From Candidatus Zixiibacteriota bacterium (lineage in GTDB: Bacteria; Zixibacteria; MSB-5A5; GN15; JACZUZ01), in NCBI GenBank assembly GCA_024280775.1, contig JAJRPM010000012.1, positions 124,001 through 188,000 of the forward strand: a stretch of DNA of 64,000 nucleotides, read 5' to 3'. The notes under the pieces are model-generated. The model did no database searches, was not told the DNA's origin, and worked only from the letters and a program-made list of their open reading frames with translations. A program made the position numbers and the translations under genes. Positions 1 to 64,000 of the stretch are shown one piece after another (the stretch's first letter is position 1; each line of letters starts with the position of its first letter).

Positions 1-1215
1 TTGTAGTTCATCGAGCGCCGTGGCTATTGACAGGCGCAAATAATGTTGCCCCGCTGTTCCGATTTGTCCGAATGATTTCCTGTCCATGGTTGCAACACCA
101 TGCTTGAACAGCAGGAACATCTGAAACAACGTCGAGGGGCTGGTTTTGTTCTGTATGTCTTTAGGTAAAGTCTCAAAATGCTTTTCAATTTCTAACGCTG
201 TCACTATGCCTGCGATATTCGGGAAAACATAGAATGCGCCTTTAGGATTCTGGCAGGTGACACCCGGCGCCTTGTTCAAGCGCCCGACCACCATATCGCG
301 ACGCTCCTGAAAAGCGCTAACCATCTCGGCGATTGATTCGGCGCTCTTGGGAGAAGTCAGCGCCACTCGCGCTCCCTCCTGATTGTAGGGCGGAATACAG
401 GAGAAATAGTTGATATTCAAATTCGTAAATATCTTGGCTTCGTCAATTGAAGGAAACACCGCCCAACCAATTCGCCCGCCGGTCCATGAAAATGACTTCG
501 AAGCGCCACTAGCGATGATTGTCTTTTCCCGCATACCGGCAATCGAGGCAATGCTCACATGCTCTTCGCCGTCGAAAAGGATATTTTCGTATATCTCATC
601 AGAATACACTCGCACATTGGGGTCGCATTTAGACTTGATAACCTCAGCTATCTCTTCCAACTGCTTAAGAGTTGCAACGCCACCGGTGGGATTCGACGGG
701 AAGTTAAGATAGATTAGTTTAGTCCTTGAGCTTATCAGCTCCGCCAGATCCGAAGCGCTGACACTGAACCCCAATTCCTCACGCAAATGCAAAGGCTTTG
801 GCACAGCTCCTACATAGCGGATGAATGATTCGTAGATCGGAAAACCGGGACTAGGATAAATCACCTCATCACCGGGATTACAATAAACCTGTTGAGAAAG
901 GCCAATTGGCGGCTTGCCACCTGGAAACACCACAACTTGTTGTGGTGAAACTGATATCTTACGAGTGGATTCAATAGTTCCGGCTATAGCCTCGCGCAGT
1001 GACAGAATCCCCTGTGGATCGGTGTAATGAACATTATCCAAATCAAGCTGGCGCTTGACTTCATCACGAATATGCGCCGGAAGCGGAAAATCCGGCTCCC
1101 CGATATTGCAACGGACTACGTGAAGACCCGTTTCCTCTACTTCTCGAATATAAGGGCCGACTTTGAAGGCGTTTTCGGTATGAATCAATGATGTCCTATC
1201 TGATATGAGATTCAT
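1..1215 (-). CDS. PLP-dependent class I/II aminotransferase (3' end cut by window)
   Basis: A fold-type I aminotransferase that would move an amino group between an amino acid and a 2-oxo acid in the cytoplasm. The frame is open for 405 codons to the window edge, so only the last residues are missing. Visible family marks are NIGEPDF near residue 37, NPTGG near 175, SDEIY with the cofactor-binding Asp near 206, the Schiff-base lysine in SGASKSFSWTGGR near 240, and a late RLS arginine that would hold the substrate carboxylate. PGGKP replaces the more usual PGAxEA near residue 98. The start is the only ATG in frame before a stop and has AAGGAA upstream. The exact substrate cannot be told from sequence alone; an aspartate or alanine type is likely. 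Confidence 0.9.
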   Translation of the reverse strand, partial: MNLISDRTSLIHTENAFKVGPYIREVEETGLHVVRCNIGEPDFPLPAHIRDEVKRQLDLDNVHYTDPQGILSLREAIAGTIESTRKISVSPQQVVVFPGGKPPIGLSQQVYCNPGDEVIYPSPGFPIYESFIRYVGAVPKPLHLREELGFSVSASDLAELISSRTKLIYLNFPSNPTGGVATLKQLEEIAEVIKSKCDPNVRVYSDEIYENILFDGEEHVSIASIAGMREKTIIASGASKSFSWTGGRIGWAVFPSIDEAKIFTNLNINYFSCIPPYNQEGARVALTSPKSAESIAEMVSAFQERRDMVVGRLNKAPGVTCQNPKGAFYVFPNIAGIVTALEIEKHFETLPKDIQNKTSPSTLFQMFLLFKHGVATMDRKSFGQIGTAGQHYLRLSIATALDELQ

Positions 1216-1417
1216 AACATTTTCCTTACAATTGCCGTTTTGAATTGCCCCTTAACTCATTTAGAGGGCAAAACTTGCAAGAAAACTACAACAGCTCTGA
1301 CTGGATGTCAAACTTCTAGCGGGCTTTGACTGCCGGTGAACAACTTGTATAATCCACAGCAGAACTGTTGAAAGATACAGAATCCAGGTATTGTGGAATT
1401 TGAGGAATATGTCATAA

Positions 1418-2341
1418 ATGAACTATCAGAAAACAACTGCTGACTTGCCGGATATCTATGACATTTGGGATTATTCAAATCCAGACGAAACGCGAAAGCG
1501 CTTCAATGAACTTGCGTCGCAGGCAAAAGAAAGCGACGATGTGTCGTACCAATTGCAACTACAAACCCAAATCGCGCGCACTTACTCGCTTGAAGGTAAA
1601 TTCGACAGCGCACACGCGATTCTTGATGAAGTTAAACCCCAACTAACAGAGAATCTGCCACTGGTTCGCATTCGCTATCTCCTTGAGCGAGGCAGAACAT
1701 TCAATTCCGACGGAGACAAAACCACAGCTCTAACTTTCTTCACTGACGCATACACTCTCAGCTCTGAAGATCATCAGGACTTTTTTGCCGTCGACGCCGC
1801 GCACATGATTGCAATAGCTACACCGGAGTCCGCCAACAAAGAGAAATGGAATCTCATTGGTGTAGAAATCGCCGAAAAATCAAAAGACAAACAAGCGCAT
1901 AACTGGCTAGGCTCACTCTATAACAATATTGGCTGGGATTATTTTGATAAGGAGCGATACCCCGAAGCTCTGGCTAAATTTGAGGAGGCGCTGGTCTTTC
2001 AAAAAGAGCGGGGCAAGGAAAAGAATGATAATACGATACGTATCAATATTGCTCGCTGGTGTGTGGCCAAAGGTTATCGCTTTGTGGGTCAAATAGATGA
2101 CGCTCTATCGATGCAAGAGGCTTTACTGAGTGAGCATGAACAAGGCGGAACTAGCGATGGTTATGTCTTTGAGGAACTCGGTGAGTTGTATTTGCTGAAG
2201 AACAATACCGCCCAAAGCAAGAAATACTTCGCCGAGGCTTTCAAAGGGCTATCAAAAGATAGCTGGCTGGTCAAGAACGAATCGGAGCGACTGAAGCGCC
2301 TCAAAAAACTCGGCGCATTAGAAAACGGCTCCAGTAAATAA
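1418..2341 (+). CDS. TPR-repeat protein, cytoplasmic
   Basis: A 307-residue soluble protein built of helical repeats. The clearest TPR lies near residues 165-200, where NNIGWDYFDKERYPEALAKFEEAL shows the W/Y-G-Y-A-F-A pattern; weaker repeats fill the rest. There is no signal peptide or membrane segment. Such proteins act as scaffolds, and the partner is unknown. It is the first gene of a tight plus-strand run, with the acetyltransferase beginning 16 bases after its stop, so the run probably works as one transcript. A GAGGA stands 11 bases before the start. Confidence 0.75.
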   Translation: MNYQKTTADLPDIYDIWDYSNPDETRKRFNELASQAKESDDVSYQLQLQTQIARTYSLEGKFDSAHAILDEVKPQLTENLPLVRIRYLLERGRTFNSDGDKTTALTFFTDAYTLSSEDHQDFFAVDAAHMIAIATPESANKEKWNLIGVEIAEKSKDKQAHNWLGSLYNNIGWDYFDKERYPEALAKFEEALVFQKERGKEKNDNTIRINIARWCVAKGYRFVGQIDDALSMQEALLSEHEQGGTSDGYVFEELGELYLLKNNTAQSKKYFAEAFKGLSKDSWLVKNESERLKRLKKLGALENGSSK

Positions 2342-2357
2342 GATAGAAACGAAAAAA

Positions 2358-2849
2358 ATGAATCTCAACATCCGAAAAGCAACTGAAGATGATATTCCAC
2401 TTTTGTTGTCCTTGATTAGGAACTTAGCTGAATATGAGAAACTACTTTCAGAAGTAGTGACCACCGAATTAGAACTACGGGAATCTCTTTTTTCAGATAA
2501 TCCCGCCGCTGAATCTTTGATTGGTGAATACGACGGAGAGCCGGTTGGCTTTGCTATCTTTTTTCATAATTTCTCAACCTTTATGGGAAAGCGCGGCCTA
2601 TATCTCGAAGACCTGTTTATTAAACCCGAATTTCGAGGCAACGGTTTTGGGAAAGCAATGCTTATCCGGCTGGCGCAAATAGCCGAAGAAAGAAACTGCG
2701 GACGATTCGAATGGGCGGTACTCGATTGGAATGAATCAGCTATCGGCTTCTATAAAAAACTCGGAGCGCTGCCACTGGAAGACTGGCGAGTGTTTCGTCT
2801 CACCGGTGAAGCTCTACAAAACTTAGCCAATCAAGGACTAAATGACTGA
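2358..2849 (+). CDS. GNAT N-acetyltransferase, SSAT-like
   Basis: An acetyl-CoA-dependent N-acetyltransferase. It resembles the spermidine/thialysine acetyltransferase (SSAT) branch along its whole 163 residues: IRKATEDD at the start, then LYLEDLFIKPEFRGNGFGKAM around 80-100 (the acetyl-CoA pyrophosphate loop, R-G-N-G-F-G), WNESAIGFYKKLGA near 130 (motif B) and a closing W-R-x-F-R-L-T. SSAT-family enzymes acetylate polyamines or small diamines, or thialysine, and this one could do either; that is inference from family. Its last 8 bases overlap the dipeptidase gene, which suggests translational coupling. Confidence 0.85.
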   Translation: MNLNIRKATEDDIPLLLSLIRNLAEYEKLLSEVVTTELELRESLFSDNPAAESLIGEYDGEPVGFAIFFHNFSTFMGKRGLYLEDLFIKPEFRGNGFGKAMLIRLAQIAEERNCGRFEWAVLDWNESAIGFYKKLGALPLEDWRVFRLTGEALQNLANQGLND

Positions 2850-3972
2850 CTTCAAGACTATACACGAAAAAGCCCTGGTTGCTGACCTGCATTGTGACAC
2901 AGCGCTCCTGATGAAACGCGGCTATAATATCGCCGAACGTCACGACACTAACCACGTAGATATTCCCCGCCTGCGTGAAGGCGGAGTGAACCTGCAAGCC
3001 TTCGCATGTTTCCTTGATTCGGGTATACCTGCAGAAGATCATGTAACTGTCACCGATGATTTAATCGACACAGTTATCAAGGGGATAGATGCTCACAGCG
3101 AGGATTTAGCTCTTTGCACCACAGCTGACGGGGCGCGGACTATTATTGACTCAGGGAAGATTGCAATTTTTCTTGCTATTGAAAACGGCATGGCCCTTGG
3201 TAATGACTTGAGTAACATTGCGCGTTTCCATCAGCGCGGCGTCCGCTATCTGACTTTGATTCACAATGTTAGTAGCGAGTGGTGTATCTCCGCCAATGAC
3301 ACTATCCCTTCGTTCAAAGGACTGACCGAATTCGGTTGTGATGTAGTTCGCGAGATGAACCGGGTCGGGATGATTGTAGATGTGTCACATGTACATCCAC
3401 TTGGTGTCACTAAGGTTCTGGAAGTTACAACTAAACCCATAATTGCATCCCACTCCTGCGCTTTTTCTCTTTGCGGTCATCCTCGCAATCTCACCGATGA
3501 GCAAGTCAAAGCTATAGCAGATAACGGCGGATTCATCGGTATCAACTTCCATGGAGATTTCATCTCCGATAGACGCTGGGAGATTAGCAAATCGCTCGCA
3601 GAGCGTCAGCCCGAGATAGTTGAAGAACTAAAGGGACTGCTATTTGGCAAATACAGTGGCATGGAATATGAAGTCCGCCACAACCGACTGGCCCCAACCA
3701 TAGCGGAATGGACCGAAGCTATTTCCATCATCAATGCCACCATCGAGGATGTCGTAGACCATATCGACTATTTCGTCAAACTTGTCGGTCCGGATTATGT
3801 AGGGCTTGGCTCGGATTTCGACGGTATATGGATACCACCTGCTGGACTGGAGGACTGCTCCAAGTTTCCCTCTATTACCGAGGAGCTGTGTAAACGAAAC
3901 TATAGCTCAACTGATATAGAGAAGATCCTCGGCGAGAATTTTATGCGAGTCTTCAAAGAAGTTTGCGGCTAG
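2842..3972 (+). CDS. Membrane dipeptidase (peptidase family M19)
   Basis: A binuclear zinc dipeptidase of the renal-dipeptidase family, which hydrolyses dipeptides and often accepts D-residues at the second position. Length (376) is normal. Metal ligands are visible: the H-x-D pair in VADLHCDT (residues 17 and 19), the bridging Glu in AIENG (114), His residues in VSHVHP and ASHSC, and the conserved GLGSDFDG toward the C-terminus. There is no signal peptide, so it is probably cytoplasmic. AAGGA sits just upstream of the start. Coupling to an acetyltransferase suggests a shared role in amino-compound or dipeptide turnover, but the pathway is not shown. Confidence 0.93.
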   Translation: MTDFKTIHEKALVADLHCDTALLMKRGYNIAERHDTNHVDIPRLREGGVNLQAFACFLDSGIPAEDHVTVTDDLIDTVIKGIDAHSEDLALCTTADGARTIIDSGKIAIFLAIENGMALGNDLSNIARFHQRGVRYLTLIHNVSSEWCISANDTIPSFKGLTEFGCDVVREMNRVGMIVDVSHVHPLGVTKVLEVTTKPIIASHSCAFSLCGHPRNLTDEQVKAIADNGGFIGINFHGDFISDRRWEISKSLAERQPEIVEELKGLLFGKYSGMEYEVRHNRLAPTIAEWTEAISIINATIEDVVDHIDYFVKLVGPDYVGLGSDFDGIWIPPAGLEDCSKFPSITEELCKRNYSSTDIEKILGENFMRVFKEVCG

Positions 3973-3998
3973 ATTCCTATCTATGCTACAGCATCAAA

Positions 3999-4039
3999 AC
4001 AACAAACGAGAGAGACGCAATCGTCTCTCTCGCTGTTGT
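3999..4039 (+). terminator. Strong hairpin closing the TPR-GNAT-dipeptidase run
   Basis: An 11-bp perfect stem (CGAGAGAGACG at 4007-4017 with CGTCTCTCTCG at 4022-4032) has a 4-base loop CAAT. It is extended outward by ACAACA/TGTTGT. It begins about 27 bases after the dipeptidase stop. The T tract is weak (ACTTTTG a few bases later), so it may end transcription imperfectly or protect the mRNA 3' end. Confidence 0.55.
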
Positions 4040-4095
4040 ACTTTTGATACGCGAATTCACAAACACTCTCACAAATTCTCATCGTAATTCAATCG

Positions 4096-4146
4096 TCAGG
4101 CGCCCTCGCAACAACGTGCGCAACGCGGAATACTAAATCGTCTCAT
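4096..4146 (-). CDS. Possible 16-residue Cys-rich mini-protein downstream of arsR-like gene
   Basis: Just 3' of the ArsR-like gene, on the same strand, an ATG with an AAAGGAG nine bases upstream opens a 16-codon frame: MRRFSIPRCARCCEGA. Three of its residues are cysteines (C-A-R-C-C), echoing the Cys-rich tail of the regulator. The Shine-Dalgarno is better than that of many genes here. It could be a leader or metal-binding peptide, or a chance frame. Nothing beyond the start signal and composition supports a function. Confidence 0.3.
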   Translation of the reverse strand: MRRFSIPRCARCCEGA

Positions 4147-4224
4147 AAGTTACCGCTCCTTTCCTGCATTATAGTTGTTGAACAATTCTCTATTAACGCG
4201 CAATCAAACGCCGGCAATCCTGCG

Positions 4225-4620
4225 CTATTCTTTTGCTGACTTGCTATTTGCCTTCCCGGAGTCTTCTGTCGAAGTCGAACAACATTGTGAGCCCTCATTA
4301 GCTGTCACTGTTACACAGGCGCATGGAAAACAAGCTGACAACTGCACACATAGCGAGCTGACACACTCCGGGTTTACCTCATAGAATACTTTTTGCCCCA
4401 CCTTTCTGCGTTTCACCAGATTCCCGATGGTTAGCGCCTGCAAATGCCGGGTTATCGTCGGTTGTGACAATTCAAAGAAATTCACAATCTCTCCAACAGT
4501 TCTCGCCTTACCCTCAAGCATCAACAGAATCTTCAATCTTGTAGGCTCTGAAAGCGCTTTGAAAGCCGCCGGCATTTCACTGGTCTCAGGTTTCTTCATA
4601 TCTCTATCATCTCTTCCCAT
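4225..4620 (-). CDS. ArsR/SmtB-family regulator with Cys-rich C-terminal tail
   Basis: A winged-helix DNA-binding repressor of the ArsR/SmtB type. ALSEPTRLKILLMLEGKAR begins the domain near residue 22, the recognition helix is in LSQPTITRHLQAL (51-63), and the wing is RRKVGQKVFYEVNP. The usual metal site in the recognition helix (ELCVCDL) is absent. Instead, seven cysteines lie in the last 46 residues (86, 91, 97, 100, 102, 113, 114), followed by a Ser/Lys tail. A thiol-bound metal or redox signal is the likely inducer; that is inference. The start follows an in-frame TAG directly, so it cannot be longer; a second ATG seven codons in is possible. It is divergent from the M14 peptidase gene. 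Confidence 0.85.
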   Translation of the reverse strand: MGRDDRDMKKPETSEMPAAFKALSEPTRLKILLMLEGKARTVGEIVNFFELSQPTITRHLQALTIGNLVKRRKVGQKVFYEVNPECVSSLCVQLSACFPCACVTVTANEGSQCCSTSTEDSGKANSKSAKE

Positions 4621-4984
4621 CTACCCATCTACCCATCTTCATACGATAACCCTCATCAATCCGCAGTCGCATCACATATATGCAACTATACCTATATACG
4701 CATATAAGTATATCTAGGTTCCATGAAATATCCCTCAAAGCGCCAAAGTGTTGTTAATCCACTGCACTACAAGCGATTAAAGATAGAGAGAAGTTGTATT
4801 GCTCTGGCGGTGTTGCCTTATTTTTCCGAATTATTTACCTTTGACTATTCTGAGAACGGCGTCTTTATGAGCCAAAGTCAGATAGGTCAATTGCGGAACC
4901 ACTCGGGTCCTGCAAACGCCTTTCTCAATGCCGCAGTTTTTGAGATGAAAAGATATAGTTTCCAGAAACCAACCAGGAGGTAAC
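4621..4984. other. Divergent intergenic region between ArsR-like and M14 peptidase genes
   Basis: This stretch carries the control region for both flanking genes. Next to the regulator start is a small tandem repeat of TAGATGGG. The ATATA-rich palindrome at 4691-4718 is described separately. An 86-codon open frame on the plus strand runs to the next gene but lacks a ribosome site and any family resemblance, so I read it as the 5' leader of the peptidase mRNA. Confidence 0.5.
4691..4718. promoter_or_regulatory. Candidate ArsR-type operator
   Basis: A 28-bp imperfect palindrome begins CCTA and ends TAGG, and its interior is ATATA-rich; 20 of 28 positions match their own reverse complement. ArsR/SmtB repressors classically bind AT-rich 12-2-12 inverted repeats, so this lying about 70 bases upstream of the regulator start fits autoregulation. 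A shoulder of similar ATATATGC sequence lies just to its left. Binding is inferred, not shown. Confidence 0.4.
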
Positions 4985-7837
4985 ATGAGTAACCGTCATT
5001 GGAAAGTATTACTTAGCTCTTGCTTAGCTATCGCAATCAGCTATTCCGCGCTTGCAATAAGCGCTGTCGCATTCCCCATGCATGAAGCGCCTCGTCACCA
5101 AAGCGCATCTGACGATAACAAACCGTTTTATCCCGGCGGCATTTATGACCCGACTGTTCCGGTCCCTGAGGATAGAATCGCACGAGGCAAAGATGCGCGT
5201 CCGGTTCGAATACACGAACTACATGATTACTTCACAAAACTCGCGGCGTCATCAGCAAGAGCAGAGTTGTTTGAGTATGGCCGCACCTATGAAGACCGCC
5301 CGTTGATTTACCTGGTTATCAGCTCCGAAGGGAACATGGCCGGAGTCGAGGCTCTCAAAGCGAATTTGAAAAAGCTCGCAAACCCCGAAGGACTTTCAGA
5401 AGCAGAAACGCAGAACATCATAGAATCAAATCCGGCGCTGGCCTGGCTGGCTTACTCAATCCACGGAGATGAAATCTCCGGAGTCGACGCCGCAGTGGAA
5501 GTTGCATACCAACTTGTCGCCGGCATGGATGAGCAAACCAAGATGCTACGTGATTCGCTCATCATTATCATCGACCCGTCAGAAAACCCTGACGGTCGCG
5601 AGCGTTATCTATCAATGCTACAGTCACACAAATCAGATGTAGCCTCCACTGATGCGCAATCGCTTCAGCATGGCGGATTCTGGCCTTGGGGGCGAGGTAA
5701 TCACTATCTCTATGATCTAAACCGTGATTGGATATTGCTGGAAAACCCCGAGACTCGTGGCAAGGTAGCGGCGATTCTTGAGTGGAGTCCGCAAATGCTG
5801 GTGGATGCGCATGAGATGGGCGCCAACTCCAGCTTTCTTTTTAATCCTCCGCGCGAACCAATTAACAAGAACATTCCCGATACCATCAAAGGCTGGTGGC
5901 AGACAATCAGTAAAGACCACGCCGAGGCATTCGACAAGCACGGCTGGAGTTACTACACCAAAGAGTGGCATGAAGAATGGTACCCGGGCTATGGTTCGGC
6001 TTGGGCCAATTACATTGGCGCTATCGGACTGCTCTATGAGCAATCAGGCGCTGATGGCCTGCCAACTAAACAGCGCGGCGGATACATTCAAACCTATCGT
6101 GAAGCGGTGATGCATCAATTCACCAGCTCGATAGCCAATATCACTACCGCCGCGAAACATCGCACCGAACTTCTGAGCAATTTTGCGTCTATGAAACGAT
6201 CTGCAATCAAAGCCGGTAAAGATGACAGCCCGCGACGTTTTGTCATCCCCGCTGGTAAACATCCCGAGCGCGCAGATCATCTTGCCGGAGTCTTGCTTGG
6301 TCTTGATGTGCGCATCGAGAAAACCACTGCCGATGGTAAAGTCGGCGGCGCGCATGACGGCTATGGCAAGACACATCGCAACTACAATATCCCCGCCGGC
6401 AGTTACATCGTTAGTCTGGACCAACCATTGCGACCGTTAATCAAAGCCATGCTCGAATTTGATCCGCACATGACCAAGGAGTTCCTCGAAGAAGAACGCC
6501 GCGAGCAGGAGAAATGGGGCGGGTCACGCTTGTATGAATTTTCAACCTGGTCATTGTCGCTGGCCTATGACGCGGAAGTAATTTGGACTGACAATCGAAT
6601 TTCGATTCCGACTACGACTATTACAGAAATCAAAGAAGCGCCCGGCGCGTTTGTTAATCCCGATGCCCGCTATGGCTGGGTCATAGACTTTACTTCTGAT
6701 AAGGCGCCAATAGCCGCGATGCGAATCATGAGCGCCGGATACAAAGTTCAGTCAGCTCCAAGACCATTCACAGTCAACGGTCACAAATACTCAGCCGGCT
6801 CACTTTTGATTCGTCGTCACTACAACGACCCGGCTGTGCAACAGTATCTCGCCGGTTTGGCAACGGAGTTAGGTATCACTATCACTGGCGCCAATAGCGG
6901 GCTAGTGCAACATGGCCCAGACCTCGGAGCAGATAGTTTCCGCAATCTCGAATTGCCACGCATTGGTCTCTTTGGTGGACCGGGTGTCAGTTTCACCAGC
7001 TACGCCTCATTGTGGCATCAAATGGACCAGGAGCTGGGAGTGCGTCATTCATTGCTTAACCTCTCCCAAATCGGACAATACGACCTAGACAGATATAATG
7101 TCCTGATACTACCTGATATCTGGGGTGGAGGAGGCGCGGCATCCGGAATTATCGGTCCCGGTGGCGCAAGCTCTTTGAAATCCTGGGTGAAAGCCGGCGG
7201 AACACTAATCTGTGTCGGTGGAGCCTCACAATGGGCGGCGGATAGCGCAAATGGTATCAGCTCAGTGCGCCTGTTGCGTGATGTTCTCGATAAGAAAGAT
7301 GAATACGCCGCCGATAATCAATTGGAAACTTTCCATTCACATCCGCGGGTAGACACCAATCAAATTTGGCATTACAAAACCCCTAAAACCAGCAAGACGG
7401 ACAAGAAATCAGGCTCTGGTAGTGACAAAGAAGCGCTCAAAAGAAAAGACCGTCGCGCCAGGTCACTATTCAGTCCCACGGGCGTAATCTTTAACGTCCT
7501 GCTCGATAACGAACGCTGGTTGGCGTTTGGTTGTAGTGAACATGTACCCGCCGGTCTGTATACCAGCGCGGCATTCATGTCGAAATCGCCGGTGCAAACA
7601 ATAGGCAGAATCACTGATGCCGAATCCTGCCGTCTCTCAGGATTACTATGGCCGGAGGCACGTGAGCGTTGGGCGAAAACCGCGTTTCTGACGCGTGAGT
7701 CATCAGGTAAGGGACAAGTGATTCTCTTCGCCGGTGACCCTGATTTCCGCGGCTATTGGAGAGGAACAGCGCGCCTGTTCACCAACGCTTTGGCGTTGGG
7801 CCCCGGTTTCGGAACTAGGGTCTCGGTAGGGTGGTAG
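4985..7837 (+). CDS. Secreted zinc carboxypeptidase, peptidase family M14
   Basis: A large exported metallopeptidase (950 residues). An N-terminal signal sequence (about 1-30) is followed by the M14 domain. Zinc ligands are H160 and E163 in SIHGDEISG and H276 in VDAHEMG; the likely catalytic Glu is E352 in LLYEQSGADG. The long C-terminal half has a flavodoxin/ThuA-like feel (RIGLFGGPG near 650, then LPDIWGGGGAAS and GTLICVGGASQWA) and is typical of the large periplasmic M14 group in FCB bacteria. It probably trims peptides outside the cytoplasm. An AGGAGG sits 6 bases before the ATG, the best ribosome site in the window, so high expression is likely. Confidence 0.9.
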   Translation: MSNRHWKVLLSSCLAIAISYSALAISAVAFPMHEAPRHQSASDDNKPFYPGGIYDPTVPVPEDRIARGKDARPVRIHELHDYFTKLAASSARAELFEYGRTYEDRPLIYLVISSEGNMAGVEALKANLKKLANPEGLSEAETQNIIESNPALAWLAYSIHGDEISGVDAAVEVAYQLVAGMDEQTKMLRDSLIIIIDPSENPDGRERYLSMLQSHKSDVASTDAQSLQHGGFWPWGRGNHYLYDLNRDWILLENPETRGKVAAILEWSPQMLVDAHEMGANSSFLFNPPREPINKNIPDTIKGWWQTISKDHAEAFDKHGWSYYTKEWHEEWYPGYGSAWANYIGAIGLLYEQSGADGLPTKQRGGYIQTYREAVMHQFTSSIANITTAAKHRTELLSNFASMKRSAIKAGKDDSPRRFVIPAGKHPERADHLAGVLLGLDVRIEKTTADGKVGGAHDGYGKTHRNYNIPAGSYIVSLDQPLRPLIKAMLEFDPHMTKEFLEEERREQEKWGGSRLYEFSTWSLSLAYDAEVIWTDNRISIPTTTITEIKEAPGAFVNPDARYGWVIDFTSDKAPIAAMRIMSAGYKVQSAPRPFTVNGHKYSAGSLLIRRHYNDPAVQQYLAGLATELGITITGANSGLVQHGPDLGADSFRNLELPRIGLFGGPGVSFTSYASLWHQMDQELGVRHSLLNLSQIGQYDLDRYNVLILPDIWGGGGAASGIIGPGGASSLKSWVKAGGTLICVGGASQWAADSANGISSVRLLRDVLDKKDEYAADNQLETFHSHPRVDTNQIWHYKTPKTSKTDKKSGSGSDKEALKRKDRRARSLFSPTGVIFNVLLDNERWLAFGCSEHVPAGLYTSAAFMSKSPVQTIGRITDAESCRLSGLLWPEARERWAKTAFLTRESSGKGQVILFAGDPDFRGYWRGTARLFTNALALGPGFGTRVSVGW

Positions 7838-7864
7838 GAGTTTTTCTAAGCCTGAGCTTCGAAT

Positions 7865-8359
7865 ATGGAAACCTCGCCATCACAGAATACAACAGAGAGT
7901 ACAGAACGTGATTATCAGCGTTACTGTCATCTGCTGGAATTGTGGTCGCGAGAGAATTCAATCAAGACACAAAAGTTGCAATACTTCTTGCTAACTAATG
8001 CGCTCTTGATAGTTGGCATTGCCCTTACATCAATCGAATCACAGGAATCACTGCACGACGCAGTGATTCCTGTGACTTCGCTTATCCCAATCGTTGGAAC
8101 AGCGCTGTCACTTATTTGGACACTCTCACTTGGAAGAACCATTCTCTTTCAGAAACGCTGGGGAGCGCTCATGCGCGAACTTAGCGAGCAATATCAAAGA
8201 GACAGTAGATTCCAGATCCTAAGCGCCAAACCACGTACTACAAATCTTTCAATACTTGTAAAAATAACGGGCGCAGTATCCTCAAAATACTACCTAATCG
8301 GCGGCCCTCTGGCCGGAATAGCCTTTTGGTTGTGGCTTTTTCTTAGAATCGGCTGGTAA
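7865..8359 (+). CDS. Small integral membrane protein of unknown function
   Basis: A 164-residue protein with a hydrophilic N-terminus (about 35 residues, containing LELWSRENSIKTQKLQ) and about three hydrophobic segments: 42-58, 70-90 and 143-160. The WxxENxIKTxKLQ stretch before the first helix looks conserved in style, and I have seen similar small proteins annotated only as hypothetical. The gene starts 27 bases after the M14 peptidase stop and may be read through from it. No catalytic motif is visible. Confidence 0.6.
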   Translation: METSPSQNTTESTERDYQRYCHLLELWSRENSIKTQKLQYFLLTNALLIVGIALTSIESQESLHDAVIPVTSLIPIVGTALSLIWTLSLGRTILFQKRWGALMRELSEQYQRDSRFQILSAKPRTTNLSILVKITGAVSSKYYLIGGPLAGIAFWLWLFLRIGW

Positions 8360-8622
8360 TTGAGCCAATAATAAATTGGTCGATTCTTCCCCGTTTTGAC
8401 GATTTTATGTTATATTGTCAACCGGCTTGGGGTTGATTGAGCGCCGTTGAAAGAGAAGATAATTCCGCATTACGTTCTACCTACGTAACCGCATACAGTA
8501 CTTCTAATTAGGGCTACACGAACACATAAGCTCCGGTAACTGTCAGCATATTTGTATGCTTCGCCTGTCAACGTCAGCCAGCTATGAAATCTAGAATAGA
8601 TAACTAATCTAGCGCTACTCTC

Positions 8623-9411
8623 ATGACTTCATTGTCCAAAAGAATTACTGGCCTCCTGGCGTTAATACTATGTTCTGCGGGATTAGTAGAATCAGCTCCA
8701 CACTCAAACAATGCCCTGTTGCAGATTCCGTCGATGGCGGTCTTTGATCCTGGCACACCTGACACTGTGAGAATTGGCCCGGCTCAATCCGGCCTGGGAG
8801 CGCCTGTAGTTGTTCCAGTGTACTTTTTTTGTGATGAAACTCTCGGCGGAATTCAAATCATAGTCAGTTATGACACTTCATCATTACTTAGTGATTCTGT
8901 TTCATTCATAGGAACTAGCCTGGCAAACGGCGCAAAACTGTTTTCCATCGATTCAACTTTGGGTGTTATCAACGTCGGAATTCTATACACTGCCGCAGAG
9001 GCTATCCCGCCTCAAACCGGATATTTCGGAGCATTGTACTTACATCAAATTGGTGTCCTACAGGGTGACACTGTAACTATAGACTCCGCTTCTATAACTA
9101 TTGATTCAATTTCGGTCATCAGTTCTGTTTTCAGCGCCTCTAACCCTGCATTTTCAATCTTTCCGCAATTCCAATTTTTGCCGATTGTTATTGTCAATTA
9201 TGTGCCAGGTGATGCAAGCAATGACGGAAAGTTCAACATAGCGGATGTGACATTTATGATAGCAAGAATATTTTCAGGCGGTCCACCGCCACCAATATCT
9301 GCGGCGGCAGATCCAAATGCTGACTGCAAGGTGAACATAGCTGACGCTACATTTATGATTTCACGGATTTTTACCGGGGGGCCAGCGCCAGAACTAGGCT
9401 GTGCGCCTTAA
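8623..9411 (+). CDS. Secreted cohesin-like protein with dockerin type I repeats
   Basis: A 262-residue exported protein. The signal peptide is residues 1-25. Residues about 45-185 form a beta-rich, cohesin-like domain (VVVPVYFFCDETLGGIQII, then YDTSSL). Two dockerin repeats close it: GDASNDGKFNIADVTFMIAR and DPNADCKVNIADATFMIS, each with the calcium-loop pattern D-x-N-x-D-G/C-x-x-N-x-x-D. In FCB bacteria such proteins are surface or secreted modules, not true cellulosome parts, and the partner is unknown. The gene stands alone, with about 260 bases upstream. A GC hairpin (GCGCC/GGCGC) overlaps its stop codon. Confidence 0.8.
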   Translation: MTSLSKRITGLLALILCSAGLVESAPHSNNALLQIPSMAVFDPGTPDTVRIGPAQSGLGAPVVVPVYFFCDETLGGIQIIVSYDTSSLLSDSVSFIGTSLANGAKLFSIDSTLGVINVGILYTAAEAIPPQTGYFGALYLHQIGVLQGDTVTIDSASITIDSISVISSVFSASNPAFSIFPQFQFLPIVIVNYVPGDASNDGKFNIADVTFMIARIFSGGPPPPISAAADPNADCKVNIADATFMISRIFTGGPAPELGCAP

Positions 9412-9430
9412 GAAGGGGCGCTTGTTTGTG
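9401..9430 (+). terminator. Hairpin overlapping the dockerin gene stop
   Basis: GCGCCTT at 9403-9409 can pair with the following GGGGCGC (ending 9421). TTGTTTG follows. The stop codon lies in the loop. The stem is short, so this is a tentative terminator between two convergent genes. Confidence 0.4.
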
Positions 9431-9470
9431 GTTACAGCTACTACAAGGAAACATTGAGTTTATTGTGTCG

Positions 9471-10466
9471 CTAGACGCTCGCCAGGGCTTGCTGACGTAC
9501 TTCGCTCTCATCAGTTGCATCAGTAGAAATCGATTCACCTCTAAGGATTTTCCCCACCATCATGCGTAACTCATGGACATTGAGTTTGGTTATGTGACCA
9601 TCGGCCTCAAGAAACTCCGCCCGGCGTTTCATTCCCATATCACCAATAGAAGAATAAATCAGCACGGGTATCTTCCTGCCAAGCTTCTCTCGAATAGCAA
9701 CCAACAACGCTAGTCCATCCATACGCGGCATTTCGACATCGGTGATAACCAATTGAAAATCGGGATTGGCCTCAATTTCCTCAAAGGCAGATTTGCCATC
9801 AGAAACCGCAACGACATCAAAACCGCTCTCGGTCAACTCTATTTCTAACATCGTTCGCACCGCGGGGCTATCCTCAGCAATCAATGCGCGCATTCCTGAA
9901 CCGTCCACCTGAGGCACATCTTCAAAAACTATGTCGCTCTTTCTCTCAAGTTCCGGACAGAGATTGAGAATTATCGATTCGTAGTCAAGCATAAAGATCA
10001 TTCTACGTTCATCCTTGGGAACAGTCACTCCACTGTGATCTCTATCCGGGCGCACAATGCCGCTGACAAAGGGACTTTCAACTCCCTTTAGCGCTTGTGA
10101 AGCGTCAATTAGATCTTCCCAATAGAAGTGGTGTATCCAATTGATTTCGTCAACCATGAAACCATTCGACTTCCCGAAGAATTCGGTTACAATCACTTTT
10201 GGATTCTTGGAGCATAATTCGACGCTGTGTCCTGATAATTTCAGGAAATACGTCAAGTCTATCACTGGCACCAAAGTCTCGCGATCACGGAACATCCCTC
10301 TCACTGCTGGATGTGAATCGGGCACCTGGGTGTGACAGTCAAGTTGATTGGCAATATTCTTGACTTTCAGAATGTTGATGCCAAAAGAAATACCACGCAC
10401 TTGAAACTCAAGCACACGCAATTCATTCGAACCGGATTTCAAATATGATTCAGACTTGACTTGCAT
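9471..10466 (-). CDS. CheV-like protein: CheW domain plus response-regulator receiver
   Basis: A two-domain chemotaxis coupling protein of 331 residues. The CheW-like half (about 15-175) has LEFQVRGISFGINILKVKNI and PVIDLTYFL. The receiver half (about 192-312) has the acidic pair in LIAEDSP, the phospho-acceptor Asp in VITDVEMPRMDG, the Ser switch in IYSSIGD and the Lys in ITKLN. CheV proteins link chemoreceptors to CheA and adapt the response by phosphorylation. The gene starts 26 bases after a histidine kinase on the same strand. No other chemotaxis genes are in the window, so its kinase may be that neighbour or a CheA elsewhere. Confidence 0.9.
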   Translation of the reverse strand: MQVKSESYLKSGSNELRVLEFQVRGISFGINILKVKNIANQLDCHTQVPDSHPAVRGMFRDRETLVPVIDLTYFLKLSGHSVELCSKNPKVIVTEFFGKSNGFMVDEINWIHHFYWEDLIDASQALKGVESPFVSGIVRPDRDHSGVTVPKDERRMIFMLDYESIILNLCPELERKSDIVFEDVPQVDGSGMRALIAEDSPAVRTMLEIELTESGFDVVAVSDGKSAFEEIEANPDFQLVITDVEMPRMDGLALLVAIREKLGRKIPVLIYSSIGDMGMKRRAEFLEADGHITKLNVHELRMMVGKILRGESISTDATDESEVRQQALASV

Positions 10467-10492
10467 CAGATTTCCCAGGCTTCATCACTTCG

Positions 10493-11395
10493 TTACTCTG
10501 TCACCCTTGAGGAGACAGGAAATGTAACTCCGAACTGCGCTCCACCTTCGGGTGCATTTCGCGCAAACATCTCTGCATTCATTGCCTCAGCGGCAATACG
10601 ACAAAAGAACAACCCCAAACCAACTCCACGATGTTTCTTCTGATTACGATATTCTATTTGGCCAAACTTCTCAAAGAGCTTCTCCGGATCAATCCCTGTG
10701 ATGCCTTCTCCGCTATCAGTCACTTCAACTGAAACTTGGTTGTCATCATATTGAACCGAAACAACAATACTACCTCGCGTGGGAGTGTGACGAACCGCAT
10801 TGAATATCAGATTATCCAATATGCGCATCACTAGATGTTCATCAGCCGATATGATCGCTCCTTCACAATTCTCTGACGAAGCATCCATCGCAACCGTAAC
10901 CTGGTTTTGCCCTGCCGATGCAGCGGCCATTTCTACAGCCTTTTGGGCTATTTGGTATAAGTCAACTTCCTGCCAGTTAACACTAATATCCTTTTCTTCG
11001 GACTTTGCGGCGGTAAGCATATCGGCAACAATTGTCTCTGCGCGTTTGACCGCTACATGCGCTCCATCGAGCATGCGTTTATGTAGCGGATTTGAATCGT
11101 CGAATCTACCAGACTCCATCAATTCAAGAGTGTAATTCATCGATGCAAGAGGTGACTCAAGATCATGCACCAACATAGAGACCAACCCGAGTACTGTTTC
11201 TTTATCAGGTTGAGCTGGCGTAGCTGCCGTTACTGACGCAACTTCCGGTGGGTCAACTTCAGAGCGCTCGCGCTTGATTGCGGAGTCTGTCTTAGCTGAA
11301 GCGCGAATTTTCTTAGCGCTTGGCTTTTTCGGTACATTCGTTGACTTTGAAGAGGTTTTCTTAGCTGATGTTTTTTGGGCTGCTGTAGTCTTCAT
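10493..11395 (-). CDS. Sensor histidine kinase with Lys/Ala-rich N-terminal tail
   Basis: A soluble histidine kinase of 300 residues. The phospho-acceptor is H77 in LVHDLESPLASMNYTLEL, followed by a HATPase domain with N-box DNLIFNAVRHT, G1 VTDSGEGI, F-box and G2 HRGVGLGLFFCR. There is no membrane segment and no recognisable sensor domain. Instead, residues 1-45 are rich in Lys, Ala, Ser and Pro (repeats such as AKKTSSKS and KKPSAKK), like a histone H1 tail. Such a tail could bind nucleic acid or another polyanion; that is inference. It is the first gene of a pair with the CheV-like protein, which may receive its phosphate. AGGAAA lies upstream of the start. Confidence 0.88.
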   Translation of the reverse strand: MKTTAAQKTSAKKTSSKSTNVPKKPSAKKIRASAKTDSAIKRERSEVDPPEVASVTAATPAQPDKETVLGLVSMLVHDLESPLASMNYTLELMESGRFDDSNPLHKRMLDGAHVAVKRAETIVADMLTAAKSEEKDISVNWQEVDLYQIAQKAVEMAAASAGQNQVTVAMDASSENCEGAIISADEHLVMRILDNLIFNAVRHTPTRGSIVVSVQYDDNQVSVEVTDSGEGITGIDPEKLFEKFGQIEYRNQKKHRGVGLGLFFCRIAAEAMNAEMFARNAPEGGAQFGVTFPVSSRVTE

Positions 11396-11648
11396 ATCGC
11401 TTTCAAATTTCCTGTGAAGTGAGGTTTAAGTCCCATACTAAGAGGAACCCTTACCACACCCTATGCGTTTTCTATCGGCTGGAAACTTGAATCGCTATAG
11501 CTTGGCGCAGAGCAACTAGAAAAACGATGCAGGGATTCGTTGCAAGACGTTTCGGTGCGAAACATTCGACTGATAGAGAGGCAACCACCTGCCTATCACG
11601 ATGAAACAACAATCAAAAGCTGAAACTGATAGCTCGAAAGAGCGACAG

Positions 11649-12431
11649 CTATTTCTTCTTCAGAAAACCGGCAAGGCCGGCCTTGAAATCTTCAGTAGTG
11701 CGTGTCAGAGCATTTAGGTCACGAGCATAACTAAGTGACGCCTCAAGTGACATTGAATCGAGATGTTCAAACATGCCTTTGGTTAGGCTCAAAGAGCTGG
11801 CGGAATTCTTGCTTAACATTTCTACGTATTCGTTTACCGCATCACTGAGATTAGTCGAGGCAACCACTTTATTGATTAATCCCATAGTCTGCGCTTCGGC
11901 GCCTTTTACAAAGCGCGCTGTCAGCAACAAATCTCTGGCATGCGCTTCACCGACTCTACGCACAAGAAACGCCGCCACCAACGCCGGAATAAATCCGAAA
12001 CGAGTTTCGGTATAGCCAAAAACAGCGCTTTCATCGGCAACAATCAAATCACAAGCGCTGGCAATGCCACAGCCGCCAGCTAGTGCATATCCCTGCACTT
12101 TAGCGATTACCGGTTTCGGACAACGATATATCGATAGTAGCAAATCCAGAAAATGCTGAGAGTCTTTGAGGTTTTCCAATGTCCCGAACTGGCTGATTTC
12201 TTCTAGATAATTCAAATACAACCCTGAACAAAAATGTTCCCCGACACCAGAGAGCACAATCACCCGCACAGATTCGTCCGCCCCCAGAGCTTCAAAGGCC
12301 TGAGTAAGACCGCCAATCAAGCTCTGATCTAGAGAGTTGCGCTTCGCGGGACGATTAAGCGTCACCAGCGCGGTTGAACCGTCTTTTTCCACTAGTAAGG
12401 TGTCCAACTTGGGAACTGTGCTCGCTAACAT
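11649..12431 (-). CDS. Enoyl-CoA hydratase/isomerase family protein (methylglutaconyl-CoA hydratase-like)
   Basis: A 260-residue crotonase-fold protein acting on acyl-CoA thioesters. Oxyanion-hole marks are GEHFCSGLYL and GYALAGGCGIASACDL. The position of the first catalytic Glu (usually GGGCE) is Gly here, while the second is kept in GYTETRFGFIPA. The ETRFGFIPA...RRVGEAHARDLLLTA stretch resembles the LiuC/AUH branch, so hydration of a branched enoyl-CoA is more likely than classic beta-oxidation. I chose the ATG with AAGGAG 10 bases upstream; a start 27 codons earlier gives a Lys/Arg-rich extension unlike the family. It is divergent from a BoxB-like oxygenase. Confidence 0.88.
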   Translation of the reverse strand: MLASTVPKLDTLLVEKDGSTALVTLNRPAKRNSLDQSLIGGLTQAFEALGADESVRVIVLSGVGEHFCSGLYLNYLEEISQFGTLENLKDSQHFLDLLLSIYRCPKPVIAKVQGYALAGGCGIASACDLIVADESAVFGYTETRFGFIPALVAAFLVRRVGEAHARDLLLTARFVKGAEAQTMGLINKVVASTNLSDAVNEYVEMLSKNSASSLSLTKGMFEHLDSMSLEASLSYARDLNALTRTTEDFKAGLAGFLKKK

Positions 12432-12768
12432 ATTCGGGTTTCTCCTTGAATGTCTATCAATCAATACCATGCTCTGAAGGCGCTTTTTCAGCAAGAGATA
12501 CAACGGAGCCAATTCAATGTCGCACTTTTGAGTGACGCTGTCAAAACCTTCTTATCCTAGTCAAAAACAACCATGATTCACATGAGATTTGACAGGAGCG
12601 CCTTCGCTGAGTATTTATAGCGAGACAGAGAACTCCGCCCTCATCGGTCCATGGTCTTTTCGCGGCCACAACCGACGGATTCGTTTCGGAACGCAATTAA
12701 GTTTGATCAGTACTTTTCGGATAGCGCCCTACTTGATAAAACCATTGGCGACATACAAGGAATAATTC
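12432..12768. other. Divergent promoter region, enoyl-CoA hydratase / BoxB-like oxygenase
   Basis: This gene-free stretch lies between two divergent genes and should hold both promoters. I saw no convincing -35/-10 pair, riboswitch or long inverted repeat. The divergent frame upstream of the hydratase (27 codons) is treated as leader. Confidence 0.4.
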
Positions 12769-14100
12769 ATGCCGGTTCCCTATACTAAAATAGAATGCAC
12801 TAAACCGCTTCATCAGCGCTTGAATCACTGGCTCGATAACTTTTTCCCCGAGCACGTAACGCTGACTCGCAGTGATCAAAAATCCGATAATTGGCGTAAG
12901 TTTTTCAAAGGCACACCACGTTTCGAAATGACCGGCAAAATCGCCGATGTAAATGACGGCTCCAAAGCCGACCCGCTTACCGGCAGACAGCATGGCGGAG
13001 TTTATCCTTACATTCAGTTCGGTATGTATGAAGGACAGGAAAAATTCACCAACCCGCGTGACGCCGGATACAACTTTGCCGACCGCCTGGTGCAAATTCT
13101 CGATGTACAGGGACAAACTGAAATCGGCTCAGTCCAGCAACATCGTGTGACGGTCAACTCCGATGAGCTTCTGTCTATGCCGCCAAAAGTTCAGGCTGAC
13201 ATTATTCGTGTCGCCGCCGAGGAAGGCCGTCATCTCTATCAAGTTGTTTGGATGCTGGATTCGCAACGTGACAATTGGGTGTGGACGGGTCATGCCAGCA
13301 ACCCCGGCGAAGACACAATCGACAAACTCCTTAATATCCAAATGGGTGAATATCGTCTTGAAGCATTCAATATTAAATGGGGCAATATTCTCGATGCCGG
13401 TGTTTACATGTGTTTGATTGATTTGGTAGGGAAGTATCAGCTTGAGATGCAAACTTTCTCCAGCTATTTGCCAATGAGTCGTTCGATGGCCTGCATGCTT
13501 GATGAAGAGTTTTTCCACACCGGGACCGGACGCGGGATGTTTTTCAGCTATATTGAGCAGGGCGCCAAAGAGAACGGACGCTATTGTCTCAATGAAGTAC
13601 AGCGCACTTTTAATCTCTGGTTCGCCTATGCGCTAGAGATGTTCGGCGATATTCGCGGCGGACAAACCAATATCACCCTGGGCATCAAAGCCAAAACAAA
13701 CTACGAAGCCCAAAACGAATATCTGCATGAAGTCCGCACTCAAGTTGTACGCAGCGCCAATCGACGTATCGCACAAATCCGTGAACCCAAAGGTGACCCA
13801 TCAAAAGTAGACTTGGGCGAAGACACATTCTATTTGCCAGATACTAAGTTTTTCCGTCGTCAGAGCATCGAGGAGATTTTCGAGCCCTATGACGTGCACG
13901 GCAGGCTAATGAAGCTCACACCGGAAGAGTACTTCAAGTACCTGGCAACAGTCCTGCCTGAATACTATTGCATCTCCGAAGATTTCGAGCGCTACAAATC
14001 ACATTACCGCGACGCCTGGAAAGACGGCGCCAAACAAATCAAAAAGCACCTGGAGTTCCCCGAAGCCGAAGGCGCCGGCGGCGCTGTGCCAATGAAGTGA
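12769..14100 (+). CDS. BoxB-like ferritin-fold diiron oxygenase
   Basis: A 443-residue protein resembling the PaaA/BoxB group of diiron oxygenases, which epoxidise aromatic rings held as CoA thioesters. Two ligand motifs are seen: EEGRHLYQVVWML (E-x-x-R-H, matching VEEGRHLW of BoxB) near residue 150, and MLDEEFFHTGTG (E-E-x-x-H, matching MLTEEAHHLFVG) near 245. SVQQHRVT also matches the BoxB SVEQQRHL. Length is close to BoxB (about 470). No reductase (BoxA) or dihydrodiol lyase (BoxC) gene is in the window, so benzoyl-CoA as substrate is unproven. ACAAGGA precedes the start. A small unknown gene follows 10 bases after. Confidence 0.7.
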   Translation: MPVPYTKIECTKPLHQRLNHWLDNFFPEHVTLTRSDQKSDNWRKFFKGTPRFEMTGKIADVNDGSKADPLTGRQHGGVYPYIQFGMYEGQEKFTNPRDAGYNFADRLVQILDVQGQTEIGSVQQHRVTVNSDELLSMPPKVQADIIRVAAEEGRHLYQVVWMLDSQRDNWVWTGHASNPGEDTIDKLLNIQMGEYRLEAFNIKWGNILDAGVYMCLIDLVGKYQLEMQTFSSYLPMSRSMACMLDEEFFHTGTGRGMFFSYIEQGAKENGRYCLNEVQRTFNLWFAYALEMFGDIRGGQTNITLGIKAKTNYEAQNEYLHEVRTQVVRSANRRIAQIREPKGDPSKVDLGEDTFYLPDTKFFRRQSIEEIFEPYDVHGRLMKLTPEEYFKYLATVLPEYYCISEDFERYKSHYRDAWKDGAKQIKKHLEFPEAEGAGGAVPMK

Positions 14101-14110
14101 GAGTGAGCTT

Positions 14111-14509
14111 ATGAGAGTAACCGAGTGGATAGACAAAGTTGAGTACGACACGTCAAAAACCATGACTAGAGAGATACTTTTGAAGCATATTAATAGCCTG
14201 TCACCAGAGAGCATAGGCTTATTGAACAATATAATGGAAGAAATATCAGACCTTGTTCCACCTCTTGCTTTCAAATGCGTTGGAGGATGGGGGGCTCCTG
14301 GTATCCATATCAAGCTTATTGAAGCAATCGATGGGTACGATGTTCTCGGAGCGGTAATTCCAATGAAAAGAGGAAATGTGCAGATCCGTTGTAGAATCAA
14401 GATACTTGGATTTGAGCATACCAATGATGGCCAATTGGATTGGCTTAAGAAGACGTCATCGGTGGAAGACGCCTCTAATCTAAGAACTTATTTATTGACG
14501 CACACATAG
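14111..14509 (+). CDS. Small hypothetical protein downstream of BoxB-like gene
   Basis: A 132-residue soluble protein I do not recognise. It has a predicted helix-rich N-half (EWIDKVEYDTSKTMTREILL, LSPESIGLLNNIMEEI), then a beta-like stretch around GWGAPGIHIKLIEAIDGYDV. No cysteine cluster, signal peptide or catalytic motif is visible. It starts 10 bases after the oxygenase stop, within reach of a weak GAGAG, and ends just before a strong terminator, so the two are one transcript. Its codons look more AT-rich than the oxygenase, which may mean it is a later arrival. Confidence 0.6.
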   Translation: MRVTEWIDKVEYDTSKTMTREILLKHINSLSPESIGLLNNIMEEISDLVPPLAFKCVGGWGAPGIHIKLIEAIDGYDVLGAVIPMKRGNVQIRCRIKILGFEHTNDGQLDWLKKTSSVEDASNLRTYLLTHT

Positions 14510-14529
14510 CATCACGACAAACCACTGTT

Positions 14530-14584
14530 GCGTCGGGTCTTGCGACGGCATCTTGCCGTGGTGTGACCCGACGCTTTTTTTCTT
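14530..14584 (+). terminator. Rho-independent terminator of the BoxB-like operon
   Basis: A two-tier hairpin has outer stem GCGTCGGGTC (14530-14539) with GACCCGACGC (14565-14574) and inner stem ACGGCA/TGCCGT with loop TCT. It is followed directly by a run of eight Ts. This is the clearest intrinsic terminator on the plus strand in the window. Confidence 0.92.
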
Positions 14585-14877
14585 CTAGCAAATGTTCTTG
14601 GTAAGTGTCTGGTCACAATCTTCGCAAGCGAAAATCAAGACCAGACACAACTACCTTTGAAAAAACTCAACACCGGTACAGAATCTCTACCAACTCCATT
14701 AGCAGTTCCTTCGGGTCCTCAGGCCCGAAGGGTAGTTATTACCTGAAACTAAATCCAACTAATGCACGTAACTAATACCGACCGGTTTGACTTAATGCTC
14801 CGGTTGCGGTATTATCTCGCCTGCATCCGGCGTTTTCTTAAGGTTATGGATGTCTATACTTGGGAATAGAATTCGAC
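14585..14877. other. Upstream region of the efflux operon
   Basis: The region upstream of the TetR gene holds an 8-bp hairpin, CCTTCGGG at 14708-14715 with CCCGAAGG at 14724-14731, without a T tract. A TetR operator is expected here, but I could not pick a single convincing palindrome. An upstream TTG at 14860 could extend the regulator by six codons. Confidence 0.4.
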
Positions 14878-15579
14878 ATGGCAAAAGACCAAAATCCAAC
14901 AGCAACTCGTCAGGCAATATTGGATTCAGCATTTAACCTATTCTACCACAACGGCTTTCAGGCCACAGGACTGGCGGAAATAGGCGAAAATGCCAAGGTT
15001 TCCAAAGGGGCAATATACAACCATTTCCCCAGCAAGCTGGAACTGGGATACGCTATTGTAGATGAGGTTTTGCAGAAACATGTAATATCCCATTGGATGG
15101 CCCCCTATCAGGAATTAGAGGATCCAATCGAAGCTACAAAGGCGGTTATGGAAAACGCTAAAGCCTTTTTGTGCGAGTCTTCGTTTAACCTGGGCTGTCC
15201 GCTGAATAATCTGGTCCAGGAGATGGCCTCAATCGATGAGGGATTTAGAAGTCGACTCAATGCTCTGACTCATAACTGGGTTCAGGCGGTGGCAACCTCT
15301 TTTGAGCGCGCACGGAAGTCAGGTTACCTTAAGTCTGATACAAAAACCAAAGAGGTAGCCGGTTTCGTGGTCTCGGTTTTTGAAGGCACTATGGGGCTGG
15401 TCAAGTGCGCCCAAAGTGTAGACTACTTAGAACAGAACACCAGGCAGCTACTCACATACTTGAATCCACTGCGCCAGTCCCAAGCTCCCGAATGTGATAG
15501 CCAATCAAGTTCAATAGATGCATCATCGGAGTTAGCCCATGGCCAATCCAATAATGACACGACATCTAACTCTGTATAA
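14878..15579 (+). CDS. TetR/AcrR-family repressor of the efflux operon
   Basis: A 233-residue transcriptional regulator. The N-terminal helix-turn-helix is plain: ATRQAILDSAFNLFYHNGFQATGLAEIGENAKVSKG then AIYNHFPSKLELGYAIV (about residues 10-62). The ligand domain follows, with FNLGCPLNNLVQEMAS near 100, typical of the TetR_C group that begins efflux operons. The last 35 residues are Ser/Asn/Gln-rich and disordered. It is the first gene of a four-gene run (adaptor, RND pump, TolC), so it likely represses its own operon until a pump substrate binds. Confidence 0.9.
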   Translation: MAKDQNPTATRQAILDSAFNLFYHNGFQATGLAEIGENAKVSKGAIYNHFPSKLELGYAIVDEVLQKHVISHWMAPYQELEDPIEATKAVMENAKAFLCESSFNLGCPLNNLVQEMASIDEGFRSRLNALTHNWVQAVATSFERARKSGYLKSDTKTKEVAGFVVSVFEGTMGLVKCAQSVDYLEQNTRQLLTYLNPLRQSQAPECDSQSSSIDASSELAHGQSNNDTTSNSV

Positions 15580-15598
15580 TATATAACAGGAACCAATA

Positions 15599-16792
15599 AT
15601 GAATTCAATATCAAGAACAATGGCCCTAACTCTCAAAGCCATCCCGGTTTTGATATTCATACTTAGCGCTTCACAAGTAGCTCTTGCGCAAGGCCCGCCA
15701 GCAACACTGGTGAAGACAGCGCCAATAGTCAGCATGTCATTCCATGATCAGGTGACGCTGATTGGCAGAACCGAGGCGAAATCACAAAGCCGCATTGTCT
15801 CAGAGGTATCTGGTGGAGTTGAATCTATCAACGCAACTGAGGGTGAATACATAAAGCGTGGCGCTACGCTGGTATCTATTGATTCACGAAGTATTCGCCT
15901 ATTGTACCTGGCCAAGAAAGCCGAGGCGCTGGAAGCCAAAGCACAGGCGGAGTTAGCGGAGAAGAATCTCAGCCGGGCTGAGGAATTGTATGCTAAGAAC
16001 ACAATTGCCGAAAATCGGTTGGACACCGAAAAGGCCAACGCCGCAGTAGCGGTACAGCGCTATGAGAGACTCCACGCCGAGCAGAAACGGCTCAAGATTG
16101 ATCTTGATAACAGCTCCATCGACGCCCCGTTTTCGGGCTACACAGTTAGAAAACTTGTTGATATTGGAGAATGGGTAAACCCCGGCACACCGGTCTTTGA
16201 GATGGTGGATCTCTCGACTATCAAAGTTACAGTTGATTTACCGGAGCGCTATTTCGGGCAGGTGACAGTCGGAAGCCTTGTAACTATCAAAATCTCCGGC
16301 AGGGGCGCCACTGACGAGACGGGGGAGGCGCTTACAGGCCGAGTAACCGGAGTAGCGCCGCAGGCTCTTGAAGAGACTCACACCTTTCCAGTATATGTGG
16401 CAATCACAAATCACGGTGACCGCCTGGGCGCAGGAATGCTGGTGCGAGCCACGCTCAGTTTGAAAAAGGAATTCACCTCGCTGGCGATTTCCAAAGACGC
16501 AATTATCCGCCAGGGCTCCAGTACGATGATTTACACTATCGCTGACGGCAAGGCCGCGCCGATTCCGGTGAAAATCGGTTCTACCAGCGGGAGCATGGTT
16601 GCAATTACCGGCCCGGGACTACAAGAGGGAACACCGATTGTAGTTCTCGGCAATGAGCGAATTTATCCCGGCGCAGGAGTGCGAACTGCAGAGGGACAAC
16701 CAGATAGCCCTTCGAAAGCAAATGCAGAAGAGCAATCCAAAGACAATGAAACTACCGAACAATCACCTGATAACAAAAGAACTGACGGGTAA
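15599..16792 (+). CDS. RND efflux periplasmic adaptor (membrane-fusion protein)
   Basis: A 397-residue adaptor that joins the inner-membrane pump to the outer-membrane channel. A signal peptide ends near ALAQG (residue 31). The lipoyl half-motifs are EVSGGVESINATEGEYIKRG (about 63-82) and the matching DAPFSGYTVRKLVDIGEWV, with a coiled-coil hairpin between them (about 100-155, KAEALEAKAQAELAEKNLSRAEELY). Beta-barrel and membrane-proximal domains follow. It has no lipobox. The C-terminal 35 residues are acidic and low-complexity (Glu, Asp, Asn, Lys), which is unusual. AGGAACC precedes the start, and the pump gene begins 6 bases after the stop. Confidence 0.93.
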   Translation: MNSISRTMALTLKAIPVLIFILSASQVALAQGPPATLVKTAPIVSMSFHDQVTLIGRTEAKSQSRIVSEVSGGVESINATEGEYIKRGATLVSIDSRSIRLLYLAKKAEALEAKAQAELAEKNLSRAEELYAKNTIAENRLDTEKANAAVAVQRYERLHAEQKRLKIDLDNSSIDAPFSGYTVRKLVDIGEWVNPGTPVFEMVDLSTIKVTVDLPERYFGQVTVGSLVTIKISGRGATDETGEALTGRVTGVAPQALEETHTFPVYVAITNHGDRLGAGMLVRATLSLKKEFTSLAISKDAIIRQGSSTMIYTIADGKAAPIPVKIGSTSGSMVAITGPGLQEGTPIVVLGNERIYPGAGVRTAEGQPDSPSKANAEEQSKDNETTEQSPDNKRTDG

Positions 16793-16798
16793 GGCGCT

Positions 16799-19700
16799 AT
16801 GAGTCTGATTACATCCTCCATTCGCTATCCAGTCACTGTTGTAGTCGGTGTGCTTATTGCCATTCTTGGCGGCATGATGGCGCTGTTTCAAGTGCCAATT
16901 CAACTGACACCTGAAGTGGAAAAACCATTCATCACAGTAACAACCACCTGGTTCGGAGCCTCACCTGAGGAAATCGAAAAAGAAATTGTCGATGAGCAGG
17001 AGAAGTATCTAAAATCTGTCGAGGGACTTCTGAAAATGAATTCAGAGTCTCAAGATGGCTTGGGGACTATTTCACTGGAGTTTCCTGTTGGAACCGACTT
17101 AACCTCCGCCTTAGTCAGGGTCAGCAACAAACTCAAACAGGTTCCGTCGTATCCCGATAATGTCGACCAGCCGGTGGTATCAACAACCGGTCCCTTTGAA
17201 GGGGCAATCGCCTGGTTTATAATCAAAGCTACTGATAGCACAATCTATGTGCCAGAGTTAAAGACACTGGTGGAAGAATTAGTCCAACCCCGCATGGAAC
17301 GTGTGCCGGGAGTGGCGCAAATCAATGTATTCGGAGGTCTCAAGCAGGAATTGCATGTAGACTTCGATGCGCAAACATTAGCCTCAATGGGCATTACAAT
17401 CTCCCAACTAAGCGCGGCTTTACGTTCTGAAAACCGTGACATCTCCGCCGGAGATTTTGGCGAAGGCAAACGCCGCTATGTAGTCCGCACACTTTCGCGC
17501 TATGAGACAATCGAAAGTGTTGAGCAGACGATTGTAGCAATGAAGAGCGGCGCTCCGATTCGAGTGATGGACATAGCAACTGTCTCACTGGATTTTCAAA
17601 AACCGGTTGCCTTGGTGCGTCACTTCGGCAGTCCCTCCATTGCATTCAACGCGCAACGTCAAGTCGGGGCCAATGTTCTGGAGGTGATGGATGGACTTCT
17701 GAAAACCGTGGATGAGGTAAACGAAGAAATCCTCAACCCTCGTGGTCTCAATCTAGAAAATGTCTACCGGGAAACTGTCTATATAGATTCGGCCATCAAG
17801 TTAGTGTTCAACAATATGTTTATTGGTTCGCTGTTGGCAATCTTGGTTTTGTTCTTTTTCCTGCGCTCTACCTCATCTGTTTTGGTAATTGGAATATCTA
17901 TTCCCATATCAATCATCAGCGTGTTCCTCACAATGTATCTATTCGGACGCACTATCAATGTGATTTCATTGGCTGGAATGGCGTTCGCCGCCGGGATGGT
18001 GGTGGACAATGCTATAGTTGTATTGGAAAATATATACCGTCATTTACAAATGGGTAAAACTCGCGCCAAGGCCGCCGCTGATGCGGCCACCGAAGTTTGG
18101 GGCGCGGTGCTGGCATCGACTATCACTACTATCGCGGTGTTCCTGCCTATCCTATTTTTACGTGAGCGCGCCGCACAGCTGTTCAGTGATATCGCAATCG
18201 CCATCTCAACAGCGATTGCAATTTCGCTTATCGTTTCAATAACTGTTATCCCCTCACTGGCGGCAAAAATTCTCAAGGTCTCCGGGCAATTCAAGAACAA
18301 AGATTTCTCTCAAACAAAACTGGGAATCTTTGCCGCTTCAATCGCCCGCCTGGTGGATTTCCTGAATGCCGGTTCTTTGCGAAGAATAGGAACCATAGTC
18401 ATCACTATTGCGCTGACCATTGGCGCTTCATGGTTTCTGCTACCTCCGGCGGAATATCTTCCAACCGGAAACCAAAATCTTATTTTCGCCATACTGCTCC
18501 CCCCACCGGGATACAATCTTGATGAAATGGTAGGAGTCGGAGAATCAATCGAAGACCAGATCTCCTATCTTTGGGAAACCGACGGCCCTGAGGCGGAAAA
18601 ACTTCCCGGCGGCGGTCTGGAGAATTTCTTCTTCGTCGCGACCCCAAAACAAGCATTCATGGGCTTTATTGCTAGAGACCCGAGTAGAGTTAGTGAATTA
18701 CTAGGCCCTGCCAATGGCGTATTAGCGACAGTGCCAGGCTCATTTGGTTTTGCTTCGCAATCATCATTGTTCTCACGAGACTTCGCTGGAAGCCGCTCGG
18801 TGAAAATTGATATAAGCGGCCCAGAGCTGACCAAAGTATTGCCACTGGCCCTGCAAGTTTTTGGACAAATGTCCAGTGTATTGCCCGGTTCCCAGTCACG
18901 CCCAATCCCGGGATTAGATTTAGGAAACCCCGAAGTGCGAGTTATACCTGATAGAGCCCGCGCCGCCGATATGGGACTAACTGCATCGGATATTGGCAAT
19001 GCCATTAACGCAATGGTTGATGGTATGGTAGTCTCAAATTACCGTTATGAAGGAAGAGACTTAGATTTAGTTATCAAAGGCCATACAAGTTTAACGCAAC
19101 ACACACAGGACATCGCCCAACTCCCACTGGCGACACCATCCGGCAGAGTAATTACCATCGCCGATGTCGCAAATGTTAGTATCAAACAGGGGCCGATTCA
19201 GATTAACCACGTCGAAAGACAGCGCACAGTTTCGATTCAGGCTACGCTTCCAACTGATATTCCACTAGAAGAAGCAATGACCCGTATTCAAGAGCAGATA
19301 TTCGAGCCGATGCAAAAGAGCGGTCAAATTGGTGGGCTATATAGTATGCGCATGTCCGGCTCCGCTGATGATTTGAGCAAGTTGAAAGATGCGCTGGGTT
19401 TGAACTTTATCATCGCCCTGACGCTTACATTCCTGCTCTTAGCGGCGCTATTCCAATCTTTTGTCTACCCTCTGGTAATCATGTTGACTGTGCCACTGGC
19501 AACTTTCGGCGGAGCTCTCGGGTTGCGTCTAGTTCACATGATCAACCCCTCACAACAACTCGATGTGCTGACCATGCTCGGCTTTGTAATTCTTATCGGA
19601 ACCGTAATCAACAACTCGATTTTGATTGTGCATCAGGCTTTGCATTTTATGCGCGAGGGTCAAAACGCACGCGAAGCAGTCAAAGAATCAGTGCGAATTC

Positions 19701-19954
19701 GTGTGCGCCCGATTTTAATGTCGACCTCGACATCGGTTCTCGGTATGCTCCCGCTGGTGCTGATGCCCGGAGCCGGCTCGGAGTTATATCGCGGGTTGGG
19801 GTCGGTCGTAGTGGGAGGATTGGCGCTATCATCAGTTATTACATTGGGTTTAACGCCTCTAGTGTTCTCAGCGGCAGTTGAAACTGTAAACAAGGTGCAA
19901 TCAGTTTTTCAAAGAAAAGCAGTCACAAAACCTATAGAAGCAACTGCAAAATAA
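16799..19954 (+). CDS. RND-family efflux permease (AcrB-type)
   Basis: A 1,051-residue inner-membrane transporter of the RND superfamily that uses the proton gradient to export drugs or other hydrophobic compounds. Its layout is normal: a first membrane helix (11-30), a large periplasmic porter loop, helices 2-6 from about 335, a second loop, then helices 8-12 from about 860. TM4 carries AAGMVVDNAIVVLENIYR: the first relay Asp is kept, the second is Asn. TM10 carries GTVINNSILIV in place of the AcrB KNAILIV, so the relay Lys is absent. This pattern is common in many non-enteric RND pumps. GAG-rich spacing to the adaptor suggests one transcript. Confidence 0.95.
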   Translation: MSLITSSIRYPVTVVVGVLIAILGGMMALFQVPIQLTPEVEKPFITVTTTWFGASPEEIEKEIVDEQEKYLKSVEGLLKMNSESQDGLGTISLEFPVGTDLTSALVRVSNKLKQVPSYPDNVDQPVVSTTGPFEGAIAWFIIKATDSTIYVPELKTLVEELVQPRMERVPGVAQINVFGGLKQELHVDFDAQTLASMGITISQLSAALRSENRDISAGDFGEGKRRYVVRTLSRYETIESVEQTIVAMKSGAPIRVMDIATVSLDFQKPVALVRHFGSPSIAFNAQRQVGANVLEVMDGLLKTVDEVNEEILNPRGLNLENVYRETVYIDSAIKLVFNNMFIGSLLAILVLFFFLRSTSSVLVIGISIPISIISVFLTMYLFGRTINVISLAGMAFAAGMVVDNAIVVLENIYRHLQMGKTRAKAAADAATEVWGAVLASTITTIAVFLPILFLRERAAQLFSDIAIAISTAIAISLIVSITVIPSLAAKILKVSGQFKNKDFSQTKLGIFAASIARLVDFLNAGSLRRIGTIVITIALTIGASWFLLPPAEYLPTGNQNLIFAILLPPPGYNLDEMVGVGESIEDQISYLWETDGPEAEKLPGGGLENFFFVATPKQAFMGFIARDPSRVSELLGPANGVLATVPGSFGFASQSSLFSRDFAGSRSVKIDISGPELTKVLPLALQVFGQMSSVLPGSQSRPIPGLDLGNPEVRVIPDRARAADMGLTASDIGNAINAMVDGMVVSNYRYEGRDLDLVIKGHTSLTQHTQDIAQLPLATPSGRVITIADVANVSIKQGPIQINHVERQRTVSIQATLPTDIPLEEAMTRIQEQIFEPMQKSGQIGGLYSMRMSGSADDLSKLKDALGLNFIIALTLTFLLLAALFQSFVYPLVIMLTVPLATFGGALGLRLVHMINPSQQLDVLTMLGFVILIGTVINNSILIVHQALHFMREGQNAREAVKESVRIRVRPILMSTSTSVLGMLPLVLMPGAGSELYRGLGSVVVGGLALSSVITLGLTPLVFSAAVETVNKVQSVFQRKAVTKPIEATAK

Positions 19955-20001
19955 TAATTCTGAAGTACAAGAGAGTCATAAATTACTAGGCAGGACAAGC
20001 A

Positions 20002-21411
20002 ATGATTTTACATAAGAGAATCAACAATCGCATACTACAAATCGGAATTACTTTAATCTTGACATCAATGGCTCCGAGTATCTCGGCCCAAGTCGGCGGA
20101 ACTTTGACACTGACTATAGATCAGGCTATAGATCGAGCCATCAATAAGAACCCGACCTTGAGAATCTCGCAAGAGGCGCTAAACGAGAGCAGGGCTTCTT
20201 CATGGCAAGCGACTACTTCACTGTTACCACGTTTGGATATCACTGGCAATGTCGCGCGCTTCGACCCCAATTTGTTCAGCACCGAGTCATTTGTAACAAT
20301 CGACGAGCAACGTAGCGCGCAGTTACGCGCCTCATATAGCCTGCTATCCGGTGGTGAGAAACTCGGCAGAACCAGAGCCGCGCGCGCGCTGGCTAAAGCG
20401 GCCATGCATAATCATGAAGCGTCTCGACTGGCGACGATTCAACTTGTTCGCACTGTATTCTATGATGTCTTGATGATGGCCCAACTGGTGGATGTAGCTC
20501 AAGAGGCGGTTGACATCAATAAAGAAGAAGTTCGCCGCGCCAAGGTTCAGTTTGATATTGGCGAGGCCGCGAAAATCAATGTCTTGCGCGCCGAAGTGCA
20601 AATGGCAAACTCAATTCCTGAACTTCTACGCGCCAAACATAACTATCGCCTCACCAAAGCGCGTTTGGCGAATATTGTGGCCTTTGATCTAGATCCGTCA
20701 GATATCGAAGCAAGCTCATTGATTATCGACGGAACTCTGGAATCCTCACGTCGACTTAACCTTCCACCACTCGGAAGACTAATCACAGCCGCCAAAACCA
20801 ATCGCCCTGAATTGCGTAGCGCGCAAAATCAAAAAAGCGCCGCCAAAGGTGAGGCCTGGACAGCCTGGTCCGGGATGTTACCACGAGTGGACTTGTATGG
20901 CGCCTGGGATTGGCGTGGTGCTGATGGTAACATCAATATCAACGTTGGGCAATCAAGATTTGTAAGTAACAACAAAGGTTGGGAAATCGGCGCAGTAGCG
21001 AGCATGCCACTCTTTGATTTCTTTGGAAATGTCAAAGGCATTCAGGCCGGAAAGGCCAAAGTACGTCAGGCTGAAATCGCCCAGGAAGACTTGGGTCGTC
21101 AGATTGATTTGGAAGTGCGCACATCATATAGCGGCTACCTCGAAACAGTTGAATCACTACGCTCACAGGAAAAGAATGTGGAACGAGCCAGAGAGTCCCT
21201 AAGACTTTCTCGTGAATCGCAATCCGCCGGTGAGGCGACACAGCTCGATGTGCAACAAGCGCAATTGGACTTGACTCAGGCAAGGTCTCTGTTTGCCACT
21301 GCCAGTCGTAACTTGCTTATTGCAGAATCGTCACTACTCTCATCAATCGGACTAGCTGACTTGCAACAAGCCGAAAGATTTGGAATCACTGTCGAATCAC
21401 TTCAACAGTAG
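20002..21411 (+). CDS. TolC-family outer membrane efflux protein
   Basis: A 469-residue outer-membrane channel, last gene of the efflux operon. A signal peptide (1-30, ending SISAQ) is followed by two OEP repeats, the first starting LTLTIDQAIDRAINKNPTLRIS. Long coiled-coil helices are seen around 130-190 and 350-430 (ESQSAGEATQLDVQQAQLDLTQARS is the conserved second-repeat mark). Trimers form a barrel and periplasmic tunnel docking on the adaptor. AGGACAAG lies before the start. Its last 15 bases overlap the convergent subtilase gene, so the two transcripts run into each other. Confidence 0.94.
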   Translation: MILHKRINNRILQIGITLILTSMAPSISAQVGGTLTLTIDQAIDRAINKNPTLRISQEALNESRASSWQATTSLLPRLDITGNVARFDPNLFSTESFVTIDEQRSAQLRASYSLLSGGEKLGRTRAARALAKAAMHNHEASRLATIQLVRTVFYDVLMMAQLVDVAQEAVDINKEEVRRAKVQFDIGEAAKINVLRAEVQMANSIPELLRAKHNYRLTKARLANIVAFDLDPSDIEASSLIIDGTLESSRRLNLPPLGRLITAAKTNRPELRSAQNQKSAAKGEAWTAWSGMLPRVDLYGAWDWRGADGNININVGQSRFVSNNKGWEIGAVASMPLFDFFGNVKGIQAGKAKVRQAEIAQEDLGRQIDLEVRTSYSGYLETVESLRSQEKNVERARESLRLSRESQSAGEATQLDVQQAQLDLTQARSLFATASRNLLIAESSLLSSIGLADLQQAERFGITVESLQQ

Positions 21412-24384
21412 CATTTTTCTTGATAGTGTGTTTTCGCCGCGTTTGAGCTGATAGAAGTACATCCCCGAAGCAACAAGATTACCATCATCATCGGCGCTAT
21501 TCCACCTAACAGTGTAGGTGTCGGCTTCCTGATGCAAATTTACTAATTCACGCACTCGTTGCCCCAACACATTGTAGATAGTCAGTGTTACCTTCCCCGG
21601 CGCCTCCAGCGCATACTCTATCTTTGTTGCAGGGTTGAAAGGGTTGGGGAAGTTTTGCTCCAAACGGAATGTCGTTGGTTTGGGAGAACCGGGGGTTTCT
21701 CCAGAGGTGAGGATGCTATCTAATTGCTCTCTGACAGCTACAACAGTTGACTGTAATTCGGATAATTCGTTTCCGGCTATGATTGCAAAGATAGCATGCG
21801 CGGAATCTCCGGCGGTAATAGTGTATGGTCCGGTAGAAATAAAATGCGCCAGATCCGCCTGTTCAAACACTGAGGCCTTCTCAAATCTCGATGAAATAGC
21901 GTGATACTTAAATGATTCAGTGAACGGGTTTCTTAAATTGCCGAACTCCGACATGTTCTGAACATAATGACCACTGAGACCCTTGGAATTCAACACCGCG
22001 ATTCCACGATACATGCCGGTGTCACCATTGATATAACCCATATAGCCCAAGTCGTTTTGCGAATCGAATGAGCCGAAGTTTTCGTTCAGGGCGCCAATGT
22101 CCCAATCGGCGAACATGCCGACATAAACTCCCCCGACACTCACACCCGAATTGTTGACTATCGTATAGTCAATCACAACCACATTATCGAGCGGCGCCTC
22201 TCTCCAACCGAATGTGCGTTGACGCACCACAAAACCCAGTGGTGTTTCCGCCAGTGTATCAGCAAAGGAGCTAACAGTTTCTAAGTCAGCTACATGACCA
22301 TCTGGAATGTCATTGTGAATAGTAAGACTCAACGCGCCACCCGGGGAGGGAGTAAAGTCTCTGTCGGGTTCAAGACCGATATTGCGAATTCCATCTGAAA
22401 CATGAGCGGAGTCCAACCCGATTACGAATGCCATCTCAAACAAACTTGAGCGTTTTTCACCTTCAAATCTTAAGCCCGAGAACCCCAGCGGGGTGTATGA
22501 GTCATCGGCGAATCCATACTCTCCAAAATTTGAAACGGTGAAACTCATTCTGTTTGACTTATGGGTGTAAAACTGTTTTCCAACTCTGGCTCCGTTGAGA
22601 ACATAAAGCCTCTCAAGCTGACGCACTCCATTGTCGGCGGTAATCAAGAAATCAAAAGGAATGACACTACCAACTGACAGAGTGTCATCAACTTCAATTA
22701 CAATCTCTTCAACACTAGACGCCGAAGCTCCGGGAGCCAATGTACCAAAAGTCACAGAACCGGACGTCACAGAAGCGCTTTGCGGTGAAGTGACTATTCT
22801 TCCGCGAACAAAACTCGCAGCGACCTCGGAGCTAACATTTTCAATCCGCACTCGTGCGCGCAATACTCCAATTTCATCGGGACGATTGGGAGTCAAAGCC
22901 GTAACCCGCAGCGCTGGACGCTCTAACTCGGGAATCTCATCAAGCGCCGCAAGAGCATTAACATATCCCCAACCATAATCGTAATCAGGTCCGACGGAAC
23001 CCAAATCTCGCGCACCAGCTAGAAGAGCGCTCTTGATTTGTTCTGGTGAGGCGTTTGGATTTTTTTCTCTTAACAGCGCTACAATCCCAGAGACATGCGG
23101 AGCCGCCATAGAAGAACCGGAGCTATATCCGTATTGACCATTTGGAATGCAACTACGAATGTTAACTCCCGGAGCGACAACATTAGGTTTTACACTAACT
23201 CCATCACAATCAGAAGGCCCTCGCGAGGAAGCGGCGGCCAGAGTCGGCGTTCCCGGGGTTCGATGATCCACAAAACCTGTTGCAAAACAATCAATAGAAT
23301 CGAGAGCGCGGTTGGCGGGATTACGAATTGTCTGCGCTCCCTGTCGCCCCTCATTGCCCGCCGCAAAGATATTAACTATTCCTAAGGCCTCAGTATTCTC
23401 TATCAAACGATGAAACAATTCATTGCAACCAAGAACTGAATTTGGCGCTCCCCAACTGTGATTTATCACATCCGGCACATCAGATATCGTATTGGGATCT
23501 CCATCAGGATCCGCGGCCCATTCGAAGGCATCGACAATCGAAGCCCCCGGAATATCAATCACCGCCGCAGATATCCATCGAGCTCCGGGCGCCACACCCA
23601 CTGTGTCACCATTGAGAGTGTCACGACCCAGCATAATACCCATAGTGTGACTTCCATGATTCGGCAATGATGAATTGCTCACTACATGTGGAAATGATTC
23701 CCGGTCAATCGGGTCAAACCATGCCGCCGATGAGTTGCCGTCGAGTCCCTTCCATGATGCGCGTAGCGCTTGATGTCTTCCATCGATTCCAGTGTCGAAA
23801 GAGCAAATCACTCGACCGGCCCCAGTGTACCCTCGTGACCATGCCGCTCGAGCTCGCACTGATTCCAGGTTTGTTTCCACCGAACCTGTGGCTCCACTGA
23901 CAGGTCGGTATGCAGCGCTTATTGGAATCGAGGCAATCAATTGCGGGCTTGGAGGAGTAACGATCTCCGAAACATACTGCAGTTTTGCCAGTTTCTCCAC
24001 TTCCTCTTCTTCTAGTGTCACTGCAAAAGAAGCGGTAATCCAATGACTCTTATATGAAATAATCTTACCGGCAATCAGCGCGGCTTCCAGCTTTGGCTGT
24101 AGAAGACGCCTGGCTCTTTCCGCTTCTTCCTCTAGATGCGCCCTGACAAAATCATAGCGCTGCCTACGCGATAATCCGATAAGCGAATCACGAAACGCTG
24201 CTGAGTTGATTGGGTTGTAACCGGGATTTGTGTTATCAGATTCGGAAAATTGCGGAATTACAATCACCGTAACAGTGTCAGAATCAGATGCAAAACAACT
24301 GTGACCTGATGAAACCGTAATTAGTAACGATCCGCAAAGGGTAAGTACAAAATCTCTAAGTAAATGGGCTGATAGTCTTTTCAT
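21397..24384 (-). CDS. Secreted subtilisin-like serine protease with C-terminal FlgD-like/sorting module
   Basis: A 995-residue exported S8 protease. After a signal region (about 1-33) and a propeptide-like stretch (60-150), the catalytic domain has D197 in SFDTGID, H243 in NHGSHTMG, the oxyanion Asn N344 in AAGNEG and S425 in GSSMAAPH. All key residues are present. A long beta-rich middle follows, and the last 90 residues form a FlgD-Ig-like/type A sorting module (EQNFPNPFNPATKIEYAL, LGQRVREL, ASGMYFYQL, SRKMLLLK). In Bacteroidota that module directs T9SS export; in other FCB phyla its role is unclear. It is probably a cell-surface or released protease. Confidence 0.93.
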   Translation of the reverse strand: MKRLSAHLLRDFVLTLCGSLLITVSSGHSCFASDSDTVTVIVIPQFSESDNTNPGYNPINSAAFRDSLIGLSRRQRYDFVRAHLEEEAERARRLLQPKLEAALIAGKIISYKSHWITASFAVTLEEEEVEKLAKLQYVSEIVTPPSPQLIASIPISAAYRPVSGATGSVETNLESVRARAAWSRGYTGAGRVICSFDTGIDGRHQALRASWKGLDGNSSAAWFDPIDRESFPHVVSNSSLPNHGSHTMGIMLGRDTLNGDTVGVAPGARWISAAVIDIPGASIVDAFEWAADPDGDPNTISDVPDVINHSWGAPNSVLGCNELFHRLIENTEALGIVNIFAAGNEGRQGAQTIRNPANRALDSIDCFATGFVDHRTPGTPTLAAASSRGPSDCDGVSVKPNVVAPGVNIRSCIPNGQYGYSSGSSMAAPHVSGIVALLREKNPNASPEQIKSALLAGARDLGSVGPDYDYGWGYVNALAALDEIPELERPALRVTALTPNRPDEIGVLRARVRIENVSSEVAASFVRGRIVTSPQSASVTSGSVTFGTLAPGASASSVEEIVIEVDDTLSVGSVIPFDFLITADNGVRQLERLYVLNGARVGKQFYTHKSNRMSFTVSNFGEYGFADDSYTPLGFSGLRFEGEKRSSLFEMAFVIGLDSAHVSDGIRNIGLEPDRDFTPSPGGALSLTIHNDIPDGHVADLETVSSFADTLAETPLGFVVRQRTFGWREAPLDNVVVIDYTIVNNSGVSVGGVYVGMFADWDIGALNENFGSFDSQNDLGYMGYINGDTGMYRGIAVLNSKGLSGHYVQNMSEFGNLRNPFTESFKYHAISSRFEKASVFEQADLAHFISTGPYTITAGDSAHAIFAIIAGNELSELQSTVVAVREQLDSILTSGETPGSPKPTTFRLEQNFPNPFNPATKIEYALEAPGKVTLTIYNVLGQRVRELVNLHQEADTYTVRWNSADDDGNLVASGMYFYQLKRGENTLSRKMLLLK

Positions 24385-24676
24385 TATCTGACTTCGTCGT
24401 CAGGGATGTCGCGCAAGTAGTTGAAGACGGGAAGACACATTTCCAGCCATATTCAGCCAAGTTCCGCGGCAAGTTATGCTCCTCAACTCACCGGTGAAAC
24501 AGGTTGTCCATTATAAGTAATAACTACCAAGAGTTGTAGTGTTTTTTACCTACTTGTGTCTGCCTTTGAATAGTCAGTCAATCGAGCTAACTATTCAATA
24601 ACTTTGACTTTTGGCTTGGGCAAAAAAACGAAGTATGATGTTAGTCACTCTGAGAAAGTTGGAGCGCAGAATATTG

Positions 24677-25642
24677 CTAGATACTAATTCCACCTACCGG
24701 AGTTCGATTCAGCTTTTTGGCTGTGAACCAGCTAACGGTTGAACGCAAACCTTCCTCAAAACTAACCGGCGGAGCAAACCCGAACTCGGACTCCAGCAAG
24801 TCGCCTGAGCCATAGGAATGGAGAATATCACCCTGACGGGCCTCCTCATAGGTCGCTTCCTGATTGGTATTCATGATTGCGCGCAACTTATCGAGAAGAC
24901 AATTGAGAGTATACTGGCCACCGCAGGCGACATTGTAAGCCTTGCCGACAATTTCCGGCTTGGTTGCCGCGGCGATATTGGAAGCCACTGCATGCGAAAT
25001 GTGAGTAAAATCTCTTGATTGTTCTCCATCGCCATAGACGGTAGGGGGTTTTCCCTCAGCCAAAGCGGTGATGAAACGGGGAATTACTGCTGAATAATCC
25101 GAATTGGGGTCCTGGCGAGGTCCAAAGATATTAAAATAGCGCAAAGAAACTGTCGGTAGGCGATACAACTCCCAAAACACGCGCAGGTAATACTCGCCGG
25201 TGAGCTTGGTAATCGCATACGGGCTCATCGGGCTGGGGGTCATTGACTCCTCCTTTGGCAAAACCTCAGAGTCGCCATAAATAGATGAGGATGACGCCAG
25301 CACTACTTTCTTGATCTCGAATCTACGCGCGCATTCAAGCACATTCAATGTGCCATTGATGTTGACATCATTGCTGGTGAGTGGATTCTTGACCGAACGA
25401 GGAACTGATGGGAGAGCCGCTTGGTGAAGCACATAATCACAGCCCTCCACCGCTTCGCTTACAGTCCAAAAATCACGAATATCACCCTCGATCAGCTCAA
25501 TATTCGGAAGAGCCTCAGTGAGGTTTGACATATGCCCCGAGGAAAAATTGTCGAGCACACGAACCTGCTCCCCTCGTTTCAACAACTCGGTAACAATATT
25601 ACTGCCTATAAAACCGGCTCCACCTGTTACTAAATAACGCAT
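24677..25642 (-). CDS. NAD-dependent epimerase, UDP-glucose/UDP-GlcNAc 4-epimerase type
   Basis: An extended short-chain dehydrogenase that inverts the C4 hydroxyl of a nucleotide sugar in the cytoplasm. The NAD loop is TGGAGFIG (residues 6-13). The catalytic triad is Ser near 118-120 in ASSSSIYG, Y142 and K146 in YAITK. RYFNIFGPRQDPNSDYSAVIP is typical of the WbpP/GalE group feeding surface polysaccharide. CGGAG six bases upstream fixes the start. It lies in a run of sugar genes with a second SDR and a GT-C glycosyltransferase. The donor sugar cannot be decided from sequence. Confidence 0.9.
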   Translation of the reverse strand: MRYLVTGGAGFIGSNIVTELLKRGEQVRVLDNFSSGHMSNLTEALPNIELIEGDIRDFWTVSEAVEGCDYVLHQAALPSVPRSVKNPLTSNDVNINGTLNVLECARRFEIKKVVLASSSSIYGDSEVLPKEESMTPSPMSPYAITKLTGEYYLRVFWELYRLPTVSLRYFNIFGPRQDPNSDYSAVIPRFITALAEGKPPTVYGDGEQSRDFTHISHAVASNIAAATKPEIVGKAYNVACGGQYTLNCLLDKLRAIMNTNQEATYEEARQGDILHSYGSGDLLESEFGFAPPVSFEEGLRSTVSWFTAKKLNRTPVGGISI

Positions 25643-26210
25643 AGTTCTCCGCTTCTATCCTTGATGTCCGTTAACAATTTCACAGCGCCTGACAGGGCGA
25701 TTCCCTCAAGCCACAAAAACCTTGTGGCTTAGGGGCCTAATATTCTGTATCGGCCAAAATGCGGCGCCAGTTAAGACCCTTTCGTAGATGTCTCTTGTGA
25801 AGAGAAAGAATGCCGGAGAACATCCTTTCAATATTACCTCTGGCGAAACCAATCGAGCGATACTTTGGAGCTTTCTCGTAATCTATTGAACAGTAAGGAG
25901 ACTTACGATAGTAACTCGATGCGGCAGACAAAGTAAGATTCAATATAGAAAAGTCAAACATTTTTGACGAATTAAGGTAGGATTTGACATCTAAGGTGGC
26001 AATATCCCCCGGAATACCTACAAGCGTAACTGATTATTGCATCAGCAGTTGGTCGACAAACTGACCCAGAGATACAGGGGCAAGAGAGAAAATGGTGGAA
26101 ATCAACCATTTTACGATCAACAACCTGCGACTTTCAAACGCCTATTAGTTAACCTGCTGTCTAGCATCAGCCTAAGGAGAAAAACATAGCCAAGTAACAG
26201 TGTTACGGCT
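25643..26210. other. Gene-free stretch inside the sugar cluster
   Basis: This stretch separates the two epimerase genes. It holds a 9-bp hairpin, AAGCCACAA (25708-25716) with TTGTGGCTT (25722-25730), near the 3' end of a 74-codon minus-strand frame (25737-25961). That frame has no ribosome site and no family resemblance, though its Lys/Arg/Tyr-rich composition could mark a decayed transferase end. I see nothing else. Confidence 0.4.
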
Positions 26211-27248
26211 CTATATCCGGTATTCGGAGGGATTATCAATAGTTCGGGCGCGCCAATACTCAATAGTTTTGGTCAACCCTTCTCTGAGCGAAACCTGGGA
26301 TTTGAAACCACACAGTTTCTCTGCTTTTGAGCCATCACCCAACAATCTTGTTACCTCAGATTTCTTGGGACGCACACGCTTTTTGTCGGTAATTACCGTG
26401 AGTTTCCCGCCCAGAATCTTACCAACTTCATCGACAACACCGCCGATAGAAGTTTCGATTCCAGAGCACAGATTAACTGTCTCCCCTTTGGTTTTCGCGC
26501 TGGCGGCGCAATGCGCAATTCCTCGGGCAGTATCGGTGGCAAAGAGGAAATCCCGCTTGGTGTTTGTCTGGCCTAACCTGATTGATGAAGATTTCAAAGC
26601 CTGTGAGATGATAGTTGGAATCACTGCACGTGGCGACTGACGCGGACCATAGGTATTGAAGGGGCGAATTATTGTAACCGGCAGACCATAGCTGGCCGCG
26701 TAGGATTCGGCCATTTTATCTGAGGCGACTTTTGAGGCGGCATAGGGTGACTGTGGCGCCAGTGGATGTGACTCATCAATAGGCGCAAACTGTGCGCTTC
26801 CGTAAACTTCTGAAGTTGACGTAGCGACAAAACGTTTCAATGAGCCAACCTCGCGGGCTGCCTGTAGCAGATTTGCAGTACCGATCGCATTCACCTGCAA
26901 AAAATCTCGTGGTGAAAGATACGAATAGGGAATGGCGATTTGTGCGGCGAGATGGAATATGTATTCTGTTCCCTCCACTGCGCGTTGGCAACTTTCAGGG
27001 TCACGAATATCACCAAATACACAGCGATATTTTTCGTCACTACTTTCTGAGACAGAACCAGAGACAGAACCGAAGTCCAATGCGCCTCTTGAGCCATGTG
27101 AGGTATAGCGAAAAAATGCAGTCACATCACAACCCAACTCGCAAAGCAACTCAACCAAATGCGAGCCAATAAATCCGCCGGCGCCAGTAACTAGAACACG
27201 GGCGCCGTTTAGCTTCTTCAAAATTGTGGCTGGCTTTTGTTTGGTCAT
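26211..27248 (-). CDS. NAD-dependent sugar 4,6-dehydratase, LegB/GDP-mannose-dehydratase-like
   Basis: An extended SDR of 345 residues acting on a nucleotide sugar. NAD loop TGAGGFIG is at residues 21-28, then FFRYTSHGSRGALDF, which resembles the opening of LegB-type dehydratases (FxRYNSxxxxGxLD). The catalytic Thr/Ser lies in ATSTSEVYG (near 144) and Tyr/Lys are Y169 and K173 in YAASK. RPFNTYGPRQSPRAVIPTII is also typical. 4,6-dehydration is the first step toward deoxy- or amino-sugars such as legionaminic acid; which one is not known. It begins 16 bases after the glycosyltransferase on the same strand. Confidence 0.85.
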   Translation of the reverse strand: MTKQKPATILKKLNGARVLVTGAGGFIGSHLVELLCELGCDVTAFFRYTSHGSRGALDFGSVSGSVSESSDEKYRCVFGDIRDPESCQRAVEGTEYIFHLAAQIAIPYSYLSPRDFLQVNAIGTANLLQAAREVGSLKRFVATSTSEVYGSAQFAPIDESHPLAPQSPYAASKVASDKMAESYAASYGLPVTIIRPFNTYGPRQSPRAVIPTIISQALKSSSIRLGQTNTKRDFLFATDTARGIAHCAASAKTKGETVNLCSGIETSIGGVVDEVGKILGGKLTVITDKKRVRPKKSEVTRLLGDGSKAEKLCGFKSQVSLREGLTKTIEYWRARTIDNPSEYRI

Positions 27249-27264
27249 CTTTGGTTTCTAATTT

Positions 27265-28734
27265 CTACTTAGGCGCTATTGCGCGATAGAGAAGATAGTC
27301 CTGCGAGCCTTCAGATGCAAAGTCACTGAGAAGTTGATATCGACTTTTCAGAATCCCCGAGGCAATAACTTTTGGCGCAGTAGGGGAGCTGAAATTGAAA
27401 GCCAGCCAATGTGACGGATATTTTTCAAGAGCCTCCTTCAGTAATCCTACATAGTCACCGTCACTATTCCATTGAATAGCCTCCGGTGAAACCAGGCCGT
27501 CACGATCAACTATCCTACCTCGGTAATAGTAACCGGGATACCCTATGTCCTCGGCGATTACAATGGCGCCGTCTGTCCCCTTGGTAGTCTCCGTCAGATA
27601 CTCGCCTGCTCTACGACGCTCTGAATTATATATACCCGCCTGTTTCTTATTATGAAGCAACGTTACTGAGAACCTGTTACCCATTACCGGAGCCACTGTC
27701 ACTACTACTAGAGCTGCTACAGCTTGTATTACATGCCTGTTTTTAGTCAGATTACCAACAATCGCAAACAACCCTGCAACTCCGATTCCCGAAAAAAGAA
27801 CGAGTATCAAAGTCAACGGCGCTTTGTACCAAAAAAATATGTGCGCGCCGCTGAACGCCAGGCCAGCCAATAACAAACCAAAGAACAACGCCTCCAACCA
27901 ACCCCAATACACTCGCATCAAAGTATACGCCACTCCCCAAAGAGCGCCCAGCAAAGTCAGCCAGCCCAACATAGAGGACAAATTCAGTAGCTCAATTAAG
28001 CGCCTGAGCGTCCCTCCGTATTCCAGTTCTCCATACAGCGCCAACTTGGCGGTCATAGAATTCGGTATGACCGATCCAAAATACACAGTCGAAAACACTA
28101 CCCAGGGAATTAGTACCGCGATAACAATGATTAGATTCGGCAAATAATCCTGCCTGAAGTTACGCAGTTTCATTGTATAGCTGAACAGAAAAAACAACGC
28201 TACCAACAAGAGACCCTCTGGTCTCAGCAGGGTTGATAGTGACGCAATCAGAACTGCTGAGCGATATCGCGCAGTCAGGAGCGAATAGAAAAAGGCCATG
28301 ACTCCCAGTGAAAACAGAGTCATTTCCATACCGGATACATCAGTGTTGATAGCATTAGGCCAAAAGGCATATAAGAAAGACGGAATGATGCAGGCGGCGC
28401 CAGGAATGATTCTTCTACTATACAAGAACAACAAAACCCCAATTGCTCCTGCAGCGCCAATACTCAAAACCTGCGAAACAAATGGAAGCGGTAAATGCAA
28501 AAACGCAAAGAGCGCCAGGAGAATCGCATACAGCGGTGTAGTTACACCCAAAACTCGTTCATCGAGATTGTAAACAAAACCTGAGCCGTCGGCTATATTC
28601 TCTGCATAACGATAGGTGATATAAGCGTCATCAGCGCCGCGCATCCCTGTTTCATACACAACATAGCATCGAACTGCGACGATGAGCAGAAACACCCCTA
28701 TCAAAGTAGAAAGGTGTGATGGACGCGAATTCAT
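27265..28734 (-). CDS. GT-C fold membrane glycosyltransferase
   Basis: A 489-residue polytopic membrane protein with about ten hydrophobic helices. The acidic pair D35-D36 in the first outer loop, within MRGADDAYITYRYAENIA, followed by GSGFVYNLDERVLGVTTPLY, is the signature of polyprenyl-phosphate-sugar-dependent GT-C enzymes. It would add a sugar to a lipid-linked glycan or protein on the outer face of the inner membrane. The C-terminal 120 residues are a soluble periplasmic domain. It lies between an AGCS symporter and the dehydratase with short gaps. Confidence 0.75.
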   Translation of the reverse strand: MNSRPSHLSTLIGVFLLIVAVRCYVVYETGMRGADDAYITYRYAENIADGSGFVYNLDERVLGVTTPLYAILLALFAFLHLPLPFVSQVLSIGAAGAIGVLLFLYSRRIIPGAACIIPSFLYAFWPNAINTDVSGMEMTLFSLGVMAFFYSLLTARYRSAVLIASLSTLLRPEGLLLVALFFLFSYTMKLRNFRQDYLPNLIIVIAVLIPWVVFSTVYFGSVIPNSMTAKLALYGELEYGGTLRRLIELLNLSSMLGWLTLLGALWGVAYTLMRVYWGWLEALFFGLLLAGLAFSGAHIFFWYKAPLTLILVLFSGIGVAGLFAIVGNLTKNRHVIQAVAALVVVTVAPVMGNRFSVTLLHNKKQAGIYNSERRRAGEYLTETTKGTDGAIVIAEDIGYPGYYYRGRIVDRDGLVSPEAIQWNSDGDYVGLLKEALEKYPSHWLAFNFSSPTAPKVIASGILKSRYQLLSDFASEGSQDYLLYRAIAPK

Positions 28735-28754
28735 GATAGATTCGCTCTTAGTCT

Positions 28755-30212
28755 CTAACGCACCGGCTTGTGTTTGCCTTCGCGCAACTCTTTGAAATAC
28801 TTGCGCGCCATCGCTGAGACTGCGCCTGATAGGAACAGTAGTCCGATGATATTCGGCAGGGCCATCAATGCATTGGCTACATCAGCAAAGGACCACACCA
28901 AAGAGAGATTGACTGTTGCGCCAGCGAGAGTCGCCATCAAGTAGAGAACCTTGTAAGGAATTTTCATTTTGTGTCCGCCCAGATACTCGATTCCCTTTTC
29001 GCCATAGTATGACCAAGTAAGGATTGTCGAGAATCCAAATAGCAACACCCCGAGGGTGACCATGATACGTCCAAAGCCCGGCAGAACATGTTCGAACGCC
29101 GCGGAAGTCAACTGACTGCCATTGAGCGCCTGCACATTCACTGACGGATCCCACAGCCCTGAGCTGATAATCACCAGCGCGGTCATGGTGCAGATTATTA
29201 GTGTGTCAATGAAAGGCTCAAGCATCGCGACTAAGCCTTCTTTAACCGGCTCATCAACTTTGACAGCCGCATGCGCCATCGGCGATGAACCCAGACCGGC
29301 TTCGTTGGAGAAAACGCCACGTTTCATACCCCAGGTCAACGCCATCCAGACACTGAATCCAGCGGCGCCGCCAGTTGCGGCTACAGGGTTGAATGCATAT
29401 TTGAATATCAATTCAAAACTCGGCAAAATATGTTCAGCGCTCAAAAAGAGAACCAGCAAAGCCGAACCGACATAGACTATCGACATGAATGGCACCAGTT
29501 TTTCCGCCACTCGGCCGATACGTTTAATGCCTCCGAGAATTACAATTCCCGCAAGTGAGGTGACAATGATGCCGACAATCAAACGCATGCTTGATTCGCT
29601 GAAGGATTGCAACCAAATCATAACTCCTGATTCGTTTCCTGAATTAGCGCTGCCGATAATATCCACGACCGATGCGGCAATAGTGTTGGACTGCACACCA
29701 TTGCCCGCGCCAAGCGCCGCAAGAGCTGTGCACACCGAGAAAAACACCGCCATCGGTTTCCACTTTTTGCCGAGACCTTTTTCAATGAAATACATCGGCC
29801 CACCGCGCACTGAGCCGTCCTCGTCGACTTCGCGATATTTCACCGCCAAAGTACAGGAGGAAAATTTGATTGCCATGCCCAAAACGGCGCTTACCCACAT
29901 CCAAAATATCGCGCCCGGGCCACCGAAATAAATTGCAGTTGCCACACCGGCGATATTTCCAATACCAACTGTCGCGGCCAGAGCCGAGGTTAGCGCTTGA
30001 AAATGTGTTAATTCGCCTTCGTCTTCTTTGTTGTCATATTTACCTGAAATCAGATCAACCGAATGTTTCAATCCGCGGAATTGGACAAATTTGTTGCGGA
30101 TACTCAAAACCAACCCGGCGGTCATAATCAAAGCCACCATCGGTACACCCCAGACAACACCGGAAATAGCGTTGACTATATCACCTAATTCTTTAAGGAA
30201 ACCTGTTTCCAT
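28755..30212 (-). CDS. Sodium:alanine/glycine symporter, AGCS family
   Basis: A 485-residue inner-membrane carrier that imports alanine or glycine with sodium. AGCS marks are strong: GNIAGVATAIYFGGPGAIFWMW near 85, KYREVDEDGSVRGGPMYFI near 120, GMKRGVFSNEAGLGSSPMAHA near 300. About eleven membrane helices are present and length is normal. Its upstream region (about 200 bases) shows a TCCAC/GTGGA palindrome but no glycine riboswitch. The glycosyltransferase follows after only 20 bases, so the two may be co-transcribed even though their roles look unrelated. Confidence 0.95.
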   Translation of the reverse strand: METGFLKELGDIVNAISGVVWGVPMVALIMTAGLVLSIRNKFVQFRGLKHSVDLISGKYDNKEDEGELTHFQALTSALAATVGIGNIAGVATAIYFGGPGAIFWMWVSAVLGMAIKFSSCTLAVKYREVDEDGSVRGGPMYFIEKGLGKKWKPMAVFFSVCTALAALGAGNGVQSNTIAASVVDIIGSANSGNESGVMIWLQSFSESSMRLIVGIIVTSLAGIVILGGIKRIGRVAEKLVPFMSIVYVGSALLVLFLSAEHILPSFELIFKYAFNPVAATGGAAGFSVWMALTWGMKRGVFSNEAGLGSSPMAHAAVKVDEPVKEGLVAMLEPFIDTLIICTMTALVIISSGLWDPSVNVQALNGSQLTSAAFEHVLPGFGRIMVTLGVLLFGFSTILTWSYYGEKGIEYLGGHKMKIPYKVLYLMATLAGATVNLSLVWSFADVANALMALPNIIGLLFLSGAVSAMARKYFKELREGKHKPVR

Positions 30213-30414
30213 ACCGCGAGACTCCTTTTGGGGGTTTTGTGGGCTGAGCGCTTTTTCTTTTTCGATTTAATGCAATAAGGGCGTTCCAGACAAACTCATC
30301 GAGCTATGCCTGGACCTAACAAGACCCGAATCATCCACCGGTGTGGATAAAGTACGCTTCGGTCGGAGTTTAGATACCAAAAAGCGTCTGTCCAAGCAAG
30401 TCCGGGTCAAAACC

Positions 30415-30834
30415 TCAAGGAGTATTCGGAGCCCCAGCTAGAATCCAGAGGGCAATCGAGTCAATGGTAGATTGCGGCAAATATGGCGGGCCGTTACGAG
30501 GCATTCTTGCGCCAAAAGGCGGGGTGGTTCCGATTTTTTGGAAAACAACGCTGGCTGTAGTGTCGGTGAGGACAATCCCGTTCCCGCCTGAATTGTTACC
30601 GCCAGCTAAGACCGAAGCGTATGTGAGTACGCTGAATCCACTTTGCCCGGGTGTTGAACCATGGCAAGCTCCATTAGTGCAGTTGGCGGCAAACAAAGGC
30701 CCGACAAAGTCCTGATAGGTTAACGATGCCGGAGGGGTGACATTTCCTCCGCCAGTGGGTTTTGAATCATCCGAGCAGGCTGAGATCCCAGCTACTACAA
30801 CCAAAGCTAAAACTATTCTAAGTGTGCTTTTCAT
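30415..30834 (-). CDS. Small lipoprotein with single CX4CH haem motif
   Basis: A 139-residue exported lipoprotein. The signal ends at AGISAC (lipobox, Cys about 20). The core, YQDFVGPLFAANCTNGACHG, has a haem-binding pattern with four residues between the cysteines (CTNGACH), rather than the usual two. Possible axial Met is in GARMPRNG. The end, STIDSIALWILAGAPNTP, matches the helix that closes planctomycete-type surface cytochromes. A paralogue stands directly upstream. It may carry electrons at the outer face of a membrane. AGGAGAACAGA before the ATG is a strong ribosome site. Confidence 0.7.
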   Translation of the reverse strand: MKSTLRIVLALVVVAGISACSDDSKPTGGGNVTPPASLTYQDFVGPLFAANCTNGACHGSTPGQSGFSVLTYASVLAGGNNSGGNGIVLTDTTASVVFQKIGTTPPFGARMPRNGPPYLPQSTIDSIALWILAGAPNTP

Positions 30835-30881
30835 TCTGTTCTCCTATTTATTTTTGGATAACACTATATTTTCTCGACAAA

Positions 30882-31592
30882 TCAAAACTCCGGCGCTCCT
30901 GCAAGAATCCAACGCGCAAGCGAATCCAAGGTTGATTGAGGCAAACGGCCAGCTCCTAGAGGCATCGGTGATGCAAACGGAGGAGACATGCCCAGCTTCT
31001 GGAAGACAACGCTGGCGGACGTATCCTTAGGAATGATCCCGTTTCCAGCGACTAGACCTCCGGCTATGAACGAAGTATAGCTGTCAACCGAATAGCCGCT
31101 ATTTGAATCGGCGCTACTATGGCATCCCGGGTCTTTGCAATGTGTCGCTACTTGCGGGGAAACAAAATTATTGAAAGTGTAATCAATCACATTCAGCGCA
31201 ACAGTCTCCGAAACACTAGCCATCGAATCATCAGTTGCCACAAATGTCACCGCCTGGACTGAGTTCGCAAAAATCGGCATAGGTGTCCAGCTGAACAAAC
31301 CACGACCATTCCCGCTATCTACAAAGGTAGCGGTGGCTGGCAGATTCATTGCTGTTAGTGTCGGTGTGGATTCTGAGTCCGAGGCGCTTACTACTAGAAC
31401 AAAAGCATTGTTAACTGCGGCATAACGCTCACCGATGCTCAACAATACTGGCGAAACGTTGCCACCTGCCGGAACTGATTGAATAGGCTCACCAATATCA
31501 GCGCAACCGGAAATCAATAGCAGTGACAATAGCAATAGCAACGCTGTTACCCCGCGAATTGGGCGTTTGAGGATGGGATAAATCTGTGTCAT
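30882..31592 (-). CDS. Lipoprotein: Ig/cadherin-like domain plus CX4CH haem domain
   Basis: A 236-residue lipoprotein (lipobox LISGC near residue 29). Residues about 45-130 look like a putative-Ig/cadherin-like domain (SASDSESTPTLTAMNLPATATFVDS then GLFSWTPMP). The rest repeats the neighbour's cytochrome unit: FVSPQVATHCKDPGCHSS has the CX4CH pattern, ASPMPLGAG holds a possible Met ligand, and STLDSLARWILAGAPEF closes it. The two genes clearly arose by duplication, this one gaining a binding domain. They lie 47 bases apart on the same strand, with the barrel gene upstream. Confidence 0.7.
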   Translation of the reverse strand: MTQIYPILKRPIRGVTALLLLLSLLLISGCADIGEPIQSVPAGGNVSPVLLSIGERYAAVNNAFVLVVSASDSESTPTLTAMNLPATATFVDSGNGRGLFSWTPMPIFANSVQAVTFVATDDSMASVSETVALNVIDYTFNNFVSPQVATHCKDPGCHSSADSNSGYSVDSYTSFIAGGLVAGNGIIPKDTSASVVFQKLGMSPPFASPMPLGAGRLPQSTLDSLARWILAGAPEF

Positions 31593-31613
31593 AAGTTTCT
31601 AATCCAACAACGT

Positions 31614-32696
31614 CTAATAGGCAAGATGAATTCGTATCTCGTAAGTTTCTTCACCGTCGAGCGGCCCACGTGTATTGAATGCCACTCCCGGGTTTACTTC
31701 CACAAAGGGCATAGGCCAAATCTCTGCCGAGACACGTGTGAATTCCTCGGCGCCGCTTTCTTTGCTTCTATCGGGGTCATAGAAATTGTAATCAACTTTG
31801 CCATACACACCGGGTATTATCCTAACCGCCAACCCGAGATAGGTGGCATAGCTATCATTGGACTCACCTATCAAATCACCTTCATACAACAGTGAAACTG
31901 TCTTGTAGCCGAGACCCGCATACACACTCTTAACTGCGAATTGTCCACCATGTGTTCCGTTGGCTAACTCCTCGGAAAATCTCGCCGAGGCTCCATAGAA
32001 ATAACTCATCGGACCAAGAAAGCTGTAGCGACTTACATTGGCCATATAAACACTTTGCGCGCCGACCGAATAATAGGCCGCCGAAAAATTATGTCCCAAT
32101 ACACTAAGGCCTGCATTGGCTCCGTCAAGCGCGGCGCGATGAAATATTCCGGTTTTGGTTTTGACAAATGAAGTAAAATCCTCCAGCCGCAAACCGAATT
32201 GCGGATAGAATCGACCTAGCTGAACAAATGCAGTCTGTTGTTCATTGGTCACTATCAAGTAACTTTCGTCAATAGCCCCTGAGGAAAAAGTCACATTGAA
32301 ATATGTCTCGGTGAATGGCGCATATGACAAATAGTAATCAGTTTGGTGACGACTGATTGTGCCATCCTCCAGCGCCTTCATACGCACATCAGCGCCAATC
32401 AGAACCGCATCACCGAGTCGCGGCCCTTTGTAGGATTTCATCAGCTTCTTTTTGGTTGCCTGCAATGTCAGCTCATTGACCGACATAGTGTAATGCCCAA
32501 ATTCATTGCGCATCGCGCCACCACCCGGGGAGAAATGACAAGTTCCGCAAGTCAGCCCCTGCTCAGCTGAGAACCTGGGGATGGCGCCTGCAATGTTGAA
32601 TGCTATCAGCAAAACAAAAGCTCCGATTACGCAATGACCCAAATAGTTCATCTGAATGCGCTTCTGGCGAGCTTGATTGTGATTCGTCTTATTCAT
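31614..32696 (-). CDS. Outer-membrane beta-barrel with N-terminal CXXCH haem motif
   Basis: A 360-residue exported protein. After a signal sequence (ending near AGA-IPRF), GLTCGTCHFSPGGGAMRNEFGHY holds a standard CXXCH haem site. The remainder is a series of alternating aromatic strands (YLSYAPFTETYFNVTF, FVQLGRFYPQFGLRLEDF, TYEIRIHLAY with a C-terminal aromatic), as in a porin-like barrel. It heads a three-gene set with two haem lipoproteins and could pass electrons across the outer membrane. An alternative ATG 15 codons in gives a more normal signal peptide. No ribosome site decides between them. Confidence 0.7.
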   Translation of the reverse strand: MNKTNHNQARQKRIQMNYLGHCVIGAFVLLIAFNIAGAIPRFSAEQGLTCGTCHFSPGGGAMRNEFGHYTMSVNELTLQATKKKLMKSYKGPRLGDAVLIGADVRMKALEDGTISRHQTDYYLSYAPFTETYFNVTFSSGAIDESYLIVTNEQQTAFVQLGRFYPQFGLRLEDFTSFVKTKTGIFHRAALDGANAGLSVLGHNFSAAYYSVGAQSVYMANVSRYSFLGPMSYFYGASARFSEELANGTHGGQFAVKSVYAGLGYKTVSLLYEGDLIGESNDSYATYLGLAVRIIPGVYGKVDYNFYDPDRSKESGAEEFTRVSAEIWPMPFVEVNPGVAFNTRGPLDGEETYEIRIHLAY

Positions 32697-34339
<1,643 letters not shown>

Positions 34340-34417
34340 AGTACATGCGCGTAAATTAAGAAGACTCGCAGCAATGTGTATCTGAACAAAAAACAGTAAG
34401 CAATAATGAGGTTCAAT

Positions 34418-34996
34418 ATGAATACTGTAATAACAAGTACTAGCAAGTTTATCTATGTGCTTTTGTTATCAGGAGCAGTTTTAATAGCAAGTTGCTCCAA
34501 GAAGAACGATACCAAACAGGACAAAAGCGCGCCTGCTGTAGAGACGACCCAAGCAGAGAAATCTAAATCTGAGGCCTCAGAGTCCATGGACGTATCAATG
34601 GCCCCCAAAGAAATGGCCCTTGTTGTTCAAAACTTCGGAATGTCGAAATTCTCGCAATTCAAACGGTTTTATGATGTCGGCTATGCGCTTTTCTCAATCC
34701 ATGCAGACGGCAGAGTAACCTCAAATGCCTCATCTGGCCTAACCGATTTTGAAATAGACTGGCCTTCGGCGATAGTGGACCATTACGGCGCTGGAGAAAT
34801 ATCCTTGCGCACCCCAATAATCAAAAAAGTAGTGGGCGGCCAAGCTCTTACTCCCCAGCAGATTAGCATTGCTCGCAAGGTCGAAAACAAGATAAAGCTC
34901 AACGCCTCAGGGAGCTTTTCCGAAGTCTTCACAATCGAGACTTTGGTGCTTGATAGCGCGCGTACAGTGTGTGTACTAGGGATTTCCACTCCCTAA
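34418..34996 (+). CDS. Lipoprotein of unknown function
   Basis: A 192-residue exported lipoprotein. The signal peptide ends at the lipobox LIASC, followed by a Lys/Ser/Glu-rich linker. The mature part (about 60-190) is a small mixed domain with MALVVQNFGMSKFSQFKRFYDVGYALFSIHADGRV; I do not recognise it. The chosen ATG has TGAGG eight bases upstream; an ATG four codons earlier lacks a ribosome site. It lies between enolase and the HEAT-cyclophilin lipoprotein. Confidence 0.65.
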   Translation: MNTVITSTSKFIYVLLLSGAVLIASCSKKNDTKQDKSAPAVETTQAEKSKSEASESMDVSMAPKEMALVVQNFGMSKFSQFKRFYDVGYALFSIHADGRVTSNASSGLTDFEIDWPSAIVDHYGAGEISLRTPIIKKVVGGQALTPQQISIARKVENKIKLNASGSFSEVFTIETLVLDSARTVCVLGISTP

Positions 34997-35077
34997 CAGG
35001 AAACCTCTTCGAACTCTCGAATTCGGTTTTGCCCGGCCAGGCGCTTTTTACTTTGGCTTCCCTTGGGATAGATTCGT

Positions 35078-37204
35078 ATGTTTTTGATAATGAATATCTC
35101 AACGAATCAATCTATAGCTACGCGCGCGCGTTTATGTGGCGCCATTTTGACAGTCGCTCTGGCCTTGGCAGGGTGCGCAACAACTGATGACTCAACTGAA
35201 TCATTGAGCGCATCCAAGATCGCGCAAATCATAATCTCCGAGGACTCCCGCACAATCGGTGAAGAACTCAAAACGCTACTGCATGACACAGACCCTGAAG
35301 TCCGCGCCCTCGCTTCAAGAGCTATCGGACGAATCGGAGTCGATTCGGCTCCACTCAAAGAACTTGACTCACTACTAGCGCCGAATCTTCGTGACTCAGT
35401 TGTTGAGGTTGCCTCAATGGCCGCCTTTGCTTACGGCTTGCTTCCTGATGATTCTACTCTTGCGAACAAGCTCGTTGAATTTGCATTCACCGCGCCAGAG
35501 GATGCTGCGTTAAGCGCAATAGTTGCCGCCGGACGATTAGCTGATAGCGCTAATGCTCAGGTGATACAAAAAATGATGATACTATTGAATCACCCTCAGG
35601 CGTCATATCGCTCCCACACCGCAATGGCGCTGTTTCTTTGCAATGCCCAATCAACAATCGATGAACTAAGCAGGGTGGCTCTTAGTGACAAAGTCAAGAA
35701 TGTACGTGACACAGCGCTGTATGCGCTGGCGCGCATGAAAGCCGCGAAAGCTAAGGACGTGTTCCTGAGTTACCTTGATGACACAAATAGCTATCTTCAG
35801 TCATTAGCCCTGCGCGGACTAACGGCAGTCAAAGACACCACTCTTGTAACTAGAGTCACTAAGTTCCTCTCAGCGAAGGATGCGAACCTTCGGTCGCAAG
35901 CGATTGTCACACTAGGCGCCTTACAGTGCAAAGAAGCACAGGCCGCGCTTGTGAGTGTTATCAACAAGGAAAAGGACAATCGCCTCAAAGCCCAGGCGCT
36001 AAGCTCGCTTGCCACTTTCACTGGAGAGCGTGACGACCAGTTAGCCACACAGTTTCTTGAGAAGCACACCGACTTAGGATTGCAATCAGCGGCGGTGTCA
36101 TATCTTGCCAGGAGCTTCAATGGTGTGCTTGCGCCTATTCTGGACTCGGTGTTTCGTGATGGCAATCCGCAATTGTTGAGCTCTTTCTTTGATAGTGTAA
36201 ATAGAAAGCTCTCCTCCAAGCGTCTCTATCAGTTTTGCGAAGAAGCGCTGCATGCCCCGCAGTATCATGCGCCAGGTCCGGCATACTATTCGACCTACGC
36301 GCTCTATGATGAGCTAAAGCTAAAACCAAAAAACTGGATGACAGGAAAGACTCTCTGGAGCATCATCACTAGTGACACTGACTTCGTCATCAAAACCGCA
36401 ATGCTGGAATACGCCGGTAAGAGAAAACCGCCTTGGTTTTTCGATATGGCGCTACCACTGGCGCGTTCGATAGAAGGCTCCGAGACGCAAATTCGGCCGC
36501 ACGAGTTTCAGGATATATACCGGAGTCTACTGACAGCCATAGATAGTTACTTGGGAAATAGTCCTGAAACGCTGAAAAAATCACCGGAGCAAACCAAGCT
36601 CAATGTCCGTGAGATTTTTGATGCGCTACTGTTGGCAAATGATTTCATTGTCAGCAAAGTAGCCGCAGAGAGTCTGAAGAAGTATTTCCAAGTCGACGCA
36701 AGTTCACAGATACGTAAGCCCATTCCGCTTTACGACTCAGAGACGCTGGCAAAGAAGCTCACCGCCGCTAAGAAAGAAGACAAGTATGTGACTATCCGAC
36801 TCAACTCTAAGGAAATTACTATCGAATTGGATTACGAGGCGGCCCCTCTGACTTGTTTGAATTTCTTGCAATTGGTCAAAGACGGATTCTATGACAATCT
36901 GACCTTCCATCGCATAATTCCAAATTTTGTCGCCCAGGGAGGCGATCCCCGTGGCGACGGCTGGGGCGGCCCGGGTTACTCAATCCGCTGTGAATACTCT
37001 CAGCTTCCGTACAATCGCGGCGCAGTAGGAATCGCCACTTCCGGCAAAGACACCGGGGGAAGCCAGTTCTTTATAGCCCTTTCGGCACAACCGCATCTCG
37101 ACGCCCGATATACTGTCTTTGGAAAGGTCATAGATGGAATGGATGTTGCCGATAGCATAAGAAAAGGTGACCAGGGGAAAATCACTCAGCGTAGCAATCC
37201 CTGA
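35078..37204 (+). CDS. Lipoprotein fusion: HEAT repeats plus cyclophilin-type peptidyl-prolyl isomerase
   Basis: A 708-residue protein anchored by a lipobox (LALAGC near residue 33). Residues about 55-350 are HEAT-like repeats, two-helix units such as DPEVRALASRAIGRIG and NVRDTALYALARMKAAKA. The last 150 residues form a cyclophilin domain: FLQLVKDGFYDNLTFHRIIPNFVAQGGDPRGDG holds the catalytic Arg (FHR) and the Phe/Gln residues, and GSQFFIALSAQPHLDARYTVFG follows. It would speed proline isomerisation during folding of exported proteins, with the repeats binding clients or partners. The fusion appears in other FCB bacteria; the client is unknown. Confidence 0.9.
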   Translation: MFLIMNISTNQSIATRARLCGAILTVALALAGCATTDDSTESLSASKIAQIIISEDSRTIGEELKTLLHDTDPEVRALASRAIGRIGVDSAPLKELDSLLAPNLRDSVVEVASMAAFAYGLLPDDSTLANKLVEFAFTAPEDAALSAIVAAGRLADSANAQVIQKMMILLNHPQASYRSHTAMALFLCNAQSTIDELSRVALSDKVKNVRDTALYALARMKAAKAKDVFLSYLDDTNSYLQSLALRGLTAVKDTTLVTRVTKFLSAKDANLRSQAIVTLGALQCKEAQAALVSVINKEKDNRLKAQALSSLATFTGERDDQLATQFLEKHTDLGLQSAAVSYLARSFNGVLAPILDSVFRDGNPQLLSSFFDSVNRKLSSKRLYQFCEEALHAPQYHAPGPAYYSTYALYDELKLKPKNWMTGKTLWSIITSDTDFVIKTAMLEYAGKRKPPWFFDMALPLARSIEGSETQIRPHEFQDIYRSLLTAIDSYLGNSPETLKKSPEQTKLNVREIFDALLLANDFIVSKVAAESLKKYFQVDASSQIRKPIPLYDSETLAKKLTAAKKEDKYVTIRLNSKEITIELDYEAAPLTCLNFLQLVKDGFYDNLTFHRIIPNFVAQGGDPRGDGWGGPGYSIRCEYSQLPYNRGAVGIATSGKDTGGSQFFIALSAQPHLDARYTVFGKVIDGMDVADSIRKGDQGKITQRSNP

Positions 37205-37264
37205 AAATCACTAATCACCTCAAGCTCCCTTTAAGAAAACAAACATACTTAGACTGTAGAGAAT

Positions 37265-38173
37265 ATGATGACCAAATCACGCCGCAAATCCCAAGTCAAT
37301 TCCAACCCTGCCATCAGATTGTCTATCGCAGTGTTGATTGCAATGGCCCTTCAAGTGTTCTCTGCCAGTATGGCGCTAGCGGAAGATCCAGCTTCTTCTG
37401 GTGAGCAATCATCAACCACAGATCCGGTTCTAGCGGGAATAATCGAGCGCCTTCTCGCATCAGAAACCAGACAGGCCGAGCAAATCTCAGATGTCACGCT
37501 CGACAGTGAGCTATTTGAGCGTCGCCTAAAGGGAAGTGGCGAGACTAAAGAGGAAAAGCGCTATCTCAAAGAAGTCTATTTTCACAAGGTTCCGGATTCT
37601 GCGCGCAAGATGGAAGTCTATGAGCGCTACTTGGAGTTCTACAAAGACGGAGAGAAACAAAGCGACAAAGATCTTCGCAAGGCAGTTGAGAGTAAGCTAG
37701 AAAAACTAAAGAAGGGACGAGGTGACGATAAGGCACGACTTCTCACCGATGTGTTTCTGCCGGAAAACGCTGAGTTCTATTCAATATTCTACGAAGGAAT
37801 CGTAGATAGCGCAGTGGACAATTACACCTGCTATTACATCAAGGTTCGCGCTAAAGCAAACAAAGAAGACCTCAAAGAGCGTATAAACGCCGAATTCTAT
37901 ATTGATACCGCATCAGCCAGGCCGGTTTTCGTTTCTTTCCGTCCGGCAAAATTCAACAGCAATATGATGTTCAAATTCAAACAGCTAGAGATGAGTTTGA
38001 AATTCAAAGAGTACAAGAAAGATGTGTGGCTGCCGCTTCGCTTTTACTTGCGTGGCAAAGCCAAAGCCGCGTTGTTTTTCAGTGTCGATTTTGAAGCCGA
38101 TGAAACCTTCTCCAACCCGCGCTTCAACACTGGAGCAAAAGGCATTGTTTTCTCTGAAAAGATGGGCTCTTAG
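37265..38173 (+). CDS. Exported protein, LolA-like or outer-membrane-protein-related
   Basis: A 302-residue protein with a signal peptide ending in MALAED (about residue 40). A charged, helical stretch (90-150, many Lys/Glu) is followed by a beta-rich part: NYTCYYIKVRAKANKEDL, INAEFYIDTASARPVFVSFRP and MFKFKQLEMSLKFKEYKKDVWLPLRFYLRG. That strand order is reminiscent of the LolA/RseB half-barrel, but I cannot confirm it. It starts 60 bases after the HEAT-cyclophilin gene and may share its transcript. Confidence 0.6.
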   Translation: MMTKSRRKSQVNSNPAIRLSIAVLIAMALQVFSASMALAEDPASSGEQSSTTDPVLAGIIERLLASETRQAEQISDVTLDSELFERRLKGSGETKEEKRYLKEVYFHKVPDSARKMEVYERYLEFYKDGEKQSDKDLRKAVESKLEKLKKGRGDDKARLLTDVFLPENAEFYSIFYEGIVDSAVDNYTCYYIKVRAKANKEDLKERINAEFYIDTASARPVFVSFRPAKFNSNMMFKFKQLEMSLKFKEYKKDVWLPLRFYLRGKAKAALFFSVDFEADETFSNPRFNTGAKGIVFSEKMGS

Positions 38174-38194
38174 TATAACCTGGGTTTAGCTTCT

Positions 38195-39046
38195 ATGCGT
38201 TCCTTCACAATCAGCGAAACCCGTGATAAGTCATTGCTTGCTAGATTCTTCGCCAGCGACCAAACACTATACGTCTATCTTCTCGGCGACTTAGATCCAT
38301 TTTTCTTTGAAAACACAAGTTGGCATATAGCGCGAAAAAACGCTCAAACCGATTCTCCCATTGAAGCCTCGCTGTTAAACTATCATGCGTTCAGCACACC
38401 GGTTATAATCGGCCTGGAAGAGAATGACGCGCAAGCTGCGTTATGGAAAGAGGCTCTCTCTGCACCACCAGCGCGAGCGCATATTCATTACCGCAAGGTT
38501 CATGAACACATAATTACTGGCGCAGGAGACATTCACCCAATAGGCTCACATTTCAGGATGGCATGGAATCCTGACCTTGCGCAAACCAGCGCTGATGACA
38601 TTGACCATGAACATGACAATGACAATGAAGAAACTGACCTTGAAGAAGTAGTGACACTTTCACCTGGTGATATTGGAAGCATACGAGAACTGCACAAGTG
38701 CGCTTATGACGGAGCATATTTCGATGAGAGACTACTGGAAACCGGACTGTGTTTCGGCGTCTTTCGTGAAAAACAGTTGGTGGCATTTTCAGGATGTCAT
38801 GTGTATTCCAAAGAATATGACGTTGCGGCTCTTGGAGCGATTGCCACGCATCCTCAGTTTCGCAATCAAGGGCTTGGGGCCAAAGTCTGTTTGCGCGCCT
38901 TGAAAGAACTGCAAAAAGCTGTTGGTTGCATTTGCCTCAATGTTCACAGTGAAAATCACGCCGCTATCAAAATCTACAAGCATCTAGGATTTCAAATACA
39001 TTGCGAATATGAAGAGACGATACTTATTGGCGGCACGTCAAACTAG
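38195..39046 (+). CDS. GNAT-family N-acetyltransferase with acidic linker
   Basis: A 283-residue two-part protein. The N-half (1-125) has an all-own fold seen in bipartite GNAT proteins (LARFFASDQTLYVYLLGDLDPFFFENTSW). A very acidic, His-containing linker follows (about 130-150: DDIDHEHDNDNEE). The catalytic domain is at the C-end, with the acetyl-CoA loop ATHPQFRNQGLGAKVC (R/Q-x-x-G-x-G) and NVHSENHAAIKIYKHLGFQ. The substrate is unknown. The acidic linker may bind metal or act as a flexible hinge. Confidence 0.8.
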   Translation: MRSFTISETRDKSLLARFFASDQTLYVYLLGDLDPFFFENTSWHIARKNAQTDSPIEASLLNYHAFSTPVIIGLEENDAQAALWKEALSAPPARAHIHYRKVHEHIITGAGDIHPIGSHFRMAWNPDLAQTSADDIDHEHDNDNEETDLEEVVTLSPGDIGSIRELHKCAYDGAYFDERLLETGLCFGVFREKQLVAFSGCHVYSKEYDVAALGAIATHPQFRNQGLGAKVCLRALKELQKAVGCICLNVHSENHAAIKIYKHLGFQIHCEYEETILIGGTSN

Positions 39047-39068
39047 AATCAATCAGCGTATCTAACGC

Positions 39069-40034
39069 CTATCTGAGAAACAAATATGTAGTATATCCGA
39101 TATAGCCAGTCAACAGGACAGCGCCGTGCCAACGCAATATTCTGTGCGTACGCGAACTGATCAACACCACCAACGCAACCGCCACAGCTCCCATCACCGC
39201 CATATCAACCCACAAGCCGTTACTTGCCGGTCCAGCGCTTGAAGGGTTGAGTGTAATCGGCGATACGGTTGCAGTTATACCCAACACAATCAAGATATTG
39301 AAAATATTAGAACCCATGACATTGCTGATAGCGATGTCATCCTCTTTCTTGATAACTGCCATGATAGTTGTCACCAGCTCGGGCAGAGAGGTGCCTATCG
39401 CGACCACAACAATTCCTATCACCATCGGGGACAAGCCAAGTATTTCACTCAACTGTATTGAGCCTTTGACAAAAAGATCAGCTCCGTAAATCATCGCCGC
39501 CAGTGACACGATTCCTATTACCGCATGAAGCGCCCAGCCTCCTTTCGACTTTCCAACAATTGCATCAGAATGCAGGGCATTCTTTTTCCGCTCTTTAAGC
39601 GCCGCAAAAATCAAATAGGCAGTATAGGCGGCGCCCAAAGTCAGTCCGATGATACCTTCGATGCGTGATAATTTACCATCTATCAAAGACAGGCCCATCA
39701 AGGCTGTCACCACTAACAGAATAGGAGCCTCACGTTTCAGCAAATCTAAGTGCGCTTTTAACGGCGCTACCAACGCCCCCAAAGCCAGCACTAAGGCGAT
39801 GTTGATGATGTTGCTCCCTACCACATTGCCGATTACGATTTCATTGGCCCCTTTGAGCGCCGCCGAAAGTGAAACGGCAATCTCCGGACTCGAGGAGCCA
39901 TAGGCGATTAGCACCAAAGATATTATCAAAGTCGGCACTCGCAACAATACCGCAATCTTGCCAGTGGACTGAATCAGCCAATGTCCGCCGCCAACCAGCA
40001 AGATAAACCCTATGAGCAATTCTATCGCGTACAT
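39069..40034 (-). CDS. Calcium/sodium antiporter, CaCA family (YrbG-like)
   Basis: A 321-residue inner-membrane cation exchanger with about ten helices in two inverted halves. Each half carries the alpha-repeat: YGSSSPEIAVSLSAA with GNVVGSNIINI in the first, and IGTSLPELVTTIMAVIK with SNVMGSNIFNI in the second. The conserved acidic residues in SSPE and SLPE bind the ions. It likely exports calcium in exchange for sodium. The gene is convergent with the acetyltransferase and divergent from the thiamine-controlled operon. Confidence 0.95.
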   Translation of the reverse strand: MYAIELLIGFILLVGGGHWLIQSTGKIAVLLRVPTLIISLVLIAYGSSSPEIAVSLSAALKGANEIVIGNVVGSNIINIALVLALGALVAPLKAHLDLLKREAPILLVVTALMGLSLIDGKLSRIEGIIGLTLGAAYTAYLIFAALKERKKNALHSDAIVGKSKGGWALHAVIGIVSLAAMIYGADLFVKGSIQLSEILGLSPMVIGIVVVAIGTSLPELVTTIMAVIKKEDDIAISNVMGSNIFNILIVLGITATVSPITLNPSSAGPASNGLWVDMAVMGAVAVALVVLISSRTHRILRWHGAVLLTGYIGYTTYLFLR

Positions 40035-40140
40035 GAAGATAGAGGATATTGCAGAACACCCTGCTTGGCAAACTTAATTCTCGATTTCTTCAAAGTCTCG
40101 GTATCGAATCCTCTTTTCAAATAACTCGCCAGACTACCAC
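40035..40140. other. Spacer between antiporter gene and the TPP-controlled transcript
   Basis: A short spacer upstream of the thiamine operon promoter. It holds the region where the antiporter's own promoter should lie. No convincing element was picked. Confidence 0.3.
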
Positions 40141-40169
40141 TTGCGTATTGCAAGAAAGCGACCTATGTT
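40141..40169 (+). promoter_or_regulatory. Candidate sigma-70 promoter for the TPP-riboswitch operon
   Basis: TTGCGT (40141-40146) and TATGTT (40164-40169) are separated by 17 bases. Transcription would begin near 40176, just ahead of the aptamer, which is where it should begin. The -35 and -10 matches are moderate, so support comes mostly from position. Confidence 0.35.
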
Positions 40170-40182
40170 TCGAGCCGGACAA

Positions 40183-40290
40183 TTGCCCGTTGGGGGTGGT
40201 GAGCTGGGCGTTTTGATTTGCGCCATTTCACCTGAGACAATACTCCTGAGGCTTGAACCGGATAATACCGGCGGATGTAAACGGGGACTG
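40183..40290 (+). promoter_or_regulatory. TPP (thiamine pyrophosphate) riboswitch aptamer
   Basis: The conserved THI-box parts appear in order. P1 is CCCGTT (40186-40191) with AACGGG (40280-40285). P2 is GGTGA (40198-40202) with TCACC (40228-40232). P3 is GGCG/CGCC at 40207-40224. The pyrimidine-binding CTGAGA is at 40232-40237. The other arm has TGAACC, then CCGGATAATACCGG (40258-40271) and CG, matching the usual GAUAAUGCCAGCG element. TPP binding should switch the downstream genes off when thiamine is plentiful. Confidence 0.9.
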
Positions 40291-40391
40291 AGTTCTGAGG
40301 CAAGAATTGCCGCATAGCATGCAGTATAGATGTGGTTTTTGAAGCATCTCCAAAAGCTAGCGGGTGGTTTTCGCCACTGCGCTCAGCACAC

Positions 40392-40454
40392 AGCCGCAAA
40401 TCGATCTGAAATTTCTCCCGCTGAGAAACTCGGACGCCGGAAGCGGCTTTTTTT
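40392..40454 (+). terminator. Riboswitch-controlled intrinsic terminator
   Basis: AGCCGC (40392-40397) pairs with GCGGCT (40443-40448), enclosing a second stem TTTCTC (40412-40417) with GAGAAA (40423-40428). Seven Ts follow at 40448-40454. It lies about 100 bases after the TPP aptamer and 170 before the receptor ATG, so control is probably by premature termination. A third hairpin (AGCG...CGCT around 40358-40384) between aptamer and terminator may be part of the switch. Confidence 0.75.
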
Positions 40455-40627
40455 GTGGGTTCATTTATCGGATTTAGTAGAGCGATTCAGCTCTACTCAT
40501 ATTCCTATCATTCCCCTTCCCTTTACACTCGTCAACATTATTTCCCAACAAGCTCATTCCCTCAACTAGGGCAACACGATTCAAATCATCGTGTCAATGC
40601 ATCACTATTTCAAAAGGGGATAAGTAA

Positions 40628-43108
40628 ATGTCACATCAAGCAAGACCAATAAGTCGAACAAGACAAAAGTCATTGATTGCAATTCTGCTAGTGATGATAC
40701 TCTCAGTGTCAGCGCACGCAGAAAAGTGGGAGCTAAACGGAACTGTAAGAGATTCACGAGGAACAACGCTGGTAGCCGCATCGGTTGTGACCAATATCGC
40801 CGGGGTCGGAGCCATCACCGACGTCAATGGGTCATTTCATCTGCAAGGCGAAAGCCAACGTCCCACAGGGGTTACCGTCAGCTATCTGGGATACAAACCA
40901 CTGGCGCTAACTTTAAAGCCGGATAACTTTGCAGGCAACTTGACCGTTACACTCAAAGATGCGCTAATCACTACCGAGGGCATCACTGTTTCTGCAAACC
41001 GGGGACGCTTCGGGGAAACACCAGTTGCATTCAGTGATATTACCTCAGATGTGATTCAGCGTGACTATACAACCGGCGACCTTCCAGCTCAACTTAGCGG
41101 AACTCCAAATCTTTACACCTACTCCGATGGCGGGTCAATGCTCGGGTACAGTCACATCGCCATTCGAGGATTCGACGAAAAGCGTATTTCGGTTTATCTC
41201 AATGGCATACCTCTCAATGACCCTGAAGACCATACCACATACTTCATTGACCTGCCGGATTTCGCCAGCGATGTGCGTGATATTCAGGTGCAACGCGGAG
41301 TGGGTGAATCGATGTACGCCGACGGAACATTCGGCGGTTCGGTAAATGTCACTACCTACGCGCTCGACCAACCACGCAGATTTAATTTCACCACCGGAAT
41401 TGGTGAGTATCAAGACGGAAGCAATTGGATAGGCCAAACCACAAGACAGACACTTCAGTTTTCATCAGGACTAGTGGAGGGGCGTTACAATATCAAGGCC
41501 CGCTACTCTCGTCAATCAACCGGCGGCTATATCGAAAACTCATGGCACAACGGCTCATCATACTTTATCTCCGCATCGCGCATAGCCCCCAAATCCACGA
41601 CGACCTTCAACACTTACGGCGGCCCGATGCAAACTCACGCCGCCTGGGATGGAATAGATTTGGATACTTATCGTAAGAATCGTCGCGCGAACTTCCTGAC
41701 CTATCGTAACGAAACCGACAATTTCACCCAACCCCATTATGAATTACACAACACCTATTTGTTATCTGATAAAGCAACCTTGAATACCACCGGCTATTAC
41801 ATTCGCGGCAAAGGGTACTTCGAGCAATTCAAGAAAAACCGTAGCCCGCAAACTTTCAACATCCCGGATTCGCTGCTCTTCGACCCGGCAAATGATATGG
41901 TGGATGTAATAACTCAACAATGGGTTAAGAAGAACCAGCTAGGAATAAATACCCGCCTGAAACTCTCACACAAACTTGGAAGTCACTCTTTCGGCGTAGC
42001 TGGATATTACTTTGATTCAAATCATTGGGGGCAAGTAAACGCCGCATTCAATATCAAACGCAACCTCACTCCCGGCGAGCTTTACTATCAATACTTCGGT
42101 AAGAAACTAAACTTCAGCGCCTTCGCCGATGAGCGCTATCGTCCGACCGAGAATCTCAATATCCAATTGTCACTACAATTGCGTCACGTTCGCTACAGAT
42201 TCAATCAGAATTTGATTGGCGCTTTTACAGCGGGTCCGCAAAACAGTTTTGATCTGAATTGGACTTTTCTAGCTCCGCGAATGGGACTGAATTATACGCT
42301 TACAAAACATCATTCGGTATTCACCAGCTTTTCTATTTCAAGCAATACGCCTCGTGATCAGGACATCTATGACGCAAATGACCCAAACGCGATCACTAAC
42401 TTTGATGTTAAATCTGAACGTGTGTACGACTACGAATTCGGCTATCGCTTTCAAGCAAAACTTTTCAGCGCAGAGATGAATCTATTCTATTTGAATTTTG
42501 ACAATGAAGTGATTTTCTGGGGAGTTGATGATGACGGAAGCCGCTTGACTGACAATGCAAAGAGCTCCTATCATTCTGGAGCAGAGCTAAGCGCCAGCGC
42601 TACTCCAATCTCCGGCGCCAATTCCAAATTGCACTTGAGCGCCAATTTTAGCTATAACAAGAATCGCTATCGCGAATATTCTCCCAACATCGCTGTCTTT
42701 GATAGCACATTGAAAACAACTGTTGATTACACAGGCAAAGTTATTCCCGGCTTCCCGGAAGTGATAGGAAACTTCGTTGCTGATTACAGTGTTAAGAACA
42801 TCCGACTTACCTACCGTTTCAAAGGCATCGGCAAACAATTCGTAGAAAGCCAGAACATTGACTCACTCTCTATCAAAGGTTTCGGTGTCTCTACTCTAAG
42901 CGGCTCAATCAAGCTCTCAGATAAGGGGCCTTTCGGAGCGCTGAAAATTACCGCCACGTTGGATAATATGTTCGATAAAGAGTATATCCAATCCGGCTAC
43001 GGAGGTAATTACAGAAACTCCGCCACCGGCCCTACAGTCGGCTGGGGTTCCTATTTCGCCTCAGCGGGACGATCATACTTCCTGCAACTATCGGTGGATA
43101 TACAATAG
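40628..43108 (+). CDS. TonB-dependent outer-membrane receptor, thiamine-regulated
   Basis: An 826-residue active outer-membrane transporter. A signal peptide (1-33, ending SAHAE) is followed by a carboxypeptidase-regulatory-like domain (LNGTVRDSRGTTLVAASVV, about 38-115), a plug (VAFSDITSDVIQRDYTTGDLPAQL, then GYSHIAIRGFDEKRISVYLNGIPLNDPEDH, about 135-250) and a 22-strand barrel ending YFLQLSVDIQ with a typical aromatic end pattern. The TPP riboswitch upstream marks the cargo as thiamine, its phosphate or a precursor, as for thiamine-regulated receptors in Bacteroidota. AAAGGGG lies upstream of the start. Confidence 0.92.
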   Translation: MSHQARPISRTRQKSLIAILLVMILSVSAHAEKWELNGTVRDSRGTTLVAASVVTNIAGVGAITDVNGSFHLQGESQRPTGVTVSYLGYKPLALTLKPDNFAGNLTVTLKDALITTEGITVSANRGRFGETPVAFSDITSDVIQRDYTTGDLPAQLSGTPNLYTYSDGGSMLGYSHIAIRGFDEKRISVYLNGIPLNDPEDHTTYFIDLPDFASDVRDIQVQRGVGESMYADGTFGGSVNVTTYALDQPRRFNFTTGIGEYQDGSNWIGQTTRQTLQFSSGLVEGRYNIKARYSRQSTGGYIENSWHNGSSYFISASRIAPKSTTTFNTYGGPMQTHAAWDGIDLDTYRKNRRANFLTYRNETDNFTQPHYELHNTYLLSDKATLNTTGYYIRGKGYFEQFKKNRSPQTFNIPDSLLFDPANDMVDVITQQWVKKNQLGINTRLKLSHKLGSHSFGVAGYYFDSNHWGQVNAAFNIKRNLTPGELYYQYFGKKLNFSAFADERYRPTENLNIQLSLQLRHVRYRFNQNLIGAFTAGPQNSFDLNWTFLAPRMGLNYTLTKHHSVFTSFSISSNTPRDQDIYDANDPNAITNFDVKSERVYDYEFGYRFQAKLFSAEMNLFYLNFDNEVIFWGVDDDGSRLTDNAKSSYHSGAELSASATPISGANSKLHLSANFSYNKNRYREYSPNIAVFDSTLKTTVDYTGKVIPGFPEVIGNFVADYSVKNIRLTYRFKGIGKQFVESQNIDSLSIKGFGVSTLSGSIKLSDKGPFGALKITATLDNMFDKEYIQSGYGGNYRNSATGPTVGWGSYFASAGRSYFLQLSVDIQ

Positions 43109-43120
43109 AGTGATTGCGCA

Positions 43121-44536
43121 ATGAGTGTAATTGATTGGACAATAGTCGTCGGATATTTACTTGCGCTGGTTGGTCTCAGTTGGCGTGACAGAAACGCATT
43201 GCGCGGTAATGCCACACAGGTGATTCTCGGGGGCAGAGCGCTAACCTTGCCGGCCTTTGTAGCGTCATTGGTGACAACTTGGTATGGCGGGATTCTGGGT
43301 GTCAGTGAATACAGTTATAGTTACGGTATTTCCAACTGGGTAGTTTTTGGACTTCCATACTATCTTGGCGCTATGGTATTCTCGCTGTTTTTAGCCAAAC
43401 GCGCGCGACGCTCACAGTCACTTACAATCCCCCGACGTATCCGCGAACAAATCGGTGAGCGCTCCGGGTTTATCGCGGCTCTATTGGTTTTCGTCACCTC
43501 AGCGCCAACTGCATATTTGCTGGGATTGGGAATCCTGATTCAGTTTTTCCTGGGAGTTCCCGCCGGAATAGCAATGGCGCTATCTGCGCTCTTTAGTGTC
43601 GGTTATGTTTCAATCGGCGGGTTCAATGCGGTGGTGCGCACTGACAAGTTACAGTTCGTCTTGATGTACGGCGGCTTTATTACGCTTTTTGCAATTTTGT
43701 TTTTCAACTACGGTTTCCTGGATTTCATCGTCAGCGCGGTTCCGTCAGATCACTTGAGCTGGACAGGAGGAGCAAGTATATGGTATATCGCTTCCTGGTA
43801 CATTATCGCTCAGGGAGCTTTGGTTGAGCCGACTTTTCATCAGCGTTGCTACGCCGCGCAGGATGAAAAAACCGCGAGTCGGGGCATCATTATTTCTATA
43901 GGCTTTTGGATGTTGTTTGACTTCTTAACTACTTTTTGCGGTCTGTATGCCAAAGCTCTAATTCCAGAAATAGCGAATCCGGCGTTGGCTTTCCCACAGT
44001 TAGCGCTTCAAATCCTGCCTCCGGTGGCGCTGGGGTTGTTTGTCACTGGATTGTCGGCGGTTGTGATGTCCACCATCGACTCGAATTCATTTATAGCCGC
44101 AACAACTTTCAGTTTTGATATACTGAAATCCCGGAAGAGCGCCACCGACAATTCTGCTTTGCGACGCAACACTTTGATTGGTCTTTGGCTTTCAACCGGG
44201 CTGGCGGCGCTGTTTGCTTTGGCCTTTGAGTCTATTGTGGATGTATGGAAAGAGTTCGGTTCGGTTATCATGCCGGCTCTACTCTCGCCGATACTTTTTT
44301 CATTCCTGCTTAAAGACAGGCGATTCAAGCTTAGTGACAATCAAGGTATGGTCTTGATTGTACTTCCGGCCTTAGTGTCAATCTCCTGGATTCTATACCG
44401 TCATCTAAGCCCAACCGGCGCCTATCCTTTCCCGGAGTATCCGTTCTTTACTGAGCCAATTCTTCCGGGCCTATATCTTTCAGCTCTGTTAAGCGCTTCC
44501 TTTCTTTTTGCAAAGAGAGGAGGAACACATACCTGA
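43121..44536 (+). CDS. Sodium:solute symporter, candidate thiamine or precursor importer (ThiV-like)
   Basis: A 471-residue inner-membrane carrier of the SSS family with about 13 helices. YLLALVGLSWRDR and LGGRALTLPAFVASLVTTWYGG are typical of the first two helices; GGFNAVVRTDKLQFVLMYGGF and LSAVVMSTIDSNSFIAATTFSFDI are the later family marks. It starts 12 bases after the receptor stop, so it shares the TPP-controlled transcript. PanF-like SSS carriers under THI control have been called ThiV, so this likely moves thiamine or its pyrimidine/thiazole parts with sodium across the inner membrane. Cargo is inference from the riboswitch. Confidence 0.85.
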   Translation: MSVIDWTIVVGYLLALVGLSWRDRNALRGNATQVILGGRALTLPAFVASLVTTWYGGILGVSEYSYSYGISNWVVFGLPYYLGAMVFSLFLAKRARRSQSLTIPRRIREQIGERSGFIAALLVFVTSAPTAYLLGLGILIQFFLGVPAGIAMALSALFSVGYVSIGGFNAVVRTDKLQFVLMYGGFITLFAILFFNYGFLDFIVSAVPSDHLSWTGGASIWYIASWYIIAQGALVEPTFHQRCYAAQDEKTASRGIIISIGFWMLFDFLTTFCGLYAKALIPEIANPALAFPQLALQILPPVALGLFVTGLSAVVMSTIDSNSFIAATTFSFDILKSRKSATDNSALRRNTLIGLWLSTGLAALFALAFESIVDVWKEFGSVIMPALLSPILFSFLLKDRRFKLSDNQGMVLIVLPALVSISWILYRHLSPTGAYPFPEYPFFTEPILPGLYLSALLSASFLFAKRGGTHT

Positions 44537-44537
44537 G

Positions 44538-44999
44538 ATGCTAAAGAAGATAAGAGAGTTCCTCCGAGAGCAGGACGTCCCGTTCCGTGAGGTGAGTCAT
44601 CAACCTACTTACACTTCAGAAGAATCAGCCCAAGCCCGCGGTGAAAGTATCAGAATCGGCGGCAAGGCGCTGCTCATCAAAGTCGGTGACACATTCAAGC
44701 TCTTTGTAATCTCCGCAGAAAACCGAGTTGACTCCAAAGCTCTAAAACAGCGCTTTGGAGTCAAGAAACTTCGTTTCGCAACCGAAGAAGAACTCTTTGA
44801 ACTAACTGGCTTAGTACCCGGGTGTGTACCACCGTTTGGCCGTCCGTTGCTTGACTTTGACCTTTATGTAGACGAATCAATATTCAAAAACGACAGGATT
44901 GCCTTTAACGCCGGATCACTAACTGACTCTATCATCATGTCCGTCGAAGACTACAGTCGAATTGCTGCGCATGAACGCTTGACTTTCTCCAGCAAGTAA
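44538..44999 (+). CDS. YbaK/ProX-type aminoacyl-tRNA deacylase
   Basis: A 153-residue single-domain editing protein that removes wrongly attached amino acids from tRNA in the cytoplasm. Family marks are the invariant Lys in GKALLIKVGDTFKLFVIS, RVDSKALKQRFGVKKLRFATEEELFELTG and GCVPPFGRPLLDFDLYVD, the usual GxxxPFG loop. The start is the ATG preceded by GGAGG 14 bases upstream; a TTG 10 codons earlier would overlap the symporter. It follows the symporter gene immediately and may be read from the thiamine operon, though its role is not thiamine-related. Confidence 0.87.
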   Translation: MLKKIREFLREQDVPFREVSHQPTYTSEESAQARGESIRIGGKALLIKVGDTFKLFVISAENRVDSKALKQRFGVKKLRFATEEELFELTGLVPGCVPPFGRPLLDFDLYVDESIFKNDRIAFNAGSLTDSIIMSVEDYSRIAAHERLTFSSK

Positions 45000-45010
45000 C
45001 GAACTCTCAC

Positions 45011-45952
45011 CTACAGAATATTTACTGCAACGCCCATTCCAAGCGTCTGCTTGAAACGCACGCCTGTGTCAAGTTGCTTGTCATATAACAATTGCACATA
45101 GAGTGATGTCTGTACGAACTTAGTTATTTGCGCGGTTAGAATATGCTCCCAGTTAACATCTACCGCTTTCCAGTCATCATTAGTGGCGATATTCGATTCT
45201 GAAAAGAACAATGATTTGAACAATGTCAATTTACCGGTGTATTTGATGGTCTTACCGGCTTCAATGCTCAGGTCGGTTACTGATTCAAGCCCGCCGTCTT
45301 TGGCGGTGTTGGACTTAGTTAGCGCCGCTGTTGTATCAGTGATAACTGAAGTGACTATTTGACGTAAACCGAATCCAAAGCGGCTCTTTAGTGTCACTTT
45401 GTACTTGTTCTCAGATTTACTTCCATCAGCGAACAAACGCAATACACCGCCAGATTCGGTAATTGTTGCTGGCGAAAGATATCGACGCACCGAACGAACT
45501 GATGCGTCATATAGCTCTGTCTGCAAACGCCCGGCAAAGTATGGGTCTACAAAACCATTGAGAGTAAAACGCAAGACAGATTCAAGGTCTATCAAATCTG
45601 TGTTCTTTTCGGGACGTTGCCATTTTGTTGAACCGTCAGTTAGTCTTCTTTGTGAGTATGTCAGACCAAAAGATAGCTTCAAGGTATTTGACCAATTGAG
45701 TTTAGAGGACATTTGTTTTTCGGCTAATGAATTTGAGGTGAATGTCCAGTTGAATGAGCCTAGTTCTCCTCCTTGCCAGTTATCACTATATGACGATTGG
45801 GTAGCGGAAAGAGCGGCATCAAGTGCAAGTTTCCAACCTCCAGAGTCAACAGGCGCTCCACCATCCTGCGCATAAGTGACACCCCTGAAACCAAGTAGTG
45901 TAACAGAAAGAACAATTGCAGCAATCAATTTGTAAGTGTTAACGTGTTTCAT
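45011..45952 (-). CDS. DUF3078-like outer-membrane beta-barrel protein
   Basis: A 313-residue exported protein. The signal peptide ends at TYAQDG (about residue 29). The mature protein opens with WKLALDAALSATQSSYSDNWQGGELGSFNWTFTS, the tryptophan-rich pattern (S-x-N-W-x-x-G-G) of DUF3078 barrels known in Bacteroidota, and continues as alternating strands (KLNWSNTLKLSFGLTYSQRRL, FTLNGFVDPYFAGRLQTELY). Function is unknown. The gene stands alone, convergent with the deacylase, with only 11 bases between stops. Confidence 0.7.
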   Translation of the reverse strand: MKHVNTYKLIAAIVLSVTLLGFRGVTYAQDGGAPVDSGGWKLALDAALSATQSSYSDNWQGGELGSFNWTFTSNSLAEKQMSSKLNWSNTLKLSFGLTYSQRRLTDGSTKWQRPEKNTDLIDLESVLRFTLNGFVDPYFAGRLQTELYDASVRSVRRYLSPATITESGGVLRLFADGSKSENKYKVTLKSRFGFGLRQIVTSVITDTTAALTKSNTAKDGGLESVTDLSIEAGKTIKYTGKLTLFKSLFFSESNIATNDDWKAVDVNWEHILTAQITKFVQTSLYVQLLYDKQLDTGVRFKQTLGMGVAVNIL

Positions 45953-46036
45953 CAGACACTGTTCCTATTCAAGTAATGAGTATGATTTGGGATAATATTG
46001 TTTTGGGGAAATATGTTCAAATGATGTTAATGAAGA

Positions 46037-46067
46037 CGCCGACCGGAGAGATGAGCTCCGGTCGGCG
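46037..46067. terminator. Perfect 12-bp hairpin after mscS
   Basis: CGCCGACCGGAG (46037-46048) pairs perfectly with CTCCGGTCGGCG (46056-46067), loop of 7. It lies just beyond the 3' end of the channel gene on the minus strand. No T tract follows on either strand, so it may protect the mRNA 3' end rather than stop transcription. Confidence 0.45.
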
Positions 46068-46100
46068 AATTGCTATTTCATGCAATACTAGAAAACCAAA

Positions 46101-46943
46101 TTAGGCAGGTTGCGACAAAGCCCCATTGACATGCACATCCATCTGCGGGAATGGAATCTCAATGCCCTCTTTATCAAATTCTTCCTTAACTTTGCGTGTC
46201 ACATCACAATGCACCGCCCAATAGTCAGCGGTGGCGCACCAGGGACGGACAACAAAATTCACCGAGCAATCAGCAAGCTCGACGACTTCCACCACTGGCG
46301 CCGGGTCGGCGATTATCTTGTCATTGGACTTGAGTATCCGATACAATGTCGCCTGCGCTTTTGCAATATCAGATGTGTATCCAATGCCCACTGTCAAATC
46401 GACACGCCTGGTGCCAAGTGTGGAGAAGTTAGTTATCGAACCACCCCAAACAGCTTTATTGGGAATAATAATCTTGCGGTTATCACCACTGGTCATAGTC
46501 GTCGCCATCAAGTTCAACTCACGCACTACTCCGCTGTGACCACCGGCCTCTACAAAATCTCCGTTCTTGAACGGTTGGTTGAGAAGAATCATCACACCCG
46601 AAGCCAAGTTTCCAAGTGTCTCCTGAAATGCAAAACCAATCACAAATCCCGCCACACCCAATCCCGCAATCAAAGGCGCAACATCGATTCCAATACGTGG
46701 CAGAGCCACCATCAAGACCACAACCCACAGGACTTTGCGCAATGAATCAAGCGCAAACTTTTTCAGCAAATCACTGACACGCTCAGCTTTTGACAATGCC
46801 TTGCTGGCAACATTGCAAATTGTTCCAATGATTATCTTGCCGATTATCAATAGCAGAATGAACACGACGAAGTCAACCGCATACGCCGGTCCATTCTCAA
46901 ATATCCAATTCTTACCACTCTCCAACCATCCGAATTCTTGCAT
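46101..46943 (-). CDS. mscS: Small-conductance mechanosensitive channel MscS family
   Basis: A 280-residue inner-membrane channel that opens under tension and releases solutes during osmotic downshock. Three N-terminal helices (about 20-45, 65-85, 88-118) end in the Gly/Ala-rich pore helix GLGVAGFVIGFAFQETLGNLASG. The beta domain follows (PFKNGDFVEAGGHSGVVREL), then the alpha/beta domain ending IEIPFPQMDVHVNG. Length and motifs are normal. AAAGGATTTAGG precedes the start. It begins 29 bases after a small zinc-ribbon gene, so the two are probably co-transcribed. Confidence 0.95.
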   Translation of the reverse strand: MQEFGWLESGKNWIFENGPAYAVDFVVFILLLIIGKIIIGTICNVASKALSKAERVSDLLKKFALDSLRKVLWVVVLMVALPRIGIDVAPLIAGLGVAGFVIGFAFQETLGNLASGVMILLNQPFKNGDFVEAGGHSGVVRELNLMATTMTSGDNRKIIIPNKAVWGGSITNFSTLGTRRVDLTVGIGYTSDIAKAQATLYRILKSNDKIIADPAPVVEVVELADCSVNFVVRPWCATADYWAVHCDVTRKVKEEFDKEGIEIPFPQMDVHVNGALSQPA

Positions 46944-46972
46944 CCTAAATCCTTTCTATAGTATTGCAATAA

Positions 46973-47269
46973 CTAGTCTTTGAATAAATCATCAAAGCCA
47001 CTCTTACTGTCTTGTGCGGGATCGCCATTACGTCTAGCGGCGCTTCCTCTTAGCCTTCCTTGAAAAAAATCACAAAAATTTGCCTTTTCCTTGGGTTGCA
47101 CTGGAGCAATGACGCTCTCCCGGCATTGAAACCTGCGTGTCGGATCAAAATGTCGACAGCCACGACAGCTACGCAAATCCGCCATACAGCTTTCGCATTG
47201 ATCGGAGCGCATCACCATGCCCTCAATCTTCGTATCAACACCACAATTCCAGCAAGTCATTCCCGGCAT
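46973..47269 (-). CDS. Small multi-Cys zinc-ribbon-like protein
   Basis: A 98-residue soluble protein with paired cysteines: CWNCG near residue 6, CESC near 27, CRGCRHFD near 37, then single Cys in FQCRES and FCDFF. The spacing suggests two zinc knuckles. The C-terminal third is polar and ends in an acidic FDDLFKD. The chosen ATG has AAGGAG seven bases upstream; a start seven codons earlier has none. It lies between an SDR gene and mscS on the same strand. I do not recognise a function; it may be a protein-interaction or RNA-binding module. Confidence 0.7.
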   Translation of the reverse strand: MPGMTCWNCGVDTKIEGMVMRSDQCESCMADLRSCRGCRHFDPTRRFQCRESVIAPVQPKEKANFCDFFQGRLRGSAARRNGDPAQDSKSGFDDLFKD

Positions 47270-47329
47270 CACTATCTCCTTATGCATCACATCACATCAA
47301 TTCATGCCGTGACGCTACATACTGCCATT

Positions 47330-48091
47330 CTATTTTCTTATCTGCAACGGACGAATATCCATCATTGAGGTCCAGGCGTTTTGATTTTGACGCGCTAGAA
47401 ACACTGTGGCCTCGGCTACTTCTTCAACAGTCAACTTGGTCGCGGCTCTCGACGGCGAAAGCGCTCTGCCGGGTTTCTTTGCCGTTAAGTTACGCATCAA
47501 ATTGGTATTAGTTGACGCAGGAGACAAAACCGAAATCTTTATCCCATCGACACGAACTTCATTAGCTACTGATTCTGATAGCGCATTGAGCGCGGCCTTT
47601 GATGCGGCGTACACAGCCAGATTCGCGGCTCCGATTCGAGCGGCTCCTGAGGAGATATTAATAATATGACCCGCGCAGGAATCGGATATTGATTTCTGTT
47701 TGCGAAACAAGGGTATCAATAGTTTCAAGGAGTAATAAACCGCTCGCAAATTGGTATCCAGCATAGCGTCATATTCGCGCTCGGTAGTCTCAGTAAGTGG
47801 CTTGTGTGCTCCAACCCCGGCATTGTTCACCCAAATATCAATTCGCCCGAATTGCTTCTTTATCTGCGTGATAGATTTCTTCAGCTCTGATAGCTTCCGC
47901 ACATCACACTTAAAATGCAAACAGTTAGCGCCTCCACTTGCAAAATCACACAAAGAAAAATTCTTCTTTGGCGCCCCTCGCGACAATAGCGCCACTTTCG
48001 ACCCTGCGGCGGCAAACTCGCGAGCAATGGCCAGCCCTATGCCCTTAGAAGCGCCAGTTACTACCACAACTTTGCTTTCTAATGAAATCAT
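47330..48091 (-). CDS. Short-chain dehydrogenase/reductase (SDR)
   Basis: A 253-residue classic SDR, an NAD(P)-dependent oxidoreductase. TGASKGIGLA (about 12-21) is the cofactor loop, the NNAG motif is in WVNNAGVGAHKP, and the catalytic Ser and Y-x-x-x-K are in INISSGAARIG and YAASKAALNALSE. The substrate is not evident. The zinc-ribbon gene starts 60 bases after its stop. Confidence 0.92.
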   Translation of the reverse strand: MISLESKVVVVTGASKGIGLAIAREFAAAGSKVALLSRGAPKKNFSLCDFASGGANCLHFKCDVRKLSELKKSITQIKKQFGRIDIWVNNAGVGAHKPLTETTEREYDAMLDTNLRAVYYSLKLLIPLFRKQKSISDSCAGHIINISSGAARIGAANLAVYAASKAALNALSESVANEVRVDGIKISVLSPASTNTNLMRNLTAKKPGRALSPSRAATKLTVEEVAEATVFLARQNQNAWTSMMDIRPLQIRK

Positions 48092-48332
48092 ATTCTGTAA
48101 GGTCCTGTGATTAAGCCCTGGATGTGTCCATCTCTGTTTAGTTTACCAAAGCGCTTTTCGGGGAACACGACTATCAGCCGCTCAAAATTATAGAACAGGA
48201 CGACTTTTAGCAAGCCCTGATAGCGTTCCCTGAAATTGTGAAGTTACAGGAGAGAGGATGTCTTCGATTAGAAGATATAGAGCGCTTTTAGCCCTTGTGT
48301 CGGAGGCCTGTCAATGCGTACTTTCTTAAGCC

Positions 48333-48695
48333 ATGACTTCCAGACGAACCAAGAGATTTCTCTATGCATTCATAATCAGCCAACCACTAGTGGTAATCCT
48401 GCTGGCCCTAGACCAAGACCTAGGCTGGGTTGATGTCCATCGCCGTCTCATACACTTGGCCATGGCCCTGCCTTGGGGAACCGCCGCGCTGGCGACAATC
48501 ATGACCCTGAAGGAACTCGGTTTAAGTATGGGCCGGGAGTCTACACAATGGGCGCTGGCTTTGGCTCTGATCTATGGCGTCCAATTCTTCGCCGCTCAGG
48601 AAATCTACACCAGCTACATAATCCCGATAAACATGATAGTCTTTCCGGTTCTTACGCTACTACTCTCACATATCAATCTTCGAGACACATATTAG
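48333..48695 (+). CDS. Small hydrophobic membrane protein, unknown
   Basis: A 120-residue protein with a basic start (SRRTKRF) and about four hydrophobic helices: 10-26, 40-58, 72-86 and 95-113. It has no charged motif that hints at transport. No ribosome site is clear. It is flanked by long non-coding stretches and I do not recognise it. The length and helix pattern favour a real gene. Confidence 0.5.
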   Translation: MTSRRTKRFLYAFIISQPLVVILLALDQDLGWVDVHRRLIHLAMALPWGTAALATIMTLKELGLSMGRESTQWALALALIYGVQFFAAQEIYTSYIIPINMIVFPVLTLLLSHINLRDTY

Positions 48696-48744
48696 CCTCA
48701 GTTTCTCCAGCAATAATCTCGCAATTATTCAAAAAGCTGTAGCC

Positions 48745-48787
48745 AAAAAAAAATGGCCATTCGCGCCCCCTCTGAGCGCGAATGGCC
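48745..48787 (-). terminator. Intrinsic terminator of an unassigned minus-strand transcript
   Basis: GGCCATTCGCGC (48755-48766) pairs perfectly with GCGCGAATGGCC (48776-48787). On the minus strand nine Ts follow at once. The next protein gene upstream on that strand already has its own terminator, so this one has no obvious owner. Confidence 0.88.
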
Positions 48788-49066
48788 GACCCTAAAAGAA
48801 AGAAAGAAAAAGAAAAAAGGTGTACGTCGTGTCCAAAATCCCTTGGACATAAAAATCTTTTGAAAACTAATCTTTGAAGATGAACTTCGCCGGGTTCATC
48901 ATCCAACCACGCTTACTTATCAAGCAAGAGACGTGCCCTACTATTACAACCACAACTATTCCACGCATAACCTGCTCGTTATCAGCAAGTTACGTTGTGC
49001 TTTCATTACTTTTGAGCCTACCGGAACTCATAGCGCTTCGTAGTATTCTACGAAAGGCTTATCCAC

Positions 49067-49105
49067 AAAAAAGCGATAAGCGGTTGGTAATCAACCGCTT
49101 ATCGC
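49067..49105 (-). terminator. Intrinsic terminator of the sigma-54 regulator gene
   Basis: GCGATAAGCGGTTG (49073-49086) pairs perfectly with CAACCGCTTATCGC (49092-49105), loop of 5, followed on the minus strand by six Ts. It lies about 105 bases after the regulator's stop. Confidence 0.92.
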
Positions 49106-49210
49106 TAGCAAGGAGCTTTCCCTCTGTCCGTAGATTCTGACGAACCCACGACAGGAAAACATCAAAAATTCAATACAAATACATCAAAACAACTACATCA
49201 TACCGCTACA

Positions 49211-51544
49211 TCAACTGACCATACGTAATCCAGCCCCGTCGGACGGATCGGTCGGTTTCTCCAATTGATAGCGCTTCATCTTCGCTCTAAGCGTGGATTC
49301 ATGCACTCCCAATTGCCTGGCGGCCTCGGATTTATTCCAATTCGAGGAAATAAGCGCCTCAAATATCAACCCGCGCTCGAAGCTTTCGACCTGGCTAAAG
49401 AGATCTACAGTTTCGATATCTCTTTCAGAATCCAAAGCGCCCTGAACCAGCTCCAACAAAGAACCTGCCTTAACCAAACTCGAGAACGCTTTCATCCGCT
49501 TAACTGTATTCTCCAGTTCGCGGACATTACCCGGCCAGGTGTGTGAGACAAAACGTCTCTTAAGCTCAGGATCAAGTTCCTGAGCCCCGACGAGCAGGTC
49601 ATACTTCTTGAGGAAATGCTCAAGCAGTAGCGGAATATCTTCCTTGCGATCACGTAACGCAGGAATCTCAAATGAGAAGCCATCAAGACGATGATACAAG
49701 TCACGACGGAATACACGTTTTTCCACCATCTCTTTGAGATTGCAGTTTGTTGCAGTAATAAGAACGAAGTCTACTTTTACGACTTCGGTCGAACCCAGCG
49801 GACGGAATTGTTTCTCTTCAATCACATTGAGCAAACGCATTTGAAGTGACGGTGGCATCTCGCCTATTTCGTCAAGAAACAGTGTTCCACCATTGGCCGC
49901 AGATAGCAAACCCTCAGTTGATGACACCGCATCAGTGTAGGCGCCTTTGACATGCCCGAATAGTTCTGACTCAAGCAATGTCTCCGGCACATTAGTGACA
50001 TTGAGCGCCACAAACGGCCTGCCCGGATTAACCATATCATGGTAGTGACGCGCTAGTCGTCCTTTACCTACACCTGTCTCACCGGTTAGCAGAATCGGTA
50101 AGTCACTAGTGCGAATCAATGACAATTGCGAAAGAATCTTCTGAACTCGTGGGCTAACTGTCAGGTAAGCATTCGCCGAAGGCAAATTGATATTATCTGT
50201 GACAGCAGTATTTGAATTCGGTGATTCGGTCGCCAGGAAACTTGATGATTGATAGGCGCTGGTGAAAGCCGGCGCGGAGGCGATAAACTTACTAATGCGT
50301 TCGGCGCCTCTTCTGTCGTTACGACGCGCATAGATTTCCTCAGCGCGGAACAAATACGCCAGACGTTTGTGCGACGAAAACAAATCAACGCTACCAACCC
50401 ATTCAAGAGTAGCGGCAAGCTCCACAGTCGCTCTTGCGGTCTCCAGCAAATCAAGCGAACGGTGCAATAGCTCTATCACCGTCTTGCGATTGTGCTCACT
50501 GTCCAATTGATACAAAGCTTCAGCCTGAATCTTGCATAGAACACCTATGTCAATCTTCTCGTCAAGACGCTCAAAGATTGTCTCTGCGTCTTTGGCAAGC
50601 TTCAGCGCCCGTCGCCATTCTTTTTCCGCAATAGCCAACTCCGCCAAACCGCGAGTAACACGTCCCGCAAGATCACTGGCAGATGACAACTTTTCGGAAA
50701 TACATCCAGCCTGAGCCAGATTCTCTCTGGCTGAATCAAAATGTCTCTGCTTAACAAACAACTCTGCGCGATAGACACGCAAAGTAGCTTCCTCTCTAGG
50801 TAGCTGCTCGGAAGTAAGTGAATCCTCTACCTCTGCGAACAACTCACTAGCAATGGAGAACATTCCTAAGCGAGTGTATTCATAAGCTAATGACAAGCTG
50901 GCTTTGATAACTTCACAAGAGTCATCACACTCAGCCGAAAGACGAATGTTCATCTTCAGATTCTCAACTGCGTCATCAGAGTCACCAATAAATGACTGCA
51001 CACGACCAAGGTTACCATACAGGAACGCCATACGTCGCACGTCATTATTGGCATTGGCAATCTCAAGTGAGTCTTTCAGAAAGGTTATCGCCTGAGGCAT
51101 ATCCGAGCGCATAAAACACAGTTGCGCCAAACGGTTCAATGCATTAGCGCGCACTTCCTGATTGTCAACTCTGCGTGAAATAGATTCCGCGTCACGGAAG
51201 GCGCGTTCTGATTCATGCAACTCGCCCATATCGCGCAAAATTCCACCAATAACCAAATAGACACGCGCCAGTTGCGCGGTTTCTCCCATACGAGAAAGGT
51301 CTGATTCGGCCTGACGGGCGCAAAGCAAGGCTTTCTGTAAATCAGCGGACTCAGCATAGGCGCGAGCGGCGCAATAATGAACTGTCGCAAATGCTGAACC
51401 GCTACCAGTTCTGAATAAATCGGAATTCTCTTGAAAGAACCGAATGATTTGTTCGAAATTCCTCTGCTCCAGAAGACCCTCTACCAAATTCACGGCTTTA
51501 TTCAAGAAATCCGTATTCTTTCTAGTGTTTTCGTTCACAATCAC
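49211..51544 (-). CDS. Sigma-54-dependent activator with N-terminal TPR sensor
   Basis: A 777-residue transcription activator. Residues about 15-420 are TPR-like helices (ALNRLAQLCFMRSDMPQAITFLKDSL and others) with no receiver domain. The AAA+ core has Walker A GETGVGKG (488-495), the sigma-54-contact loop GAYTDA (534-539, a common variant of GAFTGA) and Walker B TLFLDE (554-559). The last 45 residues are a Fis-type helix-turn-helix, SNWNKSEAARQLGVHESTLRAKM. It would open sigma-54 promoters when the TPR part senses a partner. Its start overlaps the stop of a small exported-protein gene by four bases. Confidence 0.93.
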   Translation of the reverse strand: MIVNENTRKNTDFLNKAVNLVEGLLEQRNFEQIIRFFQENSDLFRTGSGSAFATVHYCAARAYAESADLQKALLCARQAESDLSRMGETAQLARVYLVIGGILRDMGELHESERAFRDAESISRRVDNQEVRANALNRLAQLCFMRSDMPQAITFLKDSLEIANANNDVRRMAFLYGNLGRVQSFIGDSDDAVENLKMNIRLSAECDDSCEVIKASLSLAYEYTRLGMFSIASELFAEVEDSLTSEQLPREEATLRVYRAELFVKQRHFDSARENLAQAGCISEKLSSASDLAGRVTRGLAELAIAEKEWRRALKLAKDAETIFERLDEKIDIGVLCKIQAEALYQLDSEHNRKTVIELLHRSLDLLETARATVELAATLEWVGSVDLFSSHKRLAYLFRAEEIYARRNDRRGAERISKFIASAPAFTSAYQSSSFLATESPNSNTAVTDNINLPSANAYLTVSPRVQKILSQLSLIRTSDLPILLTGETGVGKGRLARHYHDMVNPGRPFVALNVTNVPETLLESELFGHVKGAYTDAVSSTEGLLSAANGGTLFLDEIGEMPPSLQMRLLNVIEEKQFRPLGSTEVVKVDFVLITATNCNLKEMVEKRVFRRDLYHRLDGFSFEIPALRDRKEDIPLLLEHFLKKYDLLVGAQELDPELKRRFVSHTWPGNVRELENTVKRMKAFSSLVKAGSLLELVQGALDSERDIETVDLFSQVESFERGLIFEALISSNWNKSEAARQLGVHESTLRAKMKRYQLEKPTDPSDGAGLRMVS

Positions 51545-51948
51545 TTCCCACCCTTTCCACCGGATCCTCCGGATGTCAGGGAATTGGGATCTGCGGACTG
51601 CGTGGTCAAACCAGAGCCGCGTGAAATTTTACCGCCGTCAAGAGATTCCCCTTTGGTGTAGGAAAGGAAATAGACTTCGATGTTGTTCCACAAAAACTGA
51701 ACAGCGCCGAAAACCATGCCGGTTTTAGAACCGTCGATATAGCGATACTGATTATAAGTATCCGGTTGGACTGGCGTTGCGGTAAAACCGATGCTACCGC
51801 CGGTGTTTTCATCACCACCCCATGGATGACTGAACTGATCTTGATGATCCACGAGCCGTGGACGATTGCGCGCCTCAGATGAAGTTGCGGCTGTTAATGT
51901 AAATAACAGCAACAAACCCAAAGCTGTTAGAAACTTGAACCTACTCAT
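51541..51948 (-). CDS. Small exported protein coupled to the sigma-54 activator
   Basis: A 135-residue exported protein. The signal peptide ends at SSEARN (about residue 27). The mature part has DHQDQFSHPWGGDENTGG and ends in a Gly/Ser/Lys-rich tail (TSGGSGGKGGK). I do not recognise it. Its stop overlaps the activator start (ATGA), so the two are made together, and AAGGAG nine bases before its ATG is a strong ribosome site. It may be a target of the same pathway, or a signal the activator's TPR domain reports on; both are guesses. Confidence 0.7.
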   Translation of the reverse strand: MSRFKFLTALGLLLLFTLTAATSSEARNRPRLVDHQDQFSHPWGGDENTGGSIGFTATPVQPDTYNQYRYIDGSKTGMVFGAVQFLWNNIEVYFLSYTKGESLDGGKISRGSGLTTQSADPNSLTSGGSGGKGGK

Positions 51949-52738
51949 AATACGCTCCTTGCAAAAGATTAGAATGAGTGATACTGGTTATTGTTTTTCA
52001 CACACTCACAACGACAAGCGACAATTCCCAATGACAACCTCGCACCGCTACACAATGACGCAGGTGTGTGATGCATCCGAATTGGTATCTTAACCGAAGA
52101 GAACATGTGACCTTTCTCCTAAAGAAAATTTGATTATTGCAGAAACGCTGGCAATGAAACTAAGCGAGAAAAAACAAAAACGCTTCTTCTTTGCAATCTA
52201 CGAGCTAGTCGCTTCGCAGAGTAAAGCTATTGCGGCGTGTAACACCCGAGTGCGGCTGGAGAGCGAGGGGAGATGATAACTGGCGAATGCCCGGTAGGGG
52301 CGTGGCATTGTCAATAAACCTGACATTGCCGTACTCAAAACTATTCTACAAAACTAGTTGCTTCGGGTGTCTTCCCTGCTAGTAATATGATAACAAATTG
52401 TGAACGTTTTGTAAAGATAAATCTATTAGGGCTAAGGACTTGCTTATGAAAGAGAGTCTCATCGGCTGTCATCGGATGGCAAGCGTCAAATCAGGTTACA
52501 TCTAACGACCACCCAACTCATGTTGGCAATATCAATTCCAAGGGGTCGGTGAGGACTTTCGATTTATCTGTGACTCTGTTTGTGATTTGTTTCACAATAT
52601 TAAGTGGGGATTAAGTGGGGGCTCGCTGCTGTTGCTGTCGTGCGACCCGATTCTTCGTCCGTGAGAAGGCGAGAGGTCGCAATTCTCACAGCAGACTATA
52701 ACTTTTTCGACAAACCCCGGGGTAGCAGACACAAAAAA
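51949..52738. other. Long gene-free stretch upstream of tRNA-Lys
   Basis: About 790 bases with no credible protein gene. It contains an 11-base direct repeat, ATTAAGTGGGG twice in tandem near 52600-52620, then a nested inverted repeat: TGCGACC (52641-52647) with GGTCGCA (52675-52681), flanked by CTGCTGT/ACAGCAG. That could fold into a rod-like RNA of about 70 bases. No T tract follows. The left part should hold the promoter of the exported-protein/activator pair. Confidence 0.35.
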
Positions 52739-52811
<73 letters not shown>

Positions 52812-52921
52812 ATTTCTTTACTACTATCTAAATCTTGTACTATTGCCATTCCCACTATTAGCGGATATGGCATAGGCCTAAACTCAGGCCCACAGTCAAA
52901 TAACATCCAATAAGAGGATTG

Positions 52922-53854
52922 TCAACTCGAAAGAGCCGACTCAAGAGCCTTTCGCACGAATCCCTGACTATCAGCAAGAATCTTGGTGGCCTTCTGCTGA
53001 CTAACTTTAAGAGTTTCCATTACTATCGCCACTTTCACCGAGCCATCGGCGCTCCGCAAGAGCGCATCAGCCTGTTCATAGGAAATAGCGAAGAAATCCA
53101 TTAGCATCTTTCGCGCTCTGGCGGAAAGCTTGGCAGAAGTCGCCTGCACATCAACCATCAGATTCCCATACGTTTTGCCCAGCCTGACCATCGCACCGGT
53201 GGTAATCATATTAAGAGCCATTTTTGTAACTGTGCCGGACTTCATGCGAGTCGAACCGGTAATAACTTCGGGGCCCACCGGCAAAGATATCAGAACATCC
53301 GCCGGATACTCAATTCCGGCAACCTCATTGCAGATTAGCATTACTGTCTTTGCGCCCGCATTGGCGGCCTTTTCCAGGGCCGCAATTACATACGGCGTTC
53401 TTCCCGATGCGCTGATACCTATCACGCAATCGTTTCTGCCTATCTTGAGAGCCGCGATATCCTCAAGCGCCTGCCCGGTGTCATCTTCGACACCCTCAGT
53501 GGAGCGAATCAGCGCATCATACCCGCCGGCAATAACACCAACAACCTGCCACGGACTACTTCCGAAAGTAGGAGTACATTCTGAGGCATCCAACACTCCC
53601 AGACGACCGGATGTACCAGCGCCAACATAAACGACTCTTCCCCCTGAACGTAATGCATCAGCGGCAATCTCAACAGACTTGGCTATCTGCGGCAGAGCTT
53701 TCCTAACAATTTCAGGAGTCTTGCAATCTTCAGCATTGATAATAGAAACAATTTCAAGCGCCGAAAGAGTATCGAGTTTTGCCGAAGCGCTATTGGGAGA
53801 TTCGGTGCCCAACTTGTTCAAACGCGCAATGATGTCTTTGAAGTCTACTCGCAT
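52922..53854 (-). CDS. murQ: N-acetylmuramic acid 6-phosphate etherase
   Basis: A 310-residue SIS-fold enzyme that splits the lactyl ether of MurNAc-6-phosphate, giving GlcNAc-6-phosphate in cell-wall recycling. GRVVYVGAGTSGRLGVLDASE is the family's sugar-phosphate site with the catalytic Glu, and STEGVEDDT, GISASGRTPY and GSTRMKSGTVTKMALN are also characteristic. I chose the ATG giving MRVDFKDI, which matches the family length; a GTG 23 codons earlier adds an unrelated hydrophobic stretch. Neither start has a good ribosome site. No sugar-uptake genes lie beside it. Confidence 0.94.
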   Translation of the reverse strand: MRVDFKDIIARLNKLGTESPNSASAKLDTLSALEIVSIINAEDCKTPEIVRKALPQIAKSVEIAADALRSGGRVVYVGAGTSGRLGVLDASECTPTFGSSPWQVVGVIAGGYDALIRSTEGVEDDTGQALEDIAALKIGRNDCVIGISASGRTPYVIAALEKAANAGAKTVMLICNEVAGIEYPADVLISLPVGPEVITGSTRMKSGTVTKMALNMITTGAMVRLGKTYGNLMVDVQATSAKLSARARKMLMDFFAISYEQADALLRSADGSVKVAIVMETLKVSQQKATKILADSQGFVRKALESALSS

Positions 53855-54020
53855 AGGAGGCAGTATCAGCGAAAACGCTGACAGATGCAACTTACTTGGC
53901 AGGGAAGCTCGGATGAATGTCACGCTGGGCGGAGCGAAGTATCTTATTGGATATTTGCAGTATTAAGCGAGCGTAGATTCTACGCTATTATCTGAATGAC
54001 ACAAGCAGAATTGCAGTTGC

Positions 54021-54806
54021 TTACAACTGTTGCCGGACAAATATAGAATCATGGCGGCTGACTGTAATAGTTCCAAACGCGCCGTCAATAATTGTAGTGG
54101 CAAGATTATTCGGGAAAACGCTATCCGGCATTACAGTAGGAAAATCACCGCTCACCGAATCTATACGCGGCGCTCCACTATACGAATACATATAAATGTA
54201 ATACAATCCGGTGTCGAGATTATTCAAAGTGTCTTGAAACACTGATGGTAGAAATGTGCCGGAGGAAACCAATGACGGCACAATTCCGGCCCAACCTTTA
54301 CCTGTGTATTCTTCTCCGGCTTTTACTGTAGCGAAGAAGTAGCCAACGCTGTTAGAGCTGGCGCTAGAGAGATCTACAACTACATTACCGCCACCGGTAT
54401 ATATTCTGTTAGCGGGAACACTGACATTGATAGTAAAATCTCCGGTCATCACTAGATTGCTGTTGAGAATTGTCTTCCCTTTGTCTTGAAGCCTCAGTGA
54501 ATGCAAACCTGTGTCAATCGCTGATGCGGTAGTGTACTCTTTTTGGAACATGCCTGTGGCTTGTATAAAATCTAATCTGGTAGTATCTACATCCACTGGA
54601 CCTGTCGGGGTCGGTTGGTTGTTCTGACGGAAGAACACCCGACTGGCGGAGATACCCCTATCTAAGTCGCGCAATAAATAGGCCTGCAGAATATATGAGT
54701 CAGAGCCATTGGGATCACTGGGCGCTCCATTGCAAGCAGGGAAAGTAGCGCCAAGAGTCAGCAAGAATAAGCTGGCAACAATGAGTTTGATTCTTCTATC
54801 AATCAT
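54021..54806 (-). CDS. Secreted protein or lipoprotein of unknown function
   Basis: A 261-residue exported protein. The signal peptide ends near GATFPACNG; the Cys could be lipidated, though the lipobox is weak. The mature protein is rich in Ser, Thr, Asn and Asp with beta-strand periodicity (TGDFTINVSVPANRIYTGGGNVVVDLSS, DTGLYYIYMYSYSG), like a beta-sandwich. It has no recognised domain. It is a lone gene. Confidence 0.6.
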   Translation of the reverse strand: MIDRRIKLIVASLFLLTLGATFPACNGAPSDPNGSDSYILQAYLLRDLDRGISASRVFFRQNNQPTPTGPVDVDTTRLDFIQATGMFQKEYTTASAIDTGLHSLRLQDKGKTILNSNLVMTGDFTINVSVPANRIYTGGGNVVVDLSSASSNSVGYFFATVKAGEEYTGKGWAGIVPSLVSSGTFLPSVFQDTLNNLDTGLYYIYMYSYSGAPRIDSVSGDFPTVMPDSVFPNNLATTIIDGAFGTITVSRHDSIFVRQQL

Positions 54807-55128
54807 AGAGATGGACTTATTCTCGGTTTTGTTGTTATAGACAAAGGTCTCTTTTTATCAATGGATTACGCTATCACTTTTGATACAAAGCGCTTACTAC
54901 TATTATCGGGAAGGCGCCAGCTTGCTTTAGGATGATTCGGTCACATAACCACATGAGATAAGTTGTTGCAAGAAAACAGATTCCACCAGCCACATTAGCT
55001 CCGCTCCTTGACATTCGCATTGAGATTGTCAACATTACCGCCGAGTGGGGGCTACAAATCTGTAGTGGCTATCAAATTCGCCAGCCTTACTCGCTTTTCG
55101 GAAACCACCAGTCTATGCTCACAAACCT
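54807..55128. other. Divergent region upstream of the ECF sigma gene
   Basis: This stretch lies between the secreted-protein gene and the sigma-factor gene and should carry promoters for both. I saw no hairpin, repeat or clear -35/-10 pair. Confidence 0.35.
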
Positions 55129-55740
55129 ATGAATTCTCAGGACAACGAAAAACGTAAACGCTTCGAAAAAGAAGCGATTATTCATATTGATAGTCTTCAT
55201 CGCACAGCTCTGCGAATGACACGCAATGAAGACGACGCCTCTGATCTTGTACAAGAAGCTATGGTGAAAGCCTATCGTTTTTGGGACAAATACGAAGAAG
55301 GGTCAAACGCGCGGGCATGGTTATACAAAATCATGACCAACATTTTTATCAATAATTACCGCAGTAAGTCGCGGGCTCCGCAAACAGTGGCTTACGAGGA
55401 CATTGACGATAATTTTCTGTTCGGACAGCTATCAAGTCTAAAACCTGGACCAAATCCCGAGGAAGAATTCTTTGCGCGTGTCTTTGACGATGATGTCAAA
55501 GGGGCGATTGAGAAATTGCCCGAGGATTTTCGTGTCGTGGTGGTCTTGAGCTTTCTTGATGGCTTCAGCTATCAGGAAATATCCGATATTGCCGGCTTGA
55601 ATATTGGAACGGTTAAATCCCGCCTCCACAGAGGCCGAAAATTACTACAAAAATCCCTATGGGACTACGCACGACACAATGGATTTGTCATCAAGGATGA
55701 TGATTCTGAAGAACCGAACAATAACGAAGAAGCCAGCTAA
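55129..55740 (+). CDS. ECF-type RNA polymerase sigma factor
   Basis: A 203-residue alternative sigma factor that redirects RNA polymerase to stress or envelope promoters. Region 2 is HRTALRMTRNEDDASDLVQEAMVKAYRFWDKY (about 24-56) with the RAWLYKIMTNIFINNYRSKSR core; region 4 is AIEKLPEDFRVVVVLSFLDGFSYQEISDIAGLNIGTVKSRLHRGRKLL (about 128-176). The acidic, Asn-rich tail is unusual. An anti-sigma-like gene follows after a 430-base leader, which suggests a regulated pair. The start lacks a clear ribosome site. Confidence 0.95.
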   Translation: MNSQDNEKRKRFEKEAIIHIDSLHRTALRMTRNEDDASDLVQEAMVKAYRFWDKYEEGSNARAWLYKIMTNIFINNYRSKSRAPQTVAYEDIDDNFLFGQLSSLKPGPNPEEEFFARVFDDDVKGAIEKLPEDFRVVVVLSFLDGFSYQEISDIAGLNIGTVKSRLHRGRKLLQKSLWDYARHNGFVIKDDDSEEPNNNEEAS

Positions 55741-56170
55741 TCCGGCAATGGGCTAAATAAGAACAATTTCAGAGATTTTCATGATTTTTTGACACAATTT
55801 CGGAACATGCATGACTAGCCTATTGTTACGATTTGTGGGCATGAGACATCCTTATTCCAGCGATATGGAAACAGGACGCCAGGGCTTTTATCTCAAAGCT
55901 GTTGTCTCAAAGAGACTTAAGTGATATTTAGGTGGGAAGCTAGAACATTGTATCAGAGTCCAGGGTTAGAGACTGGCAAGAAGAAGGTCAGCTAACAACT
56001 CAAAGGCCAGAAAGAAGAAAAAGGAAAGAACCGTTTATCGTGAATTGCCTCTCAAAGACGCTCTCCAAGGCATTATCAAAGACGCTAGCAAAGCTCAAAA
56101 GCGAGCGCTTAGCATTGTTAAGTTTATGAGAAGCATGCGGTTCACGACCAACTCCACCTGAGATAGTATT
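55741..56170. other. Long spacer between sigma and anti-sigma genes
   Basis: The spacer holds a GTCTC/GAGAC hairpin (55904-55916), a purine-rich AAGAAG tract (55978-56032), and an 11-base direct repeat TCAAAGACGCT (56052-56062 and 56076-56086, 24 bases apart). One frame is open from about 55970 to a TGA at 56159, ten bases before the next gene, reading Lys-rich then LPLKDALQGIIKDASKAQKR. It has no ATG; TTG at 56045 or GTG in another frame at 56040 could start tiny peptides. I cannot decide whether it is coding. Confidence 0.35.
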
Positions 56171-57040
56171 ATGAATAACAAAAAAGCTAAAGAGATTTTA
56201 TACGACATTGTCGATGGCGAGGCCTCTGCGCTCGAAAAGGAAGAATTCGAGGCTTATATTGAAACCAACCCTGAATTGCGTTCGCTTTACAATCTGGAGC
56301 TGAAATTCCGGGGTATGTTCGACGAAAAGGTAAGCGAGGATCGTTTTCCTAAGGAGGCTATGAGCGCTTTGCAGGCAAAGCTTGATGCAATCGACGCTGA
56401 GCCTTTGGGAGCCGAGAATCTTGCTCCTGAATATCAGCCCCTTAGAGTGTCAAACCAGTCACTTCCGATAAAGCGACCGGTAACTGTGCGCTATGCGCTG
56501 GCGATGGCCGCGTCATTTGTGTTGATGCTCATTGGTGGCTATGCGACAATTAGTTTCTTCGGACATCAAGCCGCATTCGGAGCTTTTGAGAACGCTCATT
56601 ACATCTCCCGCGATAATGTCGGAGATAGAAATTCGATGATAAACACCTCCGATGCAACCAAGTTTATCAATTCCAATTTCGGAATAAATCTCGACGAAAG
56701 CGTCCCGGGACTGGAGCTTTGCGGCGGTGAAGTAATCAGATTGGAAGACTCCGATTTCGCGCATTTCCTGTTCTGCGACTCTAGTAACAATCCGGTTTCT
56801 ATCTTTGTCGGCTCCGCTGAGGAAGTTGAGTTCCCGGATTTGCCAGTTACGATCCACGCCGGCAAGAAATACTTCAACCACACTTGTCATGGTTGCGAGT
56901 TGATGTACTGGCGTAGCGGTGATGCGATAATTGTGGCGGCTACCACTCCGGACCACATGGAAGACCATCCTGTCAGCGACTTGATTCTATTATCCAACAG
57001 CGAAACTGAAAAGATGACATCACCCGCTAAATCGGAATAG
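56171..57040 (+). CDS. Membrane-anchored anti-sigma factor-like protein
   Basis: A 289-residue protein with a cytoplasmic N-terminal anti-sigma-like domain (EILYDIVDGEASALEKEEFEAYIETNPELRSLYN, about 8-42) but without the usual H-x3-C-x2-C zinc motif. One membrane helix follows (about 108-128, ALAMAASFVLMLIGGYAT), then a periplasmic domain of about 150 residues containing HTCHGCELMYWR, a possible redox or metal site. It would hold the preceding ECF sigma at the membrane and release it on an envelope signal. The pairing is inferred from order. Confidence 0.75.
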   Translation: MNNKKAKEILYDIVDGEASALEKEEFEAYIETNPELRSLYNLELKFRGMFDEKVSEDRFPKEAMSALQAKLDAIDAEPLGAENLAPEYQPLRVSNQSLPIKRPVTVRYALAMAASFVLMLIGGYATISFFGHQAAFGAFENAHYISRDNVGDRNSMINTSDATKFINSNFGINLDESVPGLELCGGEVIRLEDSDFAHFLFCDSSNNPVSIFVGSAEEVEFPDLPVTIHAGKKYFNHTCHGCELMYWRSGDAIIVAATTPDHMEDHPVSDLILLSNSETEKMTSPAKSE

Positions 57041-57090
57041 TCCGCCAAACAGGCTCGTGTTCTCATTTTGAGATTCACGCAAAATTCTCA

Positions 57091-57132
57091 GTCCCCGTTA
57101 TGTTAAAGTTACATACCGGGGACTTTTCTTTT
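57091..57132 (+). terminator. Intrinsic terminator after the anti-sigma gene
   Basis: AGTCCCCG (57091-57098) pairs with CGGGGACT (57118-57125). TTTTCTTTT follows. It lies about 50 bases after the stop and should close the sigma/anti-sigma transcript. Confidence 0.85.
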
Positions 57133-57244
57133 GATAGCGCCTTATCCCGCACTGCAATTCGTCGATAACAAACAAAGAACGTCTACAATCCTGTTAGACG
57201 CGCTTAGTTAATGTCTGTCACACATCTTATCTGAAACGAATACA

Positions 57245-58408
57245 GTGAAAACAGCAGTCCAATATCTCTTCTGCCGGGACGCATCCCTCGTAATAATGTT
57301 TCTCCTTCTTATTGTTTCTTCAGGCGTCCCTGTGAAAGCCCAATCTGACAATCTCACTGAAAGCCTAAAAGTAGCAACTCTTGATGTGTCAGCCCAAATT
57401 GGCCCCTCTAACAATGCTATCGATAGCTCAATCCTCTATGGCAACGAGCAATCACAAGCGCAAGAATTCGTTGCCACAGAATGTCTGCAAACCTTGCTCG
57501 CCGCCCAAAACGCCATCTTCGATGAGGACTGGCAACAAGCCAAATTCATCGCCGATAGCATCTCGAACTCAGATTCCAAGTCACCCTATTCATTTCTGAT
57601 AAGAGCCGGGGCCTTCCAGGCGGAGATGTTTTCGCGGGAAGAAAAAGGCGACGAGGAGTACATGACCCTACTTCTTGATAGCGCTGAGATAGCGCTTGAG
57701 AGCTGTCTTCAATCCGCCAATCATAAAGACTCAGCTTTGATACTGTACTTCATGGGCAACTGTCACGCCTACCGCTCGCTATGGGAAGCCAAGTTTGGCT
57801 CGATCATTACCGCAGTCAAGCAGGGGTTTCGCGCTCGGGACAGTTATGAGCTGGGAATAACAATTGACAGCGGTTTGCCGGACTTGTTTCTGGGAATTGG
57901 AGCTTATCGCTATTGGAAATCCGCCAAGAGCGGAGTGCTGCGCTGGAGCGGAATTGTCAAAGATGAACGACAGCTCGGCATTGAACAAGTCCAGCATGCA
58001 GTTGAGAACGCAATAGTCTCACCCGATGGAGCCAGGTCTGCTTTAATGTGGATTCTAATTAACGAGAAAGATTACCAGGCCGCAGTTGAAATCGCTAAGG
58101 GCTTAGTTAAGAAACATCCCAATGGAGCAACTTTCCTGTGGCCCCTGGCGCAATGTTACGCCAGCATGAACAAATATTCTCTCGCCAGAGACACCTATCT
58201 GAGTATCCGTAGTCGTCTAATCATAAACCCCGGCAATCAAATCAACTTGCTCAAAACCGATTACGCTATCTACAGGTTAGCCCAAAAACTCGACGACAAA
58301 ACCACTATTGAGTTAGTGGGCGAAGGATTCAAAGAATACTCACGCTACACTCCTCGAAAAACTCGACGATTATTACGCGATGAATATCGCATATTGAAAC
58401 GTCTCTGA
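57245..58408 (+). CDS. Exported TPR-like protein
   Basis: A 387-residue exported protein of helical repeats. The signal peptide (about 1-32) ends at VKAQSD. The repeats are divergent TPRs: ALILYFMGNCHAYRSLWEAKFG, GLPDLFLGIGAYRYWKSAKSG and ATFLWPLAQCYASMNKYSLARDTYLS. The start codon is GTG; no better start lies upstream. The aromatic LFLGIGAYRYWKS stretch looks like a signature of a wider family I cannot name. It stands alone before selD. Confidence 0.65.
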   Translation: MKTAVQYLFCRDASLVIMFLLLIVSSGVPVKAQSDNLTESLKVATLDVSAQIGPSNNAIDSSILYGNEQSQAQEFVATECLQTLLAAQNAIFDEDWQQAKFIADSISNSDSKSPYSFLIRAGAFQAEMFSREEKGDEEYMTLLLDSAEIALESCLQSANHKDSALILYFMGNCHAYRSLWEAKFGSIITAVKQGFRARDSYELGITIDSGLPDLFLGIGAYRYWKSAKSGVLRWSGIVKDERQLGIEQVQHAVENAIVSPDGARSALMWILINEKDYQAAVEIAKGLVKKHPNGATFLWPLAQCYASMNKYSLARDTYLSIRSRLIINPGNQINLLKTDYAIYRLAQKLDDKTTIELVGEGFKEYSRYTPRKTRRLLRDEYRILKRL

Positions 58409-58466
58409 GTATACTGTGTATCAAGAGCCGGGAGTACAAACATACGGACACCGAACAAATATACAC

Positions 58467-59501
58467 ATGACCGACAAACGCGAAGAAATTTCAGTTAAAC
58501 TAACCGCGCAGGTATCCTGCGCCGGTTGAGCTTCTAAACTCGGGCCAACGGTGTTGGCCGAAGCTCTTTCTAATCTAACCCAAAGCTCTCACCCTGATTT
58601 GCTGGTAGGCTTTAACAAGGCCGATGACGCAGGTGTGTTTCGGATTTCCGAAACACAGGCGCTTGTGCAGACGGTGGATTTCTTCACACCCATAGTCGAT
58701 GATCCGTTTTGGTTTGGAAAAATTGCCGCGGCCAATGCTCTCTCGGATGTTTATGCAATGGGTGGTACGCCTGTCACAGCGCTTAGCATTGTGTGTTTTC
58801 CCGAAGGAGAAATGCCGCCGGCTGTGCTTGCACAAATTCTTGCTGGCTCCGAAGAAACGGTCAATGAATCCGGCGCAGTGATTGTCGGCGGACATTCAGT
58901 CAAGGACAAAGAGCTGAAATACGGACTGTCTATCACCGGATTGATCAATCCCAAGAATCTAATTACCAACGCCGGAGCAAAGCCGGGCGATGTGCTTTAC
59001 CTAACCAAACCGCTTGGAACTGGAATCATCAGCACTGCCATCAAACATGACGCCTGCCCGGAAGAATTGATGCAACGCATCATGAAACAAATGGCAACAC
59101 TCAACAAAGAAGCCGCAGAACAAGCAGTCAGAATCGGCGCGCATGCAATGACTGATGTAACCGGTTTCGGATTCCTGGGTCATGCGCTGGAGATGGCAAA
59201 AGCCTCAAATGTCACTTTGGAAATAGACACCAACGCAATCCCGATTATCCCCGAAGCGCTGGACTTCGCCAAAGCCGGCTACCTAACCGGCGGGGCCAAG
59301 GACAACCAAAAGCACATAGGCTCCGCGCTGGAAATCAAAGGCGCCATAGACGAAAACATCCTACACACCCTCTACGACCCCCAAACCAGCGGCGGGTTAC
59401 TAGTAGCCGCGCCCGAGGGGTCAACAGTGGAACATGATTTTAGTAAGATCGGACGAGTACTCGCCAAGGAAAGCGACACTAAAAGTTTAGGATTGCACTA
59501 A
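58467..59501 (+). CDS. selD: Selenide, water dikinase (selenophosphate synthetase), selenocysteine-containing
   Basis: The enzyme that makes selenophosphate from selenide and ATP, the selenium donor for selenocysteine. Reading from the ATG, codon 21 is TGA (58527-58529) within TAQVSCAG-U-ASKLGP, exactly where SelD proteins carry their catalytic Cys or Sec. With the TGA read as Sec the protein has 344 residues, the normal length. Later marks are GFNKADDAGVFRI, TVDFFTPIVDDPFWFGKIAAANALSDVYAMG (ATP/Mg loops), GGHSVKD and DVTGFGFLGH. Standard gene finders would call it truncated from a GTG at 58551. It implies selA, selB and selC elsewhere in the genome. Confidence 0.95.
58527..58566 (+). promoter_or_regulatory. 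Bacterial SECIS element in selD
   Basis: Directly after the UGA, GAGCTTC (58528-58534) pairs with GAAGCTC (58560-58566). Inside, GGCCAA (58543-58548) pairs with TTGGCC (58554-58559), with loop CGGTG holding Gs near its start. An 8-base bulge lies on the left. The loop begins 19 bases after the UGA, within the distance bacterial SelB needs. It should recruit SelB and Sec-tRNA. Confidence 0.85.
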
Positions 59502-59563
59502 ATGTGATAGCGTGGCTATGTTAGGGTAGTATAGATTAGTCAGTCGCAAGAAGGAGACAGTAA

Positions 59564-60088
59564 ATGGAAAGACGACAATTATCATTGTACACTCTCATTT
59601 CGAAACTCGGAGATGGGAGATGGGACAAAAATGAGTTTGATAACAGGCTATTCATTCAAAAAGCAATTTATCTCGCTCAATTATTCGGATTCGACTTAAA
59701 ATATAGATTTAGTTGGTACAAGAGAGGACCGTATTCGCGGCTCGTGACCGCAGACGTATATGAAATATACGAGTCCGAAGAAGAGGAAAAGGTAGCACTG
59801 CCTATTAGAAAAGAGTATGAGAGTAGATTAGACGAACTAAAGAAACTCTTGGATTCCAAACCTGATTCGGTTAATAAACAGGAGGAGTGGTCTGAATTAC
59901 TAAGCTCAATTCATTATATCAAGCATATCTCAAAGCCTACCGCAAATATTACTTCAGATACTATTATGAGTGATTTACATGATTCTGGAAAATCTGGATT
60001 CGATGAATCTGCGGTCGATGAAGCATGGAATAAGCTTTCGGAAATTGGACTGATAGAAAACAAGGTATTGGCAAAACCCACCTCATAA
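59564..60088 (+). CDS. YwgA-like protein paired with an HD phosphohydrolase
   Basis: A 174-residue soluble protein. Its opening resembles B. subtilis YwgA: LYTLISKLGDGRWDKNEFDNRLFIQKAIYLAQLFGFDLKYRFSWYKRGPYSRLV, which looks like a winged-helix or Panacea-like fold with a Y-x-R-G-P-Y-S motif near 54-60. The middle is a charged coiled coil (75-110). It has AAGGAG seven bases before the start and is 13 bases from the HD gene. ywgA and ywfO (an HD protein) are neighbours in B. subtilis, so the pairing is old. It may regulate or sense for the HD enzyme. Codons are more AT-rich than those of selD or glyS. Confidence 0.7.
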   Translation: MERRQLSLYTLISKLGDGRWDKNEFDNRLFIQKAIYLAQLFGFDLKYRFSWYKRGPYSRLVTADVYEIYESEEEEKVALPIRKEYESRLDELKKLLDSKPDSVNKQEEWSELLSSIHYIKHISKPTANITSDTIMSDLHDSGKSGFDESAVDEAWNKLSEIGLIENKVLAKPTS

Positions 60089-60101
60089 CCACTATTTAAG
60101 C

Positions 60102-61586
60102 ATGTCGGTTGATTTCGAAGAAAAAACCATCTGTGATTCTGTTCATGGCACAATCGGTGTTTCCCAGCTAGAACTTGATGTAATTAATACTCGCACATTT
60201 CAGCGGCTACGAAAAATCAAACAACTAGGTTTTGCTCACTACGTATTTCCCGGAGCCGAGCATTCTAGGTTTTCCCATTCTATTGGTGTAATGCACTTGA
60301 TGTCTAGAATGGTTGATAGGTTGTTCAAAGACAATTGCACTCATGTTGATGATGGCAAGAAGAAGCAAACTCTCAGACTGGCGGCGCTGTTACATGACAT
60401 AGGACATTATCCAATATCTCATCTAGGTGAGCAAGCATTTCAGTGGTACAACAGTCTTGATGATAATGGAGATGATGGATTCGGTGATGACGGAAAAGCA
60501 TCTCCGAGTAAAGAAAGCGTGTTCCATTATTCAGGAAATCGCCACAAAAATGAAGACGTAAAACACGAGCGGCTTGGCCAAGTCATACTTGAAAACCCAA
60601 ATTCTGACCTTAACAAAATAATATCAAGTAGGAATTATGATGCAGCCAAAATCGCCAGAATCTTCAATGGAGAAGATTCTGGCAACCAGTTCCATGTACA
60701 GTTAATGAGTAGTACTTTAGATTGTGACCGCCTTGATTACCTCGTTAGAGACTCTCAACATTGCGGAGTACGGTACGGACTCGTTGATATTGACTACATT
60801 ATACAAAATATCCGTTGGAATGAACACAAGGAAAGAGTTTGCTTCAAGTCAAAAGCTATACATGCCTTAGAGCATTTTCTAACATCAAGATACCACTACT
60901 ACAACATTCCATATCACAAGACAGTTTGCGCATTCGAAACTATGGCAAAAGCATTGTATTTCGCAATGATGAAATGGCCTGAGTTTGACCCCAAACCAAC
61001 ACATGAGATCGTAAGTAAACTTAGTGAGATCAAGGATCGAATTAACAGTGATAGCGAATTTCTCGCAAATTTTACTGATGAGTATTTTTGGTACTACTTA
61101 GAGAGATGGAGTCCCCCCAACGAAATCCTGCACTCACTAAAAGATGACCTTTTGAATAGACGGCCAATAAGGGTTGTTACAGAAGAGAGAATATTGCTGT
61201 CTAAAAAAGGAGAGGGAGAGCGATTCAATTTTGTCAATAAACAGATTTGGAATGACAGTGAAATTGACAATCTCCTCACGGACAGCGGATTTACACGTAA
61301 CGAGTTAACACGAGTTGAAAAAACTATCAAATTTGAGGCAATTTCATCAACAATAGATTACCACGAAAGAGATGAGATTGACGAGGATGATGACAACGAG
61401 TTGATAAAAATCATCAGGGACGATGGTGAAGGGCTTGACGACTTGATTTCACTCCCACAGTCCATTATCCACCAACTAAGCAAATATGAGCAACATATTG
61501 TGCGACTTTACGCCATCGGACCGAAAGATAAGTGTGAATCTCTTAGAGCGAACCTAAATTCATTCATTTCTGAGCGAGTCCAATAA
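60102..61586 (+). CDS. HD-domain phosphohydrolase, SAMHD1/YwfO-like
   Basis: A 494-residue metal-dependent phosphohydrolase. The N-half follows the SAMHD1/YwfO pattern: ICDSVHGTI, TRTFQRLRKIKQLG, H59 in HSRFSHSIGV, H98-D99 in LLHDIGHYPISH, and the later Asp in STLDCDRLDYLVRD (207-212). All metal ligands are present. The family hydrolyses dNTPs or related nucleotides. The C-terminal 250 residues are a helical tail ending in an acidic DEIDEDDDNE patch. As the second gene after a YwgA-like protein it could serve nucleotide control or phage defence; that is inference. It is convergent with glyS. Confidence 0.85.
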   Translation: MSVDFEEKTICDSVHGTIGVSQLELDVINTRTFQRLRKIKQLGFAHYVFPGAEHSRFSHSIGVMHLMSRMVDRLFKDNCTHVDDGKKKQTLRLAALLHDIGHYPISHLGEQAFQWYNSLDDNGDDGFGDDGKASPSKESVFHYSGNRHKNEDVKHERLGQVILENPNSDLNKIISSRNYDAAKIARIFNGEDSGNQFHVQLMSSTLDCDRLDYLVRDSQHCGVRYGLVDIDYIIQNIRWNEHKERVCFKSKAIHALEHFLTSRYHYYNIPYHKTVCAFETMAKALYFAMMKWPEFDPKPTHEIVSKLSEIKDRINSDSEFLANFTDEYFWYYLERWSPPNEILHSLKDDLLNRRPIRVVTEERILLSKKGEGERFNFVNKQIWNDSEIDNLLTDSGFTRNELTRVEKTIKFEAISSTIDYHERDEIDEDDDNELIKIIRDDGEGLDDLISLPQSIIHQLSKYEQHIVRLYAIGPKDKCESLRANLNSFISERVQ

Positions 61587-61603
61587 CAACAAAGTCATTG
61601 TTC

Positions 61604-62947
61604 CTACCCAACCTTCTCAGCCAAGAACTCTCCAACTTTGTCCAGCGCCATTCTCGGGTTTTCCATGGTGTCTCTATCGCGCACTGTCACTGTTTGATCT
61701 TCTAGAGTTTGGCCGTCGACTGTGATACAGTACGGCGTACCGGCTTCGTCCATGCGAGCATAGCGCCTGCCAATCGCTCCGGCGTGATCGTAGAATACTT
61801 TGAATTTGCCTCTGAGTTCACGATAGAGCTTATCGGCTACTTCCGGCATACCGTCTTTCTTAACCAACGGCAATATCGCAGCCTTAATCGGCGCAATCTT
61901 CGGCGAGAGGCGTAAGAACACACGTGTGTCACCTTTGATTTCTACTTCGTCATAGCCATTCACCAAAACTGTCAGCAAGGTTCTATCACACCCCGCTGAA
62001 GTCTCGATTATGTACGGCAGGAATTTCTCGGTGAACCGCTCATCGAAATAGCGCATGTCCTTGCCGCTATGTTCCATGTGACGTGACAAATCGAAATCAG
62101 TGCGATTATGCACACCCTCAAGCTCCTGCCAGCCGAACGGAAACAAAAACTCGATGTCATACGCCGCCTTAGCATAATGCGCCAGGTCATCGGGACCATG
62201 TTCATGCCAGCGAAGTTTATCTTTATCCAGCCCCAGCTCAAGGTAGTAATTCATCCGCTGTTCCATCCAATACTCGAACCACTTCTGGTCTTCATCGGGA
62301 TGCACAAAGAACTGCATTTCCATTTGTTCAAATTCGCGGGTGCGGAAAATAAAATTACCCGGAGTGATTTCATTGCGGAAAGCCTTACCTATTTGCGCAA
62401 TGCCAAACGGAATCTTCTGACGTGAACTGTTCTTAACATTCAGGAAATTAACATAAATCCCTTGCGCGGTTTCCGGACGCAAATGAATCACCGCGCTTTC
62501 ATCCTCCAGCGGCCCCATGAAAGTCTTGAACATCAAATTAAAATTCCGCGCCTCGGTAAATTCACCGTCACATTGCAACGGAGTCTTCGACGGTTTCTTC
62601 ATACAGCGCGCATGTTCCAATTGATCGGCGCGATAGCGGCCTTTGCAAACTTTGCAATCAATCATCGGGTCGGTGAAATTCTCAATATGCCCCGAGGCCT
62701 CCCAGACTTTCGGGCTCATCAGAATCGAGGAGTCCAGCCCCTCGATGTCATCACGACGATTAGTCATCGTCTCCCACCAGAAAGTTTTGATATTACGTTT
62801 AAGCTCGGCGCCCAGCGGACCATAGTCCCAACAGGAGTTTAGGCCTCCGTAGATTTCTGAAGAAGGATAGACGTAACCCCGGCGCTTGCAAAGGGAAACA
62901 ATTTTCTCCATGCGATCATCTGTTTTTTTCTTAGCTGACTTGTTCAT
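61604..62947 (-). CDS. glyS: Glycyl-tRNA synthetase, dimeric type
   Basis: The class II enzyme that charges tRNA-Gly, 447 residues. Family marks: the class II motif 1 region CKRRGYVYPSSEIYGGLNSCWDYGPLG at the start, a zinc-type insert (CKVCKGRYRADQLEHARC), LRPETAQGIYVNFLNV, motif 2 FRNEITPGNFIFRTREFEQMEMQFF, and the C-terminal anticodon-binding domain. It is the alpha2 (eukaryote/archaea-like) type, not GlyQ/GlyS. The start follows GGAG at 11 bases, preceded by a repeat-rich spacer. Confidence 0.97.
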   Translation of the reverse strand: MNKSAKKKTDDRMEKIVSLCKRRGYVYPSSEIYGGLNSCWDYGPLGAELKRNIKTFWWETMTNRRDDIEGLDSSILMSPKVWEASGHIENFTDPMIDCKVCKGRYRADQLEHARCMKKPSKTPLQCDGEFTEARNFNLMFKTFMGPLEDESAVIHLRPETAQGIYVNFLNVKNSSRQKIPFGIAQIGKAFRNEITPGNFIFRTREFEQMEMQFFVHPDEDQKWFEYWMEQRMNYYLELGLDKDKLRWHEHGPDDLAHYAKAAYDIEFLFPFGWQELEGVHNRTDFDLSRHMEHSGKDMRYFDERFTEKFLPYIIETSAGCDRTLLTVLVNGYDEVEIKGDTRVFLRLSPKIAPIKAAILPLVKKDGMPEVADKLYRELRGKFKVFYDHAGAIGRRYARMDEAGTPYCITVDGQTLEDQTVTVRDRDTMENPRMALDKVGEFLAEKVG

Positions 62948-63008
62948 CTGTGGAGTGACTCCTGATATAGTTTTTGCTGATACATATTCCCGGTAATTGC
63001 TCTACCAT

Positions 63009-63117
63009 AGGTCGGGTTCCAGCGTTCATTCTTGCGAACAAAGAAACCCGACATGCTTTCGTAATTGAACCTGTCGGGTTCCGGAGTCCCATTTATGGGA
63101 CTCCGGAACCCGACCTA
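63009..63117. repeat. Nested inverted repeats between recO and glyS
   Basis: A 20-base perfect palindrome arm (63073-63092 with 63095-63114) has only two bases between its arms. To the left a second hairpin pairs GTCGGGTT (63011-63018) with AACCCGAC (63045-63052). The outermost 13 bases, TAGGTCGGGTTCC (63009-63021), also match the far right arm (63105-63117). A related GTCGGGTC stem appears in the terminator near 14.5 kb. This looks like a mobile or amplified intergenic repeat. Confidence 0.75.
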
Positions 63118-63151
63118 CGTATTCTGCCCAAGACCTCTTGATGGCCATAGC

Positions 63152-63931
63152 TTACAAATTCGCTTGCTTCAATTTTTCTAAAAACTCCAGCGAGTTAATA
63201 GTCCTCAAGTCCGCCTGGGTTTTCAGAAAAGCCAACAATAGCTCTATTAATCGTGATGACTGACTGAATCCTATTTGCTCGGTGGCCGCCTCGGCTAGTG
63301 AACCAGCTTGTAGGGTCACTGCGCAAATGAGATCCTCAGTCACCACGCCAATATAGCGTTCACCGGGAGCCTGACAAGTGGCGCAAATCAAACCGCCCCG
63401 TTCGGGAGCAAATGAGGCGCGGTCCGCATCCAGAGACTTAACCGAACGTCCGCAAACCACACAACCGGTCAAAACCGGACGATAGCCAAGCATCGAGCAA
63501 AGCCGAAAGAGATAGGCCAAAAACACCGAAGGTAAAGCGCCCCGCTCGGCGGAGTCCATGATCTCGAAATATCGCAGTGTATAGCTGAAAATATCCTGAT
63601 GAACCTCATTGTCCGGCAAAAGCTGATAAAGCAATTCGCAAGCCGCCGAAGAAAACGCCAGGCGCCCGAGAGAGCCGTCTTTGGAAAATGTCCAGTTAGA
63701 AAGTACCTGAGTTTCCGAGAGATGCCCGGCGGTGGGTTTATCAGAATCGTAATAAGTGATTTCCAAATGCGTAAGATTCAACGCTCGTCCACGCTTGGTT
63801 TTCATCGAACGTCCACCCCGGTCATTCAGCGCCAATTTTCCCCCATCACGGGTAAAAAAGCTAATAGTTCGCGAGGATTCCGACCAATTAAAGGTCCTCA
63901 ACACAAAGGCTTCTGTCTTCTTAACCGGCAT
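63152..63931 (-). CDS. recO: DNA repair protein RecO
   Basis: A 259-residue RecFOR-pathway protein that anneals single strands and loads RecA past SSB. VKKTEAFVLRTFNWSESSRTISFFTRDGGK is the conserved OB-fold start; a helical middle has YFEIMDSAERGALPSVFLAYLFRLCSMLGYRPVL, then a Cys4 zinc site (CVVCG and CATCQ). Length is normal. I chose the ATG giving MPVKK; another 19 codons upstream adds a hydrophobic stretch unlike the family. The gene runs toward glyS on the same strand, separated by the nested repeat. Confidence 0.93.
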   Translation of the reverse strand: MPVKKTEAFVLRTFNWSESSRTISFFTRDGGKLALNDRGGRSMKTKRGRALNLTHLEITYYDSDKPTAGHLSETQVLSNWTFSKDGSLGRLAFSSAACELLYQLLPDNEVHQDIFSYTLRYFEIMDSAERGALPSVFLAYLFRLCSMLGYRPVLTGCVVCGRSVKSLDADRASFAPERGGLICATCQAPGERYIGVVTEDLICAVTLQAGSLAEAATEQIGFSQSSRLIELLLAFLKTQADLRTINSLEFLEKLKQANL

Positions 63932-64000
63932 ACGAAGAATATACTCCACAAAGCCCAAGAGTCCTACGCCCGTGAGTCGTGCGCCCATAGGTCATTGCGA

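Follow-up and report, generated by a model that had tools for sequence, protein, structure and literature searches.

A mobile gene pair joining a SAMHD1/EF1143-type HD protein to a DarG C-terminal-domain-like protein: a candidate guarded dNTP-depletion module

Depletion of dNTPs is an antiviral strategy common to animals and bacteria, and for only a few dNTP-depleting enzymes is it known how bacteria prevent them from doing harm. EF1143 and SAMHD1 hydrolyse dNTPs, and we know of no YwgA-like partner for either of them. In the Clover system, CloA is a dGTPase that defends against phage and becomes toxic when its partner CloB is missing (PMC12265719). In the DarTG system, the C-terminal domain of DarG alone counters the toxicity of DarT and binds DarT in E. 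coli (PMC7003065), and this domain occludes the active site of DarT (PMC11481870, citing Deep et al. 2023). A literature search of partial coverage, with little subscription literature, yielded no description of the gene pair reported here and no treatment of the function of ywfO or ywgA.

In this study, the window is the whole stretch of 64,000 nucleotides of Candidatus Zixiibacteriota DNA that was analysed. Two genes on the plus strand, 13 bases apart, lie in it between selD and glyS, as the first-pass annotation had stated; the names glyS and recO are presumptive, being assigned from sequence. The features of the locus are as follows.

58551-59501, plus strand: selD-named gene with AIRS domains, one flank of the pair
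59502..61603, no strand: variable selD-glyS site, holding the pair here and an Abi_C gene in G074 of the same genus
59564..60088, plus strand: small gene, 174 aa, YwgA/DarG-C-terminal-domain-like, proposed brake on the HD enzyme
60102..61586, plus strand: large gene, 494 aa, predicted SAMHD1/EF1143-type HD dNTP triphosphohydrolase, proposed effector
60276..60278, plus strand: metal ligand H59 (equivalent to EF1143 H66), from the alignment to EF1143, invariant in the rows covering it
60393..60398, plus strand: H98-D99, the HD motif, from the 19-row HD alignment and the ligand list in PMC8177086
60720..60722, plus strand: D207, the fourth metal ligand, invariant in the HD alignment
61604-62947, minus strand: glyS-named gene, the other flank of the pair

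The pair also differed from its surroundings in base and codon use, as had been claimed for it. The GC content was 38.1% in the small gene and 40.1% in the HD gene, against a mean of 47.6% (sd 2.6) for the 51 ORFs of the window, a set that includes the pair itself. The small gene ranked lowest in both GC and GC3, and the HD gene ranked second lowest in GC and third lowest in GC3. The fit to the codon usage of the window was poorest for the HD gene and second poorest for the small gene.

The 494-aa protein has an HD domain in Pfam. Its closest PDB sequence relatives were EF1143 (2o6i, 3e-36), BT4208 (2q14) and others, with SAMHD1 ranking after EF1143 and BT4208 (2e-22). The AlphaFold2 model, built with 15 sequences, had a pLDDT of 81.5, and very low confidence was confined to residues 121-147 and 371-375. 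Foldseek aligned the model with 4lrl, a structure of EF1143 with dGTP/dTTP, over 515 columns (E 3.2e-20, TM 0.68/0.74), and SAMHD1 structures ranked after it. Because the model aligns with the EF1143/SAMHD1 fold over its entire length, the C-terminus, which the first-pass annotation had taken for a long unknown domain, is a part of this fold. The protein shares the full-length fold and the metal ligands with EF1143 and SAMHD1, and differs from them in an insertion at about residues 121-150, where the model confidence is low.

The H...HD...D metal site is intact, and all the SAMHD1-like ligands named earlier are present. Residues H59, H98, D99 and D207 correspond to H66, H110, D111 and D183 of EF1143 in an alignment that allowed for the tag of the deposited chain, with the EF1143 ligands taken from PMC8177086. 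These residues were invariant wherever the 19-row HD alignment covered them. The protein does not qualify as a Dgt-type anti-phage dGTPase: the model NF041026 gave 22.5 bits against a cut-off of 400, and its match, like that of the PADLOC dGTPase model, was weak and lay at about residues 27-114. The Dgt-type structures of Clover also barely resemble it (PDB 9p8s/9p8t, E 0.098; 9p8w, 0.012). It has the HD superfamily in common with the anti-phage Dgt-type dGTPases but belongs to the SAMHD1/EF1143 branch instead. The allosteric site of SAMHD1, by a presumptive mapping, is partly kept in N29, Q34 and R37; the aspartate of this site is replaced by N29, at a position that varies in the family. Judged by the modelled fold and the ligands, the HD protein is a predicted full-length SAMHD1/EF1143-type dNTP triphosphohydrolase, and it probably destroys DNA building blocks.

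For the 174-aa small protein, no Pfam family lay above threshold. The PADLOC DarG model matched it, with residues 5-160 aligned to DarG 165-327 (E 2.7e-8), and the NCBIfam DarG model (E 3.2e-5, 23.4 bits against 250) aligned through the DarG C-terminal part only. A profile of 21 relatives had its best PDB match in 7YK3 chain B (E 4.6e-4), the DarG domain of the DarTG complex from M. tuberculosis. An AlphaFold2 model built with 18 sequences (pLDDT 90.4) had 7YK3 as its sole convincing Foldseek match (probability 1.00), the rest of the best 50 being at or below 0.15. VIA-align superposed 149 residues on 7YK3 at 3.0 Å (Z 13.3), with the next match at Z 5.3, and hhalign gave 98.8% against six DarG C-terminal domains. 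The profile, Foldseek, hhalign and VIA results agree in giving the small protein the fold of the toxin-binding C-terminal domain of DarG, which sequesters DarT. The N-terminal macrodomain/NADAR domain of DarG is absent from it, its 174 residues being aligned to the C-terminal part, and the adjoining gene encodes the dNTPase-like HD hydrolase in place of DarT. The predicted fold supports placing the small protein among inhibitors of partner proteins, one of the two roles (sensor or inhibitor) suggested earlier.

Mimicry of single-stranded DNA is attributed to DarG. The net charge of the small proteins had a median of +1 and was not consistently negative, so mimicry of this kind is not indicated here and was dropped as a candidate mechanism.

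The resemblance to YwgA proposed in the first-pass annotation was seen at profile level only: the small-protein alignment against a YwgA-like protein of P. megaterium gave 96.2% in hhalign (E 2.6e-9, 19% identity). We infer from its place that this protein is the YwgA orthologue. In P. megaterium, a YwfO-like HD gene is followed directly by the YwgA-like gene, near pta and ordinary genes, in a record that is labelled a plasmid yet holds chromosome-type genes. The genes ywfO and ywgA are presumably adjacent in B. subtilis as well. The P. megaterium genes encode remote relatives of both window proteins side by side, but their pair has the HD gene first, ordinary neighbours and low identity to the window pair. 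Like the window pair, Clover consists of two genes, for a dNTPase effector and a dedicated restraining partner, the restraint being proposed for the window pair. The partners differ, since CloB is a nucleotidyltransferase and the window partner, folded like the C-terminal domain of DarG, does not qualify as a CloB.

The small-protein queries led to 27 loci with the window included: 15 genome contigs, two distinct viral contigs, four genomes of its own order (the window's own among them) and six new genomes from scans of 392, 385 and 400 genomes. Excluded were L064, with the same listed ORFs as L063, L032, which its length and ORFs indicate to be on the same contig as L048, and a second G134 copy found through an HD query. 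An HD relative was adjacent at 23 of the 27 loci. These were 13 of the 15 genome contigs (12 downstream and one, L062, upstream), one of the two viral contigs, all four own-order genomes (G082 being judged by an HD start on the same contig) and five of the six new genomes (G830, and with the HD gene first G627, G1009, G1228 and G1082). The HD gene of G627 is seen only as a fragment at the contig end (Roseibium HD, E 5.6e-10), and that of G1228 is spread over two frames. The usual order is the small gene and then the HD gene, with a spacing from overlap to 27 bases in 15 pairs, and the HD gene comes first in five cases.

Four loci had no adjacent HD gene. The match in G502 is the DarG C-terminal domain of a DarT-DarG pair, whose DarT and macrodomain are presumptive names assigned from sequence; it was the sole match besides the centre among the 392 genomes from the phylum of G136, a Phycisphaeraceae bacterium. 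At L056, the small gene is close to a type IIG restriction-methylase. At the archaeal L061 (7764-8870), the small-domain protein has an extra N-terminal stretch and is followed by a 136-aa protein, which resembles nucleoside 2-deoxyribosyltransferases by eye and had no match in Pfam. On the viral contig L065 (5935-7165), a small DarG-CTD-like gene is followed by HicB-like and HicA genes, possibly another partner for this domain, and a DNA methylase with an Mrr-like domain lies upstream.

The trees of 18 small/HD pairs largely share clusters, with the phyla mixed and several forks weakly supported, and the clusters do not follow phyla. The patristic distances of the two proteins correlated (Spearman 0.71 for 18 pairs, a value that none of 3000 permutations reached, and 0.80 for the 11 pairs from other orders once two long rows were removed), both values being uncorrected for shared descent.

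Of 132 genomes in the phylum, those with a close HD relative were the window genome, G044, G084, G072 (part), G082 (split) and G015; G074, which belongs to the same genus as the window genome, lacked one. New carriers of the small protein were rare in the three scans, with six genomes, of which one is the DarTG case. The scan of genomes with the single HD protein as first query gave no match, and neither did the viral contigs scanned with the HD alignment. The genomes G015 and G016, of one genus, differ by 2173 extra bases in G015 that hold just the pair; the site in G016 is empty, and the flanks match at 93% and 85%. The identity to the window was 80% for glyS and 38% for the HD protein in G015, against 74% and 49% in G044, so the relatedness of the HD gene departs from that of the chromosome. 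On the same values, G015 and the window are unlikely to have inherited the pair vertically at the glyS site. By these comparisons the pair is rare and mobile and has crossed between phyla, and its occurrence is patchy, not uniform in core genomes.

In the window, G072 and G015, the 3′ side of glyS is occupied by the pair or its HD gene. In G074, the syntenic selD-glyS interval (selD 86%, glyS 94%) encodes a protein of 279 aa that scores above cut-off for Abi_C (PF14355, 4.6e-8; L141:5040-5879) and matched no PADLOC model. Directly 3′ of glyS in G044, whose own pair sits on a different contig, are matches to PADLOC PDC-M11A (1.4e-12) and PDC-M11B (6.3e-29), which are GNAT and ASCH proteins (L144:2910-5448). 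The glyS survey covered 24 chosen genomes, with all known carriers included; glyS was present in 23 and a usable 3′ flank in 21. The pair or its HD gene occupied three of these flanks, Abi_C or PDC-M11 genes two, and a gene for a sub-threshold restriction-like protein that of G076; the rest held other or unassigned genes. Among the 18 informative genomes without the pair at this site, 2 had defence genes there, with part of the neighbours scanned (the defence-model scan left out G019, G020, G051, G012, G064, G040 and G082). Gene content at the site varies, with at least two gains of defence-like genes apart from the pair, in counts that lack a background rate.

Two broken frames were also seen. 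The glyS frame of G076 is split by one in-frame TAG in the assembly (L137:1495-2814), which may reflect a sequencing error or recoding. The window genome holds another, distant HD relative, whose coding sequence is split between two frames that overlap (L002, G000 C5:290759-291073).

Across 14 pair loci, 97 neighbour proteins were compared with PADLOC models. These were part of 144 listed neighbour ORFs; L056, L061, L063 and L065 were viewed separately, in part. The matches were few and mostly generic (kinase, ATPase), and ordinary genes prevailed, so there is no general defence-island signal, and the enrichment near defence genes proposed as a check on the first-pass annotation was not found among these proteins. 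The rest of the window (48 proteins) gave generic PADLOC matches only and no defence signal. The earlier proposal of a defence module is supported in part, by the patchy and mobile occurrence and by a site that holds an abortive-infection gene or candidate defence genes in relatives, but not by the neighbours elsewhere, which are mostly ordinary.

At L063, genes for a DnaB-like helicase, a thymidylate synthase-like protein, a ParB/DNA methyltransferase and a terminase small subunit lie beside the pair, which is therefore present in at least one phage-like genome. The HD protein of L063 is 31-32% identical to that of the window, and the small protein 35%. The module appears to have been exchanged among bacteria, some archaea and at least one phage. 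The thymidylate synthase-like gene (L063:4200-5066), about 1 kb upstream of the pair, deserves mention because Clover senses dTTP.

HD proteins were also seen in other plasmid settings. A four-gene run common to rhizobial and Roseibium plasmids (L039:267-3886, L040:3647-7434, L041:3640-7431) encodes a radical SAM protein, a 3′-5′ exonuclease, an AAA ATPase and a SAMHD1-like HD protein. The run adjoins a DncV-like cyclase in L040 and ABC-three-component genes in L041, and it looks like an undescribed nucleotide-directed defence operon. A Desulfosarcina mobilizable plasmid (L046:4860-7280) encodes an 806-aa HD protein with a long C-terminal extension, and an integrase is nearby.

Our preferred reading is that the pair is a guarded dNTP-depletion module, which we hold to be about evenly poised between right and wrong. 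The pair would be a horizontally moving accessory module, in which the HD protein would hydrolyse dNTPs like EF1143 and SAMHD1 and be harmful if left unchecked. The small protein, which corresponds to the DarT-gripping domain of DarG in free-standing form, would bind the HD enzyme and hold it inactive. Phage infection or another disturbance of the cell would release or override this brake, the dNTP pools would fall, and the replication of phage DNA would stop, perhaps along with the host itself. Of this picture, the analysis establishes the pair, its folds, the intact active site, the partnership in two gene orders, the mobility and the sharing of a site with defence genes; that the proteins bind, and that there is inhibition, toxicity, a trigger and an effect on phages, is inferred. 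This reading is suggested by a dNTPase that would be toxic if free, a toxin-gripping fold, the mobility of the pair and its place among defence genes. Because the small protein is built like the toxin-restraining part of an antitoxin, the two genes probably make up a guarded anti-phage weapon, with a logic like that of Clover or of type II toxin-antitoxin systems and with other parts.

The main rival is housekeeping control of the dNTP pool, in which the small protein would regulate an ordinary cellular dNTPase allosterically and have no role against phages, B. subtilis YwfO/YwgA being the parent case; we regard it as rather unlikely. The P. megaterium pair, near pta and ordinary genes, suggests that a housekeeping branch exists, and most of the pair neighbourhoods (97 proteins, 14 loci) are ordinary. 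Bacterial dNTPases can serve the cell cycle, and the Caulobacter Dgt protein FssC had no effect on sensitivity to a phage, both according to PMC12186491. However, such control would fit poorly with a pair that is rare and patchy (six new genomes, one of them DarTG, in scans of 392, 385 and 400), missing from the same-genus G074 and from the empty site of G016, and present in a phage-like contig, and with a site shared with Abi_C and PDC-M11 genes.

It is improbable in our view that the substrate of the HD enzyme is some other nucleotide, for example a signal or a phage-modified dNTP, while the small protein senses a phage component. The asparagine N29 at the presumed place of the SAMHD1 allosteric aspartate, variable in the family, would be compatible with this. 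HD enzymes have diverse substrates (PMC8177086), but the whole fold, the metal ligands and the His/Glu positions match dNTPases. Control of type VI kind, in which the small protein would be an adaptor handing the HD enzyme over for proteolysis by a protease, in the manner of SocA and SocB, seems very improbable. SocA is a Panacea-domain adaptor (PMC8832971), and the conserved QK..Y..GPY core of the small protein looks Panacea-like by eye. Membership in Panacea was nevertheless rejected as unproven, with only 20% in hhalign against 16 Panacea proteins (13% for the DarG C-terminal domain), and PF13274 had no match in the small protein or anywhere in the window's genome; Panacea proteins are carried by 27 of 129 genomes of the phylum. 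The PanAs tested, moreover, needed neither ClpXP nor Lon (PMC8832971). Least credible is that the two genes are operon neighbours without physical interaction, in view of the adjacency at 23 of 27 loci, the two gene orders, the overlapping or close genes and the correlated trees.

At its widest, the guarded-module reading would amount to an undescribed form of immunity by dNTP depletion, which we put forward tentatively and rate somewhat short of an even chance. SAMHD1-type enzymes would be held by a stand-alone DarG-type domain in bacteria and archaea, in hosts and phages; the B. subtilis pair YwfO/YwgA would be a branch that has settled, and DarG a form in which this domain is joined to a macrodomain. 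If this is true, the domain with which DarTG grips its toxin would also restrain a SAMHD1-type enzyme, and the long uncharacterised YwgA family would gain a testable function. The logic of toxin-antitoxin systems would then be linked with SAMHD1-like immunity.
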